This document shows positions 1 through 64,000 of a DNA stretch of 64,000 nt, piece by piece. The position numbers were made by a program, and so were the translations under genes. The stretch is from Terriglobales bacterium (GTDB taxonomy: Bacteria; Acidobacteriota; Terriglobia; Bryobacterales; Bryobacteraceae): positions 1 to 64,000 of the forward strand of contig JAIXQP010000006.1 in assembly GCA_027485675.1 (NCBI GenBank). Direction: 5' to 3'. The notes under the pieces are model-generated. The model was not told where the DNA came from and searched no databases. It saw only the letters and a list, made by a program, of their open reading frames with translations. The number at the start of each line of letters is the position of its first letter. The first letter of the stretch is position 1.

Positions 1-2
1 CC

Positions 3-152
3 ACGCCTGGCATATCGGAACTGGAGCACGAGCTGATCCACTTCCGCAGCGACGGCGCCCAACCCGAGCACGACGACCTCGTCTTCGCCCTCGCCCTGGC
101 CAACTGGCAAGCCTTCGAGCACTACAAGGACCACCTCTACCCCGGCCGCTAA
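3..152 (+). CDS. C-terminal end of a phage terminase large subunit-like protein (partial)
   Basis: An open frame enters from the left edge and stops with TAA at 150-152, giving the last 49 residues of a protein. The segment HDDLVFALALANW resembles the end of the RNase H-like nuclease domain of terminase large subunits, where an acidic pair precedes a helix of the form DALALA. The body of the gene lies outside the window, so the call rests on this short motif. Phage origin cannot be judged, because the genes that follow are ordinary chromosomal ones. Another nuclease of the same fold is possible. Confidence 0.4.
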   Translation, partial: TPGISELEHELIHFRSDGAQPEHDDLVFALALANWQAFEHYKDHLYPGR

Positions 153-162
153 CCGCCGCTAG

Positions 163-168
163 TATACT
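163..168 (+). promoter_or_regulatory. -10 box of the first amidohydrolase
   Basis: TATACT lies 11 bases before the ATG at 180, in the short gap after the terminase-like gene. No good -35 box is seen at the usual distance. The leader would be only a few bases long and carries no Shine-Dalgarno sequence. Confidence 0.4.
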
Positions 169-179
169 GGGGCTCGACC

Positions 180-1049
180 ATGCGCCTGCTCGCCTTCTTC
201 GCCGCACTCAGCCTCTTCGCCGCCGAGCCCCCTCGCCCCAAGCTCATCGACGCTCACGTCCACTACAACGGCGACCCCGCCTTCCTCACCAAGTTCCTCG
301 CCAAGCTCGAGTCCGTCGACGGCCAGGCGCTCCTCATCGCCCAGCCGAAGGACATCCCCGCGATCAAGGAGTTCACCGCCGCCCATCCCGGCCGCTTCCA
401 CGGCCTCGGCCAGATGTCCCTCGACCATCCCGACGCCCTCAAGCTCATCGACGAGTTCCACAACGCCGGCTTCCGCGGTCTCGGCGAGCTCACCGGCCCG
501 GAGTACTCCTTCGACGACCGCCGCTACTGGCCCCTCTACGAGCGCGCCGAAAAGTACGGCATGATCATCATGTTCCACACCGGCATCGTCAACCGCCGCA
601 ACTTCGCCGAGCCCATGAACGTCTCCTCGGACCGCATGCGCGTCTCCACGCTCGACCTCATCGCCCGCCGCTTCCCCAAGCTCACCCTCATCGCCGCCCA
701 CCTTGGCAATCCCGATTACGAATGGGCCGCCGAAATCGGCCGCTGGAATCCCAACCTCCTGTTCGACGTCTCCGGCTCCACGCTCTACAAGAAGCAGGCC
801 GACTTGACCTTCTTCAAGTCCATCTTCTGGTGGGACAACGTCGTCAGCCCCCACACCCCCAAATCGAACGTGAGCGCCTTTGAAAAGCTCGTCTTCGGCT
901 CCGACGTCTTCGGCGGCGAGATCGCCGAGTTCGACCGCGAACTCGACCTCTACAAGAAGCTCCTCACGGCCTGCGGCGTCGCCCCCGCCTCCCAGGAGAA
1001 CATCTTCAGCGGCACCCTCTGGAAGGTCCTGCAGAAGAAGAACCCCTAA
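180..1049 (+). CDS. Secreted amidohydrolase of the Amidohydro_2 family
   Basis: The 289-residue product has a signal peptide (about residues 1-15) and then the metal-binding start of a TIM barrel, IDAHVHY, with the HxH pair expected of amidohydrolases. Later metal ligands of the family are plausible at FHTG and AAHLG, and a catalytic Asp at FGSDVFGG. Such enzymes hydrolyse or decarboxylate small cyclic or amide substrates; the substrate cannot be read from sequence. It acts in the periplasm if the signal peptide is cleaved. The next gene, also a secreted amidohydrolase, follows after 4 bases, so the two are probably one transcript. Confidence 0.8.
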   Translation: MRLLAFFAALSLFAAEPPRPKLIDAHVHYNGDPAFLTKFLAKLESVDGQALLIAQPKDIPAIKEFTAAHPGRFHGLGQMSLDHPDALKLIDEFHNAGFRGLGELTGPEYSFDDRRYWPLYERAEKYGMIIMFHTGIVNRRNFAEPMNVSSDRMRVSTLDLIARRFPKLTLIAAHLGNPDYEWAAEIGRWNPNLLFDVSGSTLYKKQADLTFFKSIFWWDNVVSPHTPKSNVSAFEKLVFGSDVFGGEIAEFDRELDLYKKLLTACGVAPASQENIFSGTLWKVLQKKNP

Positions 1050-1053
1050 TCCC

Positions 1054-2496
1054 ATGAAACTCGCCCTTCTGCTCCTCCCCCTGCTCGTCCAAGCCCAGGC
1101 CCCTTACGATCTGGTGATCGCCAACGGCCGCGTGATGGACCCCGAAACCCGCCTCGATGCGCCGCGGCATATCGGCATCCGCAACGGCAAAATCGCCGCC
1201 ATCTCCGCGCAACCCCTCACCGGCAAGGTCACCCTCTCCGCCGCCGGCCGCGTTGTCGCCCCCGGCTTCATCGACCTCCACGCCCACGGCCATACGAACG
1301 AGGCGAATGAGTATCAGGCCCACGACGGCGTCACCACGGCGCTCGAGCTCGAAGTCGGCGTCCCCTCCGTCGGCGCCTGGCTCAAGCAACGCGCCGGCAA
1401 CGCCATTCTGAATCACGGCGCCACCGCCTCCCACGGCGCCAACCGCACCATGGCCCTGCGCGAGTTCGCCGCCGAAGCGCCGGGCTGGCTGAGCTCCCCG
1501 GATAGCTGGCGCGAGCTCATGATGAAGGGCCGGTACAAGTCCCTCAACTCGCCGGAAGAGCTCACGGTCCTCGGCGCCACGCTCGAACGCGGCCTGCGCG
1601 AAGGCGGCCTTGGGGTCGGGGTGGCCAATCAGTATTACCCCGGCGCCACGCGCGATGAGGTCTTCCGCGTCTTCCAGATGGCCCGCCGCTGGAACGTGCC
1701 CATCTATACCCACGTCCGCTCCATGGGCGCCGACGCTATGCAGGAGGTGATCGCCAATGCGGCCGCCACCGGCACCTCGCTCCACATCGTCCACGTCAAC
1801 TCCATGAGCCTAGGCGAACTCCCGCTCGTCCTCGACCTCATCGAATCCGCCAACAAGCGCGGGCTCGATATCACTACCGAAGCCTATCCCTATACCGCCG
1901 CCTCCACGTTCCTCGAAACCACGATGTTCGACGACGGCTGGCAGCAGCGCCTCGGCATCTCCTATGGCGAGCTCCAGTGGGTGAAGACCGGCGAACGCCT
2001 CACCGAGAAGACCTTTGCCGAATATCGCAAGCAGGGTGGCGCGGTGATCATGCACTTCATGAAGCCCGAATGGATCCAGCGCGCCATGGCCTCGCCCTTC
2101 GTGATCGTCGCCTCCGACGGCATGCCGTTCGCCCCTGGCGCCCATCCCCGCAGCGCCGGCACGTTCGCCCGCGTCCTCGGCCGCTACGTTCGCGAGCAGA
2201 AGGTGCTTTCGCTGATGGACGCCCTCGGCAAGATGACCATCATGCCCGCTCGCCGCCTCGAAGCGCTTTCCCCGCAAATGAAGAACAAGGGCCGTCTCCG
2301 CGTGGGCGCCGATGCCGACATCACCGTGTTCGATCCGGCCACCGTCATCGACACGGCCACCTTTGAAAAAGGCCTCAGCTTCTCCTCCGGCATCGACCAC
2401 GTCCTCGTCAACGGCGTGCCCGTCGTCCGCGACGGCAAGACCGTGCCCAACACCTTCCCCGGCCAGGCCATTCTCGGGAACTACGGGAAACGCTGA
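1054..2496 (+). CDS. Secreted D-aminoacylase-like amidohydrolase (N-acyl-D-amino-acid deacylase family)
   Basis: The 480-residue product starts with a short signal peptide (MKLALLLLPLLVQAQA). It shows the amidohydrolase_3 pattern: an N-terminal beta sandwich with YDLVIANGRVMDP, the metal site GFIDLHAHGH, a late catalytic aspartate in ASDGMPF, and a C-terminal strand region with GADADITVFDP. This is the layout of N-acyl-D-amino-acid deacylases. The ATG at 1054 is chosen because the signal peptide begins there; the frame is open further upstream, but that part only overlaps the previous gene. Substrate specificity is not known. Confidence 0.82.
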   Translation: MKLALLLLPLLVQAQAPYDLVIANGRVMDPETRLDAPRHIGIRNGKIAAISAQPLTGKVTLSAAGRVVAPGFIDLHAHGHTNEANEYQAHDGVTTALELEVGVPSVGAWLKQRAGNAILNHGATASHGANRTMALREFAAEAPGWLSSPDSWRELMMKGRYKSLNSPEELTVLGATLERGLREGGLGVGVANQYYPGATRDEVFRVFQMARRWNVPIYTHVRSMGADAMQEVIANAAATGTSLHIVHVNSMSLGELPLVLDLIESANKRGLDITTEAYPYTAASTFLETTMFDDGWQQRLGISYGELQWVKTGERLTEKTFAEYRKQGGAVIMHFMKPEWIQRAMASPFVIVASDGMPFAPGAHPRSAGTFARVLGRYVREQKVLSLMDALGKMTIMPARRLEALSPQMKNKGRLRVGADADITVFDPATVIDTATFEKGLSFSSGIDHVLVNGVPVVRDGKTVPNTFPGQAILGNYGKR

Positions 2497-2532
2497 CGGG
2501 AAACGCCGCCCGCTTCCGCGTCACCCATCAGT

Positions 2533-2874
2533 ATGGAACTCATGGGCGTACAGGCGGAAGAGATCCGGGCCATCAACCGGACCCACGGCGGCACCAACGA
2601 GATGAACGGCAACGTCGATACGACGTTTGCCACGGCGATGTACCACAAGACCTTCTGGCTCCGCGTGGCAGTCGTGGTCCGCGGCATCGTCAAGGGCCAC
2701 CTGTTCAACGACGGCAACAAGCGCACCGGCTTCGACACCGTGCGCCTCTTTCAGAAACGCAACACCATCGTCACGGGCATCTCCGACGCCACGCTCCGCG
2801 ATGTGATGCGGGACATTGCCATGGGCCGGGTCTCCGAAGTCGAGGAGATTGCTGCCCGGCTCCGCGGATTCTAA
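2533..2874 (+). CDS. Doc-like Fic domain protein without visible antitoxin
   Basis: This 113-residue protein carries HLFNDGNKRTG at residues 56-66, matching the Doc-type Fic motif (HxFxxxNKRT). Its length and the motif position match phage P1 Doc (126 residues, His66). Doc phosphorylates elongation factor Tu on a threonine; other Fic proteins transfer AMP. A Phd-like antitoxin is normally encoded just upstream, but only 36 bases separate this gene from the amidohydrolase and no small gene fits there or downstream. It may be an orphan, be controlled in trans, or have another role. The neighbour downstream is an EF-P-family translation factor. Confidence 0.78.
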   Translation: MELMGVQAEEIRAINRTHGGTNEMNGNVDTTFATAMYHKTFWLRVAVVVRGIVKGHLFNDGNKRTGFDTVRLFQKRNTIVTGISDATLRDVMRDIAMGRVSEVEEIAARLRGF

Positions 2875-2875
2875 C

Positions 2876-2881
2876 TATACT
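2876..2881 (+). promoter_or_regulatory. -10 box placing the efpL-like start at GTG 2888
   Basis: TATACT lies just after the stop codon of the Doc-like gene. Six bases separate it from the GTG at 2888, the distance at which transcription would begin on the start codon itself. This supports the GTG rather than the earlier in-frame ATG at 2816. Confidence 0.45.
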
Positions 2882-2887
2882 GGTCTG

Positions 2888-3463
2888 GTGGCTGCACTCA
2901 TCGAGGCGTTGGACATCAAACGCCGTACCCTTTTTGAACTCGACAACGTTCCCTATAGCTGTCTCGAAGCCGAGGTCAGCACGCCCACGGCGCGGGGCGG
3001 CCAGACCCTCGTCCGGCTGAAGATGCGCAATCTGATTACGAATGGCGTCTTCGACAAGACCTTCAAAGCCGGCGAAAAGTTCAAGGAACCCGACCTGCAA
3101 ACCGTGCAGGCCTCCTACCTCTACCGCGACAATGAAGGGGCCTATTTCCTCGACCAGGAAAGCTTCGAGACCATCAATCTGCCCGACGCCATCCTCGGCA
3201 ACGCCCTTGATTTTCTCATCGAAGGCGCCATGATCGATCTGCTCAAGTTCAACGGCAACCCCATCGGCCTCGAACTGCCTCCCAGCGTCGAACTCGCCGT
3301 GGCCTACACCGAACCCGGCGTCCGCGGCGACACTTCGAGCGGCAGCGTCACCAAGCTGGCGCGCCTCGAAACCGGACTCGAAATCAAGGTCCCGCTCTTC
3401 ATCAAGGAGGGCGAGAAAGTGAAGGTCTCAACCGAGACCCGCGAATTCGGCGGCCGCGCCTAA
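2888..3463 (+). CDS. Elongation factor P family protein, EfpL/YeiP-like
   Basis: The 191-residue product has the three OB-like domains of EF-P: KOW-like domain at about 5-65, central domain at about 70-130 with DQESFETINLP, and a C-terminal domain ending VSTETREFGGRA. EF-P family proteins enter the ribosomal E site and relieve stalling at polyproline. The loop tip reads STPTARGG, with Arg36 where classical EF-P has a modified lysine; it resembles the SPSARG tip of E. coli YeiP (EfpL), which works unmodified. Arginine-type EF-P with rhamnosylation is the other option, but no earP-like gene is seen here. GTG start chosen from the -10 box and domain fit. Confidence 0.85.
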   Translation: MAALIEALDIKRRTLFELDNVPYSCLEAEVSTPTARGGQTLVRLKMRNLITNGVFDKTFKAGEKFKEPDLQTVQASYLYRDNEGAYFLDQESFETINLPDAILGNALDFLIEGAMIDLLKFNGNPIGLELPPSVELAVAYTEPGVRGDTSSGSVTKLARLETGLEIKVPLFIKEGEKVKVSTETREFGGRA

Positions 3464-4827
3464 ACCATTTCGAGAATCCCGTGACGGACCAGTTGGTCCA
3501 CCACGCCGAGAGCCTTTTGCTGGTCCGCCGGCGACAGGGTGCTCACGCAGGCGCCTAGCGTCTCGCCGCGCGTTACCCAGCGGATCAGATCCAGAATGCC
3601 CTCCCCCACCTGGGGGTTGGCGCGCAGGCTCCCGCTGCCGCTGCGGAGGGTCCATAGGCGAACCTTCTCGCCCAGCCGGCACTCGCCCTCCATGGTGGTT
3701 CCTTCGACGATCCGCGCCCGCTGCTCCAGCCAATCCGCGGCCGTACCCGGCACCCATAACGCATCGATCTTTGCGCGCTCCATGCTGGCCCACAGGTCGC
3801 CCGCCACAGTCAGTTGCTCTCCGCCGCCAACGCCCAGCAGCATGAGTGTCAACCGGACCTCCTGAACGCCGCAACGGCGCAGGTGCTCCACGGTCCGGTG
3901 CGCTTCGTCCCACCACCGGCGGTCTCGTTTTCTTTCCGCTTGCGCGCAGTAAACCGCCGCGTCCACTTCGAGGTCCACCACCTCGGAACTCTTAAGCGCC
4001 GTCACGCCTTCGGGGACCGTCACCATGTCCGCCAACACGAATCCAATCCCGGTCTCGGTGAGGTGCGCCGGCATCTGCTCGACTACCAGATGCGCCATCT
4101 CATCGCCGCGGCGGCCTCCGTGCAGGTAGACCACCTTTTCCTGATCGTCCCGCAAGGGAATGAACGGCGGCTGCGAAACGATGAGATCGAACCGTTCGCC
4201 CGCTACGGGAGCGAACCAGTCGCCCACACGGAACTCGGCGTTCGTGATGCCGTTCAACATCGCGTTCACCCGCGCCACTTCGATCGCACGCGCATTGAGA
4301 TCCGTACCCACCACGCGGTCAGCCGCCCGCGCCAGGAGCAATCCCAGAACGCCGCCCCCGCAACCTAGATCGAGGGCGGCTCCCACTCGCTGGTCCGGAT
4401 AGCTGGCGCGCGCCAGCAGAGCCGTCGTCGTGCCAATGCCCATCACGTTATCCGCCGTTTGCTCGGGCCGGTCGCCCAGGATATAGAGCGTATCGAGCAG
4501 GAACAAGCGAAGCGGGCTGCGCCATCCTTGCGCGGTCTCTTCAATCAGGCCGCATTCTTTGGCCCACGCAAACAGTTCGTTGCCGAGAGCCCGTTGGGCC
4601 TCATCGGTTCCCACGGGCTCATCCCGCGCCAACATCCGGAGGGCGATCGCCGCCGGCTCCTCACTCACTGCATACTGGAGGCGCAACCACTCCGAGGCGA
4701 ACGCGGCCGGGAATCGCGCGACGGATTGCTCCTGCCGCTCTGCCCACTCGCTGGTCAGACCGATCGCCCGAAACCGGTCGGCCAGGGCCGCCCATTGACT
4801 CGCGGAAGCTTGTGGGATCGCACTCAT
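3460..4827 (-). CDS. Class I SAM-dependent methyltransferase with N/QPPF-type motif
   Basis: The 455-residue protein has a helical N-terminal region (about 1-145) and then a Rossmann methyltransferase: motif I LDLGCGGG at 152-159, an acidic motif II (GTDLN), and SQPPFIP at about 218-224. A (N/D/S/Q)PP(Y/F) motif is typical of enzymes that methylate glutamine or base nitrogens, such as PrmC and RsmC; the target here is unknown. Start at ATG 4827 because a -10-like TAGGAT lies 8 bases upstream and the longer frame runs into the pseudogene. The 3' end overlaps the efpL-like gene tail-to-tail by 4 bases. Confidence 0.75.
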   Translation of the reverse strand: MSAIPQASASQWAALADRFRAIGLTSEWAERQEQSVARFPAAFASEWLRLQYAVSEEPAAIALRMLARDEPVGTDEAQRALGNELFAWAKECGLIEETAQGWRSPLRLFLLDTLYILGDRPEQTADNVMGIGTTTALLARASYPDQRVGAALDLGCGGGVLGLLLARAADRVVGTDLNARAIEVARVNAMLNGITNAEFRVGDWFAPVAGERFDLIVSQPPFIPLRDDQEKVVYLHGGRRGDEMAHLVVEQMPAHLTETGIGFVLADMVTVPEGVTALKSSEVVDLEVDAAVYCAQAERKRDRRWWDEAHRTVEHLRRCGVQEVRLTLMLLGVGGGEQLTVAGDLWASMERAKIDALWVPGTAADWLEQRARIVEGTTMEGECRLGEKVRLWTLRSGSGSLRANPQVGEGILDLIRWVTRGETLGACVSTLSPADQQKALGVVDQLVRHGILEMV

Positions 4828-4888
4828 ATCGTTCCATCCTAACCGGATTTCGCGCGTAACCTTCCCGCTACCGCGCCGACGACTGGCC

Positions 4889-5705
4889 ATGGAACCTCTG
4901 CGGCCCCTTCTCGCGCTAGCACTCTTGATGACCAGCCCGTCGAAGCCTTCAGCACGTTGGCGCCGAGCGGGTGGAGGGCAGACGGCGGCGTCACCTGGAA
5001 TTCGATTGGGGGGCCGGGGAGAGATCGTCATCACCGCCGAGAAGATAACCTCGCCCGATGGCGCGTTCGTCTTTCAGGCTCTGCCCCTCCGATCATTTTC
5101 GTTCGCCAATAATCCCATGATGCTCCGATCCATTCGGGCCGGCGCGCAGGCGGGAGGATGGGCCGTCAACCAGCCGTCCAACACCTCGCAGTTCGTCGAC
5201 GGGTATGCCCGGATGGAACTCCGCGCCCAGGCGGGCAGTATTCGCCTGGACGAAGCGGCAACGGCCTAAGCATGCAGCAGGAGTCCACGGTGGCGATCGG
5301 GCACCTGCAATTTCCGGATGGGTCAGAAGGGATGCTGCCGGGCAACGTCGTGAAAAGGAAGCCAAGAGCCGTTTGCGGAACCAAGTCGGCAACAGCGAAC
5401 ACCGGGGGAGAATGGAGCGGATTCGACTCATGGGTGAGCAAGCCAGGGCCTACGCCCGCGAACAGAGCGCGGCTAGCGATGCGACTGGGAGAGCCGGCAA
5501 GCCTCGCGGGACCGCCAACGTTCGAACTTCGTGCAAATGATCCGGGAAGTCGAAACCTGGCGCGACCCCTATGGCAGCAGCGTCGAACTCACCTCCGGCT
5601 ATAGCAAGCGGCGATGGCAGCTACCTCCTGACCAACAGCCCCACGTTCGACCCCAGTTCCGCCTTCCGCGTCCAACAGTGGAAGCCCATGCAGCGCGCCC
5701 GCTAG
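4889..5705 (+). pseudogene. Decayed gene for a secreted acidobacterial protein of unknown function
   Basis: No single frame runs through this 0.8 kb, but consecutive pieces in different frames read as one protein. A signal-peptide-like start is at 4889. A shifted piece reads LAPSGWRADGGVTWNSIGG (from about 4958). The first frame resumes with ITSPDGAFVFQALP (about 5050). Later shifts lead to MIREVETWRDPYGSSVEL (about 5538) and YLLTNSPTFDPSSAF (about 5620), ending with TAG at 5703-5705. The pieces match, from memory, the order of a conserved acidobacterial secreted protein (GGVTWN, TSPDG, RGVE-W-DP, NPNF-P). At least four frame changes mean it is inactive. It converges on the Kelch-type gene, and the two stop codons overlap. 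Confidence 0.7.
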
Positions 5706-6667
5706 GGCAGTTGCAAACTCCACACCTCGTTGCTCAACGGCTTGGCATGGCCTCCGGCCACCCACAGCTTATCGTCGTGGACGAAGACGGAATGCTCATG
5801 CCGCGCCTTCCAGATCTTCGCCGCCTTCACCTCCGTCCAGTTGCGGCCATCCCGGGAGGTCCAGACGTCGCCCCAGTTCTGGTCGGGCACCTTGGACCAT
5901 CCGCCCAATACCCACATCGCGCCCCGGTAGACCGCGGCGCCGAACCATAGCCGCGGATGCCATGGCGCCGCCGCCGTCTCCTGCCGCCAGAACTTCCCAT
6001 CGGCCGAGGACCAGACATCGTGGAAGGCGGCATACTCCGGCACATAGTTGCCGCCCCCCATCACGTAAATCCTTCCATTCAGCACAACCGCCTGATGATA
6101 CGCCCGCGGCGCCCAGGGAGCCGCCGCGGTCTCCATTCGCCAGCTCTTGCCATCCGCGCTCGACCACACATCGTTCTTCAAGCTCTTGCCGTCGCCGAAG
6201 TAGTAGTTCTCCGTCCCACCCAGAACCCACATCCGCCCTTTGAACTCCACCGCGGCCGCCGCCAGGCGCGGCGACCATCCGGCGGCGGCCGTCGTCTGAG
6301 TCCACTGCTTGCCGTCGGTCGACGACCACACCGCATTGCTCGCCGAATGTCCCGGTAAGCGGCCGTTGTACCAGCCGCCCATCATCCACATCCGGTTGCG
6401 GAAGCTCAGCGTCATGGGGAGATCGCTATGCAGCCATGGCGCCTCCGCGGTGACCCGTTCCCATTGCTGTCCGTCGGCCGAACTCCAGACATCCCGCGGC
6501 GGCGCTTCGAACGAGTTGAACCATCCGCCGAAGATCCACAGGCGGTTTCGGAATACCACTTCACCCTGCGAATCCCGGGGCGTCCAGGGCGCATTGGCGA
6601 CCAGAGTCCAGTCCTGACCGTGCAGGGCGGTTAGCGCCAGGAAGGCGAGTCCAAACAGTCGTTGCAC
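5702..6667 (-). CDS. Secreted Kelch-type beta-propeller protein
   Basis: After a short signal peptide (VQRLFGLAFLALTALHG) the 321-residue protein contains about five to six repeats of roughly 50 residues, each with a VWSSxDGxxW strand and a following strand ending in a double glycine (MGGW, LGGT, MGGG, LGGW). This is the pattern of Kelch or galactose-oxidase-like beta propellers, which act as binding scaffolds. No catalytic residues are evident. GTG 6667 is chosen because the signal peptide begins there and a TATCGT box lies 6 bases upstream. The partner is unknown. Confidence 0.7.
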   Translation of the reverse strand: MQRLFGLAFLALTALHGQDWTLVANAPWTPRDSQGEVVFRNRLWIFGGWFNSFEAPPRDVWSSADGQQWERVTAEAPWLHSDLPMTLSFRNRMWMMGGWYNGRLPGHSASNAVWSSTDGKQWTQTTAAAGWSPRLAAAAVEFKGRMWVLGGTENYYFGDGKSLKNDVWSSADGKSWRMETAAAPWAPRAYHQAVVLNGRIYVMGGGNYVPEYAAFHDVWSSADGKFWRQETAAAPWHPRLWFGAAVYRGAMWVLGGWSKVPDQNWGDVWTSRDGRNWTEVKAAKIWKARHEHSVFVHDDKLWVAGGHAKPLSNEVWSLQLP

Positions 6668-6684
6668 CGGACCACGATACAACA

Positions 6685-7158
6685 CTAGCCGAGCAGCGTC
6701 TCCCGCACGCCGGCGCGGAGAGCCGTCACGATGTCACCATCGGTCTCGAAGGCCAGCGCGTGGACTTTTCCCGGCACCATCAGCACGTGCCCCCGCGGAT
6801 CATAGGTGTGCGGCTTCACCTGCACGCGATTCTTGAAGATCTCGCGAATCTCCGCCTCCAGACTCCCCACGCGCCCCCCACCCACCGTCCGCCAGCGTCC
6901 TCCGCTCACATCAATGCGCGCCAGCTTGCCATCCACCAAAAGAAGCCCCAAGTACGGATCGCCCCAGCCCGCGTATACTCCGGAGTCCCGCGCCTCAATG
7001 CGCAGCGCCGGCCCCAACTGCTTCCGCAGCTCCGGCTCTTCCATCCCAATCCGCAGGCGCCCGACGCCGTCATAGCGAATCCGGTGCCGTGGCGTCGCCG
7101 CCGCGCCGAACAACGGGCTCGCCAACGGCAGCATCGCAAACAGCAACCGGCGGGTCAT
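6685..7158 (-). CDS. Small secreted protein of unknown function
   Basis: The 157-residue product begins MTRRLLFAMLPLASPLFGAAA, a probable signal peptide with an arginine pair. The mature part has alternating short strands and a segment LRIGMEEPELRKQLGP that recalls small lipoprotein-type domains (GMxxxEVxxxLG), but no family is recognised with confidence. Start taken at ATG 7158, supported by TATAGC 7 bases upstream, rather than the in-frame codon at 7188. The Kelch-type gene lies 17 bases downstream on the same strand. Confidence 0.55.
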   Translation of the reverse strand: MTRRLLFAMLPLASPLFGAAATPRHRIRYDGVGRLRIGMEEPELRKQLGPALRIEARDSGVYAGWGDPYLGLLLVDGKLARIDVSGGRWRTVGGGRVGSLEAEIREIFKNRVQVKPHTYDPRGHVLMVPGKVHALAFETDGDIVTALRAGVRETLLG

Positions 7159-7166
7159 CGGACCGG

Positions 7167-7463
7167 CTATACCTTGACCGCAACCCACAGGCCCGGCTTT
7201 TCGGACCGGATGGAAACGCCTTTTCCCTTCCAGGCGTTCATCTCGGCCGGCACCCGGATCGCGCCGTCCTTATCCACGGCCACCCGCCGCGAGATCACCC
7301 GGACGGGCAAAGGCAGGTCCCGCTCCCCTTCCTTGGTGACCAGCCAGACACCGCCGCCACTGCGCGGCGCGACGATTACGCTGTACAGGCCCGCGGCGCC
7401 CATGGCCGCCGGCAGCGGCAGCCGGCCCTGAGAATCGATAGCGCTTTTCATTGGCTCTGGCAT
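7167..7463 (-). CDS. 98-residue protein with two AbrB/SpoVT-like half motifs
   Basis: Two stretches have the same signature about 50 residues apart: AIDSQGRLPLPAAM (about 8-21) and AVDKDGAIRVPAEM (about 62-75). Both fit the swapped-hairpin AbrB pattern (hxDxxGRhxhP), which dimerises to bind DNA; MraZ carries two such units in one chain. This protein is shorter than MraZ, and its second half (MNAWKGKGVSIRSE) also fits the AbrB strand order. It may be a small DNA-binding regulator. A start at ATG 7451 is an alternative. The divergent gene begins 11 bases away, so the protein could regulate both. Confidence 0.5.
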   Translation of the reverse strand: MPEPMKSAIDSQGRLPLPAAMGAAGLYSVIVAPRSGGGVWLVTKEGERDLPLPVRVISRRVAVDKDGAIRVPAEMNAWKGKGVSIRSEKPGLWVAVKV

Positions 7464-7477
7464 ATCTTCAAATTATG
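7463..7477. promoter_or_regulatory. Interlocked divergent promoters of the AbrB-like and UGA-containing genes
   Basis: Only 11 bases separate the two divergent start codons (7463 minus, 7475 plus). On the minus strand CATAAT (7472-7477) lies 8 bases before ATG 7463. On the plus strand TATCTT (7463-7468) lies 6 bases before ATG 7475. Each -10 box therefore reaches into the other gene's first codons, and both transcripts would be leaderless. This is inferred from hexamer fit only. Confidence 0.4.
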
Positions 7478-7831
7478 GCAACTTCCCCTATTGATTGGAG
7501 CTATCACCGCCCTGGTTGAAAAACCTGCGGCAAAACGCAGGAGTTTCTTGCGCAGGCCGGCCTGTCCACGGCCGTTCAAGTGGACGCTAAGAAGAAGGCG
7601 ATCGATCGAGCCGGAGCCATTGCTCTGGCGCGCGAAGCGGCAACCGTTTATGCCACCAAAGGCAAGAACGTGTTGCATCTCGACATGAAGACGAACCCGT
7701 CGGACGAAGAGATCGCGGCCCTGGTGGTGGGTCCCAGCGGGAACCTCCGCGCCCCGGCGCTTCGCCTGGGCAAGACCCTACTCATCGGGTTCGACGAGGC
7801 GACGTACGCTACGCTCCTAACTCCAAAATAG
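7475..7831 (+). CDS. Probable selenoprotein: thioredoxin-fold ArsC/Spx-like protein with in-frame UGA (Sec15)
   Basis: From ATG 7475 the frame reads MATSPIDWSYHRPG, then TGA at 7517-7519, then continues open as KTCGKTQEFLAQ to 7831. If the UGA is read as selenocysteine the protein has 118 residues and a UxxC pair (Sec15, Cys18) at the end of the first strand, just where ArsC, Spx and YffB proteins carry their redox Cys. The C-terminal part (NLRAPALRLGKTLLIGFDEATYATLL) matches the family's RPxLxxGxxxLVGFDEExY pattern. A perfect hairpin follows the UGA. A TGC or TGT to TGA nonsense mutation is the alternative; no other damage is visible in the frame. The selenium machinery is not in this window. 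Confidence 0.65.
7517..7556 (+). promoter_or_regulatory. Candidate bacterial SECIS element after the UGA
   Basis: Starting 4 bases after UGA 7517-7519, CCTGCG (7524-7529) pairs perfectly with CGCAGG at 7536-7541 around a GCAAAA loop. The same left arm can instead form a longer stem: 7524-7533 with 7548-7556, one bulged G, plus two A-T pairs inside. That places a 9-base loop beginning CG 16 bases after the UGA. The second fold fits the usual bacterial SECIS distance (about 16-37 bases) and the need for a G among the first two loop bases. Confidence 0.5.
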
Positions 7832-8612
7832 ACACCTCGGGCCGGCAACCGAACCGCACATGCTTGGGCGAACCTGCCCCGCGCGTGATGAACAGGTGCC
7901 GGCCCTCCCACTCGTAAAGTCCCGCCAGGTACCGCTTGTCCTCTACCGGAGCCCAGGAGGTCGGTACCGGCCACAGCCGGACCTGCCCGCCGTGTGTGTG
8001 GCCGCTCAGCATCAGATCCCAGCGCTGGCCGGCCAGGTGATCCTTGCCGTCCGGGTTGTGGCACAAAACAATCCGCGGCCCCGCGGACACTCCGGAGAAG
8101 CGGCCGAACTCACCGGAGAAGAGATCGCCCATCCCCACCAGTTCCACTCCCTCGGGCAGCTGAGCTGCTTCGTTGTGGAGCACCGTCACGCCCTCCTCCG
8201 CCAGGATTTGCCGCATTCCATAGGAATTGGAGCTACCACCGAAACGGCTGAGCCATCGGCCGCCATCATGATTCCCCATCACCGCGTACGCCGGAGCGCT
8301 CGTGGAAGCCCGGCGGAAGATGCGCCGCAGACCGGCTTCATCAAAGCCCTTCGTCGTCGAGACATAATCCCCCGTCAGGCAGATCAGATCCGGACGCCGC
8401 TCGAGGCCCATCTCCAAGGCCCGCAAGAGGGCGGACGCCGGCAACCCATCCGAGCAGTGCAGATCGGACAGATGGAGAATGCGGAGCGACGGAAGGCCCG
8501 GCCGGCGGATGGGCGTAACGGTGACCTCGTGCCACTCGGGCTCCACTTGCGTGGCCCACATCGCGGGACCCGCCGCAGCTCCCAACCCCAAAAAGACGCG
8601 TCGCGACAACAT
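7809..8612 (-). CDS. Calcineurin-like metallophosphoesterase with Tat-like signal
   Basis: The 267-residue protein starts MLSRRVFLGLGAAAG, a twin-arginine-type signal, and then shows all the metallophosphoesterase blocks in order: LSDLHC (49-53), GDYV (81-84), GNHDG (113-117), LCHNPD and SGHTHGG. These residues bind two metal ions. The arrangement is that of the YkuE family of exported phosphoesterases; the substrate (a UDP-sugar lipid, phospholipid or cyclic nucleotide) is not clear. A strong promoter ends 7 bases before the ATG. Its 3' end overlaps the UGA-containing gene tail-to-tail by 23 bases. Confidence 0.85.
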   Translation of the reverse strand: MLSRRVFLGLGAAAGPAMWATQVEPEWHEVTVTPIRRPGLPSLRILHLSDLHCSDGLPASALLRALEMGLERRPDLICLTGDYVSTTKGFDEAGLRRIFRRASTSAPAYAVMGNHDGGRWLSRFGGSSNSYGMRQILAEEGVTVLHNEAAQLPEGVELVGMGDLFSGEFGRFSGVSAGPRIVLCHNPDGKDHLAGQRWDLMLSGHTHGGQVRLWPVPTSWAPVEDKRYLAGLYEWEGRHLFITRGAGSPKHVRFGCRPEVSILELGA

Positions 8613-8619
8613 CGCTGCT

Positions 8620-8648
8620 AGATTAACTCTTTACCGCAAAGTTGTCAA
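8620..8648 (-). promoter_or_regulatory. Consensus sigma-70 promoter for a leaderless phosphoesterase mRNA
   Basis: On the minus strand TTGACA (8643-8648), a 17-base spacer and TAATCT (8620-8625) form a near-consensus promoter. Only 7 bases separate the -10 box from ATG 8612, so transcription should start at or within a base of the A of the start codon. It is the clearest leaderless start in the window. Confidence 0.75.
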
Positions 8649-8666
8649 TACGGAAAAGAACCTAGA

Positions 8667-9296
8667 CTACTTCGGCGGGGCTACCTCCCCCTTCCGCTTC
8701 AGCGTCGGCGGCTTCCGTTTGGCTTCGGCCGCTGCTTCCTTCTTCTCGGCCACTTTCTTTTCGCCGAGTTCTTTTTCGCCCATCAGCGACTCGCGTTCCT
8801 TGCGCTCGGCCTGTTCCCGGGCGGCGAGCTGGCCGCTGCGGTCCTTGATGTCGGACTGGGCGATTTCGAGGGAATCATTGGTCGTTTCGATGGCCGTTTC
8901 GAGGACGAGTTCGTACCGGGCGATGTCTTTGGGCGGAGCGTCTTTAATCTTCGTCAACCGGTCGGCGAAGGCGCGCTCGGCCTTGATGACGGCCATCAAG
9001 CCTTCGTCGAGCGCGACCTTCCGTTTGATGGCGTCGTCGGCCACGGTGTCGGCTGCCTCGATGATCTTGGTGAACTCGTCGAGCAGGTCGTGCAACAGCG
9101 CGCTGCGGCCGGGCTTTTCCCGTTTCAGCAGACTGTCCACCTGGTCGATCCGTTGTTTGGCGAACTGCATGTAGAGTTGCAGGCGGGCGTTCGGCTCCTG
9201 GACCAGCCGGACCTGGTCGACCTCGTCCGCGGTGAGAAAATCCTTCTGCGCCGCCAGCGGCAGCAAAGCGCACAGGAATACGAGCAACAGTTTCAT
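8667..9296 (-). CDS. Exported helical protein of unknown function, third gene of the TPR operon
   Basis: The 209-residue product has a clear signal peptide (MKLLLVFLCALLPLAAQ), a long mostly helical middle, and a charged low-complexity tail rich in Lys, Glu and Ala from about residue 165 that ends with prolines. The tail looks like a coiled coil or a flexible linker. No family is recognised. Its ATG overlaps the stop of the upstream gene by 4 bases, so it is translationally coupled to it. It may be a periplasmic partner of the TPR protein. Confidence 0.55.
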   Translation of the reverse strand: MKLLLVFLCALLPLAAQKDFLTADEVDQVRLVQEPNARLQLYMQFAKQRIDQVDSLLKREKPGRSALLHDLLDEFTKIIEAADTVADDAIKRKVALDEGLMAVIKAERAFADRLTKIKDAPPKDIARYELVLETAIETTNDSLEIAQSDIKDRSGQLAAREQAERKERESLMGEKELGEKKVAEKKEAAAEAKRKPPTLKRKGEVAPPK

Positions 9297-9724
9297 TTGC
9301 GCACCCCCATCGTCATCTCCACCAGTTCGTCCTGGAGTTTGTCCACGTAGGCGATCACTTCGTCCATCTTCGGCCGGTCATCGACGGCGAGCAACACCTG
9401 CAAGCCGCGCAGGCGCCGGCCCAGTTCCCGCAGCTTCAGTTCGGCGCGCTTGAAGTATTTCGGATTGCGGCGGGCGTTCTTTCCCGTTGACTTGAGCGCG
9501 GCGAAGGAGAGGTCGATGGCCGCTCGAAACTCTTCGATCTCCGGCGCGACGGCTGGCCATTCCTTCGTCTCGAGGTCCGTGCGCAGCCGCGTCAAGACAT
9601 CGCCGGCGTAGGCCAAGGCCATATCGCTGCGGCGTTCCAGGTTGGGTTCCGCCTTCACGGCTTCGAGGCCCTGCGCGGCGGCCAGGCCGCAGGCCAGCGT
9701 CAACGCGATCAACAAGCCCTTCAT
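9293..9724 (-). CDS. Exported helical protein of unknown function, second gene of the TPR operon
   Basis: A signal peptide (MKGLLIALTLACGLAAAQ) is followed by about 125 residues of predicted helix with many Arg, Lys, Glu and Leu. No cysteines or catalytic motifs remain in the mature part, and no family is recognised. The start codon overlaps the stop of the TPR gene (ATGA), and its own stop overlaps the next start. The three genes thus form one translationally coupled set of exported proteins. Confidence 0.55.
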   Translation of the reverse strand: MKGLLIALTLACGLAAAQGLEAVKAEPNLERRSDMALAYAGDVLTRLRTDLETKEWPAVAPEIEEFRAAIDLSFAALKSTGKNARRNPKYFKRAELKLRELGRRLRGLQVLLAVDDRPKMDEVIAYVDKLQDELVEMTMGVRK

Positions 9725-10929
9725 CGCTTCTCCACCATCCGCTTGACGATGCGCAGCCGTTGCCGTCCTTTGAACTCCTCTTCCGGCATTTTCCCTCCCG
9801 CCGCCGCCAGGAACTTTTCATAGGCCGGCAGAGCTTCTTTATACAACTGCTGCCGGTCGTAGCAAAGGGCCTCCAGATAGAGCACGGACGGATTCTGCTC
9901 CTCACCCAAAGCCTTGAAGCGGGAGAAGGCCTTGAGGGCTTGCGGGTAGTCGCCCAACAGAAACAGCGTCGCGCCGAGTTCGCTCCAGGCCGGTTTCAAA
10001 TTGGCGTTGATTTGCGCGGCAGCCAGAAACTCGCGGGCGGCATCGGGCAGGCGCTTATCTTCGCGGTAGAGCCGGCCCAGGGTCAGCCGCAGTTCGGGGT
10101 CGCCGGGTTCGGCGGCGGCGGCCTGCAGCAGAAGCGGCGCGGCTTTGGCGTTCTGTTTGGCCTTCAGGTAGGCCGTCGCCAGCGCGAGGCGGTTGGCCGT
10201 CGTGGGAGACTCGGCCACGGCCTTTTCGAGTTGGGCCACGGCGTCGGCGGCTTCGCCCTGTTCGAGCAGCAGCACGCCGAGCCGCTCGCGGGCCGCGCCG
10301 TTGTCGGGGAACAAGCGGTACAGGGCGGCGGCCTCGGCCTTCTGTCCCGCCGCTTCGTGGAATCCCGCGAGTTCGAGCAGAGCTTCTTTGAAGCTGGGGT
10401 CCGTCTTCACGGCGCTTTGGTACCAGTTCGCCGACTCCTTCACGCGGCCCTGCTTGGCGAGCGCCTTGCCGAGCGAGGCCATGGCGGGGGCGTTGGCCGC
10501 GTCGATCGCCAGGGCGGCTTGGAGCGCGGTCTCGGCGGACTCCCAGTGCTGCAGATCGAGGTGCGCCTCGCCCAGATAGTAGTTGGGGCGAAACTGCTTG
10601 GGCTGCTGCGCCTGCGCCTTTTCAAGGAGCGGCAGCGCGTCGGCGGGCCGCTTGGTCCGGAGCAGGAGCACGGCCAGATTCAACTGGGCCTCGAACAGGT
10701 CCGGCTGTTTGGCGAGCACTTTCTGGTAGGCGGGGATCGCCTCGGCATCGCGGTTCACCATGCTGAGCGCGAGTCCGTAGTGGAAGTTCGCCGACAGGTC
10801 TTCGGGATCGGCCTTGAGCGCGGCGGCGAAGTGCGTGACGGCTTGTTCGTACTTTTGCTCATCCAGGGCTTTCATGCCGAGGGCCGCCGGGTCCGATTGC
10901 AGAAGCAGCAACAACGCCAGGAGGAGCAT
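9721..10929 (-). CDS. Exported tetratricopeptide-repeat protein
   Basis: The 402-residue protein begins MLLLALLLLLQSDPAALG, a short signal, and consists of about ten 34-residue TPR units (for example SANFHYGLALSMVNRDAEA and FRPNYYLGEAHLDLQHWES). TPR arrays are scaffolds for protein assembly. The start at 10929 is chosen because TACACT lies 6 bases upstream and the signal peptide begins there; the frame is open far upstream but without TPR content. It heads a three-gene coupled operon and probably acts in the periplasm with its two partners. Confidence 0.75.
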   Translation of the reverse strand: MLLLALLLLLQSDPAALGMKALDEQKYEQAVTHFAAALKADPEDLSANFHYGLALSMVNRDAEAIPAYQKVLAKQPDLFEAQLNLAVLLLRTKRPADALPLLEKAQAQQPKQFRPNYYLGEAHLDLQHWESAETALQAALAIDAANAPAMASLGKALAKQGRVKESANWYQSAVKTDPSFKEALLELAGFHEAAGQKAEAAALYRLFPDNGAARERLGVLLLEQGEAADAVAQLEKAVAESPTTANRLALATAYLKAKQNAKAAPLLLQAAAAEPGDPELRLTLGRLYREDKRLPDAAREFLAAAQINANLKPAWSELGATLFLLGDYPQALKAFSRFKALGEEQNPSVLYLEALCYDRQQLYKEALPAYEKFLAAAGGKMPEEEFKGRQRLRIVKRMVEKR

Positions 10930-10935
10930 AATCTC

Positions 10936-10941
10936 AGTGTA
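10936..10941 (-). promoter_or_regulatory. -10 box of the TPR operon
   Basis: On the minus strand TACACT lies 6 bases before ATG 10929. No Shine-Dalgarno sequence is present between them. It is one of the candidates for leaderless transcription; no convincing -35 box is seen. Confidence 0.4.
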
Positions 10942-10991
10942 GCGGCTGGGCGGGTTAAGAAATTTATCGTGTAGAAGCGAAGCGGATCTCG

Positions 10992-10997
10992 TACAAT
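10992..10997 (+). promoter_or_regulatory. -10 box of the helix-hairpin-helix gene
   Basis: TACAAT lies 7 bases before ATG 11005, again with no room for a ribosome-binding site. The expected transcription start falls on the ATG. Confidence 0.45.
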
Positions 10998-11004
10998 ACG
11001 GCCT

Positions 11005-11316
11005 ATGAAACTGAGAAAATCTCTTCTCCTGTTGGTGGTCGCTTTGTGCGTCGCCATCACGCCCAGCTTCGGCCAGGCCGCTGCCGCCGCGAAAAAGGCC
11101 GCCGCCGCCAAAACGGAAGCCGCCACGGGCCTGATTGACATCAACTCCGCCGATGCCGCCACCCTCAAGACCATCCCCGGCATTGGCGATGCCTATGCGG
11201 CAAAGATCGTGTCCAACCGGCCTTACAAGGGCAAGGACGAGATCGTCAAGAAGGCGGGCGTGCCGCAGGGCGTTTACGACAAGATCAAGGACAAGATCAT
11301 CGCCAAGCAGAAGTAG
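11005..11316 (+). CDS. Small exported ComEA-like helix-hairpin-helix protein
   Basis: The 103-residue product has a signal peptide (about 1-23), an Ala/Lys-rich linker and a helix-hairpin-helix DNA-binding domain: LIDINSADAATLKTIPGIGDAYAAKIV covers the core, with the IPGIG hairpin near residue 60. ComEA-type proteins bind incoming DNA in the periplasm during transformation, and small exported forms like this are common in acidobacteria. The actual role here is not shown, because no other competence gene is nearby. Confidence 0.75.
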   Translation: MKLRKSLLLLVVALCVAITPSFGQAAAAAKKAAAAKTEAATGLIDINSADAATLKTIPGIGDAYAAKIVSNRPYKGKDEIVKKAGVPQGVYDKIKDKIIAKQK

Positions 11317-11366
11317 CCCGGCAGCGCGGCTACGCCCTGGATATGCCAAAATAAGGGAAGTTCCCC

Positions 11367-11795
11367 ATGGCAGACAAGAGCGTAGCCGCCGCACTCAACC
11401 CGAAGAAGAGCGTCCCGATCATGCAATGGGTGACTCCGGTGCTGATTGGGTGGCTGTTACCCGGCGCGGGGCACATCTACCAAGGTCGTATGCAGCGCGG
11501 GATGCTGTTAGGCGCTTCGACGCTGATCTGTTTTCTGTTTGGCCTGATGATGCGCGGCGCGTTCTTTGAACCGCAAACCGGTGACCTGCTGACCACGCTC
11601 ATCTACACCGGCGGCAACCTCGCCAACAAGATGGTCGGCCTGCCGTACTTTCTGGCCACGTGGCTGGGTTACAACCAGCCGGACGTCGCCGGGCACGTGC
11701 ACGACTACGGCACGAAGTTTCTGGCCGGCGCGGGCCTGCTGAATGTACTGTCCCTGGTGGACACCTACGAAATCGCCACGGGGAAGAAGGACTGA
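11367..11795 (+). CDS. DUF6677-type multi-pass membrane protein
   Basis: The 142-residue protein contains three to four hydrophobic segments (about 20-35, 45-62, 85-100 and 115-130). It opens with WLLPGAGHIYQGRMQRGMLL, a motif shared by small TM2-like membrane proteins with a glycine-proline turn before an aromatic-rich helix. I recognise the general DUF6677 pattern, but no function is established. A good Shine-Dalgarno (AAGGGA) lies about 9 bases before the ATG. A second small membrane gene follows after 5 bases, likely in one operon. Confidence 0.65.
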   Translation: MADKSVAAALNPKKSVPIMQWVTPVLIGWLLPGAGHIYQGRMQRGMLLGASTLICFLFGLMMRGAFFEPQTGDLLTTLIYTGGNLANKMVGLPYFLATWLGYNQPDVAGHVHDYGTKFLAGAGLLNVLSLVDTYEIATGKKD

Positions 11796-11800
11796 ATCTC

Positions 11801-11986
11801 ATGCCAAAGATTACGCTTTCGCATCTCGAAACCGCGATCCTGCTGGCCCTGCTGATCTCGGTAGTGCTCGGTGTCGTCACGAAGAAGACGGACAAAGAGC
11901 GCCTGCACTACGGCCTATATTGTTTTGCCTGCTTCATCGGCACCATCTTTGGCCTCGGCTGGCTCATGAAGCTTGGGCACGGCTAA
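11801..11986 (+). CDS. 61-residue membrane protein of unknown function
   Basis: This short reading frame encodes two hydrophobic helices (about 11-27 and 38-57) joined by a charged loop, TKKTDKERLHYG. It starts with ATG 5 bases after the DUF6677-type gene and ends 16 bases before clpS. The tight spacing and clear membrane pattern support a real gene. Function unknown. Confidence 0.5.
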   Translation: MPKITLSHLETAILLALLISVVLGVVTKKTDKERLHYGLYCFACFIGTIFGLGWLMKLGHG

Positions 11987-12002
11987 CCGCACCGTTTTCT
12001 CT

Positions 12003-12344
12003 ATGGCCACAGCAACGCGTACCTCCATCGACTGGGAGACGGGCGAAGAGAACCGGGAAGAGCACGCCAAGCTCTACAACGTCGTCCTGCTCGACGATGA
12101 CGAACACACCTACGACTATGTCATCGAGATGCTGATGCGCCTGTTCTCGATCAGCGAAGCCAAAGCCCTCCGCCACACTGTGGAGGTGGATACGCTGGGG
12201 CGCACTATCGTTTTGACGGGAGAGATTGAAGAGGCCACGGTGGCGCGGGAGATGATCCATGGCTACGGCGCCGACCCGCGGATGGCGATCTCGAAGGGCT
12301 CGATGACCGCCGTGGTCGAACCCGCCACGCAGGGCGCCGAGTAA
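12003..12344 (+). CDS. clpS: ClpS-family adaptor
   Basis: The 113-residue protein has a flexible N-terminal tail (1-24) and a ClpS domain (about 25-105) with YNVVLLDDDEHTYDYVIEML. The acidic cluster at 31-33 corresponds to the pocket that holds the alpha-amino group of N-degron substrates. ClpS delivers such substrates to ClpA-ClpP. The pocket histidine of E. coli ClpS (His66, in VHYQGK) aligns with Asp63 here (VDTLGR), so substrate binding may differ. The ATG at 12003 is preferred over one at 11973. No clpA is nearby; an SDR gene follows after 2 bases. Confidence 0.85.
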   Translation: MATATRTSIDWETGEENREEHAKLYNVVLLDDDEHTYDYVIEMLMRLFSISEAKALRHTVEVDTLGRTIVLTGEIEEATVAREMIHGYGADPRMAISKGSMTAVVEPATQGAE

Positions 12345-12346
12345 CG

Positions 12347-13108
12347 ATGGCCGTCGCCCTGATCACCGGCGCCTCGCGGGGCATCGGCCGGGCGACCGCC
12401 CTGCGCCTCGCCCTGGACGGCATCGCCGTAGCCCTGAACTATCGGGAAAACGCCGAGGCGGCCAACATCGCCGTGGACGCCATTCTCCGCGCCGGCGGGC
12501 GCGCCATCGCCGTGCAGGGCGACATCGGCGATCCGGCCTGCGCCCCGGCGCTGGCGGCGGAGGTGGCCAACCGCCTGGGCCCCGTCACCATCCTCGTCAA
12601 CAATGCCGGGATTCTGAACCGCGGCGACCTCGCCGATTTCGATTTTGCGCAGATGGAGCCGATGCGCCGAGTCAACGTGGACGGGCTGGTTCATGTCACC
12701 CGCGCCATCGTGCCCGGTATGCAAGCGGCCGGGTATGGGCGCATCGTGAACCTGACCTCCATTGCGGCTTTCGGCACGTCGATGCCCGGCACCACGTTCT
12801 ACGCCGCCACGAAAGCCGCGGTAATCGCGCTGACCAAGCGCTTTGCGCTCGACCTGGGCCCGCAGGGCATTACCGTTAACGCCGTGGCGCCCGGGTTCAT
12901 CGGCACAGATATGGTTTACAGCGGCCGCAGCCAGGAAGAGGGTCGGCAACTCCTCGCGTTGATGGCGGGGAAAGCCATGGTCCGCCGCGTGGGAACGCCC
13001 GACGATATCGCCGAGGCCATTGCGTTCCTCTCCGGCTTCCATGCCGGGTTCATCACCGGACAGGTGTTGGCGGTCGATGGGGGGCGGACGGATTTTCTGG
13101 CGCCTTAG
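12347..13108 (+). CDS. Short-chain dehydrogenase/reductase, FabG-like
   Basis: The 253-residue protein has the classical SDR set: GASRGIG nucleotide-binding loop (8-14), NNAG (85-88), Asn110, Ser138 and the catalytic Tyr152 with Lys156 (YAATK). The closest named type is 3-oxoacyl-ACP reductase, but SDR substrates cannot be assigned from these motifs. It starts 2 bases after clpS and probably shares its transcript. The 3' end overlaps pgsA tail-to-tail by 56 bases. Confidence 0.85.
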   Translation: MAVALITGASRGIGRATALRLALDGIAVALNYRENAEAANIAVDAILRAGGRAIAVQGDIGDPACAPALAAEVANRLGPVTILVNNAGILNRGDLADFDFAQMEPMRRVNVDGLVHVTRAIVPGMQAAGYGRIVNLTSIAAFGTSMPGTTFYAATKAAVIALTKRFALDLGPQGITVNAVAPGFIGTDMVYSGRSQEEGRQLLALMAGKAMVRRVGTPDDIAEAIAFLSGFHAGFITGQVLAVDGGRTDFLAP

Positions 13109-13751
13109 AACGGATCTGCCGCCGCTGGCGGCGCCGTTCGATCTTCTCGTGGCGTTCGAGGGTAATGAGCTCCCGCCGCCGGCGCTGCTTGGTTTGCCCG
13201 TCGATGTGCTGCCAGAATTTGGCAAAGTACTGGATGGCGCTCACCAGGGCAAAGAAAACGACCCCGTACATCCAGAGCATGGCGAAGCTGTACCACTCTT
13301 TGTAGCGAATGGAGATCAGCATCAGGGAGATGGCAATCACCTGGGTCGCCATCTTCGTTTTGCCCAGGTCGGAGGCCTGAATCGTATAGCCCTCCGCCGA
13401 GGCGATGGAGCGCAGGCCGGAGACGGCGAACTCCCGGGCGATGATCAAAATCGCGAGCCAGCCGGGGATGAGGCGGATCTGCACGAGCGAGATGAGCGCG
13501 GCCGAGATGAGCAGCTTATCCGCCACGGGGTCGAGCAGCGTGCCGACCGTGGTGACCTGTTTCCAGCGGCGGGCCAGATAGCCATCGAGAAGATCGGTGA
13601 GGGCCGCGGCCAGGAACGTCGCCAGCGCCAAATACTCCTGGGCCACCCGCACCCCGAAGAGGTCGATACGCAAATCTTCCTGAACCAGGGCTGCAACCAG
13701 CAGCGGCACGAAGAAGATACGGAGGATCGTTAGCAGATTGGGGAGGTTCAT
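13053..13751 (-). CDS. pgsA: CDP-diacylglycerol--glycerol-3-phosphate 3-phosphatidyltransferase
   Basis: The 232-residue membrane enzyme carries the complete CDP-alcohol phosphotransferase motif, D53/D56-G-x2-AR-x8-G-x3-D-x3-D (DGYLARRWKQVTTVGTLLDP). It makes phosphatidylglycerol phosphate, the first committed step to phosphatidylglycerol and cardiolipin. Several hydrophobic helices fit the family. The C-terminal 40 residues are an unusually basic tail rich in Arg and Pro, longer than usual; it lies where the gene overlaps the SDR on the other strand. Confidence 0.88.
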   Translation of the reverse strand: MNLPNLLTILRIFFVPLLVAALVQEDLRIDLFGVRVAQEYLALATFLAAALTDLLDGYLARRWKQVTTVGTLLDPVADKLLISAALISLVQIRLIPGWLAILIIAREFAVSGLRSIASAEGYTIQASDLGKTKMATQVIAISLMLISIRYKEWYSFAMLWMYGVVFFALVSAIQYFAKFWQHIDGQTKQRRRRELITLERHEKIERRRQRRQIRSKAPENPSAPHRPPTPVR

Positions 13752-13777
13752 CCCGGTCTAACCAATATAGCCCGCCC

Positions 13778-15043
13778 TTACGCTACCAGATATTGCGCCA
13801 GGCGGCGACGGGCAGACTCCGGTGCGACGGCCTCAATCACCACGATCTCTTCCTCGTAGGTTTTCGTCAGCACGCGGCTCGACTCATGCAGCAGATTCAG
13901 GGCGGCGCCGTCGGAAGCCGGGATGCGGAGGACGCAGGGCGCCACGGGGTCCAGCGTCAAGGCATCGTCAATCCGCGCGAGGAGGGGCGCAATCCCGGCG
14001 CCGGTCGCGGCGGAGATGCCGACGGCGCCCTCCGGCAACTGAGCTGAGCCCTCGCGGTCCTGCTTGTTCCAGACGAGAATCTGCGGTGTCTCGTGCGCCT
14101 TAATCTCTTCAAGAACGGCCTGCACATGCGCCATCTGCTGCTGCGCCGCTTCGGCGGTGGAGTCCACCACGTGTACGAGCAGGGCGGCCTCGACGACCTC
14201 TTCGAGCGTGGCGCGAAAGGCCCGCACGAGCGTCGTGGGTAGATTGCGGATGAACCCGACGGTATCGCTGAGCAACACCTTCCGGCGCGAAGGCAACTGC
14301 ACGGCCCGCACGGTGGGGTCGAGCGTAGCGAACATTCGCGCGTCCGCCGTCACGCCGGCCTGCGTCAGCCGGTTGAACAGGGTCGACTTGCCGGCGTTCG
14401 TGTAGCCGACGAGCGCCACGGTGGCCAGCGGCACGCTCTGCCGTTGACTGCGCTGGATGAGGCGGGTCCCGCGAACATTCTCGAGACTCTTCTCGATCTT
14501 CGAGATCCGGAGCCCGATTTTGCGGCGATCCACTTCGAGCTTCGTTTCGCCCGGACCCCGGGTGCCGATACCACCGCCGAGGCGCGACATCGCCACACCC
14601 TTCCCGGTGAGCCGCGGCAGCAGGTATTGCAACTGGGCCAGTTCGACCTGCAACTGGCCTTCGCGCGTCCTGGCCCGTTTGGCGAAGATGTCGAGGATCA
14701 GTTGCGTACGGTCGACCACCCGCGTATCCAGCCGCTTTTCGATGTTCCGCAGTTGGGTGGGGGTCAACTCGTTGTCGAAGACGACGAGATCGGCTTGCGT
14801 CGCCTCTACGGCGGCTGCCAGCTCTTCCAGCTTCCCTTCTCCGATCATGTGGGCCGAATCGGCCACATCGCGAATCTGGGTATAGACGTCAACGATCTCA
14901 GCCCCGGCGCTGAGCGCCAGCGTGCGGAGTTCTTCAAGCGACTCTTCCGCGGTGAAGCTTTGCTGAGCCCGGCGGCGCAGTTCCACCCCGACCAGTATGG
15001 TCTTCTCCGGGCCGGACTGCGTCGTTTCAAGGGTACGGCTCAA
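13778..15043 (-). CDS. hflX: GTPase HflX
   Basis: The 421-residue protein has the HflX N-terminal domain, a coiled linker with [17 protein letters not shown] (155-170), and the GTPase domain: G1 GYTNAGKST (213-221), G3 DTVGF and G4 NKQD. HflX binds and splits stalled ribosomes. The start is TTG at 15043, overlapping the hfq stop codon, so hflX should be translated by coupling to hfq. The hfq-hflX pair has the same order as in proteobacteria. Confidence 0.93.
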
Positions 15044-15336
15044 GCTTCGCTGGGCTCTCCGGGCATGCCGGGAAGGCCACCCGGTGCTGCGGGCGCGGCC
15101 ATAGCGGCGGCCGCGCTATGGGAATGCACAGGCCGGGAGACGACTACCGTGGAGATCGCGTGCTTGAAAATCAGTTGTTCCTGATTGTTCGATTCGAGCA
15201 CCACGGAGTACTTGTCAAAACTCTTAATCCGGCCGGAAAGCTTCACACCACTCATCAAGTAGATGGTGAGAAAGGTCTTGTCTTTGCGCGCATTGTTTAA
15301 AAACGCTTCTTGTATGTTTTGCGCCAGTTTATCCAT
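15040..15336 (-). CDS. hfq: RNA chaperone Hfq
   Basis: The 98-residue protein has the Sm1 fold ([19 protein letters not shown]) and the Sm2 motif with the conserved KH pair (IFKHAIST). The hexamer binds small RNAs and poly-A or U-rich mRNA tails. The tail after residue 70 is rich in Ala, Gly and Pro and probably disordered. An extended -10 box is seen about 70 bases upstream, and AGGACG precedes the ATG. Confidence 0.95.
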
Positions 15337-15407
15337 AAAAACGTCCTAGCACCCACGGGGGCCCAGACTCCTCCGTCTTGAAAAAGTGGATCGTGAGGAT
15401 TTTCCGT

Positions 15408-15416
15408 ATTGTAGCA
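15408..15416 (-). promoter_or_regulatory. Extended -10 promoter element of hfq-hflX
   Basis: On the minus strand TGCTACAAT is a good extended -10 element (TGnTAnnnT). It implies a leader of roughly 65 bases before hfq ATG 15336, in contrast to the leaderless genes elsewhere in the window. Confidence 0.5.
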
Positions 15417-15434
15417 TTGCCCCTCTTGTGGGCA

Positions 15435-16442
15435 TCACGCCATTTGGAGTCCAAACGCGCTGATGAGCAAGGCGGCGAGGAAAAGCGCGAGACCCAGGAA
15501 GAGTTTCACCCGCACCGCACCGGGAGCCGCGGCGAATTCCTTCCACACGAGCAGACCGCAGAGCGCCGCCAACAACCCACTGCCGTACTGAATCGCCAAA
15601 GTCACCGCCGGCCCCGCCAGGGCTTCCTTCGGCGCGGCGGCGGCAGTGAACAACGCCAGAGCGCCCATGCTCCACAGCGCTCCCCCGGCCAAGCCCCACA
15701 CATGCTGGCTATGCGGCTTCTTCCAATAGTGCTTCAGCGGAACCGCCTCACCCTGCACCGGCAGATTCATAAAGTACAGACTGTAGAGGAGGGTGCTGAA
15801 CACCACGCCGACCGAGAAGAACACCAAAGCGCCGTACGGAGCCAGGCCGATGTCGCCGGCCCGGCTTTGGCTCAACGTGGGCGAGTATAGACCAAGAAAC
15901 ACCCCGCCAAAGACCGCCAATAAGGTGCCCTTGAGACCGGTGTCGGGCCGCTTTCCCTTGGCGACGTCGAGTTTCAAGCCCCGGTGCGCGAGTGCCGTGG
16001 CTGCGATGGCCGCGAGCATCACCACAATCCCACCCACCTGCACGCCCATCGACCCCGCGGGATTCAACACGAGGTTCCAAACCAGACTGACCACCATCGC
16101 CATGCCAATGGCTAAGGGAAACGCGACCGCCAGACCCGCCAGGCTCGTTGCCCCGGCCAATAACATGTGGCCCAGATTGAAGATTACGCCGCTGGCGGCG
16201 GCCAGAGCCATCTGCCGCTTGCCGGTGATGGCCAGGTTATCTTCAAACGAAAACCCGTCGCCCATCGCACCCAGGCTGAAGGCGCTCAGCAGCGCGAACA
16301 GCAGCATCCCCAGGGCAAAGTCCAGGTAATACAGTTCAAAGCGCCACTTGCCGGCCGCTTTCTGCGTATTGGCCCAAGTGCCCCAGCAAAGCAGGGAGAG
16401 AACAAGCGTAAGAATGACGAAGGACGGAGTGGAAGGAATCAT
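15435..16442 (-). CDS. DMT-superfamily transporter, ureide-permease-like
   Basis: This 335-residue protein has about ten hydrophobic helices. The opening pattern, WGTWANTQKAAGKWRFELYY followed by LDFALG, resembles the glucose/ribose-porter and ureide permease branch of the drug/metabolite transporter superfamily. A middle hydrophilic loop (about 158-172) separates two five-helix halves. The substrate is not known; a sugar, nucleobase derivative or drug are possible. The pentaheme cytochrome gene ends 24 bases upstream on the same strand. Confidence 0.65.
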   Translation of the reverse strand: MIPSTPSFVILTLVLSLLCWGTWANTQKAAGKWRFELYYLDFALGMLLFALLSAFSLGAMGDGFSFEDNLAITGKRQMALAAASGVIFNLGHMLLAGATSLAGLAVAFPLAIGMAMVVSLVWNLVLNPAGSMGVQVGGIVVMLAAIAATALAHRGLKLDVAKGKRPDTGLKGTLLAVFGGVFLGLYSPTLSQSRAGDIGLAPYGALVFFSVGVVFSTLLYSLYFMNLPVQGEAVPLKHYWKKPHSQHVWGLAGGALWSMGALALFTAAAAPKEALAGPAVTLAIQYGSGLLAALCGLLVWKEFAAAPGAVRVKLFLGLALFLAALLISAFGLQMA

Positions 16443-16466
16443 CGAGAACCGGCTCTGGAGAGTATC

Positions 16467-16964
16467 TTAATTCTGCTGATCATGGCAATAGGTGCAGTTG
16501 AGAGGCGCTTTCTTCTGCCGGTGGCAGGTCATGCAACCACCCATGGAGATATCCGTCTCCCGCTTCAACACTTCACTGGCCGAGACGGCCCCATGGCAGT
16601 CCTGACAAGTGGCGCCCGCTTCCGTATGGGCGCGATGGGAGAAGTAGACATAGCCCGGAATCTGATAGACCCGTACCCACGGGACTTCCCGTTTGCTCTC
16701 AAAGTACGACTTCAGCTTCTGGATGGGCTCGGCGTCTGTCTTCACCGCCTGGTGGCAGGTCATGCATTTCGCCGTGGCCGGCAACCCCATGGCCTCGCCC
16801 GGATCTTTGTTTTCGTGGCACATCGCGCATTTCATCTGGAGCTTTCCGGCGTGCAGCGCGTGGCTGTACGGGATCGGCTGGACCGGCGCCACCACGGGCG
16901 CGGGACCTTGCGCGATCAGCAAAACGCCCAGCAGAAGGACGGCTACGAAAATGAAGATCCGCAT
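16467..16964 (-). CDS. Periplasmic pentaheme c-type cytochrome
   Basis: A signal peptide (about 1-19) is followed by five CxxCH heme-binding motifs at 46-50, 67-71, 120-124, 144-148 and 157-161. Nearby histidines (residues 35, 38, 110 and 113) could be distal ligands, as in the cytochrome c3/c7 class. Its ATG is 2 bases from the end of the GMC flavoprotein gene, and a gluconate-dehydrogenase subunit 3 gene precedes that. The cytochrome is therefore probably the electron acceptor of a membrane-associated dehydrogenase. Confidence 0.85.
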   Translation of the reverse strand: MRIFIFVAVLLLGVLLIAQGPAPVVAPVQPIPYSHALHAGKLQMKCAMCHENKDPGEAMGLPATAKCMTCHQAVKTDAEPIQKLKSYFESKREVPWVRVYQIPGYVYFSHRAHTEAGATCQDCHGAVSASEVLKRETDISMGGCMTCHRQKKAPLNCTYCHDQQN

Positions 16965-16966
16965 AC

Positions 16967-18559
16967 TTATATTCTGCCCTGCTTTTTCTGCTCAAGCAGA
17001 TACTCGCAGGCGCGCATGGTGAGGGCCATGATGGTCAACGTCGGATTCTGCACGCCACCGCTCGGGAACGCGCTGCCATCGAGAACGAACAGGTTGCGGA
17101 CATCATGCGCCTGATTGTATCCGTTCAGGACCGATTTCTTGGGATCCGCGCCCATGCGGCAGGTTCCGAGTTCGTGGATGGACTCTCCGGGCGGCACCAT
17201 TTGGGAGTGCGCGGACAGGACCTCAAAGCCGGCGCCTTCGCACAGGGCGATGCCGGTCTCCATGGCGTCTTTTGCCATGTTGTGTTCGTTCTCGGTGTAG
17301 CGCTGTTCAATGTGGGGCGCGGGAATTCCCCATTCGTCCTTAAGCGTCGGATGAATGGTGATGCGGTGCTCAAACCGGGGCAGGCTTTCGCCCATGGTCG
17401 TCATGCCGAATCCGGCGCCTTGGACGTCCGCCATGGTCTTGGCCAACTCCTCGCCCCACTGCGGAAAGAGCTCCGGCGAAGGCGTGCCGCCGCTGCCGAA
17501 GTCCCAAGCCCAACCGCGGAGATAGTTCTTCTCCGGCTTGCCGGGTTTGAGGTTGGTAAAGCGGGGGACGTAGCCGGCGCCACCCATCAGATTCCGCGGG
17601 CCTTTGCCGCCGCGCGCTTCGGGGACGATCGCGGTGACGGTGTTCTTGACGTAGAACTGGTCAAACAGATACCGGCCCAGCACGCCGCTCGCATTGGCGA
17701 GGCCGGCCGGATACTGGCGGCTCTTGCTGTTGAGGAGAAGCCGGGTGGATTCGAGCGTTGAAGCGCCGAGCAGCAGGACCTTGGCGGGAACCGAGTACTC
17801 CCGTTTCGACCGCCGGTCCACATAGTGCACCGCGTTGACGAGACCGGTCTTCGGGTCGACACCGAGTTCGCGAACGATGGCGTTCGGAACGATGGTGAGG
17901 TTCCCGGTCGCCTGGGCGACGGGGAGCAGCAGATTCACGGAGCTGGCCAGGGTTCCCGTGGCGCGGCGGGGCTTGGTGGTCGGCACGCCCAGCTTTTTCG
18001 CGCTCGCGTTGAAGCGCTGAATGCTGAGCGAATCGATGGATTCGTCGGCGAGCAGCTTGCCGTCCGGCATCTGCGCCCAGCCTTCGTTGCGGCCGGCGAC
18101 GCGGATGAGCGGCTCGACGCGATCGTAGAACGGCGCGAGATCGGCGAGAGAGATCGGCCAGTTTTCGCCCCAGCCGTCGTGATCCTTGCACTTGAACTCG
18201 TAGTCGGACAGGCGCCAGGAGGCGCGTCCCCAGCGGAGCGTCTTGCCGCCGACGAGGCGGATGCGGACCCAGTAGTAGGGGTCGTTTTCAGGATGCGTGT
18301 AGGGGTTCTTCTTCTCGTCGATCCAGAGGTTGGCGTCGAATTCCGAGGCCTGGGTGATGTGGGGGAAGCGGCCGGGTTCGCCGAAGCCGCGGTAGGGCAG
18401 GTCATAGACCGCCTTCAGCGTGCGGTGGCGGGTGAAGTCCACCGCGGGCCCCGCTTCAAGCAGTAAACATTTCACGCCGGCCTGCGCCAGCACATACGCG
18501 GCCATGCCGCCGGAGGCGCCAGAGCCGATAATCACCACATCGTGGTCAAAATTTGCCAT
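16967..18559 (-). CDS. GMC-family flavoprotein dehydrogenase, large subunit
   Basis: The 530-residue protein has the FAD-binding GSGASGG at 12-18 with the acidic end of the second strand (LLLEAGP). It also has the GMC C-terminal signature ([12 protein letters not shown], then [19 protein letters not shown]) with an active-site histidine. These enzymes oxidise alcohols or sugars. The gene lies between a subunit 3 gene and a multiheme cytochrome gene, the arrangement of membrane-bound gluconate or fructose dehydrogenases. It has no signal peptide of its own, so it may be exported together with the Tat-type subunit 3. Confidence 0.85.
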
Positions 18560-18572
18560 TGGGTTCGTTTCG

Positions 18573-19136
18573 TTAATCGATGACGTGCCAGTAGGGGTTC
18601 AGGCCGGTGGCCCGGCGGCGGCCCGCCGCGTTGGCATCGGCGACGGCGCGGGAGTTGGTGGTGGCGCGGATGATGTCCGCCTTGGCGGCGCGCAGGAAGG
18701 CAGCCTGCGGATCGGCCGGCATGGCGTAGGTCCACTTGGTTTTGAGCGGCGCCAGCAGGGCGTCGGCGTCCGCTCCGGCCAGTTCGGCGAAGCCCTTCTG
18801 ATGCTTGGCCCGCGCGGCGCGGTCGAGCGTATCGAGGCCCCGCTGATAGAGCGATTGGCGGCTACGCGGCGAGCTTGCGAGCAGGAAGTCGAGGAACCCG
18901 GCGGCTTCCGCCTCTTTGGCTCCGGGGCGGCCACCGATGGAGGGAGCGATCCGCTCGGCCAGGGCGGCGAGGGTGGCGAACTGCACCGGGGTGAAAAAGC
19001 GCCGGACGGGTTGGCCGGCCGCATCGGGCGAGGCCAGTTGCAGAACGGCGTTTTCGTCGGGGGAAGGGTTGATCTGCTGGGCGGGCAGAAGTGCAGGGGA
19101 GGCCGCCAGGGTCTGCAGCAATCGCCGTCGATTCAT
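18573..19136 (-). CDS. Gluconate 2-dehydrogenase subunit 3 family protein
   Basis: The 187-residue protein starts [19 protein letters not shown], a twin-arginine signal, and continues with [20 protein letters not shown], the core of the subunit 3 family, ending with YWHVID. This small subunit pairs with a GMC flavoprotein and carries it through the Tat pathway in known complexes. ATG 19136 is chosen because the Tat signal begins there. It is the first gene of the trio subunit 3, flavoprotein, cytochrome. Confidence 0.82.
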
Positions 19137-19184
19137 ATACCAGACACGGTATCGTTCCGGGCGGCCCTCCCGCAACCGGACGAC

Positions 19185-19856
19185 CTACTTTTGCGGGAAC
19201 TCGCGCTTGGTGCCCTTGGGCAGATTGAGGGCGAGATCGGCGTCTTTCACCGCCGGATTGACTTTCACGCCGGTATAGGCGGAAAGGAAATAGTCGCCGC
19301 TGGGCTGGAAGAACTTCTGCTGGATGGGGTTGCCGTCGTTGGACGGGATCCACATCTCCACGCGCTTCAAGTGCTCCCGGACGCTGGCGGCCTTCGGGAC
19401 GAGTTCGATCCGGGTGGTCGCTTTGCCGTCGAGTGTCTCGGCTCCCAACACCTTCATGTCGTAGCTCTTGAGCAGTTCCCGGGTGGGAGTTCCAAAGCCC
19501 AGGAGCAGGAACTGATCGACAAGGCTCCGGTACTTGCCGAGATCGAACTCCTGCACCGTTTGGATATTGGGCAGGTACATCTCGTACTTGTTGCGGCTGA
19601 GCGCGATGGACTTGACGTTGGGCTTGCTGATCTCCATCCGGACGCGGAGGTCCCCGGCCTTCACCTTTTTCAGGGTGAAGGTGCCCTCCTCGGTTTGGGT
19701 ATCGCGGATCACCGCCGTATAGGTGACCTTTCGCACGTTCGCCGTCAGCGACTGGAAGGCAGTGGCCGCGGCGTCCATGCGGGCGCGGACCTGATCCAGA
19801 GTTTCGGCGGCGCTGAGGCTCACCGTGGCCAGGCAAATCAGAAAGAGGGGTCGCAT
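19185..19856 (-). CDS. LolA-like outer-membrane lipoprotein carrier
   Basis: A signal peptide (1-17) is followed by an open-barrel LolA-type domain. LDQVRARMDAAATAFQSLTANV begins the N-terminal helix, and strands such as GTFTLKKVKAGDLRVRM and KYEMYLPNIQTVQEF form the sheet that shields lipid chains. The 223-residue length is typical. It marks a two-membrane cell. Related LolA-like proteins may carry other lipids, so the exact cargo is not certain. Confidence 0.8.
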   Translation of the reverse strand: MRPLFLICLATVSLSAAETLDQVRARMDAAATAFQSLTANVRKVTYTAVIRDTQTEEGTFTLKKVKAGDLRVRMEISKPNVKSIALSRNKYEMYLPNIQTVQEFDLGKYRSLVDQFLLLGFGTPTRELLKSYDMKVLGAETLDGKATTRIELVPKAASVREHLKRVEMWIPSNDGNPIQQKFFQPSGDYFLSAYTGVKVNPAVKDADLALNLPKGTKREFPQK

Positions 19857-19894
19857 GTCACTAGGTTGGATGGATTTGGCGCCGCCGCCGTTTC

Positions 19895-20248
19895 CTACTT
19901 GCGGAAACGCGTGTAGGCCGCAAAGCCGATAATCTCTTTTTCGGAGTTGTACAGCGGCTCGACCCGCTGCACGTCGAGCTTCTTGCCGTCTTTATTCTTC
20001 AGCAGGTCTCCCGCCTTGGTCAGCCGCCCGGCTTCATCGAGATCGGCCAGCAACTGGCGTTCAATGTAGAACACCTCGTCGGCGCCCGCAACGGGCAACA
20101 TGACGATGGAAGAGGCCCGTGGCTGATCGCGGAAAAACTCACGCGGGGTGAAGAAGATGAAGGCGACAATCAACAGCACGACCACGTCGTACTGCCAGGA
20201 GGCGCGCGGGTAGTCCCACAAGATGAAGCGTTGGAATGCCGAGGCCAT
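19895..20248 (-). CDS. Membrane-anchored small protein of unknown function
   Basis: The 117-residue product has one N-terminal transmembrane helix (about 18-36, YDVVVLLIVAFIFFTPREFF) preceded by an aromatic-rich segment, and a soluble part of about 75 residues ending IIGFAAYTRFRK. The soluble part recalls an FMN-binding-type fold, but the threonine signature is not seen, so no name is given. Start taken at ATG 20248. It lies 11 bases after the FAH-family gene and 38 bases before lolA on the same strand. Confidence 0.55.
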   Translation of the reverse strand: MASAFQRFILWDYPRASWQYDVVVLLIVAFIFFTPREFFRDQPRASSIVMLPVAGADEVFYIERQLLADLDEAGRLTKAGDLLKNKDGKKLDVQRVEPLYNSEKEIIGFAAYTRFRK

Positions 20249-20259
20249 AGTTGACCAGT

Positions 20260-21054
20260 TTAGCGAACCGTGGCGCCCAGCGTCCCGATTCCCTCGATCC
20301 GCGCCCGCACCGTATCGCCCGGCTTGATGCGCGCCCCCTTGGGGCAGCCGGTGGAGATAATGTCGCCGGGGTAGAGCGTCATGGCCTGGCTGTGGAAGCG
20401 CACGAGTTCGAGCGGGCGATGCTTCATATTGCGGACAAAATCCCGCGACCAGACCGAACCGTTGTGTTCGGTAATCACTTCGAGATCGTCCACTTCGGCG
20501 ATCTCGTCCTTCGTGACGATGACGGGCCCGAAGGAGAAAAACGTGTCCATGGACTTGGCCCGGGTGAGGTACCGCGGGTTCTTGGCGAGGACGTCGAGGG
20601 CCGTCAGGTCCAACGTGGTGGTGTAGCCGAAAATGGCGTCGAGCGCTTCGTCGAGCGAGGCCAGCCCCTTCACCTTCTTGCCGATCACGACGGCCAGTTC
20701 GCCTTCGGCATCGACATCGTTCGACACGGCGGGCGGCGGCAGGACAATCTCGCCTTCCGGCGGGAACATACACGAGGCCGGTTTCATGAAGCTGCCCGGC
20801 TCCTCCGGCTGGACGGCGTTGATGTCGACGGCGTGGGAATGGTAGTTGAGGCCGATGCACCAGATCTTCGGCGGCACGTCGTAGGGCAGCAGCGGGGTAA
20901 CGGAGGACAGGGGAATCGCCGGCCCGCTGGCGGCGGGAAGGGCGCCCGATTGAATGAGGCCTAACAGGTCCGAGCTGGGGAACGGGACCACGCCCTCGGC
21001 GGTCAGGGCTCCGGAATGGACCTGCCCCTGGTGGAGAAAACGGAGAACTTTCAT
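20260..21054 (-). CDS. Fumarylacetoacetate hydrolase family protein
   Basis: The 264-residue protein has the FAH C-terminal catalytic fold: IWCIGLNYHSHA, a metal-binding set with DVDAEGELAVVIG (two acidic ligands), and GDIISTGCPKGA near the end. Members hydrolyse or decarboxylate 2-keto or acylpyruvate compounds. A short N-terminal domain (1-60) precedes it. Its start overlaps the stop of the homoserine dehydrogenase gene by 4 bases. The substrate is not predictable. Confidence 0.85.
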   Translation of the reverse strand: MKVLRFLHQGQVHSGALTAEGVVPFPSSDLLGLIQSGALPAASGPAIPLSSVTPLLPYDVPPKIWCIGLNYHSHAVDINAVQPEEPGSFMKPASCMFPPEGEIVLPPPAVSNDVDAEGELAVVIGKKVKGLASLDEALDAIFGYTTTLDLTALDVLAKNPRYLTRAKSMDTFFSFGPVIVTKDEIAEVDDLEVITEHNGSVWSRDFVRNMKHRPLELVRFHSQAMTLYPGDIISTGCPKGARIKPGDTVRARIEGIGTLGATVR

Positions 21055-22010
21055 AGTTGTTGTGCGATGTCGACCAAGTCGGCAAACAGCCCGTAGGCGG
21101 TCTGCTCCACGCCTGGGGTGACGGACACGATGCCTTGGGTCCCCATCAGGTCGGTGTGCAGTAATAATACATTCGAAGTGCCATCGACGTTGGCGAGGAG
21201 GTCGTCTTCGGGCAGGCGCTCCGGGCGTGTGGTTAAGGTCAACGATCCGTCGGCCTCCCGTTTGGCGCGGCTGACGAGCGTGATGACGAATCCGGCGGCG
21301 GCCGCGGCTTGGATCTCTTCGGGCGTGATCGCGCCGATCCCGGTGCGGTCGACCATTTGCGGGGTCACGTTGGCGTCCATTAAAACGTTGGCCAACGCCG
21401 CCGTCTTGGCCGCGGCGTCCCAGCCGTCGATATCGTAGGCGGGGTCGGCCTCGGCGATGCCCATCTCCTGCGCCAAGCGGATGCCATCGGCGAGCGAGCG
21501 CCCTTGGGCCATCTCCGCGAGGACGACCTTCGTGGTGGAGTTGAGTACGCCGCTGACGCCTTCGATGGTCACGCCGGGCAGGTTGTTCCGCACGAGGTTG
21601 AAGACCGGCGAGCCGTCCATGACGGTGGATTCAAAGCGGAATAGGATGTGCCGTGCGGCTGCCTCGGCGCGTAAGGCCGCGTAGGCATGGGCGATGGGGC
21701 CCTTGTTGGCCGTGATGACCGGCAAGCCGCGCGCGAACGCCGCCCGGATGTGGCTGATGGCCGGCTCTCCGTCCACGGGGTTGAGGGAGGTGATCTCGAT
21801 CACGACTTCGGGCTCGGCCCGGTCGAGGAACTCGGGCACGGTGGCCGGTGGCCCCCACGTGGGCTCAATGGGCAGGCCCTTGGGATCGTAGGCGGTGTAC
21901 TTCCTCGTCTGGATCGCCGTAATCCGGAAGGGGAAGCGTTTGCGCTGCTTTTCGAGGAGCCGCGCAAACGCCTTACCGACGCTGCCGTAACCGATCAGTG
22001 CGATGCGCAA
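21051..22010 (-). CDS. Homoserine dehydrogenase (short form, no ACT domain)
   Basis: The 319-residue protein opens with a Rossmann fold (IALIGYGSVGKAFARLL) and shows the family features PVITANKGPIA, FESTVMDGSPVF and the catalytic region GVLNSTTKVVLAEM and ADPAYDIDGWDAAAKTA with the conserved Asp-Lys pair. It reduces aspartate semialdehyde to homoserine in the methionine and threonine pathway. There is no C-terminal ACT domain, so feedback control by threonine is unlikely in this chain. A related oxidoreductase using another substrate cannot be excluded, since no thr or met gene is adjacent. Confidence 0.8.
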   Translation of the reverse strand: MRIALIGYGSVGKAFARLLEKQRKRFPFRITAIQTRKYTAYDPKGLPIEPTWGPPATVPEFLDRAEPEVVIEITSLNPVDGEPAISHIRAAFARGLPVITANKGPIAHAYAALRAEAAARHILFRFESTVMDGSPVFNLVRNNLPGVTIEGVSGVLNSTTKVVLAEMAQGRSLADGIRLAQEMGIAEADPAYDIDGWDAAAKTAALANVLMDANVTPQMVDRTGIGAITPEEIQAAAAAGFVITLVSRAKREADGSLTLTTRPERLPEDDLLANVDGTSNVLLLHTDLMGTQGIVSVTPGVEQTAYGLFADLVDIAQQL

Positions 22011-22019
22011 GCGCGCTCC

Positions 22020-23984
22020 TTAGAACTTAACGGTAGCGAGGAATGCATTCAGCTCCGATTCTAACGCAGCCTTTTTCTGTTGATCGGCCTGCGCCTGGTC
22101 CCGGAGTTCCACGATCTTGGTCTCGCGCGCCGCCAAGTCGCGGGCGTAGCGCTGCACCTGCTGCTCCTGGCCGCTCACCGAGTTCAAGGAGCGGATGTTT
22201 TCGCGGAGCCGCTCCTGATCTTTCACGAGACCGGCCGATTGCGTCTGGTTGGCGCGGAGGGCCTGATCGACGGTGGCAATCTGGGCCTTCATGGCCTGGA
22301 TTTTTTCGAGGGCCTGTTTGCCGGCCGGCGAAAGCGAAGCGTTGCGGAGGAAGAGGTTGATCTGGTCGGGCGAGGTGGAGGAGATGACGTAGGACTGATC
22401 GTAGACGTACTCCTCCTTGACGACGAACGTCTGCTCGGAGTTCGGCTTCAGTTCGAGCGAAAAGCGGTAATCCGTCGCGGTCTTTTCGGCCGGGGTGATG
22501 CCGATCAACTTGTAGCCGCTCCGGATCGGATGCTCAATAATCAGGGTCTTGGCGCGCGGGTCGACGTTCTTGATGGTGTACGTCTTCGTCTCTTCGGTGC
22601 TGGCCTTGGCGGAGATGACGCCGCGGTTGGCGCGGATCTCCCGCACCTGCCGCTGCTCGCTGTCGAAGTTCGTCGTGATGCGGGTGCCGAGATCGACGCC
22701 GTAGGAGATGAGGCGCTTATCGCCCGCCTTGACGGTTTCGACGAGCGCTTCGCCGGCGTAGGCGCCGTTATCGAAGACGGTGATGGGGCCGCCGTCGAGG
22801 GTCTTGCCGGTGTTGTTGGTGATTTCGGAGGCGGTCCGCGGGTTGGCCTGGGTCTCGTCGGTATAGATGAGCAGCTTGCGCGCTTCCACCTTTTGCTGGA
22901 GGAACGGCAGCATGGCGGACTCGTTTTTCTTAACGGTCACGGGTGTTGAGAAGGCGTATTCGAACAGTTCGCCGAGGTCGCGGCCGGCGGTATTGACGAC
23001 GACGCTGCTTTGTTGCGGCATGGCGTCCGCGATGGCTTCGGCGGCCATTTCGCGGCGCATGACCATGGAGCTTTTCGCCATCGGCGCGGGGGCCGCCGCC
23101 GCTACGGCTCCGGCGAGCGATCCCCCAATTCCCGCCCGGTACAGTTCGGGAGCGACGGCGCGCTCCTCGGCCAGTTCGGCGAAGGGCCGTTCGATGAACT
23201 TCGGATCGTAGAGGCGGCTTTGGAAGCTGACGGGTTTCCCCGAAACCAGCGAGAGTGTGATGCCGGTCCAGTCGCTGTCGGTGGTGTTGTCGACGATGGC
23301 CCAGCCTTCGAGCATCGGCGTGGCGCCCAGGATGAGCCGGTAGCTCGACTTCCAGATGGGCGTCGGCAGCAGATAGCTGGCGCGAATCTGGCGCGACCGC
23401 GTGGATTCGCCGTCGATGTAGACCGCCCGCTGCTCCTGCGTCCGCAACCCCGCCATTGATTGCAAGTACTCGCGGAGCTTCAGTTGCAACAGGGGATCGG
23501 TGAGACGGACGGTGCTGGCGCTCGCCAGGTCCAGCGTGCGGAGTTCGCCGGAATCGGTGAGGAGCACGAGCAGCTCCTGCTGCGCCTTCTGGTCGGTGGA
23601 GGGCACGACTCGCCCGCTCACGATGGCGCCGGAGATTTTCCCGGCGGCGAGTTCCACCTCCACCTTTGCCCCGCGCAATCCGTCGAGGAACTTGGCCAGC
23701 GCGACTTCGGGTTCCACATTCAGGGAACTCCGGGCCGGCTTGGCCGAATCATAGCGGACTCCGGTGACGCGGCCGCCGCCCTGTTCGTCCAGAACGAGCG
23801 ACTTCAAGACGTCATTCATTTCGTTGGGTTTGAATTCCAGGCGGGCGGTCTGGCCGCTGGGAACCTCCCCGGCGCGTTCGAAGTAGCCGACGCCATGTTT
23901 GTAGAGGACCACTCGCTTCACGGGCAATTCCGCGGCGACTAAAGAGGTAGCCGCCAAAACAGCGGGGACGAGACGATTTTTCAT
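22020..23984 (-). CDS. DUF4139-type exported protein
   Basis: From ATG 23984 the 653-residue product starts with a signal peptide (MKNRLVPAVLAATSLVAA) and VKRVVLYKHGVGYFER, the opening strand of the DUF4139 / mucoidy-inhibitor-like fold. A central beta-rich domain (about 185-500) and a C-terminal coiled coil (about 560-640) follow. The function is unknown. GAAAGGAG lies just before this ATG. A second in-frame ATG at 24053 has its own GAAAGGAG and would add 23 basic residues in front of the signal; see findings. The homoserine dehydrogenase gene follows 9 bases downstream. Confidence 0.7.
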   Translation of the reverse strand: MKNRLVPAVLAATSLVAAELPVKRVVLYKHGVGYFERAGEVPSGQTARLEFKPNEMNDVLKSLVLDEQGGGRVTGVRYDSAKPARSSLNVEPEVALAKFLDGLRGAKVEVELAAGKISGAIVSGRVVPSTDQKAQQELLVLLTDSGELRTLDLASASTVRLTDPLLQLKLREYLQSMAGLRTQEQRAVYIDGESTRSRQIRASYLLPTPIWKSSYRLILGATPMLEGWAIVDNTTDSDWTGITLSLVSGKPVSFQSRLYDPKFIERPFAELAEERAVAPELYRAGIGGSLAGAVAAAAPAPMAKSSMVMRREMAAEAIADAMPQQSSVVVNTAGRDLGELFEYAFSTPVTVKKNESAMLPFLQQKVEARKLLIYTDETQANPRTASEITNNTGKTLDGGPITVFDNGAYAGEALVETVKAGDKRLISYGVDLGTRITTNFDSEQRQVREIRANRGVISAKASTEETKTYTIKNVDPRAKTLIIEHPIRSGYKLIGITPAEKTATDYRFSLELKPNSEQTFVVKEEYVYDQSYVISSTSPDQINLFLRNASLSPAGKQALEKIQAMKAQIATVDQALRANQTQSAGLVKDQERLRENIRSLNSVSGQEQQVQRYARDLAARETKIVELRDQAQADQQKKAALESELNAFLATVKF

Positions 23985-24053
23985 GAGATCTCCTTTCACT
24001 GGGGGATTCCGCCGGGATGCTGATCCTTTCACGGGAATTTTCCGCTTGGCCAT

Positions 24054-24232
24054 GGTGGGGACTCCTTTCGATCATGACGCGTTTCAAGAGTTTAGGAAAG
24101 GAGTACCGGAGCGGCTAAGCCGGTGGTAGTACTTTCTTGCTAACTTAAAGGGAATCTCCAACGGCAGGAAAAGGTCTGAGTTCCATCTAAAGGAGTCGCC
24201 CGAGTCTGTCGATAACCCTCTAGGGAGCGCAA
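24054..24232. other. Divergent intergenic region with a foldable inverted repeat
   Basis: This 179-bp gap separates the DUF4139 gene (minus) from the outer-membrane barrel gene (plus). GAAA at 24096, GTAC at 24103 and CCGG at 24106 pair with CCGG at 24120, GTAC at 24129 and TTTC at 24133, with small bulges. The result is a stem-loop or operator-like element in the middle of the gap. No good promoter pair was recognised. Confidence 0.3.
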
Positions 24233-25582
24233 GTGTTGAAAGTTCTTGTCCGAGTTTTCGTTGTTCTGATGGCCGCAACGCCCCTTCTGGCCCAGGAGGC
24301 GGCGGAGAGCAACAGCTCGTCGTCCTATGATGGCCCGAACGTGATGGGCCGAGGGGATATGCGGATCGGCTTGCTTGGGGCTGATTCGGTTCCAATCCGG
24401 TTTTCGTTTAACGTTGGTGGGACGTATGACACACTGCTGGGGGCGTTCCGCACCGATGAAAACGGCAACCTCGCACCCGGGGCCGGGTCCTACGGGGTGC
24501 AGGGTGGATTTGATGTTTCCGGGCAGAAGCGATTCCGCCGGGCGATTCTGGGAATCTCGTATAACGGCAACTACAACTACTTTCCGGGGCTCGATGGCTT
24601 TAACGGCCTGAACCAGGCCCTGAACCTGGGCTACTCTCGCCGTCTCGGCCGGCGGTTGGAGATGAACTGGATCAACACGGCGAGTTTGACCAACCGTCTG
24701 CTGGGCAATCCATTGAACCAGCAGGCTTTGGGTGCGGACCTGGCGTCGGCCCCGGTGAATGAGCTTTTCGATAATCGGATTTTCTTTCTCCAGTCGCAGA
24801 TGACGTTGTCCTACCGGTTGAGCTCCCGGTGGCAACTCGTGGGCGGCGGGAATGGCGGCGTGGTTCGGCGCCAAGCGTCATCGCTTGCTGGGGTAAACGT
24901 TTATGGGGGCACCGCCGGAATCATGTACCGCTGGAGTCGGAACACCACCATCGGCATCAACTACGACTTTTCCCACTTCAACTTTGGACGATCGTTCGGA
25001 GAATCGAACATTCACGGCTCGACGGTCAATTTCGCCCGTCGAATCGGGCGGGATTGGCAGGTGAACGCTTCGGTGGGTGGACAGTCCATTTATACGGTGG
25101 GCGCGCGGCGCGTTGCGTTGGATCCGGTGATTGCGGCCCTGCTCGGCAGCACCGAGGGTGTGGAAGCTTTTTCGTCGAGGCGATGGGTCACCAGCTACGG
25201 CGCCGGCGTGGAACGCCGCATCCGACGCAGTTCGTTCACCGCCCAGGCGAGCCGGAGTGTTGTACCGGGCAACGGGCTATTGCTCACCTCCGTCATCGAC
25301 CTGATTTCTTTCGGGATGACCTACACCGCCACGCGGGATTGGAGCTTGAACGCCGGAGCCAGCCGGAGTTCCATGACCGATGTCTCCGGGTCCAATCTGG
25401 GCCGTTTTGACGTTTCGCAGGTGCAGGCGGGGGTCAACCGGACCCTGAACCGCGAACTTGGCATGTTTGGCACGGTAGAGTATCGAACCTTCGCGCTCGG
25501 CATCTCCTCCTTTGACCGGAGTGGCTTTCGATTCACGGTTGGACTCACGTACACGCCAACCTCCCTGCCGTTTGGCCGATAG
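24233..25582 (+). CDS. Outer-membrane beta-barrel protein of unknown function
   Basis: The 449-residue product starts with a signal peptide (1-20). The mature part is a series of amphipathic strands rich in Tyr, Phe, Ser, Asn and Arg (for example LGISYNGNYNYF, TTIGINYDFSHFNF and FGTVEYRTFALGI), ending near FTVGLTYTP, as in outer-membrane barrels. It resembles the porin-like proteins often found beside polysaccharide export genes, but no such neighbour is present. GTG start at 24233, preceded by AGGGAG. A response regulator gene follows after 16 bases. Confidence 0.65.
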   Translation: MLKVLVRVFVVLMAATPLLAQEAAESNSSSSYDGPNVMGRGDMRIGLLGADSVPIRFSFNVGGTYDTLLGAFRTDENGNLAPGAGSYGVQGGFDVSGQKRFRRAILGISYNGNYNYFPGLDGFNGLNQALNLGYSRRLGRRLEMNWINTASLTNRLLGNPLNQQALGADLASAPVNELFDNRIFFLQSQMTLSYRLSSRWQLVGGGNGGVVRRQASSLAGVNVYGGTAGIMYRWSRNTTIGINYDFSHFNFGRSFGESNIHGSTVNFARRIGRDWQVNASVGGQSIYTVGARRVALDPVIAALLGSTEGVEAFSSRRWVTSYGAGVERRIRRSSFTAQASRSVVPGNGLLLTSVIDLISFGMTYTATRDWSLNAGASRSSMTDVSGSNLGRFDVSQVQAGVNRTLNRELGMFGTVEYRTFALGISSFDRSGFRFTVGLTYTPTSLPFGR

Positions 25583-25598
25583 GGTCGATCAAACCGTT

Positions 25599-25976
25599 AT
25601 GGGGGAATCGAGCGGACCACGCCGGGTTCTGGTGGTTGATGACGACCCGATGCTCGGCCGGTTGTTGTTGCGTTACCTCTCCCGGGCCGGGGTACCGGCT
25701 GACCTTGCCCTTTCCGCAACCGAGGCTCGGACCGTGTTTCTCGCAGGCGTCTACTCGCACGCGGTCGTCGACCTGACTCTGCCGGATGGCTCCGGAGCGG
25801 ATTGGCTGGCTGCTGCGCTTCTAGAGGACATGAATCTGTTCGGGATTCTCTCGAGCGGCTATCCGGTATCGACCGAATTCCTGCCTCCTGAGCTGCGATT
25901 GCGAGCCACGACCCTGCAGAAGCCGTTTTCTCCGCCCGATCTCCTGCGCGCGCTTGGCCACGCAGAAACGGACTAG
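25599..25976 (+). CDS. Single-domain response regulator
   Basis: The 125-residue protein is a lone receiver domain: acidic pair at 14-15 (VVDDDP), phosphoacceptor Asp58 (AVVDLTLPDG), a Ser at SSGYP, and the conserved Lys108 (LQKPFSP). There is no output domain, so it works through protein contacts. The ATG at 25599 is used because the domain starts at once after it. It follows the barrel gene by 16 bases and converges on the nitrilase gene with a 4-base overlap. No histidine kinase is in the window. Confidence 0.85.
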   Translation: MGESSGPRRVLVVDDDPMLGRLLLRYLSRAGVPADLALSATEARTVFLAGVYSHAVVDLTLPDGSGADWLAAALLEDMNLFGILSSGYPVSTEFLPPELRLRATTLQKPFSPPDLLRALGHAETD

Positions 25977-26860
25977 CTCTCCTCGACACCCCGCTGCGCT
26001 TTTCGATTCACGATCAACTGGAACAGATCCGGCCGGCTGTAGTGACCGACGACATCCAAATCAAACTGCGCCTCGCGAATCTTCCCCATCTCCAAGTCCG
26101 CAATTAGCAGACCCTCGCCGTCCCGCTTGGGCCCGGCCAGCACCTTTCCCAAGGGGTCAATGATGACGCTCCCTCCGGAGATCGCCGCCCATTCGCCAGC
26201 CGGCTGCCATTGGCAGGCACTCAGCACGAAGCACCGGCCCTCCATGGCGATATGCCGCATGGTGGGCAGCCACGTCTCCCGGTCGTCTACGGTCGGCGCG
26301 CAGTACAACTCCACGCCCTGGCCGTAGAGCGCGAGCCGCAACTGCGGCATGTAGTTCTCCCAACAGATCGCCGCGCCCATTCGCCCGAGCGGCGTCGCGA
26401 CCACTCCTAACGTGCTGCCATCCCCAAAGCCCCACAGCAGACGTTCCATCGCCGTCGGCATCACTTTCCGACGCTTCCCCGCCACGGTACCGTCGGGCGC
26501 CAGGAAATAGACCGTGCAGTAGAGGGTGCCGCCATCGCGCTCAATCGCTCCGGCCACCAGCCAGATTCCATGCGCGGCCGCGACGGCCGACAACCGTTCG
26601 GTGCCGCTGAGGGCTCCCGCGGCGTACCGGGCAAAGTTCGCTCTGCCTTCTTCGGTCCGCCGTCCCACCGTCACTCCAAAGTCCATTCCTTTCGGGTATC
26701 CGCCCAGGAACGCCTCCGGAAAAACGGCCAGTTCCGCGCCCGCCGCAGCGGCCGCGGCCGCCCAGTGATCGAAGCGTGCCAAGCTGGCTTCGGTATCCCA
26801 AGGCACCGATCCGGCTTGCACGACAGCCACGCGCACCACTGACTTTGTTTCCTGGCCCAT
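25973..26860 (-). CDS. Nitrilase-family carbon-nitrogen hydrolase
   Basis: The 295-residue protein has the full catalytic triad of the superfamily: Glu49 (FPEAFLGGYPKG), Lys132 (RKVMPT) and Cys166 (AICWENYMPQLR). The GGYPKG and CWENYMP contexts are those of true nitrilases (nitrile to acid and ammonia) rather than amidases. No amidase or aldoxime gene is nearby. On its strand a TATCTT box lies 7 bases before the ATG, so the mRNA may be leaderless. Confidence 0.87.
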   Translation of the reverse strand: MGQETKSVVRVAVVQAGSVPWDTEASLARFDHWAAAAAAAGAELAVFPEAFLGGYPKGMDFGVTVGRRTEEGRANFARYAAGALSGTERLSAVAAAHGIWLVAGAIERDGGTLYCTVYFLAPDGTVAGKRRKVMPTAMERLLWGFGDGSTLGVVATPLGRMGAAICWENYMPQLRLALYGQGVELYCAPTVDDRETWLPTMRHIAMEGRCFVLSACQWQPAGEWAAISGGSVIIDPLGKVLAGPKRDGEGLLIADLEMGKIREAQFDLDVVGHYSRPDLFQLIVNRKAQRGVEES

Positions 26861-26867
26861 GCGCTTA

Positions 26868-26877
26868 AAGATACACT
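26868..26877. promoter_or_regulatory. Overlapping divergent -10 boxes between nitrilase and pseudouridine synthase genes
   Basis: The 23-bp gap holds TATCTT on the minus strand (26868-26873), 7 bases before the nitrilase ATG. It also holds TACACT on the plus strand (26872-26877), 6 bases before the pseudouridine synthase TTG. The boxes share two bases, so RNA polymerase can hardly open both at once and the two genes should compete. Confidence 0.45.
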
Positions 26878-26883
26878 AAAGGC

Positions 26884-27639
26884 TTGAAAAGGCCGCTGAA
26901 AACGTTGGAACGGGTGATTTCAAAGGCGGGCCTGGGCTCCCGCACGGAGGCCCGGAGTTGGATCGGAGCAGGCCGCGTGTCGGTCAATCGCCGGGTGATT
27001 CAGGACCCGGACCACTGGGTGGATATGGAGCGGGATAAGGTGCTCTTCGATGGCAAGCCGCTCGTCAAGAAAGAGCCGATTTACCTGATGCTCTACAAGC
27101 CGAAGGGCTACCTGACGACGTATAAGGACCCGGAGAACAGGCCCACCGTGTATGACCTGCTGCGTGATGTCGGCACCTTTGTCGTGCCGGTCGGGCGGCT
27201 CGATCTCGATACGAGCGGCCTCCTGCTGCTCACCAACGACACGCAGTTCGCCGAGCGCATCATGAACCCGGAGTTCCACGTCGCCAAACGCTATCTGGTC
27301 AAGGCGAACCGGTTGCTCACGGACGACGAGTTGGGGCGGCTGCGCGACGGCCTTGAACTCGACGACGGCCCCACGCGGCCGGCCACCGTCAAACGCATCC
27401 GCGACAGCGAAAAGTACACGCACTTTGAGATCACCATCACCGAAGGCCGCAACCGCCAGGTTCGCCGCATGGTCGAAGCCCTGGGCGCTACGGTATTGAA
27501 GCTGGTTCGCGTGGCGATCGGGCCGCTCGGCATCGGCGGCCTCGAAGTGGGTAAGTGGCGGTATCTCGAACCCGCCGAGCGCGACCGGCTCGGCCCTCAG
27601 CGCAACTTGGCCCGCAAGGCTTCGACGCGCTTGACGTAG
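26884..27639 (+). CDS. Pseudouridine synthase of the RsuA/RluB/RluF family
   Basis: The 251-residue protein has an N-terminal S4 RNA-binding domain (about 8-55, ERVISKAGLGSRTEARSWI). The catalytic domain contains GRLDLDTSGLLLLTND with the nucleophilic Asp, and GRNRQVRRMVEALG completes the family signature. It isomerises a uridine in rRNA, most likely in 23S rRNA. TTG start at 26884, supported by the -10 box 6 bases upstream. Its last 43 bases overlap the convergent unknown gene. Confidence 0.88.
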   Translation: MKRPLKTLERVISKAGLGSRTEARSWIGAGRVSVNRRVIQDPDHWVDMERDKVLFDGKPLVKKEPIYLMLYKPKGYLTTYKDPENRPTVYDLLRDVGTFVVPVGRLDLDTSGLLLLTNDTQFAERIMNPEFHVAKRYLVKANRLLTDDELGRLRDGLELDDGPTRPATVKRIRDSEKYTHFEITITEGRNRQVRRMVEALGATVLKLVRVAIGPLGIGGLEVGKWRYLEPAERDRLGPQRNLARKASTRLT

Positions 27640-28727
27640 CTTGATTCAAAGCTGCGCCGCGGAATGGCCAACTTTTTCCGCAGTTCCGGTTCGCGGAGCA
27701 GTTTTTTGCCGCTGCCCGGTAAGCCGTCGGCAGCCCGTTCGAAGCTCTTCGGATGCGCGCTCTGCCATCCCGCCAACGCCCGGAAGTATCCCAACTGGTT
27801 CTCGATCTTCTTGCACCCGCGGAGCAGCGCATCCAGAATCTCCGCCCGGTCCCCGTCCGTCAGCAGCGCACTCCCGCCGATCACGGAGCCCCAATCGTCG
27901 AGGAAGGGCCCCAGGGGTAACAGCAGGGCCGGCGACTGCCGCAGCGCCTTTACGGGCCGCAGAGGATAGTGGCGGTGGCCTTCGGCACTCAAGCAATCGC
28001 GGTACAGGTTGGCGATGTGCTGGAAGATTCCGCCGAAGGGTGTTTTGTTTTCGTGGGCCAGGCGGTGGAAGCGCTGTTTCTGGGCCGAGTGCTTGGCCGC
28101 GCCTTCCCAGTAACCGATCCCCTGATCCAGGTCACCCAGATTGTGGGTGATGGAAACCGTCATCTGCAGCACCTCCATCTCGCGTCCCGGGGTCCGCAGC
28201 GCCTTGCGAAAGGCCTCGGCCTCCCGCTCCAGTTCCGCCTCGATGAGTCCGGTGAAGGGGTCGTGCATGCCCAGTTGCAGGTACCGGCCCAACCCGCCGC
28301 TGGCGACGGAAAACCATTCGCCGTTGTGACCGGAAACGGGCCCGAGTTCGGGGTCCAGGGTGACGCGCGTTGAGATTCCCTCCACGGTCCAATCCCGCAT
28401 CTGGATGGTAAACGCGGCCATTCGCGCGAGCACCTCGGGGTCCCGGGTCTCGTTCCACAGCACGCCGCGAATCTTGCTGTCGACGTCAGTTGGCACAAAG
28501 GTGGCCACGGTTGCCTGATGCGCCGCGCAGCAAAGGGCGAAGTAGTCTTCGAGCGTCTCCACCGACTTCGCGGAGCCCAGCACCCGCAGGTAGCCCACCG
28601 GCGTGCCGCCGAGGGCGATCAGCGGACCGGCCTCGGCCACGCTTCGTTTCAGAAACGGCGCGGTATTTTGAACTTGTTCAAGAATTGTATCCGGGTGGAT
28701 GAACTTCGACCAGACTGGTTCTGCCAT
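27597..28727 (-). CDS. Conserved-looking protein of unknown function downstream of ftsZ
   Basis: The 376-residue product is not recognised. It has no signal peptide or clear membrane helix, is rich in Leu, Ala, Arg and Glu, and seems largely helical. It contains several charged stretches and aromatic-rich segments such as VSGHNGEWFSVASGGLGRY. It begins 18 bases after the ftsZ stop on the same strand and may be the last gene of the dcw transcript. Its 3' end overlaps the pseudouridine synthase gene. Confidence 0.55.
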   Translation of the reverse strand: MAEPVWSKFIHPDTILEQVQNTAPFLKRSVAEAGPLIALGGTPVGYLRVLGSAKSVETLEDYFALCCAAHQATVATFVPTDVDSKIRGVLWNETRDPEVLARMAAFTIQMRDWTVEGISTRVTLDPELGPVSGHNGEWFSVASGGLGRYLQLGMHDPFTGLIEAELEREAEAFRKALRTPGREMEVLQMTVSITHNLGDLDQGIGYWEGAAKHSAQKQRFHRLAHENKTPFGGIFQHIANLYRDCLSAEGHRHYPLRPVKALRQSPALLLPLGPFLDDWGSVIGGSALLTDGDRAEILDALLRGCKKIENQLGYFRALAGWQSAHPKSFERAADGLPGSGKKLLREPELRKKLAIPRRSFESSYVKRVEALRAKLR

Positions 28728-28745
28728 GGAGAAAAAGCGCCCCGT

Positions 28746-29981
28746 TTACCGGAAAAGGCGCCGCTCCCGCCGCAGGAAGGCCGGGGTGTCTACGTCGTCA
28801 AAGGGATCGGCGGGACGCTGCGGGTCTGCCGCAGGCTCTTCCGCCACGGGCTCCACCCACTCCGCCGCCGGCGGTTCGGCTTCGATCTCGGCGGCCACCG
28901 CTGGCGCGCTGATGGGCGGGGGCGGTGACGGCAGTTCGACAAAGGGCAGGGCTGCCGGCTCCGGGGGGGCGGCCGCGGCTGGATGGCGCCGTTGGATCTG
29001 CGGCAGCGTCTGCCGTTCAAACCCGGTAGCGATGACGGTCAGCTTCACCGTCTCGTCCATCGAATCGTCCACCACGACGCCGAAGCTGATCTGGACGTCT
29101 TCGTTGTGCGTCGCCTCCCGCACGAGCGTGCAGGCCTCGCTCACCTCAAGCAGTCCGAGCTCGCTCGACCCGGTGATGTTGATCAGGATCCCCTTGGCGC
29201 CTTCGACGCCGCCCTCTTCGAGCAGCGGCGAGTTGATGGCCTGCTCGGCAGCCGTGATGGCGGCGTTCTCGCCCGTGGCGGTCGCCGTGCCCATCATGGC
29301 GTAGCCCATGCCGGACATGATGGCGCGGATATCCGAGAAGTCCCGGTTGATGATGCCGGGGGTCGTGATGATATCCGCAATGCCTTGCACGGCCTGCCGC
29401 AGGACATCATCCGCCATCTGCAACGCCTGTTGAAAGCTGGTGCCTTTGCCCGCCAACTTCAGCAGCTTGTCATTGGGAATCGAAATCACGGTGTCCACGA
29501 CGCCTGCGATCTCGGCCAGGCCCTGCTCGGCCTGCTTCATCCGGCGGGGACCTTCAAAGCTGAACGGCTTGGTGACGACGGCGACGGTCAAGGCGCCCAG
29601 TTCCCGCGCGAGCGACGCCACGATGGGTGTCGCCCCCGTTCCCGTGCCGCCACCGAGGCCGGAGGGGATGCAGACCATGTCCGCCTCTTCGAGCATGTCG
29701 ATGATGCGGTTGGTATCCTCCATGGCCGACTGCCGGCCCACGTCGGGATTGGCCCCGGCGCCGAGGCCGTTGGTGATCTTGCTGCCAATCGGCAACTTGT
29801 TCGGCACAGGCGAGGCCTGCAGCGCCTGCATGTCGGTGTTCAGGACGTAGAACTCCACGCCCTGCAAACCGGAGTTCATCATGCGCGCCACGGCGTTGCA
29901 GCCACCGCCGCCAACGCCGATCACCTTGATCCGGGTGCCGTGATCGATTTCTTCTTGAATGTGAAATTTAAGCTCTGCCAT
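28746..29981 (-). CDS. ftsZ: Cell division protein FtsZ
   Basis: The 411-residue tubulin homologue has the GTP-binding loop GGGTGTG at 110-116, NTD at 48-50 and the T7 region with NRDFSDI. A Pro/Ala-rich variable linker (about 325-395) leads to a C-terminal tail TPAFLRRERRLFR, the conserved peptide that binds FtsA and other partners. It polymerises at mid-cell to form the Z ring. AGAGGG precedes the ATG. It follows ftsA after 17 bases. Confidence 0.97.
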   Translation of the reverse strand: MAELKFHIQEEIDHGTRIKVIGVGGGGCNAVARMMNSGLQGVEFYVLNTDMQALQASPVPNKLPIGSKITNGLGAGANPDVGRQSAMEDTNRIIDMLEEADMVCIPSGLGGGTGTGATPIVASLARELGALTVAVVTKPFSFEGPRRMKQAEQGLAEIAGVVDTVISIPNDKLLKLAGKGTSFQQALQMADDVLRQAVQGIADIITTPGIINRDFSDIRAIMSGMGYAMMGTATATGENAAITAAEQAINSPLLEEGGVEGAKGILINITGSSELGLLEVSEACTLVREATHNEDVQISFGVVVDDSMDETVKLTVIATGFERQTLPQIQRRHPAAAAPPEPAALPFVELPSPPPPISAPAVAAEIEAEPPAAEWVEPVAEEPAADPQRPADPFDDVDTPAFLRRERRLFR

Positions 29982-29998
29982 GGCGAGTCCCTCTGCGT

Positions 29999-31201
29999 TT
30001 AGCGCATCAATAAGTTAAGAAAAGGGGGGGGCGGTTTGCGGCCGCCGCGATCTTGTTTCAATCGGCCCGAGTACATCGCCAGGCCCGCGGCCGTGGTCCA
30101 ACTCGGGTTATTCAACCGGCTCGGCCAATCCAGAATTCCGACCGGCAAGCCGTTCCGCGCGGGGCAATTCAGAACCTGCTCGGCGACATCGCACATGCCG
30201 TTCAAGCGGGCGCCGCCGCCGCACAGCACGACTCCTTCGAGCAGTTTCCGGTCCATGCCCGCTTCGATCACTTTCCGTTGCACATACTCAAACAGAAACT
30301 GCGCACGGGCCTCCAGCATATCGTTCAATTCCCGCCGCGGGGCCTCCCGCGAGGGGCGTCCATCGGCCGAGGGCACTTCGATAAACGTGTTGTCGGCCGT
30401 CAGGCCGAGAATGGCGCAGCCGTATTCGATCTTGAGCCGCTCGGCGTCTTCGTGGGTGACATGGAAACCCGTACTGACATCTCGCGTGAAATGGTCCGCA
30501 TTCACGGGGATACTGGCGGCCTGCACCATCGCTTCGCCATCGTAGATCGCAATGTCGGTGGAATGCATCCCGATGTCAACCACGGCGACGCCCTGCTCCC
30601 GCTCTTCCGGCAGCACGCTGGCGTAGCCGGCCGCCATCGCCTCGAACACGGTCTCTTCGACGGCGAGGTGGGCATGATGAATGGCGCTCACCAGCGCCTG
30701 ATGCTCAATCGCCGAGGTGGTCACCACGTGGACGTTGGCTTCGAGACGCGATCCCCGGTACTCGCGGGGATTCAGAATTCCGGTGCGGCCGTCGAGCGTG
30801 AAGTCCTGCGGCAAGACCTGCAGCAGGATGCGATCATCTTCCAGCCGCACCCGGCAGGCCAGTTCCACGGCGTACCGCATGTCCGACTCGTCAATCTGGC
30901 GCGGCCGCCCCAACTCATAGACACCCCGGGCATTGGCCCCTTTAATGGCGTCGCCGCCCAGTCCCACAACGGCCGCATCGAAAGAGATCTGCGCCTGCCG
31001 CTCGGCCTCCCGCGCCGCCAGCTTCACGGATTCCGACAACAGCGCCCGGTCCGCAATCCGGCCCTTGGCCCAGCCCTTGGCCTCTGCTTCTCCGGAGCCG
31101 AGAAACCGGATTTTGCCATCCTCCACAACGCAGACCGCGCAACGCGTCCACGCGCTTCCGGCGTCCAGCCCCACCGCCAACTTTACCCGGCTACCAGCCA
31201 T
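29999..31201 (-). CDS. ftsA: Cell division protein FtsA (full-length)
   Basis: The 400-residue actin-like protein shows the ATPase phosphate-1 loop (GLDAGSAWTR, 11-20), the SHS2 subdomain 1C at about 80-156, the phosphate-2 loop VVDIGMHSTDI (207-217) and the adenosine motif LCGGGARL. FtsA tethers FtsZ to the membrane through a C-terminal amphipathic helix. Here the end is short (PPPPFLNLLMR), a weak version of such a helix. Its start overlaps the stop of the FtsA-like paralogue by 11 bases. Confidence 0.93.
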   Translation of the reverse strand: MAGSRVKLAVGLDAGSAWTRCAVCVVEDGKIRFLGSGEAEAKGWAKGRIADRALLSESVKLAAREAERQAQISFDAAVVGLGGDAIKGANARGVYELGRPRQIDESDMRYAVELACRVRLEDDRILLQVLPQDFTLDGRTGILNPREYRGSRLEANVHVVTTSAIEHQALVSAIHHAHLAVEETVFEAMAAGYASVLPEEREQGVAVVDIGMHSTDIAIYDGEAMVQAASIPVNADHFTRDVSTGFHVTHEDAERLKIEYGCAILGLTADNTFIEVPSADGRPSREAPRRELNDMLEARAQFLFEYVQRKVIEAGMDRKLLEGVVLCGGGARLNGMCDVAEQVLNCPARNGLPVGILDWPSRLNNPSWTTAAGLAMYSGRLKQDRGGRKPPPPFLNLLMR

Positions 31202-32057
31202 GCGCGATCCCTCCGTGCAGCGCTAAGCCCGCCGCCACTGCCCAACTCGGCGCCGAAAGCTCCAGCGGCCATTCGGCAACCCCCACCACCTGCCCCAACC
31301 GGACCGGACACTGCAGCAGTTCCTCGGCGTAGTCGCACAGTCCGGGCAGGCAGGCGCCGCCCCCCGTCAGGATCAATCCTCCCGGGGGCGGCAACTGACC
31401 GGCGAGTTCTTCAATCTGGAACTCCAGCATGTGCAGATATTGTCCGGCCCGGGCCTCCAGAATCTCTTGCAGCGGCGTGGCCTTTTCCTCCAGCGAGGAC
31501 CGGGCGATGCTGCCGACGGTCACTTTCCGATGTTCGGCTTCGGCGAAGGGAAGGTCAAACAGGGACGCGATGTCCTGGGTGAACTCCCGGGCTCCCATCG
31601 GCACACTCACCGTGCGGATGCCGCCGGTCAAGTCGCTGTAGGCCAACTCCGTCGATTCCACGCCGATGGCCGCGGCGGTAATGCCGCCCTGGCGCATCAG
31701 ATCCGACGTTGTCGCCAGCAGCGCCGCTTCGCCCTCCACCACGTAATCGGCCACCCGGAGCCCGCTCCGTTCGAGCGACGCGTTGAGGGCCTCCATCTGG
31801 TTAAACGAGTCGGCATAACCCGCGGTGACGGTGTCGATCTCGGCTCCGGCCCGGATCCCCGCGGCCATGGCGGCGGCCGATACGGAGCCGGCTACCGCAT
31901 CCACGTTCCGAATCCGCCCCTGCTCCCAGCCATCCGACGGGACGATGCTCGCGCTCCGCAGACGGGGACGCCCATTGACCCACTCAATCAAGACACAGCG
32001 GGTGTACGCCGTCCCTGCGTCGAGTCCCGCGCGAATCAGCGGGGCGCTAGGCTCCAT
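31191..32057 (-). CDS. Shortened FtsA-like paralogue lacking subdomain 1C
   Basis: This 288-residue protein aligns with the adjacent FtsA at both ends: GLDAGTAYTR (11-20) and the adenosine motif LTGGGACLPGL. The stretch matching FtsA residues about 80-156, the SHS2 subdomain 1C, is missing: TVTAGYAD follows directly at 76-83. In the second phosphate loop the FtsA Asp209 is Ala130 (AAAIGVEST), and there is no amphipathic C-terminal helix. It could be a regulator or partner of FtsA rather than an ATPase. Start at ATG 32057, overlapping ftsQ by 11 bases. PilM-like proteins are a distant alternative, but position and similarity favour FtsA. Confidence 0.75.
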   Translation of the reverse strand: MEPSAPLIRAGLDAGTAYTRCVLIEWVNGRPRLRSASIVPSDGWEQGRIRNVDAVAGSVSAAAMAAGIRAGAEIDTVTAGYADSFNQMEALNASLERSGLRVADYVVEGEAALLATTSDLMRQGGITAAAIGVESTELAYSDLTGGIRTVSVPMGAREFTQDIASLFDLPFAEAEHRKVTVGSIARSSLEEKATPLQEILEARAGQYLHMLEFQIEELAGQLPPPGGLILTGGGACLPGLCDYAEELLQCPVRLGQVVGVAEWPLELSAPSWAVAAGLALHGGIAHGW

Positions 32058-32958
32058 TGGGCCCCTCGGGTGACATGATCCGTTCCGCCTTGCCCCCATC
32101 CTGCGGCACCGAGAGGATGTTGCCTTCAATGCGCAGATCAAAAACGTTGGACTCTGGCGCGCGCTTCTGAATTTCGGGGTAGCTCAACCGGAACTTCTCA
32201 AGACGCCGCCGAAATTGCCGGTCGCCAATGTAGAGCATTACCACACGCCCGCTTTCGTCCTGCATCACCTTTAGGTTACCCGGATCGGAGGCATCGACTT
32301 CGGAAATCTTCTCGGCGAGCGGGCCGGCCTCCTGCAGCAGTTTGGCGAACCGGTGGACGCGCAGCTTCCGTTCCTCCTCGTTCTGCTCCAATCCCACGCC
32401 CCGCAGGACAGGAAGTTGAAACTCGCCGGGCTGTTGGAGGCGGAGAATGTTTCCGTCCCCATCAATCAGAGCCGGTTCGCCAACCTGCTCCGGCCCCGGG
32501 ATCTGCACCCAGGCCACGGGCTCGCGCTCCTTAACCTCTACGCGGATCTGGTTCGGCCAGACGCGCGTCACCGACGCTTCGGCAATCCAGGGGTTGCCCA
32601 GCAGTTGCAGGCGCCGTTCCCGGATCGGCAGCATGTAGAGGCTGCGTCCGTAGTCGGACCGGAACACCGCGGTCACCTGCGCCCGGGCGGCATTCTTCAA
32701 GCCGCGGATTTCGAGCGCGGGGCTCTCTTCGCCGAGGTCCGGCGGGGCCGCCACCAGGAACTGCGCATCCCGCAACACGAAACGCTGCAGCTCCTGCCAG
32801 GCAAAGAGCAGGCCGACTACGGCCACCGAGAACAGAGTGGCCCAGACCAGGCCGCTCCAGACGGTGCGAAAGCGAGCCTTCCGCGCCGCGTCCTCTTTCC
32901 GCTCTCCCTCTTTCTGCGGCGCCCGGTCCGCGGCGGTGCTGTTCTGCTTGCGTGCCAT
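32047..32958 (-). CDS. ftsQ: Cell division protein FtsQ
   Basis: The 303-residue protein has a basic cytoplasmic tail (1-33), one transmembrane helix (about 34-55) and a periplasmic POTRA domain (ALEIRGLKNAARAQVTAVF to about 145) followed by the FtsQ beta domain. It connects early and late divisome proteins. It lies between murC and the FtsA-like genes. murB and ddl, often found just before ftsQ, are not present. Confidence 0.9.
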   Translation of the reverse strand: MARKQNSTAADRAPQKEGERKEDAARKARFRTVWSGLVWATLFSVAVVGLLFAWQELQRFVLRDAQFLVAAPPDLGEESPALEIRGLKNAARAQVTAVFRSDYGRSLYMLPIRERRLQLLGNPWIAEASVTRVWPNQIRVEVKEREPVAWVQIPGPEQVGEPALIDGDGNILRLQQPGEFQLPVLRGVGLEQNEEERKLRVHRFAKLLQEAGPLAEKISEVDASDPGNLKVMQDESGRVVMLYIGDRQFRRRLEKFRLSYPEIQKRAPESNVFDLRIEGNILSVPQDGGKAERIMSPEGPNGA

Positions 32959-32973
32959 TCTCTCGGACTCCTC

Positions 32974-34344
32974 TTACTGCAGCCGGGCCAGGATTTTGTC
33001 CCCGGCCTGCCACACGCTTCCCGCGCCTAAGGTCACAATCACGTCGCCCGGCTGGGCGGCCGCCACGGCGGCCTCAACGGCGGCTTCCATCGAACCGCAA
33101 TACTGGGCGCCCCGGTGGCCAAAATCCTGTAGGCGCCCGGCCAGCGCCGCGGACGTCACGCCGGCAATGGGCGGCTCCGAGGCGGCATAGATGTCCATCA
33201 GATAGACGGCGTCGGCCTGATGAAAGCTGCGGGCGAACTCGTCCATCAAGTGCTGCGTCCGCGTGTAGCGATGCGGCTGGAAAATCACGTGGATCCGCCC
33301 GAACTGACACAAGCGAGCCGCGGCCAAAGTGGCCCGCACTTCGGTGGGATGGTGACCGTAGTCGTCGATCACAGTCACGCCGCCGGCGGTGCCGCGCAGT
33401 TGAAAGCGGCGGTCCACGCCCGAGTATTCGAGCAAGCCGCGGGCGGCTACCTCTTTCGGTACGTCGAGTTCCAGGGCCAAGGCCACCGCCGCGGTAGCGT
33501 TCAAGACGTTGTGGAAACCGGGCACGCGGATCTGAAACGTCCCCAACTCCTGCCCCCGCAACCGCAGCTTCCACTTCGAAGCGAAGTGCCCACATTCGGC
33601 ATCCACAATCTGCAGATCCGCCTGCGCGCTCACGCCGTAAGTAATCGTCCGCCGCTTCACCTCGGGCAGGATCTGCTGCACGTTCTCGTCATCGAGACAG
33701 AGCACGGCGGCCCCGTAGAACGGAACCTTGTTCACAAAATCGCGGAATGCGGCGCGGATCTCTTCAATCGAATGATAGTGGTCGAGATGCTCGCGGTCGA
33801 TGTTGGTGACGACGGCCAGAATCGGCGCCAGTTTCAGGAAGGACCCATCGCTCTCGTCGCTCTCGACGACGAGAAAATCACTCTGGCCCAGGCGCGCATT
33901 GTCGCCGCCGAGGGTGCCGACTTTGCCGCCTACCACCACCGTCGGGTCCAGTCCCGCGTAGGCCAGAATCGCCGCCGTGATGGAAGTTGTGGAGGTCTTG
34001 CCGTGGCTCCCGGCAATCGCGATGCCGTACTTTAGGCGCATCAGTTCGGCGAGCAGTTCGCCGCGGGGAATCACGGGAATGCCCAGCCGCCGCGCTTCTA
34101 CGAGTTCCGGGTTGTCCGGCCGCACGGCCGAAGTCACAACGAGAGCCTTCGCTCCGGCCACGTTCGCGGCCTCGTGGCCTTCGTAGATCGTCATCCCCAT
34201 CTTCGCCAGCCGGTCCGTGGTCGCCGAAAACTTCTGGTCCGATCCTGAGATCGTGTAGCCGAGATTGTGCAGCACCATGGCGATGCCGCTCATGCCGATG
34301 CCGCCGATTCCCGTGAAGTGAAGATGCTGTGGCTTGAAAAACAT
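32974..34344 (-). CDS. murC: UDP-N-acetylmuramate--L-alanine ligase
   Basis: The 456-residue Mur ligase has the N-terminal Rossmann start [10 protein letters not shown] (11-20), the ATP-binding loop GSHGKTSTT (112-120) and the C-terminal domain with [10 protein letters not shown] and FQPHRYTRT. It adds L-alanine to UDP-MurNAc in the cytoplasm. It lies between murG and ftsQ with short spacers. Confidence 0.96.
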
Positions 34345-34353
34345 TTTAGCCTT

Positions 34354-35394
34354 CTATTGTTTCAATACTCCGGCGCATTCCTCAAGCAGGTCGGCTGCGC
34401 GTTCCGCCGCGCCCGGCCGCGCGAAGCCGCGGACAGCGGCCGACATTTTTTCAAGGACCCCCGGCTCGAGCAGTGCTGTGATCTCCGTGCGCAACCGTTC
34501 CGGGGTGCATTCGGCGTCGCGAATCATGCGCGCCGCGCCTTTGCGTTCGAGCGCCTGCGCGTTCTTGGCCTGATGGTCGTCGGCGGCGTAGGGGTAGGGC
34601 ACCAGGATCGCGGGCTTTCCCGCCGCGGCCAACTCCGCCACGGCGCCCGCGCCGGCGCGGCAGATGACGAGATCGGCGGCGGCGAAAGCGGCTGGCATAT
34701 CGTTGATAAACGGCGTGACGCTGACGCCGGGAATGTCTTCGGCCTCGACGCCGGCCTGCAGCACCACACGCACCGGTTGACCAGCCAACCAGGGAGCCAG
34801 GCCCTTGATGGCTTGGTTCAGCCGCCGCGCGCCCCGGCTTCCGCCGGTCACGAGGATCTCGAGCCGCTCGCCTCGCGGCTTAGGCGGCAGGGCGAAAAAC
34901 TCTTTGCGCACCGGCAAGCCGGTGAGTTCCGCGTTGCCGACGGGGAAGTACGGCATGGCCTCTTCAAAACTCACGAGCGCCCGGCGGGAGAAGCGGGCCA
35001 TGTAACGGTTGGTCAGGCCCGGCATCGCGTTCGGCTCCATCAGCAGCAGCGGCAGCCGCCGCAGCGCTGCCGCGACACCCACCGGACCGGCCGCGTAGCC
35101 ACCCATGCTGAAGACGCCCGCGACGTGCAGGCGCTTCGTCAAAGCCACGCAGCGGGCCACGCTCACGGGCAGTTGCAGCAGCGTCTTCACCTGCCGCATC
35201 CGCCCCTGCCCCTGCAGGCTGCCGATGTCGATTAACTCCAGCGGAAACCCGGCCGCCGGTACGAGCTTGGTTTCGAGGCCCCGCGCCGTCCCGACGAAGA
35301 CCGGCTTATGCCCACGCGCCTGCAACTCCCGCGCCACCGCGATGCCGGGAATCACATGTCCGCCTGTGCCGCCGCCTGCCATGAGAAACACCAT
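34354..35394 (-). CDS. murG: UDP-GlcNAc:undecaprenyl-PP-MurNAc-pentapeptide GlcNAc transferase
   Basis: The 346-residue GT28 enzyme begins with the glycine-rich loop GGGTGGH (7-13), has a second glycine loop in VTGGSRGARRLN and the donor-site motif RAGAGAVAELAAAGKP. It makes lipid II from lipid I on the inner face of the membrane. The ATG follows directly after the ftsW stop codon with no gap, so the two should be translationally coupled. Confidence 0.96.
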   Translation of the reverse strand: MVFLMAGGGTGGHVIPGIAVARELQARGHKPVFVGTARGLETKLVPAAGFPLELIDIGSLQGQGRMRQVKTLLQLPVSVARCVALTKRLHVAGVFSMGGYAAGPVGVAAALRRLPLLLMEPNAMPGLTNRYMARFSRRALVSFEEAMPYFPVGNAELTGLPVRKEFFALPPKPRGERLEILVTGGSRGARRLNQAIKGLAPWLAGQPVRVVLQAGVEAEDIPGVSVTPFINDMPAAFAAADLVICRAGAGAVAELAAAGKPAILVPYPYAADDHQAKNAQALERKGAARMIRDAECTPERLRTEITALLEPGVLEKMSAAVRGFARPGAAERAADLLEECAGVLKQ

Positions 35395-36543
35395 TTAGTT
35401 CGATCGCTCACTCACACTCAGCAACATGCCGATCGAGAACAACGTTGCCAGCAGCGAACTCCCGCCGTAGCTGATCATCGGCAGGGGAATGCCCTTGGTG
35501 GGGCCGAGCCCGGTGACCACCGAAAGGTTGAAGAGCGCTTGAAAGACGATCATGGTCGTCACGCCAAGTGCTATATAGCGTCCGAAATCATCGGGCGCTA
35601 CCAGGAAGGTGCGATACCCCCGCCAAAGCACCACGAAGAATCCGACCAGCACCGCGGTAGAGCCGATCAGGCCAAACTCCTCGCCGATGACGGCGTAGAT
35701 GAAGTCGGTGTGCGGCTCCGGCACGTAGAACAGTTTCTGTTTCCCGTCCATCAGCCCGAGCCCGAAGACACCGCCGGAGCCGATGGCGATCTTCGATTGC
35801 ATGGCCTGATAGGCCGGATCCGGCGGCGCGCCGGAGCTCCGGACGTAGGTCAGAATCCAACCGTTCGGGTCCACCGTGTTCAAGATCTTGTGCTCGGGAT
35901 CGAGCATCACAATCACGCGTCCCACGCGGTAGGGCTTCGCGGCGATGCCGGCCACCAGCAGCAGAGCGGCCAACGGAATCGCCCGAATCATGTACTTGCG
36001 ATCCAGCCCCGCGACGAAGAAGGCCAGGACGGTGGAGGCCACCAGCACGACGGCCGTCCCCAGGTCCGCGATGGAAACGAGGAAGGCGACGAAACCCAGC
36101 ACGAGGCCGCAGCCGGCCAAGGTGAACCGCATGTTGTTCACGGCCCGGATGCGCCGCGATAGGAAAAACGCAAGAAACAGGACCAGAGCCGGCTTGGCGA
36201 ACTCGCTCGGCTGTAGACGGCCCACGCCCAGATTCAGCCAGCGGTGCTTGGCGCCATCCATGACGAACGCCGCCATCAGCATCACCACCACCACGCCGAT
36301 AAAGCCGAACGCCCACGCCGGCGTGTTGAAGGCGCGATAGTCCAGGCGCTTCATCACCATCAACACCAGAAACGAAATGACCGCCCAGCCCAACTGATGC
36401 AGAAAGAAGTAGTTCGGGTCCACGTCGTACTTGCCTTGCACGGCGATGATGGAACTGGCCGAGTACACCATCACCAATCCGAAGGTGACCAGCGCCACGA
36501 TCGTGAAGAAGAGAACCTTATCGGTATAAAGTCGTTTTCCCAT
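35395..36543 (-). CDS. ftsW: Lipid II polymerase FtsW (SEDS family)
   Basis: The 382-residue protein has about ten transmembrane helices and the SEDS signatures GVGRLQPSEFAKPALVLFLA, EFGLIGS and PTKGIPLPMISYGGSS. It polymerises septal peptidoglycan together with the transpeptidase FtsI, encoded upstream in the same cluster. It starts 9 bases after murD. Confidence 0.95.
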   Translation of the reverse strand: MGKRLYTDKVLFFTIVALVTFGLVMVYSASSIIAVQGKYDVDPNYFFLHQLGWAVISFLVLMVMKRLDYRAFNTPAWAFGFIGVVVVMLMAAFVMDGAKHRWLNLGVGRLQPSEFAKPALVLFLAFFLSRRIRAVNNMRFTLAGCGLVLGFVAFLVSIADLGTAVVLVASTVLAFFVAGLDRKYMIRAIPLAALLLVAGIAAKPYRVGRVIVMLDPEHKILNTVDPNGWILTYVRSSGAPPDPAYQAMQSKIAIGSGGVFGLGLMDGKQKLFYVPEPHTDFIYAVIGEEFGLIGSTAVLVGFFVVLWRGYRTFLVAPDDFGRYIALGVTTMIVFQALFNLSVVTGLGPTKGIPLPMISYGGSSLLATLFSIGMLLSVSERSN

Positions 36544-36552
36544 ACTGCCTTC

Positions 36553-37875
36553 CTATGCCAACTGCTGTACTAACTCTTTGAACACGCGCCCGCGATGCTC
36601 ATAACTTTGGAACTGGTCGAAACTGGCGCACGCCGGCGCCAGCAGCACCGTGTCGCCGTTCTCAGCTTCCGCTCTGGCCAGCGCTACGGCCGCTGCGATG
36701 GTCCCGCAGTCGCGCAGGGGCAGGGCCCCGTCCACTTCGGCCAGTTGCGCGCGGATGATCGGCGCGGCCGCTCCGATCAGCAGCACGCCTTTCGCCTTCG
36801 CGCGCAGCCGCCCGGCCAGGGTACGGTAGTCGCTCTGCTTGTCCTTGCCGCCCAGGATGATCCAGACGCCGCCGTCGAAGGCGTCGAGCGCCTTCTCCGT
36901 CGCGTCCACATTGGTGGCTTTGGAATCGTTGTAGTAGGTGACGCCGTCGAGCGTCCGCACGAACTCAATCCGGTGTTCGACGCCGGGGAACGTGCGAATG
37001 GCCGCTTCAATCGCATCCAGCGAGACGTTTGCCAGCCACGCGGCCGCGGCCGCCGCCATCACGTTCTCAACGTTGTGCCGGCCGCGCAAAGGAATCGCCG
37101 CAACGGGGATCAGCCGTTGTTCATCCACCGTGATGACGCCGTCGCTCTCCGCCACAGCCCACGGCCCGGGCGCCGAAGCGTTGAAGTAGACCACCTTCGC
37201 CCTGGTCCGTTTCGCCAGCCCGGCCGACGCGGGATCGCCAGCATTCAGGACGGCCACCTGGCCGCGCCCCTGCGTCTCCACCAGTCTCGCCTTGGCGTCG
37301 ATATACCGCTCCATCGTGTGATGCCGGTCCAGATGATCCGGCGTGATATTCAAAACGAGTGCGATATCGGCGACGAAGCTCTCAATCGTTTCGAGTTGAA
37401 AGCTCGAGAGTTCGAGCACGTTCCACTGCCCTACGCGCGAAGTCTCTACCATCGCGGCCGGCGGAATGCCAATGTTGCCTCCCACCTGCGACGGCACCTC
37501 GGCGTGGCTGAGGATATGGCCAATCAACGCCGTCACCGTGGTCTTCCCGTTCGATCCGGTGATGCCGATCGTCCGCCCGGCGAGCAGCGGCGCGGCGAAC
37601 TCCAGTTCGCCGGTGACCCGCGCATTCGCAAAGACGGGCGCCTCCAGCGGCACGCCCGGGGATTGGATCACCAGGTCAAAGTCCGCCCCGCGCGCTTCGC
37701 TCTGCGGAAGATACAGCACGCCCAGATTGGCCACTTCCACCGCGAACCGCGTCTCGTCGAGCGGCTTCTCGTCACACACAGTCACCGCGGCGCCCCGGCG
37801 CTGCGCCAGGCGTGCCGCGGCGAGGCCGCTCTTGCCGAGGCCCACGACGAGAATTTGTTTGCCGGTCCAGTCCAC
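36553..37875 (-). CDS. murD: UDP-N-acetylmuramoyl-L-alanine--D-glutamate ligase
   Basis: The 440-residue ligase has an N-terminal dinucleotide-like fold (ILVVGLGKSGLAAARLA), the ATP loop GSNGKTT (107-113) and the C-terminal HRIEFVRTLDGVTYYNDSKAT motif. It adds D-glutamate to UDP-MurNAc-Ala. GTG at 37875 is chosen: GAGGGAG lies just before it and the protein fold starts there, whereas the longer frame overlaps the end of mraY. Confidence 0.95.
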   Translation of the reverse strand: MDWTGKQILVVGLGKSGLAAARLAQRRGAAVTVCDEKPLDETRFAVEVANLGVLYLPQSEARGADFDLVIQSPGVPLEAPVFANARVTGELEFAAPLLAGRTIGITGSNGKTTVTALIGHILSHAEVPSQVGGNIGIPPAAMVETSRVGQWNVLELSSFQLETIESFVADIALVLNITPDHLDRHHTMERYIDAKARLVETQGRGQVAVLNAGDPASAGLAKRTRAKVVYFNASAPGPWAVAESDGVITVDEQRLIPVAAIPLRGRHNVENVMAAAAAAWLANVSLDAIEAAIRTFPGVEHRIEFVRTLDGVTYYNDSKATNVDATEKALDAFDGGVWIILGGKDKQSDYRTLAGRLRAKAKGVLLIGAAAPIIRAQLAEVDGALPLRDCGTIAAAVALARAEAENGDTVLLAPACASFDQFQSYEHRGRVFKELVQQLA

Positions 37876-37886
37876 GGTCTCTCCCT

Positions 37887-39017
37887 CTACCGCAACTTCA
37901 ACGTGGTCAAGGCGCACAGAGCCATGATCAGACCCAGAATCCAAAAGCGGGTGATGATCTTCGTCTCTGTCCAACCCAAAATTTCAAAGTGATGATGCAA
38001 GGGCGCCATTTTGAAGATTCGCTTCTTCCGAAGCTTGTAGCTGCCGACCTGCAAAACCACACTCATCAACTCGATAATGTACACCCCGCCCAAAAACAAT
38101 AAAAGCAGTTCTTGTTTTATGAGGACCGCCACCGTCCCCAGCGCCCCACCCAGGGCCAGCGACCCCACGTCTCCCATGAATACTTCAGCCGGGTGCGCGT
38201 TGAACCATAAGAACCCGAGCGACGCCCCGGTCATCGCCCCGCAGAAGACGGTCAATTCGCTCGCACCCGGCAGCCGCACCAGGTCCAGATACTCGGCGAA
38301 CGTCCGGTGTCCGCTCACATAGGTCAACATCGTCATCGCACTCGCCGCGATGATCATCAGCCCGATCGCCAGGCCGTCGAGGCCGTCCGTCAGGTTGACC
38401 GCGTTCGACGATCCGGCCAGCACGATGATGAGGAAGAGGAAAAAAAAGCCGAATGCCAAGGGATACGTCCATGGGCTTGAAAGAAACGTCTCCCAAAGCA
38501 GACTCGGCTTAAAAGTCTTAAAAAACGGCACGTTCATGGCCGGATCGTAGCCGCCGCGCGACCGCAGCAGCAGCAGCATGCACCCGATGACGCAACTCGC
38601 CACCACCTGCCAGAAGAACTTCCGCCGGGCGGTGAAGCCGAGGTTCTGCATCTTCTTCACCTTGGCGTAGTCGTCGAAAAATCCGATGGTGCCAAAACTC
38701 ATCAGCCCGAACAGCGCGATCCAGACGTAAGGGTTCCGCAGGTTGGTCCACAGCAGGGTGGGTACGACGATCGAGATGATGATCAGCAGTCCCCCCATCG
38801 TCGGCGTACCGGCCTTCTTCTGATGCGCGGTCACCTCTTCGCGGATCTGCTGCCCGAACTTAAACTCGCGCAACCGCCGGATCAACCACGGACCGAGGAA
38901 GAGCGAGAGAAACAGCGCTGTCAGGCTGGCGAAGGCGGTCCGGAACGTGACGTAGCCGAAGAGCCGGGCCGGTCCGAAGATCGGCGAGAGTTGTTCGAAA
39001 AGAAGCCAATAGAGCAT
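37887..39017 (-). CDS. mraY: Phospho-N-acetylmuramoyl-pentapeptide-transferase
   Basis: The 376-residue membrane enzyme has ten helices, the acidic site in NLTDGLDGLAIG and the histidine motif APLHHHFEILG near its end. It transfers phospho-MurNAc-pentapeptide to undecaprenyl phosphate to give lipid I. Its ATG overlaps the murF stop (TAATG). Confidence 0.96.
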   Translation of the reverse strand: MLYWLLFEQLSPIFGPARLFGYVTFRTAFASLTALFLSLFLGPWLIRRLREFKFGQQIREEVTAHQKKAGTPTMGGLLIIISIVVPTLLWTNLRNPYVWIALFGLMSFGTIGFFDDYAKVKKMQNLGFTARRKFFWQVVASCVIGCMLLLLRSRGGYDPAMNVPFFKTFKPSLLWETFLSSPWTYPLAFGFFFLFLIIVLAGSSNAVNLTDGLDGLAIGLMIIAASAMTMLTYVSGHRTFAEYLDLVRLPGASELTVFCGAMTGASLGFLWFNAHPAEVFMGDVGSLALGGALGTVAVLIKQELLLLFLGGVYIIELMSVVLQVGSYKLRKKRIFKMAPLHHHFEILGWTETKIITRFWILGLIMALCALTTLKLR

Positions 39018-40357
39018 TACCCAGCCCGATACCTTTCCACTGCAATTTCCATGCGGGTTCCGCGCGAACCCTTAAACAGCACCAGATCGCCCGGTTGCGT
39101 CAAGCCGGTCAGCGCCGCCCCCGCCTCCGCCGGGGCGTCGAAGAAGAGCGCTTCGACGCCCCCTCCGCGCGCTGCTTCCGCCAGGGCCGCCGCATCCCCG
39201 GTCACGCCGATCACCAGATCGAATCCCAACTCCGCCGCCCGTTCCCCCACCGTCCGGTGCAGGGCTACCGACCACGGACCCAGCTCCCGCATCTCGCCGA
39301 GCACGGCAATCCGCCGGCCCGCCGGCAGCAGCGCCGCATATTCCAGCATCGCCACGGCCGCGTCCGGATTGCTGTTATAGCAGTCGTTCAAAATCGTCAC
39401 TCCGTTGTATTCCTGCCGCTCGCCGCGCATCTTGCCGGGTTGCAATCCGCGCGCGCGTTCGGCCATTGCCGCCACGGGAACGCCCAGTTCGCTGCCCACG
39501 GCCACCGCCGCTGCCACATTTAACACAGAGTGTTTTCCCGCCACGGGAGTTTCAAACGCGACGCCGCCGATGCGGAACCGTGCACCGCTCTCCCCCATCA
39601 CGAGCTCTTCGACGCGGACATCGGCGCCTTCGCTCAGGCCAAACGTCACCGTCCGCCCCGGGTGTATCTCGCCGAACCGGGAGACAATCCGGTCATCGGC
39701 GTTCAACACGGCGACCCCCTCCGGCGGCAGGCTCTCCACCAGTTCGCGCTTGGCCAAGCCGATCGCTTCCCGGCTGCCGAGATTCTCAATGTGGGCCGTC
39801 CCGACGTTCGTCACCACGGCCACCTGCGGCCGCGCCATCGAGGCCAAAAAGCGGATCTCGCCGAGATGGTTCATCCCCATCTCGAAGACATAGGCCTGTT
39901 GTTCGACGCTCTGCCGGAGGATAGAAAGCGGCAGTCCGATGTGGTTGTTGAGATTGCCTTCGTTCTTTCCAATACGAAACGAACCCATCAGCAGGGCCGC
40001 GATCGTTTCCTTGGTCGTCGTCTTCCCGGCGCTGCCCGTAACGCCCACCACCGTTCCCGGCAGCCGCAGGCGCGCCCGCCGCGCCAACTCCTGCAAGGCA
40101 ACCAGCGTATCCCGTACCCGGAACGGCACCGCCCCGCCGGAGGCAACCTCCCGGTCCACCATCACCGCCACAGCGCCCCGTTCGGCCGCTTGCGCCACGA
40201 AATCATGACCGTCGTGCACGCCCCCCCGCAGCGCGATGTACAGCGGCGCTTCGCCGCCCAGCGTCCGCGTGTCGATGCTCCAGTCGCCCACCGTTCCAGG
40301 GGTCGCCGGGGCCGGGCTGCCGGTGGCCGCCGCGATTTCAGCAAAGGTCATTTTCAT
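39017..40357 (-). CDS. murF: UDP-MurNAc-tripeptide--D-alanyl-D-alanine ligase
   Basis: The 446-residue ligase has the ATP loop GSAGKTTTKE (108-117) and the C-terminal DCYNSNPDA motif of MurF. It adds D-Ala-D-Ala to the UDP-MurNAc tripeptide. It overlaps murE (ATGA) and mraY (TAATG), so the three are coupled. Confidence 0.95.
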   Translation of the reverse strand: MKMTFAEIAAATGSPAPATPGTVGDWSIDTRTLGGEAPLYIALRGGVHDGHDFVAQAAERGAVAVMVDREVASGGAVPFRVRDTLVALQELARRARLRLPGTVVGVTGSAGKTTTKETIAALLMGSFRIGKNEGNLNNHIGLPLSILRQSVEQQAYVFEMGMNHLGEIRFLASMARPQVAVVTNVGTAHIENLGSREAIGLAKRELVESLPPEGVAVLNADDRIVSRFGEIHPGRTVTFGLSEGADVRVEELVMGESGARFRIGGVAFETPVAGKHSVLNVAAAVAVGSELGVPVAAMAERARGLQPGKMRGERQEYNGVTILNDCYNSNPDAAVAMLEYAALLPAGRRIAVLGEMRELGPWSVALHRTVGERAAELGFDLVIGVTGDAAALAEAARGGGVEALFFDAPAEAGAALTGLTQPGDLVLFKGSRGTRMEIAVERYRAG

Positions 40358-41841
40358 ACGGCCGCCCCGAAACCAAGGCGGCCCAAAGCCGCCCGCGCGA
40401 CCACGCGGTCGTCGAAATCGATCGTGCCCGTTTTCAAAACTTGATAGGTCTCGTGCCCCTTGCCGGCCAGAATCACGATATCGCCCGGCTGCGCCTGGCG
40501 CACGGCCGCCGCGATGGCCGCCGCGCGGTCCGGCTCCACACTGTGGGGCGTATCCGTCCGCCGCAGGCCTACCAGAACATCGTTCAAGATCGCAAGCGGG
40601 TCTTCGCTCCGCGGATTGTCACTTGTCAGAATCACGGCATCGCTCAACTCACCGGCCGCCATGCCCATCCGCGGCCGCTTGGTCCGGTCGCGGTCGCCTC
40701 CGCAGCCGAAGAGGGTGATCAGGCGCCCGCCCGTCAACAGCTTCCGCGCCACGCGGAGAGTATTCCGCAGCGCATCCTCGGTGTGCGCGTAATCCACCAC
40801 CACCAGAAACGGCTGCCCGGCGTCTACTCGTTCGAAGCGTCCGGGCACACCCGTGCAATCGGCAATTCCCCGCAAGATCGTCTCCCAATCCAACCCGTAG
40901 CTCCGCCCGGCGCCAATCGCCGCCAGGATGTTGTAGACGTTGATTTCGCCCGTCAGCGCCGACCGTACCTCGTGCCGTTCCTCACCGTAGACCACCGTGA
41001 ATCGCAGCCCGGCGAACGTGCTCTCAATCGACTCGGCCCGCAGCGCCGCCCCTTCCCCCAAACCATAGGACAGCACGGCCGTCCCGGCAGCCGTGCGAAT
41101 GCGGCGCCCGTACTCATCGTCGGTGTTCAGGACGGCGAACCGGGGCGCATACTCTTCCCGAAAGAGCCGTTCCTTCGCGGCGAAGTACTCCTCCATCGTG
41201 CCGTGGTAGTCGAGATGGTCCTGCGTCAGATTCGTGAACACCGCCGTGTGAAACCGGACGCCGCTCACCCTACCTTGGTCGAGCGCGTGCGAGGAGACCT
41301 CCATGGTCGCGTAGCGGCCGCCAGCGGCTACCGTGCGGGCGAAGATCGCGAACAGGTCGAGCGACTCCGGCGTCGTGTTGGCGGCCGGCTCGGCCACCCC
41401 GGCGACTTCGTAACCGATCGTGCCAATCCGCGTGGTTGTGCTCCCGGCCGCCCGCAGCACGGCATCGACCACATAGGTGCAAGTCGTCTTGCCGTTGGTC
41501 CCGGTGATGCCGGTCACGCCCAGCGCTTCGTCCGGGGCATCGTAGAACCGCTTGGCGGCCGCCGCCAGCGCCCGCCGCCCGTGCGCGACTTGAATCCACG
41601 GCATGGACATGCCGGCTGGCCGCGGGGCGTCGCTCACCACGGCGACCGCTCCCTTCTCCATGGCTTGCGGGGCAAAGAGCCGTCCGTCCTGGACGGCGCC
41701 CACGAACGCAAAGAAGAGCGTACCCGGCTCGACGCGCCGGGAGTCATAAGCCAGCCGCGGGCAAGATTCGATGAGTACAGCCGGATCCGTGACGGAGACG
41801 ACCTCGCTCAACGCCAGGACGTCCTGAATGGTACGGGTCAC
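40354..41841 (-). CDS. murE: UDP-MurNAc-tripeptide synthetase, meso-diaminopimelate type
   Basis: The 495-residue ligase has the ATP loop GTNGKTT (114-120) and the substrate-selecting motif DNPR at 408-411. DNPR is the mark of enzymes that add meso-diaminopimelate rather than lysine, so the wall should be of the DAP type. GTG start at 41841 overlaps the ftsI stop (GTGA); its stop overlaps the murF start. Confidence 0.95.
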   Translation of the reverse strand: MTRTIQDVLALSEVVSVTDPAVLIESCPRLAYDSRRVEPGTLFFAFVGAVQDGRLFAPQAMEKGAVAVVSDAPRPAGMSMPWIQVAHGRRALAAAAKRFYDAPDEALGVTGITGTNGKTTCTYVVDAVLRAAGSTTTRIGTIGYEVAGVAEPAANTTPESLDLFAIFARTVAAGGRYATMEVSSHALDQGRVSGVRFHTAVFTNLTQDHLDYHGTMEEYFAAKERLFREEYAPRFAVLNTDDEYGRRIRTAAGTAVLSYGLGEGAALRAESIESTFAGLRFTVVYGEERHEVRSALTGEINVYNILAAIGAGRSYGLDWETILRGIADCTGVPGRFERVDAGQPFLVVVDYAHTEDALRNTLRVARKLLTGGRLITLFGCGGDRDRTKRPRMGMAAGELSDAVILTSDNPRSEDPLAILNDVLVGLRRTDTPHSVEPDRAAAIAAAVRQAQPGDIVILAGKGHETYQVLKTGTIDFDDRVVARAALGRLGFGAAV

Positions 41842-43835
41842 CGGGAAAACACCACGCGAATGCGCCGTGTCGCATCGAGCACCGCGCCCGCTGGCGGCTC
41901 CTGGCGCTTGGCGATGCCCGACCCCACGGCCTCCACGCGCAGCCCGGCCGCGGCGGACTGTTGCAGAACAGCTCGGAGCGTCATTCCCTTAAAGTTCGGC
42001 GCCTTGGGTCCCGCGACGAGGTTGGGATCGACCTGCGCCAAGTTCATCTCGCGCTCCTCCTGCTCCTCGTCCTCCTCCCCGGCACCCGCACCCAGCGCGG
42101 GCTCCGCCGTGGGTGCGGGCTCCGCGTCCGGAATATCCCGCTGCACACCCAGAATGCGCAGGGCATCCTGCGCTACCTTGCGAAACACCGGACCGGCCAC
42201 GCCCCCCGCCAGTTTCGACGTGCGGTTCAACGTCACCACCACGACAACTTCCGGACTCGATACCGGCGCGAAGCCCATGAACGTCGAGTTGTACAGGCGC
42301 TGATAGCCCTTACCCACCTCGAAAATCTTGCCCGTGCCGGTTTTCCCGCCTGAGGTGTAGCCCTTCAGCTTCGCGGCCTTGCCGGTGCCTTCGAGCACGA
42401 CCTGCTCCATCATCCGCCGCATCTTGATCGCCGTCTCCGGCTTAATCCGCTGTTCCGGCGGCGGCACCGGTTCCTTCTCCGGCGCCTGACCCGGCTCCTG
42501 CCGCTCGAGCACAACGTGCGGCTTCACCCAGACCCCATTGTTCGCGATGATGCCCGCCGCCTGCGCCAGTTGGAGCGTCGTCGTCATCATCTCGTGGCCA
42601 ATCGCCACCGAGGCGATCGAATCCGGCTGCCACTTCCGCACCGGATAGAGAACTCCGGCGGATTCGCCCGGCAATCCGGCGGCCACTTCGGTGCCGAAGC
42701 CGAAGCGCCGCATGTAGTCGTAAAGGTTCTCTTTGCCCACCCGCATGCCGACGTACACAGAACCCAGATTCGAGGACTTGGCGAGCACCATCTCCATGGG
42801 CAGTACGCCGTAAGCGTGCTCGTCGTGGATGTCGCGGCCGAGAATCCACATCACCCGCCCGCCGCACGGGATTGGCGTCTCCGACCGCAGGTTCGTCGTC
42901 TCGAGCGCCGCGGTCATGGTGACGACCTTGCACACCGAACCCGGTTCGAACGGGACGCTCACGGCGTTGTTCACCCGGCTGGCGATTTCGCCTTTCTCCT
43001 GCACGCGCACATTCGGATCGAAAGTGGGCCAGCTTGCCATCGCCAGGATCTCGCCGGTTTTGACATGCAGCACGACCAGGGAACCGAAGGGAATGTTACC
43101 TTCGTGCAGCGCTTCCCGCAAGGCGTTTTCGGCCGAGAACTGAATGCCTTCGTCGATCGTCAACCGCACGTTCGCGCCCGCGGTCGGGGCGCCATCGCGA
43201 TACTTCCGGCCATAGCCCCGGCTGCGGGAGTCCCGCTCGACCAGCACTTTGGCGTCTAAGCCGGCCAGGTCTTCGTTCAGGCTCAATTCGAGGCCACCCT
43301 CACCCTGCCCATCGCCGTTGAGCGACCCCAGCAGGTTGGCGGCGAGCGACTGCTTCGGATAGATACGCCGACCCGTGCCCTGAATCGAAACATAGTCGAG
43401 GCGGAAGGAACGAACGCGGTCGACCTGCTCGAGCGTGGCGTGTTCCTTTAAACGCAGATCGCCGCGGCCATCGCGCCGCGCAATCATGATCCGCCGTTCC
43501 ACATCCTGGGGGTCGAGGTCGAGAGCCGTCGACAGCAGGCTGACGGCGAAGTCGACGTCAGGTATCTTGAGCGGCGTGACGTGAATCGAGTCGACCGGCA
43601 CGCTCATGGCCAGTTTGCCCATGCCCCGCGTCAGAATCTGCCCGCGCATGGCCGCGACACTGAGTTCCTTCGTCTGTTGGGCTTTGGCGCGGTTCGCCAG
43701 GTTTTCGTGCTCGACTACCTGCAGTTGCACCAAACGCCCGAAGATAATCAATCCCCAAACGAGCGTACACCAGGTAACGATAATCAATCGCTTGTGCGAT
43801 TGCGGCTCCGCCGTCGTCTCCAAGTTACTGTCCAT
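41838..43835 (-). CDS. ftsI: Septal transpeptidase FtsI (PBP3) with a C-terminal PASTA domain
   Basis: The 665-residue class B penicillin-binding protein has a membrane helix (about 17-38), a pedestal domain, and the active-site motifs S300-VC-K303, S354-S-N356 and K498-T-G-T. After a Glu-rich linker (about 580-610) a PASTA domain (PNFKGMTLRAVLQQSAAAGL to the end) follows. PASTA domains bind peptidoglycan; they are usual in the Spo VD-type and actinobacterial proteins but absent from E. coli PBP3. The gene is preceded by a 225-bp gap full of hairpins, the only long gap inside the dcw cluster. Confidence 0.95.
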   Translation of the reverse strand: MDSNLETTAEPQSHKRLIIVTWCTLVWGLIIFGRLVQLQVVEHENLANRAKAQQTKELSVAAMRGQILTRGMGKLAMSVPVDSIHVTPLKIPDVDFAVSLLSTALDLDPQDVERRIMIARRDGRGDLRLKEHATLEQVDRVRSFRLDYVSIQGTGRRIYPKQSLAANLLGSLNGDGQGEGGLELSLNEDLAGLDAKVLVERDSRSRGYGRKYRDGAPTAGANVRLTIDEGIQFSAENALREALHEGNIPFGSLVVLHVKTGEILAMASWPTFDPNVRVQEKGEIASRVNNAVSVPFEPGSVCKVVTMTAALETTNLRSETPIPCGGRVMWILGRDIHDEHAYGVLPMEMVLAKSSNLGSVYVGMRVGKENLYDYMRRFGFGTEVAAGLPGESAGVLYPVRKWQPDSIASVAIGHEMMTTTLQLAQAAGIIANNGVWVKPHVVLERQEPGQAPEKEPVPPPEQRIKPETAIKMRRMMEQVVLEGTGKAAKLKGYTSGGKTGTGKIFEVGKGYQRLYNSTFMGFAPVSSPEVVVVVTLNRTSKLAGGVAGPVFRKVAQDALRILGVQRDIPDAEPAPTAEPALGAGAGEEDEEQEEREMNLAQVDPNLVAGPKAPNFKGMTLRAVLQQSAAAGLRVEAVGSGIAKRQEPPAGAVLDATRRIRVVFSR

Positions 43836-43848
43836 CGTATTTGCTCCA

Positions 43849-43916
43849 CTGGAAACCGGGCGGGCGTGTCGTTGGCCTTACTCACTTTGCAGTAAGCACG
43901 CCCGCCCCACTTCCAG
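43849..43916 (-). repeat. 68-bp long nested palindrome before ftsI
   Basis: Three nested pairs form one hairpin: CTGGAA with TTCCAG (outer, 43849-43854 / 43911-43916), GGGCGGGCGTG with CACGCCCGCCC (11 perfect pairs, 43858-43868 / 43897-43907), and CTTACT with AGTAAG (inner, 43877-43882 / 43891-43896). It ends 13 bases before ftsI ATG. It could be a REP- or MITE-like repeat or an RNA control element. Confidence 0.7.
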
Positions 43917-43928
43917 GGCCTTACGGCC

Positions 43929-43947
43929 TTTCCTTCGGGGGAGGAAA
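43929..43947 (-). repeat. Small hairpin in the ftsL-ftsI gap
   Basis: TTTCCT (43929-43934) and AGGAAA (43942-43947) pair perfectly around a 7-base loop. A GGCC-TTAC-GGCC hairpin (43917-43928) is directly next to it. Both lie between the two larger hairpins of the gap. Confidence 0.5.
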
Positions 43948-43981
43948 CTTTAAAAAACTGATCAAGATCGAAAGAATCCGA

Positions 43982-44041
43982 GGGCGGCTGTTGCGCGAAT
44001 TTCGTTCGCGCCGGGGGAGTTGGATTGGAAGGCAGCCGCCC
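43982..44041 (-). repeat. 60-bp two-tier hairpin at the ftsL end of the gap
   Basis: GGGCGGCTG (43982-43990) pairs with CAGCCGCCC (44033-44041), nine perfect pairs. Inside, GCGCGAA (43993-43999) pairs with TTCGCGC (44005-44011), seven pairs with a 5-base loop. It starts 20 bases after the ftsL stop. No T-run follows on the minus strand, so it is not a simple terminator. Confidence 0.6.
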
Positions 44042-44060
44042 CCGGCATGGAAAAAACTGT

Positions 44061-44567
44061 TTATTTCTTGGCGGCCGGCGTCTGGTTCATCGCCAGGGCC
44101 GTGCTGCGGTCGACGTTCAGAACCACCAGCGTTTCCGGCGAGGGTTCGGTGAAATTCCGCTTCTCGGCTTCGCGGGCCAGCACCCCGGGGCTCAGCAGTT
44201 GATTCTCAATCGCTTCGAGTTGCGCTAGCTCTTTTTCAAGGCGCGCCTGCTCGTCCCGCGACCGTTCAATCTGATACCCGGCCAGCTTGCCATACGCCGT
44301 CGGCACGATCATGCCCACCGCCAGGACGGCCGCGATACACGCCATACCGATCGTCTTCCAGCAGGTGGCGGTCGCCGCCCGGTCTTCGGTGCGGACTACG
44401 TGATTGTTATCGATCCGCTTGATGAACAAGTGGATCTGCTCGTTGGGCATCGGCCGCAGCGTACCCGGCTCGGGCCGTTGGTCGTCGCGCTCGGCGAATG
44501 CACCGCGGCTGCCCGCGGTCGCGCGCGGCAGCATGCGGCTAAAAAAGTCATTAACGAAGGTTGCCAT
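44061..44567 (-). CDS. ftsL: Cell division protein FtsL-like
   Basis: The 168-residue protein has a cytoplasmic part (1-75), one membrane helix (about 78-98, MACIAAVLAVGMIVPTAYG) and a coiled-coil stretch rich in Glu, Leu and Arg (SRDEQARLEKELAQLEAIEN). This is the layout of FtsL, which bridges FtsQ/FtsB and FtsW/FtsI. Sequence conservation in the family is low, so position between rsmH and ftsI is the main evidence. Start at ATG 44567; the N-terminal part is longer than in E. coli FtsL. Confidence 0.8.
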   Translation of the reverse strand: MATFVNDFFSRMLPRATAGSRGAFAERDDQRPEPGTLRPMPNEQIHLFIKRIDNNHVVRTEDRAATATCWKTIGMACIAAVLAVGMIVPTAYGKLAGYQIERSRDEQARLEKELAQLEAIENQLLSPGVLAREAEKRNFTEPSPETLVVLNVDRSTALAMNQTPAAKK

Positions 44568-44619
44568 TTTAGTTACTCTCCCCCTGAACACTTACCATTG
44601 CGATTGGCGCCTTCCGGCC

Positions 44620-45480
44620 TTACACTATCTCCAGCACCCGGAGTGTTGCGCTCCGGCTGGCGGAATTCTCATAGACCTCACGATCCGATGGCTTTACAGC
44701 ATGTTTGGTTAGCAGTCGAGCCCGCCCTTCCCTGTGCAGGCGTTGAAAACAGGTCTTTACGATCTTCGCTTCGCCCGAGTGAAAGGCAATGATGACGGCC
44801 CTCCCACCCGGCTCGAGTAAGTCCGGCAGCGCTTCCATCAGCGCCGTAACTTCCTCTAATTCCTGGTTCACAGCCATACGGAGAGCCATGAAGGTTAACG
44901 TCGCCGGATGCAGTTTGGATCCCGTGCGGGGGACCGCCCGCGACACGATCTCTGCAAGCTGCAGCGACGTGTGCACGGGACGGTTCCTCACGAGTGCTCT
45001 GGCTATGACGTAACTCCTCCTCTCCTGGGCTAAATTGAACAACAAATTCGCTAATTCCCGCTCGGGTAACTGGTTGACTAAGTCCGCCGCGGTAATCCCC
45101 TGCGACGTATCCTGTCTCATATCCAACGGCCCGTCCGTCGAGAACGAAAATCCCCGGTCGCCGGTGAGCTGAACCCGGGATACGCCCAAGTCCGCCGTCA
45201 AACCGGCTAACTTCCCCACTCCCCGCTCCGTCAGCGCCTGCCGCGCCCGCGAAAACGCTGAGTGGATAAACTCGATATTCTGTGGTCCGCCCGCCAGGTT
45301 CTGCTTCGCCATGGCCAGCGCCGAAGCGTCCCGGTCCATCGAATACACCATGCCCGGCGCCGAACGCTCCGCGATCGCCCGCGTATGCCCCCCCATGCCG
45401 CACGTAAAATCCGCATACCGGCTCCCCGAATGGATGTTGAGCCATTCGATCGTCTCCGGAAGTAGGACTGAATAATGCAT
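44620..45480 (-). CDS. rsmH: 16S rRNA (cytosine(1402)-N(4))-methyltransferase
   Basis: The 286-residue methyltransferase opens HYSVLLPETIEWLNIHSGSR and has the SAM site DFTCGMGGHTRAIAE followed by DRDASAL and DLGVSRVQL. The C-terminal HSGEAKIVK matches the family's HS-x-E-D-x-x-VK region with a change at the acidic residue. It is slightly shorter than the usual 300-310 residues. It is the second gene of the dcw cluster, 15 bases after mraZ. Confidence 0.93.
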   Translation of the reverse strand: MHYSVLLPETIEWLNIHSGSRYADFTCGMGGHTRAIAERSAPGMVYSMDRDASALAMAKQNLAGGPQNIEFIHSAFSRARQALTERGVGKLAGLTADLGVSRVQLTGDRGFSFSTDGPLDMRQDTSQGITAADLVNQLPERELANLLFNLAQERRSYVIARALVRNRPVHTSLQLAEIVSRAVPRTGSKLHPATLTFMALRMAVNQELEEVTALMEALPDLLEPGGRAVIIAFHSGEAKIVKTCFQRLHREGRARLLTKHAVKPSDREVYENSASRSATLRVLEIV

Positions 45481-45495
45481 GCATCGGAAAACCTG

Positions 45496-45978
45496 CTACA
45501 GCAGCCGCGCCCCATCCGGCCGCGACACCTGCCGCTCGGCCGACTGCTTGGCGCTCGCAATCATCGCTTCGTAATCACTCTTCAACTTGCCGCGCAGCGT
45601 GCCCTGATGGTTCATCATCACGAGCTCGGCGCCCTTCAAGTTCAACTCCGTCCGCAGCGTCTGGCTGGGGGTCAAGCGCTTTTCCTTGTCGAAGCTCGTC
45701 AACGTGCCGTAGTGCTGCATCGTGATCGACCAGTCTTCGTACTCTTCCTCAGACTTCTGCGCAAACGCCGCAGCGTTCTGCTTCATCCAAATCCGCTTCG
45801 GAAAAATCTTGATCCAACCCTTCTCGAACGTAATGAAAAAATCCTTCTCTCCCAGTGTTCCCTCGAAGTAGATCACCCACTCCATCGGGATGCCCAGACG
45901 ACCCTGCCCGTCCACCTTGAGAGAAAAACTCCCAGGAGGTGCCTCGAGCTGCTTTTGGCTGAGTTCCTCGTCTGTCAC
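45496..45978 (-). CDS. mraZ: Transcriptional regulator MraZ
   Basis: The 160-residue protein contains two AbrB-like units: SLKVDGQGRLGIPMEWVIYF (about 20-39) and a second with FDKEKRLTPSQTLRTELNLKG at about 94-114. MraZ forms a ring and represses its own promoter and the dcw cluster by binding repeats near the transcription start. A promoter and a palindrome lie just upstream. The first gene of the cluster, as in most bacteria. Confidence 0.88.
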   Translation of the reverse strand: MTDEELSQKQLEAPPGSFSLKVDGQGRLGIPMEWVIYFEGTLGEKDFFITFEKGWIKIFPKRIWMKQNAAAFAQKSEEEYEDWSITMQHYGTLTSFDKEKRLTPSQTLRTELNLKGAELVMMNHQGTLRGKLKSDYEAMIASAKQSAERQVSRPDGARLL

Positions 45979-46005
45979 CGGAAAACCTTCTAAACTACTT
46001 CAGAG

Positions 46006-46031
46006 GTGCTTTGGAGGTACTTCCAAACCAC
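46006..46031 (-). promoter_or_regulatory. Palindromic operator candidate for MraZ
   Basis: GTGCTTTGGA (46006-46015) and TCCAAACCAC (46022-46031) are inverted with one mismatch around 6 bases. The right half is also repeated directly: CTTCCAAACCACT (46020-46032) and CTTCTAAACTACT (45987-45999), 33 bases apart. The palindrome begins right at the expected transcription start and lies 28-53 bases before mraZ. It does not contain the E. coli TGGGN repeats. Confidence 0.45.
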
Positions 46032-46039
46032 TACAGACG

Positions 46040-46068
46040 AGATTAACGGTCCCCTGAATAAAACGCAA
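46040..46068 (-). promoter_or_regulatory. Promoter of the dcw cluster (mraZ)
   Basis: On the minus strand TTGCGT (46063-46068), a 17-base spacer and TAATCT (46040-46045) form a good sigma-70 promoter. Transcription should begin near 46033, giving a leader of about 55 bases before mraZ ATG 45978. Confidence 0.65.
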
Positions 46069-46255
46069 GCGTTTTTCGAGGGAAAGTGCATCTTCGTCTC
46101 TGCGCTCTAAATTGCTGTACTCAAACGTCTTACAGGAAAAACCGACCCCCTGGGCGATAGAAAAGCGAAGGCCGCGCTCCCCCCACAACCTGTAGTTGCC
46201 GATCCCCCCAAACACCCCAATCGCGACCGCGTTCCTTCCATCCCAGCCGCCGTTT

Positions 46256-46264
46256 TGCTACCCT
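46256..46264 (+). promoter_or_regulatory. Extended -10 element of ppa
   Basis: TGCTACCCT is an extended -10 element. Six bases later comes the GTG at 46271, so the mRNA should be leaderless. It supports the choice of the GTG over earlier in-frame codons. Confidence 0.45.
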
Positions 46265-46270
46265 GAGCGG

Positions 46271-46837
46271 GTGTACCCGACCACCAGTCTTTACGACATG
46301 GAACCCGGCCCGGAATGCCCCGAAATCGTTCGGGCCATTGTCGAGATCCCCAAGAACTCCGCCAACAAGATTGAATACGACGGCAAGCTAGGCATTTTTC
46401 GCCTGGACCGTGCTCTCTACTCGCCGATGCACTACCCCGGCGACTACGGATTTATCCCCGGCACCTTGGCCGAGGATAACGACCCCATGGACGTTCTCGT
46501 CCTGGTCCAGGAGCCGAGCTTCACCGGCTGCCTGATCGAAGTCCGCCCGGTGGGCGTCCTCAACATGGTGGATGCCAACGAAGGCGACCAGAAGATTCTG
46601 GCCGTTCCCACCAAGAACCCCCGCTACGATCAGATCCATACCATGGACCAGATCTTCCCCCACGTGCGTCGCGAAATCGAGCACTTCTTCTCCATCTATA
46701 AGGAGCTGCAAGGCTCAATGCCGAAGATGGACGGCTGGGGTGGCCCGATTGAGGCCCGCAAGGCGATCATTGAGAGCCGCACCCGCTATCTCGAAGTGAA
46801 AACGGCGGCCGCCGAAGCCCAAAAAGAAAAAGAATAG
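46271..46837 (+). CDS. ppa: Inorganic pyrophosphatase (family I)
   Basis: The 188-residue enzyme has the family I active site: the acidic signature DNDPMDVLVL, plus YDGKLGIFRLDR and HYPGDYGFIPGT near the start. It hydrolyses pyrophosphate released by biosynthesis. The GTG at 46271 is chosen from the -10 box and family alignment (VYPTTSLYDMEPGPECP). An acylphosphatase gene follows after 4 bases. Confidence 0.93.
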   Translation: MYPTTSLYDMEPGPECPEIVRAIVEIPKNSANKIEYDGKLGIFRLDRALYSPMHYPGDYGFIPGTLAEDNDPMDVLVLVQEPSFTGCLIEVRPVGVLNMVDANEGDQKILAVPTKNPRYDQIHTMDQIFPHVRREIEHFFSIYKELQGSMPKMDGWGGPIEARKAIIESRTRYLEVKTAAAEAQKEKE

Positions 46838-46841
46838 GACC

Positions 46842-47111
46842 ATGGCCGCCTGCCGCCGGTATTTCATCCGCGGCCGCGTCCAGGGCGTTGGCTTTCGCTA
46901 CTTCGTCCAGAAGGAAGCCGTGCGCCTGGGGCTGCGTGGCTGGGTGCGCAATCTGGACGATGGCCGCGTCGAAGCGCTGGCCGAAGGGAGTTCCGCGCAA
47001 CTGGCCGAATTGGAGGGCGCACTCCATCGCGGGCCCCGCTGGGCGGAGGTCCGCGGCGTCGACTGGGAAGAGGCTCCGGCGGGGGCTCCGGTAGGCTTTT
47101 CGATCGTCTAA
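46842..47111 (+). CDS. acyP: Acylphosphatase
   Basis: The 89-residue protein is a complete acylphosphatase: VQGVGFRYFV with catalytic Arg19, and RGWVRNLDDGRVEALAEG with Asn37. It hydrolyses carboxyl phosphates such as 1,3-bisphosphoglycerate and acetyl phosphate. It follows ppa by 4 bases, so two phosphate-releasing hydrolases share a transcript. Confidence 0.92.
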   Translation: MAACRRYFIRGRVQGVGFRYFVQKEAVRLGLRGWVRNLDDGRVEALAEGSSAQLAELEGALHRGPRWAEVRGVDWEEAPAGAPVGFSIV

Positions 47112-47162
47112 GGTTTGTCCGGGGCCTGTCACCAACCTGCGGGCGAGTGCATCCTAGACGAT

Positions 47163-47573
47163 ATGACCTGCAAAGTGACCTACGAGACGGATGCGCGCTG
47201 TGTGGCCGAGAGCCGCGGCCATCAGATCATCGTCGACCAACCCGTGGACAATCGCGGCACCGATGAAGGGATGACCCCTCCTGAACTCCTGCTCGCTTCT
47301 CTCGGCACTTGCGCGATGTACTACGCCGCCGACTATCTCCGCCGCAACAACCTGCCGGCGAAGGGGATGGAGGTCTTCGTCGACGCGGAGAAGGCGACCG
47401 CTCCCGCCCGGCTGGGCCACTTCGCCATTCGCATCGTGATCCCGGAGGTCGCCGACCCCGTTCATCTCGAAGGCGCTCGCCGTACCGCCGAGAAGTGCCT
47501 CGTTAAAAACACGATGCTGATCCCGCCCACCATCGAGCTGACCGTCGAAACCATGGCTTCCGCGCTACCATAG
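47163..47573 (+). CDS. OsmC/Ohr-family protein
   Basis: The 136-residue protein has the OsmC fold with the two redox cysteines, Cys50 (LLASLGTCAMYYA) and Cys112 (AEKCLVKNT). Family members reduce organic hydroperoxides; the YhfA-like subgroup has this arrangement but an unclear substrate. ATG 47163 is used because the first strand MTCKVTYETD starts there. It lies between acyP and an ECF sigma gene. Confidence 0.83.
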   Translation: MTCKVTYETDARCVAESRGHQIIVDQPVDNRGTDEGMTPPELLLASLGTCAMYYAADYLRRNNLPAKGMEVFVDAEKATAPARLGHFAIRIVIPEVADPVHLEGARRTAEKCLVKNTMLIPPTIELTVETMASALP

Positions 47574-47579
47574 CTGGTT

Positions 47580-48131
47580 GTGAGCGCCTCAGAAGTCGAA
47601 CTAACCCAACGCCTCCTCGCCGGTGATGAAGCGGCCCTGGAACCGCTCCTCGAAACCATTCAACGCAAGGTCTTCCAGTACACCTGGTTAATGTGCGGCC
47701 AGCGCGAAGACGCCGAAGAGGTCGCCCAGGACACCCTTCTCAAGGTCTCGCAGAACTGGCGCCAACTGCAGGACCCCCATCGCATCAAGTCCTGGATGTT
47801 TTCCATCGCCCGCAACTGCTGCTTGATGAAGCGGCGCAAAAGCGTTTTTGCCCCGCTGGCCGAGGTCCCGGTGGATGACGTTCCCCTTTCCACCGCTGAC
47901 CCGGACCCGGAGACGCAACTGCTGCAGCACGAGATCACGGCGGAACTGGAACAGGCGCTTCGCCTGATCCCGGACAGCTACCGCGCCGTCCTCCTTCTTC
48001 GGGACCGGGAAGAGCTCTCTACAGCAGAAACGGCGGAGCTGCTCGGACTCAGCGAAGACGCTACAAAACAGCGCCTCCACCGGGGCCGGGCCATGCTCCG
48101 CCGTCAGTTTCTGGCCCAACAAGGCGTTTAG
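47580..48131 (+). CDS. ECF-type RNA polymerase sigma factor
   Basis: The 183-residue protein has region 2 (LLETIQRKVFQYTWLMCGQ, then AEEVAQDTLLKV) and region 4 (LRLIPDSYRAVLLLRDREEL, then helix-turn-helix TAETAELLGLSEDATKQRLH). No region 1.1 or 3 is present, as in ECF factors. No anti-sigma gene is adjacent: upstream is OsmC, and downstream is convergent htpX with a 4-base overlap. GTG start at 47580, with TACCAT 8 bases before it. Confidence 0.88.
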   Translation: MSASEVELTQRLLAGDEAALEPLLETIQRKVFQYTWLMCGQREDAEEVAQDTLLKVSQNWRQLQDPHRIKSWMFSIARNCCLMKRRKSVFAPLAEVPVDDVPLSTADPDPETQLLQHEITAELEQALRLIPDSYRAVLLLRDREELSTAETAELLGLSEDATKQRLHRGRAMLRRQFLAQQGV

Positions 48132-48979
48132 CGGCGCACCGCCAGCGCTTCGAGCGCGGCCACCCGCTCCGCCGTCGGCGGATGCGTCGAGAAGAGCTTC
48201 GCCAAGCCGCCCCCGCTGAACGGGTTGGAGATGTACATGTGCGCCATCGCCGGTGAGCCCTCGGTTGCCTCCACCCGGTGCGACCAGCCTTCAATCTTCA
48301 AAAGCGCGTTCGCCAGCGCCACCGGATTTCCGGTGTAGACCGCGGCGTCCCGATCGGCCAGGAACTCCCGCGACCGCGAAATCGCCATCTGAATGAGAGC
48401 CGCCGCGATCGGCGCCACAATCATCGCCACCAAGCCGCCGATGGGGCTGCCGCCCTCTTCGTCGTCATGCCGGCTGCCGCCGAACATCGAGGCCCACATC
48501 GCCATCTGCCCCAGGGAGCTGATCGCGCCGGCGATGGTCGCCGAAACCGTCATGATGAGCGTGTCCCGATGAGCGATGTGCGCCAGTTCGTGCGCGATCA
48601 CCCCGGCAATCTCATCGCGGTTCAGCGCTCGCAGCAGGCCCTCCGTCACGGCCACCACGCCCTTGCTCGGGTTCCGGCCCGTCGCAAACGCGTTCGGCGA
48701 CTGGTCCGGAATCAGGTAGAGCCGCGGCATCGGGATGCCTGCTTTCTGTGCCAAACCCTGCGTCATCGCGTACAGCTCCCGGGCGTCGCCGGGTTGAATC
48801 TCCTCGGCGTGGTGCATCTTGAGAACGATCGTGTCTGACCACCAGTACGACACGAAGTTCATCACCAAGGCCATACCCAGCGCGATCACCAGGCCGCTGC
48901 GGCCGCCGAGCGCGCCGCCCACCCCGATCAGCAGCGCCGTCAGCGCCGCCAACAACATATAAGTCTTCACAGTATTCAT
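48128..48979 (-). CDS. htpX: Membrane zinc metalloprotease HtpX
   Basis: The 283-residue M48 protease has two N-terminal helices (about 7-22 and 28-46), the zinc site H130-E-L-A-H134 with the third ligand in SREFLADRDAA, and further hydrophobic segments. It degrades misfolded membrane proteins. ATG 48979 is chosen because AGGA lies 7 bases upstream and the first helix starts there. An imperfect 15-bp inverted repeat lies in the leader. Confidence 0.93.
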   Translation of the reverse strand: MNTVKTYMLLAALTALLIGVGGALGGRSGLVIALGMALVMNFVSYWWSDTIVLKMHHAEEIQPGDARELYAMTQGLAQKAGIPMPRLYLIPDQSPNAFATGRNPSKGVVAVTEGLLRALNRDEIAGVIAHELAHIAHRDTLIMTVSATIAGAISSLGQMAMWASMFGGSRHDDEEGGSPIGGLVAMIVAPIAAALIQMAISRSREFLADRDAAVYTGNPVALANALLKIEGWSHRVEATEGSPAMAHMYISNPFSGGGLAKLFSTHPPTAERVAALEALAVRR

Positions 48980-49000
48980 GCTTCCTCCACAATACAAAAA

Positions 49001-49054
49001 ACCTCTTGTGCCAGCCGTCGGCAGAGCTACGCCCCCACAGCTGACACAAAAGGT
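49001..49054 (-). promoter_or_regulatory. Imperfect inverted repeat upstream of htpX
   Basis: ACCTCTTGTGCCAGC (49001-49015) and GCTGACACAAAAGGT (49040-49054) match as inverted arms at 13 of 15 positions, 24 bases apart. They lie 22-75 bases before the htpX start. Two binding half-sites for a regulator or a weak stem-loop are possible. The rest of the gap (48980-49195) shows no gene. Confidence 0.4.
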
Positions 49055-49195
49055 CTTGATCCACACCGTTTCCAGTGTGCCAGCCTACCGGGCGCTCTCA
49101 CGCCGTCTTGACGATAGACCAGAGAGAGGTTGATCTACTCCCCTTTCGTGTTCAGTTCATGAGATGCGCGAGCCCGCCGGTTGGTTGCAACCCAA

Positions 49196-50053
49196 TTACG
49201 CGATCAAGGCCATCGCCCGCTTCATGGCATCGGCTACCTTCGCCAGCGCCTGTTCCGCCGGCAGGGCTCGCAGCGCCGCATTGAAGGGTTCGCACCGCGC
49301 CGGCGCATCGCAACCCAATGCCTGCAGCGTGTTCAAAAACGTCTTCAGATCCAGAACCCCGGTCGCCAGCGGCAGTTCGCGCTTGGAATCGATCTGCTGA
49401 TCCGCCGGAATGCCCGCCGGCGCGTCGTTCAGGTCGATCGAGACAATATCTTCGTTCCGCAGCGTCTTCAGGTCGGCTGCCCCCTCTCCCGCCATCTGCC
49501 AGTGCCAGGAGTCCAGCACAAATCCCACGTTACCCGTCCCGATCTCGGCAATCAGGTCCTTTGCCTCCGCCATCGTGTGGATGAACGGGTACTTTCGCGA
49601 CGTCCACAGCGTTTTCGGCCCTACATATTCCAATCCGAACCGCTGCCCATTGTCCTTACAAACCTGGGCGATCGCCCGCAGACGGACCGCGTGCTGCCGC
49701 ATGTTCTGCAGATAGGTCAGCTCATCGCTTGCCGGCATCAGCCAGGTAGAAACCCGCGTCACCCCGGCCGTCGCCAACGCCTTCGCCACCGCGGGAAACT
49801 TCGCCATCCCGGCGTCAAAGGTCGCCTGATCCTTGCGGTACTCCACGGTCAACCCGGCGGAGCCCCAAACCAGCCGCTTGGCCCGCACCCCCGCGGCGAG
49901 TTCCTTAATCTGGGCCGGCGCCAGCGCCGCCAGCGCCTCCCCGTAAGGCTCTACGGCCTCGTAGCCATAGTAGTGGGCGAACTCGATGGCCTGCTCCTGC
50001 GTGGCCTTTACTCCGATTGATCCAGGTGACAAACTGATAGTCATCTTCCGCAT
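49196..50053 (-). CDS. Sugar phosphate isomerase/epimerase family TIM-barrel protein
   Basis: The 285-residue protein has an xylose-isomerase-like TIM barrel: GYEAVEPYGEAL, FGLEYVGPKTLW with a metal-binding Glu, VGFVLDSWHWQMAG with Asp and His, VSIDLNDAP and ARCEPFN. These supply the metal ligands of the family. The substrate is not known. GGGAGG precedes ATG 50053. It is divergent from the carotenoid operon, with 68 bases between start codons. Confidence 0.8.
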   Translation of the reverse strand: MRKMTISLSPGSIGVKATQEQAIEFAHYYGYEAVEPYGEALAALAPAQIKELAAGVRAKRLVWGSAGLTVEYRKDQATFDAGMAKFPAVAKALATAGVTRVSTWLMPASDELTYLQNMRQHAVRLRAIAQVCKDNGQRFGLEYVGPKTLWTSRKYPFIHTMAEAKDLIAEIGTGNVGFVLDSWHWQMAGEGAADLKTLRNEDIVSIDLNDAPAGIPADQQIDSKRELPLATGVLDLKTFLNTLQALGCDAPARCEPFNAALRALPAEQALAKVADAMKRAMALIA

Positions 50054-50121
50054 GGTTCCCTCCCGCCTGCGATACTAAAAAGTACAACGGTTCTCGTGAA
50101 TCAATCATCTCACGGAGTATT

Positions 50122-50928
50122 ATGATGAGCTCGGCAGCATTGCCTACTCTCGTTGCCGACAGAACGTTCGTCGATGACGCTCTGGACGCGGCCCTCCGCG
50201 ACCACTCGGGCGGCGGTCCGAACCCTGTTTTTGAGGCAATGCGTTTTGCTGTTCTCACCGGTGGCCAGCGTCTTCGCCCCGTTCTCGCTCTCCGCGTCGG
50301 CCGGCTCACCAACGCCGATCTCCGTCTTGTCACCCGCGGCGCCGTGTCGATCGAACTGTTCCACTGCGCCTCGCTCATTGTCGACGACCTGCCGTGCATG
50401 GATGATGAAATGATGCGCCGGGGCCAGCCCACCGTACATCGCCAGTTCGGGGAATCGACCGCGCTGCTCGCAGCCTTCAGTTTAGTGGCCCTCGCCGCCC
50501 GGCATGCCACCGAAGGGGTGACCTGTCCAGCCGAAGCCGAACGCCTCAGCTGCTTCCAACAGAAGCTTCTCCGCGTGCTCGACTGCAACTCTCTGGTTGG
50601 CGGGCAAGCGATGGACCTTGCCGCGCCGGGGGCCTCCTCCCGGCGGCTTGCCGAACTGAAAACCGCTCCGCTCTTCAAACTGGCTTCCCGGGCCGGACTT
50701 CTCGGCTCGCCGCTCGATGAACCCCTTCGTCACCAAATCACCAAACTCGGTCACGAGTTCGGCGTGTCGTATCAGCTGATGGACGACCTCAACGACGGCC
50801 ACGCCACCTCCCGGGAAGCTTTTGAACAGCAGCTGACGCAAACCCGCGCCCTCCTCTCCCCGTTCGGCTCCAAAGCCGCGGAGATCCAGGAAATGCTCGA
50901 TTATTTGGAAGCCAAGTCGATTGCCTAA
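50122..50928 (+). CDS. crtE: Polyprenyl diphosphate synthase (geranylgeranyl-PP synthase likely)
   Basis: The 268-residue protein has the first Asp-rich motif DDLPCMD (88-94, of the DDx4D type) and the second, LMDDLND, at about 220. It condenses isopentenyl and allylic diphosphates. Position at the head of a carotenoid operon suggests geranylgeranyl diphosphate as product. It is somewhat shorter than typical crtE (about 290-300). A second ATG at 50125 is better spaced from GGAG. The crtI start overlaps its end by 8 bases. Confidence 0.85.
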   Translation: MMSSAALPTLVADRTFVDDALDAALRDHSGGGPNPVFEAMRFAVLTGGQRLRPVLALRVGRLTNADLRLVTRGAVSIELFHCASLIVDDLPCMDDEMMRRGQPTVHRQFGESTALLAAFSLVALAARHATEGVTCPAEAERLSCFQQKLLRVLDCNSLVGGQAMDLAAPGASSRRLAELKTAPLFKLASRAGLLGSPLDEPLRHQITKLGHEFGVSYQLMDDLNDGHATSREAFEQQLTQTRALLSPFGSKAAEIQEMLDYLEAKSIA

Positions 50929-52405
50929 TAAAATCATTGTCATTGGCAGCGGATTCGGCGGCCTCGGTACTGCCGTGCGCCTGCAATCCCGCGGTTATCA
51001 AGTCGAGATCTTCGAGGCCCGCGACAAACTCGGTGGCCGCGCCTACGTCTATCAACAGGACGGATTCACCTTCGACGCGGGCCCGACGGTCATCACGGCT
51101 CCTTTCATGCTTGAAGAGCTCTTCTCGGGAGCCGGCCGCGACATCAAGGATTACGTCGACATCGTCCCCGTTAATCCCTTCTACAACATCGAGTTCCACG
51201 ACGGCCGCAGCTTCTCCTACAACGCGGACGAAACGGAGACCATCCGCAAGATCCAGGCCTTCTCCCCCGGCGACGTCGCCGGCTATCAGGAGATGATCCG
51301 CCAGGCGAAAGCCATCTTCCAGAAGGGGTTCGTCGAACTCTCCGACGTTCCGTTCCTGAACTTCATGGACATGGTGAAGATCGCCCCGGATCTCATCCGT
51401 CTCCAAAGCCACAAAACCGTCTTTCAGTTCGTTAAGGGCTATATCAAGGATCCGCTCCTGCAGCGCGTCTTCAGTTTCCATCCGCTTCTGGTCGGCGGCA
51501 ACCCTTTCCAGACCACCTCGATCTACGCGCTCATCCACCATCTCGAACGCGAATGGGGCGTCCACTACGCCATGGGCGGCACCGGCGCCGTCGTCAACGC
51601 GCTCGGCAAACTCTTCGTCGAGCTCGGCGGCAAGATTCATCTCAACACCCCGGTCCGCAGCATCCTCACCCGGGGCGGCATCGCTGCCGGCATCGATACC
51701 AACGTCGGCCAGATGCACACGGCCGATGCCGTCGTCTCGAACGCGGACGTCGCCAACACGTATCGCAAGATGCTGCCCGAAAAGTCCCGCGCCAAGTGGA
51801 CGAACAAGAAGCTCGACAGTATGAAGTACTCGATGGGCCTCTTCGTCATCTACTTCGGCACCAAAGGCGTCTACGAGAACATCGAGCATCACACGATTCT
51901 CCTCGGCCGCCGCTATGAAGAGCTCCTCGACGACATCTTCAACAAGAAGGTGCTCGGCGAAGATTTCTCCATCTATCTCCACCGGCCCTCCAAAACTGAC
52001 CCCACCATGGCGCCCCCCGGCCACGACTGCTTCTACGCGCTGATCCCCGTCCCCAATCAGCTCTCCGGCATCGACTGGACCAAGGAAGCCAAGCCCTTCC
52101 GCGACCGCGTCATGAAGTACATGGAGGATAACTACCTACCCGGTCTCTCCTCCCGCCTCGTCACCGAGCGCTGCTTCACCCCGCTCGATTTCGAAACCAC
52201 GCTCAATACTTACCGCGGCTCCGGCTTCTCCTTCGAACCCATCTTCACGCAGTCCGCGTGGTTCCGGCCGCATAATGAGAGCGAGGATGTGAAGAACCTC
52301 TTCTTCGTCGGCGCCGGCACCCATCCCGGAGCGGGCGTGCCCGGCGTGCTCAGTTCGGCTCGCATCGCCGAAAAACTCATATGCGAGCGGTTCCCGAACA
52401 ACTAG
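50921..52405 (+). CDS. crtI: Phytoene desaturase (CrtI family)
   Basis: The 494-residue flavoprotein has the FAD fold IIVIGSGFGGLGTAVRLQ, the GGRAYVYQQDGFTFDAGPTVIT segment and the C-terminal FVGAGTHPGAGVPGVL carotenoid-desaturase signature. It introduces double bases into phytoene to give neurosporene or lycopene; the number of steps cannot be read. TTG start at 50921, overlapping the crtE stop, and the crtB start lies 25 bases inside its 3' end. Confidence 0.93.
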   Translation: MPNKIIVIGSGFGGLGTAVRLQSRGYQVEIFEARDKLGGRAYVYQQDGFTFDAGPTVITAPFMLEELFSGAGRDIKDYVDIVPVNPFYNIEFHDGRSFSYNADETETIRKIQAFSPGDVAGYQEMIRQAKAIFQKGFVELSDVPFLNFMDMVKIAPDLIRLQSHKTVFQFVKGYIKDPLLQRVFSFHPLLVGGNPFQTTSIYALIHHLEREWGVHYAMGGTGAVVNALGKLFVELGGKIHLNTPVRSILTRGGIAAGIDTNVGQMHTADAVVSNADVANTYRKMLPEKSRAKWTNKKLDSMKYSMGLFVIYFGTKGVYENIEHHTILLGRRYEELLDDIFNKKVLGEDFSIYLHRPSKTDPTMAPPGHDCFYALIPVPNQLSGIDWTKEAKPFRDRVMKYMEDNYLPGLSSRLVTERCFTPLDFETTLNTYRGSGFSFEPIFTQSAWFRPHNESEDVKNLFFVGAGTHPGAGVPGVLSSARIAEKLICERFPNN

Positions 52406-53250
52406 CGGAGTGGCAAGCCAGCGCCGCCCAGGCCACCGCCGCGGGCTCTAAGAGCTTCTACTTCGCCACCCGCTTCTTCCCGCCCCACTTGGCGCAGGCC
52501 GCCTACGGCGTCTACTGGTTCTGCCGTTCCACCGACGACATCGTCGACGAGAACCCCGACCTCGACGCCGCCCGCCGCGAACTCGAATCCTGGCGGGACC
52601 AACTCGTGGCCGTCATGAACGGGCAATCGGTCGATAGCCCCGTGCTCATGCTCTTCGAGCACACCCGCCGCCAAACCGGCTTCCCCGAAGAGTACCCGCT
52701 CGAACTCATCGAAGGGATGCGGATGGATCTCGAACGCACCCGCTACGCCAACTTCGTCGAGCTCCGCCTGTTCTGCTACCGCGTCGCCAGCGTCGTCGGT
52801 CTCATGATGAGCCACGTCATCGGCTTCCGCGGCGAGGCCCTGTCGTATGCCGAAGACTTGGGCATCGCCATGCAGCTGACCAACATTCTCCGCGACCTCG
52901 CCGAAGATGCCGACCGCGGCCGAATCTATCTCCCTGCCGACGAACTCGCTCAGCACAACTACACCGAAGCCGACCTCCTCGCCCGCCGCCGCGGGCCCGA
53001 GTTCGAGTCGCTTATGCGCTTTCAAATCGACCGCGCCCGCGGCTACTACAAGCGGTCGTTTCCGGGTATCCCGCTGCTGAAGCCGGAGGGGCGCTTCGCC
53101 GTCGAGATTGCCGCGAAGGTTTACCGCGATATCCTCGGCCGGATTGAGAAAATGGACTATAACGTCTACGCCCGCCGCGCCGTCGTCCCGGCCTGGAAGA
53201 AGTACGCTATTACGGCCGGGGCCCTCGCCCGGCGGAAGTTCCAATCATGA
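52381..53250 (+). CDS. crtB: Phytoene synthase
   Basis: The 289-residue enzyme has both Asp-rich sites, DDIVDE (52-57) and NILRDLAEDADRGRIYLP, plus YCYRVASVVG-like FCYRVASVVGLMM. It joins two geranylgeranyl diphosphates to phytoene. The overlaps with crtI (25 bases) and with the next gene (4 bases) show that the operon is translated as a coupled unit. A squalene synthase-type relative is less likely given crtI next door. Confidence 0.93.
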   Translation: MRAVPEQLAEWQASAAQATAAGSKSFYFATRFFPPHLAQAAYGVYWFCRSTDDIVDENPDLDAARRELESWRDQLVAVMNGQSVDSPVLMLFEHTRRQTGFPEEYPLELIEGMRMDLERTRYANFVELRLFCYRVASVVGLMMSHVIGFRGEALSYAEDLGIAMQLTNILRDLAEDADRGRIYLPADELAQHNYTEADLLARRRGPEFESLMRFQIDRARGYYKRSFPGIPLLKPEGRFAVEIAAKVYRDILGRIEKMDYNVYARRAVVPAWKKYAITAGALARRKFQS

Positions 53251-54710
53251 AAACCGCCATTGAACGGGGATCGCTGGCTACGGCCATCGGCCTCGTCGTC
53301 CACTATCTCTGCTCCTACCTCTTCGGCATCCCGCTCTATACCGAAGTGATCGGCGAATGGATCATGGCGCGCACGCCGAACACGTACAGCGTTTTGCTCC
53401 TCGAAACGATGGGCGCTTGGGCCAAGCCCTTCGCGCTGACGGGGGGACTGTTCGCCCTCGGCTTCGCCATGACGATTCTGGCCCTCGTGGCCCGAACCGG
53501 ACGGGACCAGTGGAGCGTCTTAATCAATCTCGTGCTACTGATGGGCCTGAAGACCGCCTACGGGATCATCTTCGAGTATCGAATTCCGTCCGACCCCTTG
53601 TCGATGATCGACCTCAAGTACAACTTAGGCCCGTACAGCTTCTGGGCCCCCGCCTATGTAGCCTTGTTCTACGCCGCCCCCCGCGTCGAAACCTTCTCCC
53701 CCTCCCGCCGCCGCCTCCTCTCCGCCGTCATGAGCTCCACCACGCTCGCCGTCGCCGTCGAAGGCTATCTCCGCGACGCCCGCCTCGCCGCCCGCGCCGC
53801 CAAGCCCTTCGACCTCTGGAAATTCATCCCACCGCGCGACAACTTCCACCACTTGGCCCGCAAAGCCATCACCGCCGTCGGAATTCATTACACCATGTCA
53901 AAGAATTCCGTCGACCCCACCATCGACCCCGCCACCTGGCGCCTCAAGTTCACCGTCGACGGCAAAGAGATCCTGTCGCTCTCCTACCTCCAACTCCTCC
54001 AAGCCAAGCGCCAGCAGCGCTACGTCACCCTCCGCTGCATCTCCAACACCCTGAAGTCCGACCTTATGGGCACCGCCGAATGGTCCGGCTTCCCCCTGCG
54101 CCAAATCATCGACGGCTCCAACCTACCCCCCACAATCAAGGAGGTCGCCTTCATCGGCGTCGACGGCCACGGCGACTCCCTGCCCCTCGACTACGCCCTT
54201 TCCGACGAAGTCTTCCTCGCCCTCGGCATGAACGGCCAGTCCCTCACGCGGGCCCACGGCTTCCCCATCCGCATGCTCTGCCCGCGCTACTACGGCTTCA
54301 AGAACGTGAAGTGGATCGGCGAAATCGCCTTCGTCTCCGAACCCTACTACGGCACCTGGCCCAAGATGGGTTACACGAAGGAAGCCAAAACCAACATCGC
54401 CTCCTACATTGATAAAGCCACCCCCACCGAAGTCGTCGGCGTCTCCTTCGCCGGCAGCCGCGGCATTAAAACCGTCCAGGTCCGCCTGCTCGACTCGAAC
54501 GGCACCCCCGGCGAATGGCAAGACGCCACTCTCGAAAACCCGCTTTCTCCCTACTGCTGGACCCGGTGGAAAATCGCGATTGCCGCCCCCAACTCGACCC
54601 ACGCCGAGGCCCGCGCCCAGGACTCCACCGGCGCCTGGCAGGCCACCGAAGAAACGAAACTATTCCCCAGTGGCGTCGCCGGACCCACCGTGCGCAAAAT
54701 CTCCGTATGA
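53247..54710 (+). CDS. Membrane-anchored molybdopterin-dependent oxidoreductase of the sulfite oxidase family
   Basis: The 487-residue protein joins an N-terminal membrane part (four to five helices, about 10-32, 60-83, 90-108, 130-147) to a sulfite-oxidase-type domain from about 215. The Mo-ligating cysteine is Cys264 in VTLRCISNTLKSDLMGTAEW, which matches the family's TLxCxGN---G--EW-G pattern. PIRMLCPRYYGFKNVKWIGEI and a C-terminal Ig-like dimerisation region follow. It overlaps crtB and the glycosyltransferase gene by 4 bases each, so it belongs to the carotenoid operon. Its substrate is unknown; oxidation or hydroxylation of a carotenoid end is a guess. Confidence 0.75.
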   Translation: MKTAIERGSLATAIGLVVHYLCSYLFGIPLYTEVIGEWIMARTPNTYSVLLLETMGAWAKPFALTGGLFALGFAMTILALVARTGRDQWSVLINLVLLMGLKTAYGIIFEYRIPSDPLSMIDLKYNLGPYSFWAPAYVALFYAAPRVETFSPSRRRLLSAVMSSTTLAVAVEGYLRDARLAARAAKPFDLWKFIPPRDNFHHLARKAITAVGIHYTMSKNSVDPTIDPATWRLKFTVDGKEILSLSYLQLLQAKRQQRYVTLRCISNTLKSDLMGTAEWSGFPLRQIIDGSNLPPTIKEVAFIGVDGHGDSLPLDYALSDEVFLALGMNGQSLTRAHGFPIRMLCPRYYGFKNVKWIGEIAFVSEPYYGTWPKMGYTKEAKTNIASYIDKATPTEVVGVSFAGSRGIKTVQVRLLDSNGTPGEWQDATLENPLSPYCWTRWKIAIAAPNSTHAEARAQDSTGAWQATEETKLFPSGVAGPTVRKISV

Positions 54711-55771
54711 CCTCTTTCTATGCGGCCATCGTCACCGCCGTAGGCATCGTCCTCTTCCTCCGCAAGGCGTGGCACAACTACACCCGCCTGCCGAAGATCC
54801 CCTACGTCTCCGGCCTCGAATTCCCCTCCCTCACCGTCATCGTCCCCGCCCGCAACGAGGCCGCCAACATCGCCCGCGCCATCGAAGCCTTCCCGCCCGA
54901 AAACGTCATCGTCGTCGACGACGCCTCCACGGACGACACCGCCCGGATCGCGGCCGAAGCCGGCGCCCGGGTGATCCAAGCCCCGCCCCTCCCCGCCGGC
55001 CACCTCGGCAAGCCCAACGCCTGCATGGCCGGCGCCGCCGCCGCCGAAACCGACTGGCTCCTCTTCATCGACGCCGACACCTGGTACGCCCGCGTCTTCG
55101 CCCCTTGCCTCGTCGAATACGCCGAAGACAATGAACTCCAAATGACGAGCGTCTTCCTCCATCAGCACTGCGAAACGCTCGCCGAAAAGATCCTGCTCCC
55201 CTACGCCTTCGCGCTCTACTTCACCGGCGTCAACACCGGCGCCGTCAACGCCCGCCGGCCCACCCAGTGGCTCGCTAACGGCCAATGCCTGCTCGTCCGC
55301 CGCGACGCCTACCAGCGCCTCGGTGGCCACGCCGCCGTCGCCGCCTCGGTCATTGAAGACGTCGCCTTCGCCAAGCTCGCCGCCGAACGCAGCATCCACG
55401 CCCGCGTCACCCGCGCCGAACACATGGGCAACGTCCGCATGTATGATTCGTTCCAAGCCATCTGGCGCGGCTTCCAGAAGAACTCGTTCCGCTTCCTGCA
55501 GATCAACCCGTTCACCGGCCTCCAGGTCGTCATGGCTTCGACGCTGCTCGCCAGTTGGCTCCCGGTCATCGTGTGGTTGCTGAACGACCATCTCTATCGC
55601 CAGGCCGCGCTCTTCGCTGTGGTGCCGAGCGTGGTGCTGTTCCCCTGGTACCGCAGCGCCGCGGCCTTGCTCGCGCCGGTGGCCATCTACGGGTTCCAGG
55701 CCATCGCCATCAACGGGATGATCACCACCATCACCGGCCGCAAGGCGATCTGGAAGGGTCGAGAAGTGTGA
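54707..55771 (+). CDS. Family 2 glycosyltransferase, CrtQ/CruC-like
   Basis: The 354-residue protein has one N-terminal helix (3-18), the GT-A nucleotide site TVIVPARNEAANI with VVDDASTDDT (70-78), the metal-binding D122-A-D124, and three to four C-terminal helices (about 270-345). This layout matches membrane glycosyltransferases that add a sugar to carotenoid hydroxyl or carboxyl groups. Its ATG overlaps the molybdoenzyme stop, and the acyltransferase start overlaps its own stop. Confidence 0.82.
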   Translation: MTSFYAAIVTAVGIVLFLRKAWHNYTRLPKIPYVSGLEFPSLTVIVPARNEAANIARAIEAFPPENVIVVDDASTDDTARIAAEAGARVIQAPPLPAGHLGKPNACMAGAAAAETDWLLFIDADTWYARVFAPCLVEYAEDNELQMTSVFLHQHCETLAEKILLPYAFALYFTGVNTGAVNARRPTQWLANGQCLLVRRDAYQRLGGHAAVAASVIEDVAFAKLAAERSIHARVTRAEHMGNVRMYDSFQAIWRGFQKNSFRFLQINPFTGLQVVMASTLLASWLPVIVWLLNDHLYRQAALFAVVPSVVLFPWYRSAAALLAPVAIYGFQAIAINGMITTITGRKAIWKGREV

Positions 55772-56493
55772 AGCAGTATCCCACGCCCTGGCGCCAGGTC
55801 TTCGCGCTGACGCCCCATATCTGGGAGCGCACCCGCTACTCGGTCCGCACGTTCACCGAGCAGTCGCTCCCCTGCTTGAAGCCGGACCCGCAAATCGAAG
55901 GCCTCGACAACCTCCCCCCCAGTCCCGCCTTCGTCCTCGCGCCAAATCACTATCAACGGCCCGGCCTCTGGATTCTCCACCCGTGCAGCGTGATCACGGT
56001 GGCCCTGCAGCGGCACTACGCCCTGCCCGACCCGCCCATCCGCTGGGTGGTCACGGCCAACTGGCCGCCCATCCGGCTGGGCCCCTGGCAGATCCCCTCC
56101 CCCGGCGACTGGCTGCTCCCGCGGGTCGCCCACGCCCTGCACTGTTACCCGGTGTCATTTGCCGGAACGAACCCGGCGCTGACGGCCCGCAGCTACCGTA
56201 CGTTGCTGAAGGACGCAAAGTTCCTCGATCGGCCCCTAGGCATCTTCCCCGAAGGCGTAGCGGGAACAGCGTTCGAGATGGCGCCGCCCCTCCCGGGCGT
56301 CGAGCGCCTCTTCGTGACGCTAGCCAACCTAGGCTTGCCCGTCGTCCCTTGCGGCTTGCATGAAACGGACCGCCTCGTCGTCCGCTTCGGCCCCGCGATC
56401 CAACCTCAAGAGTTGCAATCCGCCCCCAACGCCGCCGAACTGATCATGGACCGCATCCGCACCGAAGCCGCGCCAACGCCCTCAAAGGGGTAG
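55768..56493 (+). CDS. PlsC-type acyltransferase, likely for a carotenoid glycoside
   Basis: The 241-residue protein belongs to the glycerolipid acyltransferase fold: block I APNHYQRPG (58-66) and block III FPEG (160-163). The usual HX4D has Gly66 in place of Asp, so the catalytic dyad is not standard. Next to a glycosyltransferase in a crt operon it may acylate the sugar, as CrtO does in staphyloxanthin. GTG start at 55768 overlaps the previous stop. It is the last gene of the operon. Confidence 0.72.
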   Translation: MKQYPTPWRQVFALTPHIWERTRYSVRTFTEQSLPCLKPDPQIEGLDNLPPSPAFVLAPNHYQRPGLWILHPCSVITVALQRHYALPDPPIRWVVTANWPPIRLGPWQIPSPGDWLLPRVAHALHCYPVSFAGTNPALTARSYRTLLKDAKFLDRPLGIFPEGVAGTAFEMAPPLPGVERLFVTLANLGLPVVPCGLHETDRLVVRFGPAIQPQELQSAPNAAELIMDRIRTEAAPTPSKG

Positions 56494-56553
56494 TCTCTGC
56501 TCATGGTGGCCCCGCGTGGCTGCCAAGGGTCGGCCCATCTCCACAAGAGAGAC

Positions 56554-56799
56554 TCAAGTCCGATAGAACTCGGCGATCTGGCGGCTGATCGCTCCGGGTT
56601 CCACCCAATAAGTACCCTTCTTCACGCGGCGCCGCAGATCCCCCATGCGGCGTCTCGATGGGAGCAAGAGCTTCGAAAATTCGGCAAGAGTCCGCGCCGA
56701 GTCCATTCTGTTCGGTCGTAGAGAGGGGGAGATGCCCACTGACATAGTTATTCTCCGCGCATCAACTGCCACCGGAGCTACCGATGGTTGATTACGCAT
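56554..56799 (-). CDS. flgM: FlgM-like anti-sigma-28 factor
   Basis: The 81-residue protein ends with MGDLRRRVKKGTYWVEPGAISRQIAEFYR. This fits the FlgM C-terminal pattern (V--LR--V--GTY-VDP-A-A--L). FlgM binds FliA and keeps it inactive until the hook is finished, when FlgM is exported. The N-terminal part is short and variable, as usual. It lies 52 bases after flgJ at the end of the flagellar operon, a typical place. Start ATG 56799; an internal ATG at 56745 is possible. Confidence 0.7.
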   Translation of the reverse strand: MRNQPSVAPVAVDARRITMSVGISPSLRPNRMDSARTLAEFSKLLLPSRRRMGDLRRRVKKGTYWVEPGAISRQIAEFYRT

Positions 56800-56851
56800 G
56801 ATCTTGTCCGGATAATACTCTCATCGGCGAAACATTCCGGACCTTAATTGG

Positions 56852-57160
56852 TTAGCTCGAAGATTTCTGTCTTAGTCCCTCCCGGACAACTTTCGCTAGG
56901 CCTAGCCCCCCCCCAGCGGCTATGCTCTTCGCCAGATGCTCCTGAGCAAACTCAATCATCGAGCTTGCGGACGAGTCCTCCCCGCCCCAGAGCGATCCAC
57001 CCGCCGTCGTGCTCATCGACTGGAGGATCTGGCCGATCAGCAGCGCTTCAAACTCCCCGGCGACCTTCCCCGCCTCCTCGTCCGTCGCCGGCGGCTTGCG
57101 AGCAGTCTCCAACGAAGAAGCCACCGGAGGCAGTCCTTTCAAAAGCCCGTCAATCATCAA
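56852..57160 (-). CDS. flgJ: Rod-binding protein FlgJ (N-terminal type only)
   Basis: The 102-residue protein has the FlgJ N-terminal rod-binding domain (VAGEFEALLIGQILQSMSTT, MIEFAQEHLAKSIAAGGGLG). The C-terminal muramidase domain of E. coli FlgJ is absent, as in many phyla, so another enzyme must open the wall. It overlaps flgI by 4 bases. Confidence 0.85.
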   Translation of the reverse strand: MMIDGLLKGLPPVASSLETARKPPATDEEAGKVAGEFEALLIGQILQSMSTTAGGSLWGGEDSSASSMIEFAQEHLAKSIAAGGGLGLAKVVREGLRQKSSS

Positions 57161-58254
57161 ATCACCTCGAGATCAGCGTCCATCGCACCCGCTGCCTTCA
57201 TCGACTGCAGGATGGCAATGACTTCGCGTGGAGTCGAGCCGATCGCCTGTAAACCTCGCACCAGATCCTCCACGGTTGCCCCCGGCTTGACCGAGACCTG
57301 CCGAGCCTTATCCTCCTTCGAGCCAACGCCAACCGACGGAGTAACCGTTGTCGTACCCGCCGCCAGCGGCTCAGGTTGTGAGACGTCGAGAGTCGTCTGC
57401 ACTTCCACTGCCAGACTCCCATGGAGAATCGAGACGGGCGCTAGCTTCACATCTTTGCCGAGCACGATCGTCCCCGTCCGCTCATTGATCACAATCCGCT
57501 GCCGCCGATCCGCGTCCACCGTCAACATCTCCATCTCCGCCAGGAACTCAACAATTCTGGCGGAGTACGCAGGCGGCGGCAGGAGCGCAATCACAGCCGA
57601 ACTCTCCGCCTGTGCAACCGGCGCCCCTCCCAACGCGAAACGTTCATTGATCACCTTGGCCACGCGGGCCGCCGTAGAAAAATCGGCGCGGAGAAGTTGC
57701 AGGCGAAGCGAACTCGACGAGATCTGCGATGGCGAGGCCCGCTCCACGATGCCTCCCGCAGGCACTCGGGCCGCGGTCGGATGGTTCACGGTCTGCGAGT
57801 TCGCCGCCCTGCCGGCCACGAATCCGGCAGTCACGAGCGCGCCTTGGGCTGCCACGTAGGTCTGACCGTCCACTCCCTTGAGCGAGGTAATGAGCAGTTG
57901 CCCGCCCTGCAGATTCGCCGCGTCGCCAATCGTCGACACAGTCACATCCACCCGCGTTCCCGGTTGCGCAAATGGCGGTAGCGTTGCGGTAACCATCACG
58001 GCCGCAACGTTCTTCACCTGCATCGCCTGGGGATTGACCGTCACTCCCATCCGGCCAAGCAGGTTCGCCAGAGTCTGTGCGGCGAAGACCGTCTGTCGCT
58101 TGTCGCCGGTGCCGTTCAAGCCGACAACTAGTCCGTACCCGACCAGTTGGTTGTCTCGTACACCTTCAATCGAGACAAGCTCTTTCAATCGGGTTGGGGC
58201 AGCCCATCCGGCCTCGACCGGCCATAGCAGAAGGAGAGCAAAGAAGAGTCTCAT
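57157..58254 (-). CDS. flgI: Flagellar P-ring protein FlgI
   Basis: The 365-residue protein has a signal peptide (1-18) and the conserved FlgI start RLKELVSIEGVRDNQLVGYG. LNGTGD, VKNVAAVMVTATLPPFAQPG and the C-terminal VKPGATVEDLVRGLQAIG follow. It forms the periplasmic P ring around the rod. It confirms a two-membrane envelope. It overlaps flgH and flgJ by 4 bases each. Confidence 0.95.
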   Translation of the reverse strand: MRLFFALLLLWPVEAGWAAPTRLKELVSIEGVRDNQLVGYGLVVGLNGTGDKRQTVFAAQTLANLLGRMGVTVNPQAMQVKNVAAVMVTATLPPFAQPGTRVDVTVSTIGDAANLQGGQLLITSLKGVDGQTYVAAQGALVTAGFVAGRAANSQTVNHPTAARVPAGGIVERASPSQISSSSLRLQLLRADFSTAARVAKVINERFALGGAPVAQAESSAVIALLPPPAYSARIVEFLAEMEMLTVDADRRQRIVINERTGTIVLGKDVKLAPVSILHGSLAVEVQTTLDVSQPEPLAAGTTTVTPSVGVGSKEDKARQVSVKPGATVEDLVRGLQAIGSTPREVIAILQSMKAAGAMDADLEVI

Positions 58255-58943
58255 AGCGGCAATAACCCCAAGAGCAGACGATAGAGGAAGAAGGGCCGTC
58301 GCACGGCATCTCCCACCACGCCCTTGCCATTTACCCTCACCTCCAGCATGCCGACCCGGTCGGAAACGATCGAATTCGCGCCGGTGAGGTCTTCGGGGCG
58401 AACGACACCCCGGACTTCAACAATCTGCCGCTCGGAGTTCACGACAACTTCCTTCACTCCATGGACCACCAGATTGCCATTGGGCAGCACTGTCCGTACC
58501 CGAGCGGTCAGGGTAGTATTCAGCAAGGTCGTCCTGCTCGTCTCTCCCTGACCCTGGAGTTGCGTCGCGCCGTTGGCTCCCGCCAGATTCGCCAGTGGAC
58601 CGGCCACCGGCAATGGGCCGAGTGCCGCGGTAACGCCTTGCTTCACACTCGATTTCCGGTTCGTATTGGTGACGCCCCTGGCGACCGCCGAAGCCCGGTC
58701 GGTCACGATGATGGTGACCAGATCATCTACGTTCTGCGCCCGGAAGTCCCGCCCCAGTTCCGCAAACCTCGCGCTTGCTTGGAACAACGAGCCGGGCGTC
58801 GACGAGGAACTCGGACCGGACCCCGCCGCAACCGCCTCTTGAATGTACTGATCCAAGGGAGAGATCGCCGGACCCGGCTTCTTGCGAGACCAACCCGCAG
58901 CAGCCATCAGAACGAACACCAGACAGCAACAGAGAACTTTCAT
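58251..58943 (-). CDS. flgH: Flagellar L-ring protein FlgH
   Basis: The 230-residue protein shows the FlgH core: SLF----RFAELGRDFRAQNVDDLVTIIVTD, then LPNGNLVVHGVKEVVVNSE and VRGVVRPEDLTGANSIVSD. It forms the outer-membrane L ring. E. coli FlgH is a lipoprotein; here the N-terminus (MKVLCCCLVFVLMAAAGWS) has cysteines only at 5-7 and no clear lipobox, so anchoring may differ. It overlaps flgA and flgI by 4 bases each. Confidence 0.92.
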   Translation of the reverse strand: MKVLCCCLVFVLMAAAGWSRKKPGPAISPLDQYIQEAVAAGSGPSSSSTPGSLFQASARFAELGRDFRAQNVDDLVTIIVTDRASAVARGVTNTNRKSSVKQGVTAALGPLPVAGPLANLAGANGATQLQGQGETSRTTLLNTTLTARVRTVLPNGNLVVHGVKEVVVNSERQIVEVRGVVRPEDLTGANSIVSDRVGMLEVRVNGKGVVGDAVRRPFFLYRLLLGLLPL

Positions 58944-59845
58944 TTGGAACTCCCCGGGGTCACCTGTACCAAACCCGGGCCCGTCACCCGAGCTCGCAGT
59001 CGCCGCCCGTCCCGCTTAATGAAGACAGACTGGCCCTCCGCACCATCCATCTCCGCAACCGCATCGAAGCTCAAACTAGCCGAGGCGACTTCGAGAGAAG
59101 CCTGGACGCTTTCCCCGCGGCGGACCGGAGGAATCGTGGCGAGGTCAGATCGTAGCAGCGGCTGGCCGGCCCGAACCGATCGGCGCAGTCGTGTAGTTTT
59201 TTCGCCGGGAGCGGCACAGTCCGCAGCGGCCAGAAACGGGTTCAGCCACAGCATCGACCGCTCAAACTGTTCCTCAGCCACCAGCGTCCCGGCGCTCAAA
59301 TCTGCCTTGGCGCTCCAACATGGCCGATGCAGCAAGACTTTCGCCTTTACCCAAACTGGTAACGACCGCTTCGCCTTTGTGGTTAGGGTCCCCCGCCAGA
59401 TCAGGGGAGAGTCGAACGCGCGGCCCGCCCCGCCGAGAACCCCCGAGCGCCGGAAATTCAAGATCCCATCCGGGAGCGGATAACGTATGTAGTCCAACAT
59501 CTCGACTCGCACTCGATCCGCGGGGAACAGTTCCCGAGCCGCGTCTTCAATCTTCACGAGCAGCACGGCGGGATCGAGTACCGCCAGGATGCGCTCAAGA
59601 CAAAGCGACTCCGGCAGATCTTGCGGCACAACCTCCCGAGCGGCAGCGAACCGCGCTAGCTGGCTACGGGACAGTATCCGCTTCACCCCTGGAACGGGAG
59701 CGGGACCGAAATCCGACTCCGGCTCCATGGCTAGAAACGCTGGAATAGTCTTCGCTAAGTCTCGCGCCACGATCCGCTCACCCTCGATCGCGGTGCACGC
59801 AGAGGCCTCAAGAATCAGGCAAAACGAAAGTAGCATGAGTCGCAT
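58940..59845 (-). CDS. flgA: P-ring assembly chaperone FlgA (SAF domain)
   Basis: The 301-residue protein has a signal peptide and a C-terminal SAF/FlgA domain (VWVKAKVLLHRPCWSAKADL, RRSVRAGQPLLRSDLATIPP, VRRGESVQASLEVASASLSF). FlgA helps FlgI assemble the P ring in the periplasm. It is followed by flgH with a 4-base overlap and preceded by flgG. Confidence 0.87.
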   Translation of the reverse strand: MRLMLLSFCLILEASACTAIEGERIVARDLAKTIPAFLAMEPESDFGPAPVPGVKRILSRSQLARFAAAREVVPQDLPESLCLERILAVLDPAVLLVKIEDAARELFPADRVRVEMLDYIRYPLPDGILNFRRSGVLGGAGRAFDSPLIWRGTLTTKAKRSLPVWVKAKVLLHRPCWSAKADLSAGTLVAEEQFERSMLWLNPFLAAADCAAPGEKTTRLRRSVRAGQPLLRSDLATIPPVRRGESVQASLEVASASLSFDAVAEMDGAEGQSVFIKRDGRRLRARVTGPGLVQVTPGSSK

Positions 59846-59859
59846 GAGAAGCTCCCTCG

Positions 59860-60651
59860 CTAGCGGGCGATATTGTTCACTTGCTGGTACATCTCGTCAG
59901 CAGCACGGACAACCTTCGAGTTCGCCTCATAGGCGCGTTGGCTCATGATCAGATTGATGAATTCTTCAACGACACTCACATTGGACTGTTCGATGTAACC
60001 CTGCATGAGGGATCCGATACCCTCCTGCCCCCCCGGATTTCCGATGACCGGCTCGCCCGAAGCATCCGTCGGCAGGAAGAGGTTCCGCCCGATATTGTTC
60101 AGTCCTGCTGGATTGACGAAGCTGGCCAGCTGGATCTGTCCGGCGATCTGCGCAGCGGCCTGGCCGGCCTGCTGAAAACTCACCGTCCCATCCTGAGCGA
60201 TGGAGACACCCTGTGCCTCGGGGGGGATCGTAATTTGCGGCTCGAGAGGATCGCCTTCGCTCGTCACCATGATTCCGTCCCGATTCATCTGAAACTGCCC
60301 GGAGCGCGTAAACGCGATCTCGCCGTTCGGACGGCGTACTTGAAAAAAGCCGCGGCCTTCGATGACCAGATCGAGGGGATTACTCGTCTGCATGAAACTT
60401 CCCTGCGTAAAGATAATCTCGTTTGCGAACGTGCGCGCGCCCAGGCCGATCTGCAGCCCACTGGGTACGGTCGTCTGCGCGCCGGCGGCGGCGCCGGGTT
60501 GCACCATGGTCTGATACAGCAGGTCTTGGAACTGCGCCCGCCGCATCTTGAAACCTACGGTGTTTGCATTCGCCAGATTGTGGGCAATGTTGTCAACGTT
60601 CGTTTGCTGCGCCGACATACCACTGCCGGCGCTAAAGAGAGCCCTAATCAT
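59860..60651 (-). CDS. flgG: Flagellar distal rod protein FlgG
   Basis: The 263-residue protein has the rod/hook N-terminal signature NVDNIAHNLANANTVGFK, the FlgG-type DLVIEGRGFFQV stretch, and the C-terminal heptad region YIEQSNVSVVEEFINLI and SQRAYEANSKVV. It builds the distal rod. flgF lies 12 bases upstream and flgA 14 bases downstream. Confidence 0.95.
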   Translation of the reverse strand: MIRALFSAGSGMSAQQTNVDNIAHNLANANTVGFKMRRAQFQDLLYQTMVQPGAAAGAQTTVPSGLQIGLGARTFANEIIFTQGSFMQTSNPLDLVIEGRGFFQVRRPNGEIAFTRSGQFQMNRDGIMVTSEGDPLEPQITIPPEAQGVSIAQDGTVSFQQAGQAAAQIAGQIQLASFVNPAGLNNIGRNLFLPTDASGEPVIGNPGGQEGIGSLMQGYIEQSNVSVVEEFINLIMSQRAYEANSKVVRAADEMYQQVNNIAR

Positions 60652-60663
60652 CGTTCCTTCCTT

Positions 60664-61410
60664 TTAGCCATGAGACTTAACGACCTCATCGAGAACCTTC
60701 TGATTCATCTCCGCAGTCATCGTCATGGCACGCTGTAATGACTCAAACTGACGAAGCACGTGGATCATTCGAACCGCCGATTCGGCGGCATGAACGTTCG
60801 GCGCTTCGAGATATCCTTGATAAACCTGCGAAAGCCGCGCCGCGGCAGGCTGGTCCTCGATCGGAGCGTCCGGGGACAACTTAAAGGTGCTGTTCCCTTC
60901 CTTAATCAGGGCTTCGGTCCGAGGAAACTCGACGATTCTCAGTTGAGCGACCACTGCCCCGTTCTGGCTCACCTGTCCAGCACCGGAGATATGCACGTCG
61001 CTATTGGGCGCGAGTTGGATCGGACGATTCAATGTGTCCAGAACGGGACGCCCATCCCCGGATTCGAGAACCCCATTCGGAGCCACCCGGAACGAGCCCG
61101 CTCGCGCATAAGATGGGGCAGCCCTCCCCCCAAGAACGAAGAACCCTCGTCCGGAGATCGCCAGATCAGTGGGTTTTCCAGTCGCCTGCAGAGGCCCCTG
61201 CGTGAAGTCGGTCCAACTATTCTCGGTAACTGGCACCGTCAAGGGCGGTTGCCCTGCAGCGCTCGCCTCCGGCCCGACAAATAGTCCGTAAGCTTCCCGA
61301 TCCGCCTTGAAGCCTGCGGTCGTGCTGTTCGCAAGGTTGTTGGCGAGGACCTCGAGCGACTCCATTCTCGCTCTCATCCCGCTCGCCGCTGCAACTCCAA
61401 TCGGATCCAT
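60664..61410 (-). CDS. flgF: Flagellar proximal rod protein FlgF
   Basis: The 248-residue protein has LEVLANNLANSTTAGFKADR at its start, TDLAISGRGFFVL in the middle and the coiled C-terminus (VRMIHVLRQFESLQRAMTMT). These fit FlgF of the rod. It is the first gene of the leftward operon flgF-G-A-H-I-J-M. Confidence 0.92.
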   Translation of the reverse strand: MDPIGVAAASGMRARMESLEVLANNLANSTTAGFKADREAYGLFVGPEASAAGQPPLTVPVTENSWTDFTQGPLQATGKPTDLAISGRGFFVLGGRAAPSYARAGSFRVAPNGVLESGDGRPVLDTLNRPIQLAPNSDVHISGAGQVSQNGAVVAQLRIVEFPRTEALIKEGNSTFKLSPDAPIEDQPAAARLSQVYQGYLEAPNVHAAESAVRMIHVLRQFESLQRAMTMTAEMNQKVLDEVVKSHG

Positions 61411-61484
61411 AGCTGGCGATGAATATGCAGGTAATGGGCCAAACTCCAGTAACCCTTCGGATCTGGAACGCGGACGGCATTGTC

Positions 61485-61499
61485 TTGGCGCCGCGCCAA
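61485..61499. promoter_or_regulatory. 15-bp palindrome between flgF and fliK
   Basis: TTGGCGC and GCGCCAA flank a single C, a perfect palindrome 75 bases before flgF and about 100 bases before fliK. It could be the site of a regulator serving both flagellar operons. Confidence 0.4.
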
Positions 61500-61525
61500 A
61501 ACTTCATCGCAGATATGACAAGAAG

Positions 61526-61542
61526 TTGGCAATCGCCATGCT
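61526..61542 (+). promoter_or_regulatory. Sigma-54-like promoter of fliK-flgD-flgE
   Basis: TTGGCAATCGCCATGCT has GG at 61528-61529 and GC at 61540-61541 with exactly 10 bases between, as the -24/-12 elements require. Transcription would start near 61553, about 47 bases before fliK. RpoN control of hook genes is common in flagellar systems. Confidence 0.5.
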
Positions 61543-61599
61543 GATCGCTGCTAAAAACCAGGATGGCCCTCCATATGCATACACGGGCCTCGAGCAGTT

Positions 61600-63048
61600 A
61601 TGGGAATCGAACTATCCAATCTAGGCCTCGTCAGTCCTCCGGAGGCGAGCGCACTCTCGCGAGCACCGAATGGGAATCAGCCCAACGGTTCAGAATGGGC
61701 TTCGATCCTTGGTTATCTGTTTCAGATTGAACCGCCGGTGGACGAGGCGCCCGGCCCTACCCCCGGCTCTGAGCCGGAGCCGACGGCTATCGCCGTCGCG
61801 CCGCGAGAAGAACTGTTTTTCTTGATTGGCTTTTCGGCGTTTGCCAATCCCTTACCTTCTGAAGAGCGAGTCGACGCCGGCGAGCTAGTGGAAACCGATG
61901 CGTCCATCGAGCCGGAGACAACGGTCCCGATCGAAGCTCACGAGGCCACACCGGAAGCAACGGATGGGTTTGAGCTATCGAGCGACATCTGGACGGTGTT
62001 GCCGACGCCAGTATCGCTGCCTACCCTCCCCCCAGCCCCTCCGCCCCCTATCCCGAACCAGAACCCGCCCCATCAGACTTCCGCACCAACCTCGCCGGAA
62101 GCATTGCCAACGCAACTGCCGCAGAGCCCTCCTCCCGCTGGCCCGCGTGAAGAACCGGTGACCGTCGAAGCGGTTTTCCGGCTATCCACCGAATCCCCCG
62201 AGACGCCCCGTCTCGACGCCCCAAGCGGCCAACCGGCCGAGGATTCACCGCGATCGATAGAGACGGAAACGAAGAGCCCGCAGGGACGGATGCCAGAGCC
62301 GCACCAAGGTGACGACACTCGGCCTGGGAGCCCGAGTGAAAACCATAGTGGTCATGCTCGCTCGGACGCAGACGACCGCAAACAGCATAGCGAGTCAGAT
62401 GCGAAACGAGAGTTCCCCAAGGTAACCAAACAGGAACCCCCCTTGCCGAACGAGCCGGCAGTTCTGACCGAAAAAACCCCATTTTCCCTGCCGACTCCCC
62501 CGCACACAAGATCCGAATGGCCCCAGCCGATCACAAGCCATTCGTCATCCAGTACAGTCCCCGCATTGAAGGAGGTTACCGACCAAGCCCTAAGCTTAGA
62601 GCGACGACCGTCCCCACTGCAGTTCCAACTCCGGCTTACACCGGACGACTTTGGCGCACCGAGTGCTAACAGCAATACCGAAGTGCGGCTTAACTTGCTG
62701 CAGCGGGGCGAAGAAGTCCTGATGAAGATTCAAGGTGGGAGCGAAACGGTTGCTCGGAATGCTGAGGCGCAATGGGAAAGCCTGGTGGATCGACTCAAGC
62801 CACATGGTCTTGAGGCCACTTCGCGCCTATTCGCTCCTGAATTGGCGAAACGCGACGGCGATCCGAGGGCCCCACAGATCGTCGAGCATGCGATGCCCGA
62901 CTCCGGATCAAATCCAGGCGACGAACAACGGAGATTCAACCAGGAGCAGCAGCACCAGCAACAACGGCAGAATCGCCAACGCTACCCAACAAAAACCGCG
63001 GCAGGAAAATCGCCATTTTCACTCGAACACGGCGTACCAGGAACCTAA
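61600..63048 (+). CDS. fliK: Flagellar hook-length control protein FliK-like
   Basis: The 482-residue protein is mostly low complexity, rich in Pro, Glu, Ser and Thr (about 20-325). It then has a C-terminal domain with LQFQLRLTPDDFG, VRLNLLQRGEEVLMKIQGG and LVDRLKPHGLEA. This is the FliK layout: a disordered ruler and a conserved C-terminal substrate-switch domain with LxP---G-V-V. The tail after 425 is Gln-rich. Position before flgD and flgE supports the call. Confidence 0.8.
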   Translation: MGIELSNLGLVSPPEASALSRAPNGNQPNGSEWASILGYLFQIEPPVDEAPGPTPGSEPEPTAIAVAPREELFFLIGFSAFANPLPSEERVDAGELVETDASIEPETTVPIEAHEATPEATDGFELSSDIWTVLPTPVSLPTLPPAPPPPIPNQNPPHQTSAPTSPEALPTQLPQSPPPAGPREEPVTVEAVFRLSTESPETPRLDAPSGQPAEDSPRSIETETKSPQGRMPEPHQGDDTRPGSPSENHSGHARSDADDRKQHSESDAKREFPKVTKQEPPLPNEPAVLTEKTPFSLPTPPHTRSEWPQPITSHSSSSTVPALKEVTDQALSLERRPSPLQFQLRLTPDDFGAPSANSNTEVRLNLLQRGEEVLMKIQGGSETVARNAEAQWESLVDRLKPHGLEATSRLFAPELAKRDGDPRAPQIVEHAMPDSGSNPGDEQRRFNQEQQHQQQRQNRQRYPTKTAAGKSPFSLEHGVPGT

Positions 63049-63059
63049 GGAGCTATGAA

Positions 63060-63344
63060 ATGACATCCGCAATCAGCAAAACAACCAGTCCGTTCGACGT
63101 CAACCCCTCCGGCGTAAAGCCGCAGACAGAAAAAGTGGATCCGCTCGCCAACAAGGAGACTTTCTTACAACTTCTTGTTGCCCAGATCAAGAACCAAAAC
63201 CCCTTAAGCCCACAAGATGGCGTTCAGTTTCTGAGCCAGCTGGCCCAGTTTACCGACCTCGAGCAAAGCCTGGGAATGCGTCAGGACATCGCCGCCATCA
63301 AGGACCTTCTGAAAGGCGCTACCCCGACCGAACCGACCGTTTGA
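63060..63344 (+). CDS. flgD: Hook-capping protein FlgD, N-terminal part only
   Basis: The 94-residue protein has the FlgD hallmark KETFLQLLVAQIKNQNPLSP, then QFLSQLAQFTDLEQSLGM. The usual Tudor/FnIII C-terminal region (another 120 residues or more) is missing; the stop at 63342-63344 is followed by the flgE ribosome-binding site. It may be a natural minimal FlgD, as the N-terminal part is the one needed for hook assembly. It starts 11 bases after fliK. Confidence 0.85.
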   Translation: MTSAISKTTSPFDVNPSGVKPQTEKVDPLANKETFLQLLVAQIKNQNPLSPQDGVQFLSQLAQFTDLEQSLGMRQDIAAIKDLLKGATPTEPTV

Positions 63345-63375
63345 TCCGTTCCTCAATCCTCTACTTGGAGTCCCA

Positions 63376-64000
63376 ATGTTTACCTCATTTTCAACCGCAC
63401 TCTCCGCCCTTGGCGCCCATTCGACGGCAGTTGATGTCGTCGGCAACAATCTTGCCAACTTGAATACTCCGGGATTCAAAGCCAGCGTCGTATCCTTCTA
63501 TGACTTGGTAACGCAGTCACTCGGCGCTGGCCTTGGGGAGACCCAAGTCGGCTTCGGCGTGGCACGGCCGATTACCCTACGGCAATTCTCCCAGGGCGCA
63601 ATTCAGACAAGCGCCGGACCTCTGGACGCGGCAATCCAAGGAGACGGATTCCTCGTACTCCGATCCAAGGCCAACGCTACGATCTACGGCCGGGGAGGAA
63701 ATCTGCAAGTGGACCGCAACGGCGTGCTTCTAACGGCCACCGGAGAGCGGGTCCAAGGCTGGGTCTCCCAGAATGGCGCCCTGAATACGAACCTGCCCAT
63801 CTCCGATGTCGCTGTGCCGGTCGGATCCCTGCGTCCCGCGACTCCCACGAGCGAGATTTCGTTTGACCTAAACCTCAATGCCAGAGCCACAGCGGGTCCG
63901 CCAGCCGATACCTTTTCGACTTCCATGGAGGTCTACGACTCACTTGGGGTTTCTCATATCGTCTCCATTGGCTTCACCAAGACTGCGAACCCAGGAGAAT
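63376..64000 (+). CDS. flgE: Flagellar hook protein FlgE (5' part, cut by the window end)
   Basis: The first 208 residues are present. They open FSTALSALGAHSTAVDVVGN and continue NLANLNTPGFKASVV, the hook/rod signature. LDAAIQGDGFLVL and the FlgE-type SMEVYDSLGVSH, which is specific to the hook domain, follow. GGAG lies 7 bases before the ATG. The frame is open at the right edge. Confidence 0.92.
   Translation, partial: MFTSFSTALSALGAHSTAVDVVGNNLANLNTPGFKASVVSFYDLVTQSLGAGLGETQVGFGVARPITLRQFSQGAIQTSAGPLDAAIQGDGFLVLRSKANATIYGRGGNLQVDRNGVLLTATGERVQGWVSQNGALNTNLPISDVAVPVGSLRPATPTSEISFDLNLNARATAGPPADTFSTSMEVYDSLGVSHIVSIGFTKTANPGE

Follow-up and report, generated by a model that had tools for sequence, protein, structure and literature searches.

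We propose that positions 7475 to 7831 of the window (the whole 64,000-nucleotide stretch of Terriglobales bacterium DNA analysed here, contig JAIXQP010000006.1 of assembly GCA_027485675.1) almost certainly hold the gene of a small selenoprotein that has a thioredoxin fold and belongs to the ArsC/Spx superfamily; its UGA would be recoded by means of a SECIS hairpin at 7536-7552. The computation supports the conservation of the frame across the UGA, the position of the selenocysteine (Sec), the covariation of the SECIS, the presence of the decoding machinery, and the co-occurrence of the gene with selA. The original prediction, made from the letters of the DNA, was that of an ArsC/Spx-like selenoprotein with a UxxC pair; it gains support from the TGA found in 51/51 copies, the Sec machinery of the genome, the match to the family model NF041106, and the selection acting on the gene.

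Gene frame and conservation of the UGA codon

The frame opens with ATG at 7475-7477, runs over 14 codons to TGA at 7517-7519, and continues through 103 open codons to TAG at 7829-7831, so that all coordinates of the original reading match the sequence. With TGA taken as Sec, the translation holds the active-site stretch U15-K-T-C18. An ordinary gene finder had been expected to start at GTG 7580 and thus to miss the active site, and the standard list of open reading frames (ORFs) agrees, the post-TGA portion of the frame beginning there at GTG 7580. The features discussed are the following.

7475..7831, + strand: predicted selenoprotein gene, NF041106 member; 118 aa, Sec as residue 15, stop TAG at 7829-7831
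7517..7519, + strand: in-frame UGA, predicted selenocysteine (U15 of U15-x-x-C18); TGA in 51/51 copies, Sec machinery in the genome
7526..7528, + strand: Cys18 codon, putative resolving cysteine of the UxxC pair; Cys in 13/14 rows of a family alignment (A1) and in 31/33 sequences sharing the window's hairpin register
7536..7552, + strand: predicted bacterial SECIS hairpin; stem 7536-7542/7546-7552, loop GUU 7543-7545, 23 nt after the UGA
7580..7831, + strand: 83-aa ORF from GTG 7580, without the active site; the call expected from a non-recoding gene finder

Homologues had been expected to carry either UGA or Cys at position 15. The contig profile scan returned 16 relatives, namely, 13 family members (with record titles of Acidobacteria, Bryobacterales and kin, Mariniblastus, KSB1, Proteobacteria, Deltaproteobacteria, and Actinomycetota), all 13 with TGA at residue 15, and three remote Acinetobacter relatives, all three with Cys at this position. 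Some match was found in 62 of 200 genomes of the class, and the 11 over the cut-off (the window's genome included) all have one internal TGA. For the phylum, 396 genomes were scanned, and 36 of them (the window's own included) match with E no higher than 1e-15, 28 being over the cut-off; exactly one internal TGA is present in 36/36, and its place was checked in 29 besides the window. The residue-checked set thus amounts to 51 copies: the window, 13 loci from the contig scan, 8 from the class scan, and 29 from the phylum scan, leaving out L050, L051, and L052 (repeats of the window, L035, and L031) and six phylum matches that came without a locus. TGA occupies the aligned residue in all 51, across several phyla. 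Further lesions, named in the original prediction as the mark of a decaying gene, did not appear, the over-cut-off matches of the class and phylum scans holding no extra internal stop.

Two close copies, L030 and L031, are 92 and 89% identical to the window gene (that of L031 being identical to the gene of the same-genus genome G069). dN/dS after the UGA is 0.067 against L030 and 0.106 against L031, values that place the codons following the UGA under purifying selection, while the 14 codons ahead of it hold one and three changes, respectively, too few for judging selection. In the window's genome, the search for a second copy gave a best match of only 35% identity (E 0.94). The interrupted frame, and nothing else, would fit a gene in decay, disrupted by a nonsense mutation at codon 15, or a UGA created by sequencing error. 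Against these stand the TGA at the same codon in 51/51 copies from records of several phyla, the downstream purifying selection, the Sec machinery in the genome, and the covarying hairpin after the TGA; we give them next to no probability, and reject both because of the conserved TGA.

Family membership

For profile searches, the Sec encoded by TGA was represented by Cys. The family model matched is NF041106.1, 'ArsC family (seleno)protein' (ArsC_rel_Se_1), with a score of 129.9 bits (E 5.4e-38, cut-off 85), over residues 6-111 and model positions 1-107 of 107, and the model is matched by 14/14 aligned members (alignment A1) at E up to 1e-5. A1 has 21 invariant columns, including D7, W8, Y10, R12, residue 15, T21-A26, K40, G89-R92, P94, G105, and F106. 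It is conceivable that the 83-aa frame from GTG 7580, which does exist, is the real protein and that the frame upstream is untranslated. However, the 35 residues preceding GTG 7580 hold 11 of these 21 columns (D7, W8, Y10, R12, and T21-A26 among them), and the NF041106 match reaches back to residue 6, so that we regard this reading as extremely improbable. Within the UxxC pair of the proposed selenoprotein, the second Cys is missing in L034 (Arg, UxxR; 2470) and in L086 (Ser, UxxS); Cys18 may therefore not be strictly required.

Another reading is that the protein is a true arsenate reductase, or a regulator of RNA polymerase like Spx, and belongs to no separate subfamily. The Spx/MgsR model TIGR01617 scores 24.9 bits with the window protein and is matched by 11/14 A1 members at E up to 1e-5; Pfam PF03960 (ArsC) scores 20.5 bits (E 0.00059); and when a profile of the 14 members was run against solved structures, the Spx chains 3gfk and 1z3e came first (E about 7e-8) among 10 different sequences that reached E 0.01 or better. 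Moreover, His stands at U-4 in 13/14 rows of A1, four residues ahead of the active position, which resembles the HX3C motif of ArsC. On the other side, the TIGR01617 score is far under its cut-off of 75.05; the Pfam score, under the gathering score of 24, indicates superfamily likeness only; and the arsenate reductase model TIGR00014 (cut-off 106.05) does not appear in the match list, which extends to E 10, in a search where HMMER filters discard most matches above about E 0.1. ArsC and Spx carry Arg at the position equivalent to U+4, where A1 has G, K, A, or V. We therefore consider this identity unlikely. Since NF041106 is over its cut-off and the ArsC and Spx models are under theirs, the protein is placed by these profiles in the subfamily NF041106 within the ArsC/Spx superfamily, and it falls short of the models that define ArsC and Spx themselves.

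Compared with Spx/MgsR (TIGR01617, NF002459; 3gfk, 1z3e), the window protein shares the profile superfamily, an aligned redox pair, the LRxP stretch, and G-F/Y near the end, but has Sec in place of the first Cys, in addition to the low TIGR01617 score. Its likeness to ArsC of the glutaredoxin type (TIGR00014) lies in the superfamily, through the Pfam ArsC score, and the difference in the lack of a TIGR00014 match; glutaredoxin-type ArsC has a lone active Cys, unlike the UxxC of the window protein. With NF041106 itself, as tabulated in PMC13188914, the full-length match over the curated cut-off comes with Sec in UxxC at the same place, and the comparison turned up nothing that sets the window gene apart.

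The predicted SECIS element

The conserved hairpin has the sequence CGCAGGA-GUU-UCUUGCG, and its consensus pattern, CGCARGAGTTYCTTGCG, occurs a single time genome-wide, at 7536-7552. The published rules for bacterial SECIS elements give (i) a loop of 3-9 nt, (ii) a G in the first two loop positions, (iii) a distance of 16-37 nt from the UGA, (iv) a stem of 4-16 bp, and (v) an energy at or below -7.5 kcal/mol (PMC13188914). By our own script, the loop GUU, the spacing of 23, and the stem of 7 bp all agree with these rules, while the energy is -7.1 kcal/mol for the 17 nt alone, just short of -7.5, and -8.2 within a 30-nt stretch. The bacterial SECIS expected after the UGA is thus found as far as loop, stem, and spacing are concerned, and is borderline in energy. 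An Rfam scan of the window gave no match at the gathering score.

For the window sequence alone, 164/2000 synonymous randomisations equal the 7536-7552 hairpin, which is therefore not striking by itself. The 51 copies yielded 46 distinct 60-mers following the UGA, which were scanned under the published rules for loop, G, and spacing, with a contiguous stem of at least 4 bp and stem-only energies. A hairpin at -4 kcal/mol or better is present in 46/46, compared with 2214/9200 synonymous randomisations; at -6, the counts are 42/46 and 1142/9200, and at -7.5, 19/46 and 483/9200. In 44/46, the distance from the UGA to the loop is 22 or 23 nt, with L103 at 18 and L104 at 26 (doubtful).

The register of the window is shared by 33 of the 46 sequences; the 13 with a shifted or different best hairpin (L038, L047, L089-L095, L098, L099, L103, and L104) were left out. 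In these 33, 229/231 cells of the 7536-7542/7546-7552 stem pair and three of its seven pairs have changed on both sides. The covariation score was reached by 0/500 shuffles and the number of further pair types by 26/500, bearing in mind that related sequences can exceed shuffles without any structure. When the stem is slid out of register, 33 to 71% of cells pair; RNAalifold selects exactly this stem; and over all 46 sequences, without re-registering, 263/322 cells pair. The SECIS lies within the stretch T21-A26, where the protein is most conserved, and the codon of Leu25 is CTT in 32/33 window-register sequences, which argues for a constraint at the nucleotide level.

The original prediction had placed the signal in hairpins formed by CCTGCG with CGCAGG. 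The letters are confirmed (CCTGCG at 7524-7529, CGCAGG at 7536 and at 7551); as conserved elements, the hairpins did not hold up, being complete in 10/46 distinct sequences for the first fold (7524-7529/7536-7541) and in only 2/46 for the second, with CGCAGG at 7551 (7551-7556). In favour of the first, it forms part of the most stable fold computed for the 60 nt in isolation (whole stretch, -24.1 kcal/mol), and in the 33 window-register sequences 83.8% of its cells are paired. None of its pairs shows a compensatory change in these 33, however, and it shares bases with the 7536-7552 hairpin, the two being mutually exclusive. The 14 nt from the UGA on would be inside the mRNA channel of the decoding ribosome, where the 5' arm of the first hairpin would presumably lie; once this part is removed, the most stable fold is the 7536-7552 hairpin (-8.2). 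In addition, the loop of the first hairpin begins 10 nt downstream of the UGA, short of the 16-37 nt range (PMC13188914). That Sec is inserted with either of these hairpins as the signal appears very improbable to us, and the conserved SECIS is, by comparison of the copies, the hairpin at 7536-7552, slightly downstream of its first placement.

Two further groups of sequences deserve mention. Nine of the out-of-register sequences build another stem in this position, GCGTCCA/TGGACGC, the loop of which begins AGTT. This stem goes with L089-L102 (L090-L102 from one genus and L089 from another of the same family), where the protein residues are ASKLMDAR and similar; judging from the sequences, this lineage has kept the RNA structure and changed its sequence.

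The other is a second ArsC/Spx-like group from the same class (L057-L075), in which 7/19 fetched loci have TGA (UTTCRKA) and 12/19 have Cys at the aligned position. In all seven TGA copies a hairpin follows, its loop lying 21 nt downstream of the UGA. The best NCBIfam model of this group is TIGR01617, with one of four scanned TGA copies over the cut-off and three under it. Two Cys copies, L068 (1516-1575) and L074 (a minus-strand copy), hold by eye a near-complete version of the Sec-copy hairpin with one or two unpaired positions, possibly a fossil SECIS after a Sec-to-Cys change.

Selenocysteine machinery and selA co-occurrence

The genome (6.59 Mb in 54 contigs, 97% complete) holds selA (454 bits), selB (380 bits), and selD (356 bits), all over the curated cut-offs, together with a tRNA-Sec at 70 bits (gathering 47) with anticodon TCA (ARAGORN); selA, selB, selC, and selD, the genes by which the prediction was to be judged, are thus all present. 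At E up to 1e-50, selA was found in 45/45 genomes with an NF041106 match (44 over the cut-off, the G548 match being partial) and in 19/38 genomes without a family match, a difference (Fisher p 1.4e-8) that ignores relatedness and is hence indicative only. The 38 comparison genomes are unmatched genomes of the class that were listed in the class and phylum scans, a non-random draw (138/200 genomes of the class are unmatched).

The selD match of the genome (L027:1531) itself contains a single in-frame TGA (context AGUASK), and the loop GGT of a hairpin behind it starts 20 nt after the TGA (stem-only energy -5.9). This selD is probably a second selenoprotein of the genome.

Gene neighbourhood

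Upstream of the window gene lies a divergent 98-aa ORF (7167-7463, minus strand) with no Pfam match, and at its 3' side a convergent calcineurin-like phosphoesterase gene (7809-8612, minus strand). When ORFs of at least 90 aa around the window gene and 50 loci were compared all against all, these two neighbours were common only to L030 and L031. Shared neighbours were otherwise seen in close pairs and in the 13 loci L090-L102; an epimerase/DUF1731 gene lies on one of the two sides in four loci (three of the four identified by Pfam), and a similar upstream ORF in four loci, one of which (L076) is a D12 adenine methyltransferase. Among the window and the 50 loci, no general conserved neighbour was found beyond close relatives, and we therefore propose no operon-based function or substrate.

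Discussion

We propose a model in which SelB, in complex with Sec-tRNA and the 7536-7552 hairpin, would outcompete termination, resulting in the insertion of Sec at the UGA at 7517. Because of the thioredoxin-fold kinship, Sec15 would probably attack as a selenolate, with Cys18 as the probable resolving thiol; the Se-S bond between them would then be re-reduced by cellular thiols, and the protein would reduce a disulfide, an oxyanion, or an oxidised thiol. The route of Sec insertion at 7517, through SelB and this hairpin, has good computational support; that insertion actually takes place, the redox chemistry, and the substrate are inferred, a Sec-based thiol oxidoreductase being the most likely function.

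A curated model (NF041106) and publications on this family already exist, and the kind of system is well known. An ArsC-like selenoprotein was tabulated by 2006 (PMC1794560), and an 'Arsenate reductase-like protein, NF041106, UxxC' appears in a 2026 selenoproteome review, in a table the heading of which, as far as shown, is selenoproteins predicted with high confidence (PMC13188914). For this family, the review cites the Global Ocean Sampling study, which tabulates 'Arsenate reductase 2' (cd03032, UxxC), counting 42 selenoproteins (21 samples) and 238 homologues with Cys, and places it among families described earlier (PMC2398784). This citation is what links 'Arsenate reductase 2' to NF041106; compared by description only, the former comes from marine metagenome reads and has 238 Cys homologues, whereas in the window's family no Cys form was seen. 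A literature search by the NF041106 id found nothing beyond PMC13188914, a search joining selenocysteine, selenoprotein, and Solibacter found none, and the literature passages available to us name no substrate for the family.

It is tempting to see NF041106 as an obligate-selenium family, because TGA is found in 36/36 phylum matches, selA in all 45 other matched genomes, and no Cys form in the sampled Acidobacteriota, in contrast to the sister group of ArsC-like genes (L057-L075), where Sec and Cys replace each other. The 238 Cys homologues tabulated for 'Arsenate reductase 2' count against this (PMC2398784), and we hold the idea to be rather doubtful. If it were true, the reaction would need selenium chemistry, and losing the selenium machinery would mean losing the gene; RNA and protein constraints would also coincide, the SECIS sitting in T21-A26.

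Altogether, the frame at 7475-7831 is very likely a working selenoprotein gene that standard gene finders would shorten, and its predicted SECIS is now given exactly. Its conserved residues, its Sec-only pattern, and the way it co-occurs with selA would make this family a sound target for biochemistry.
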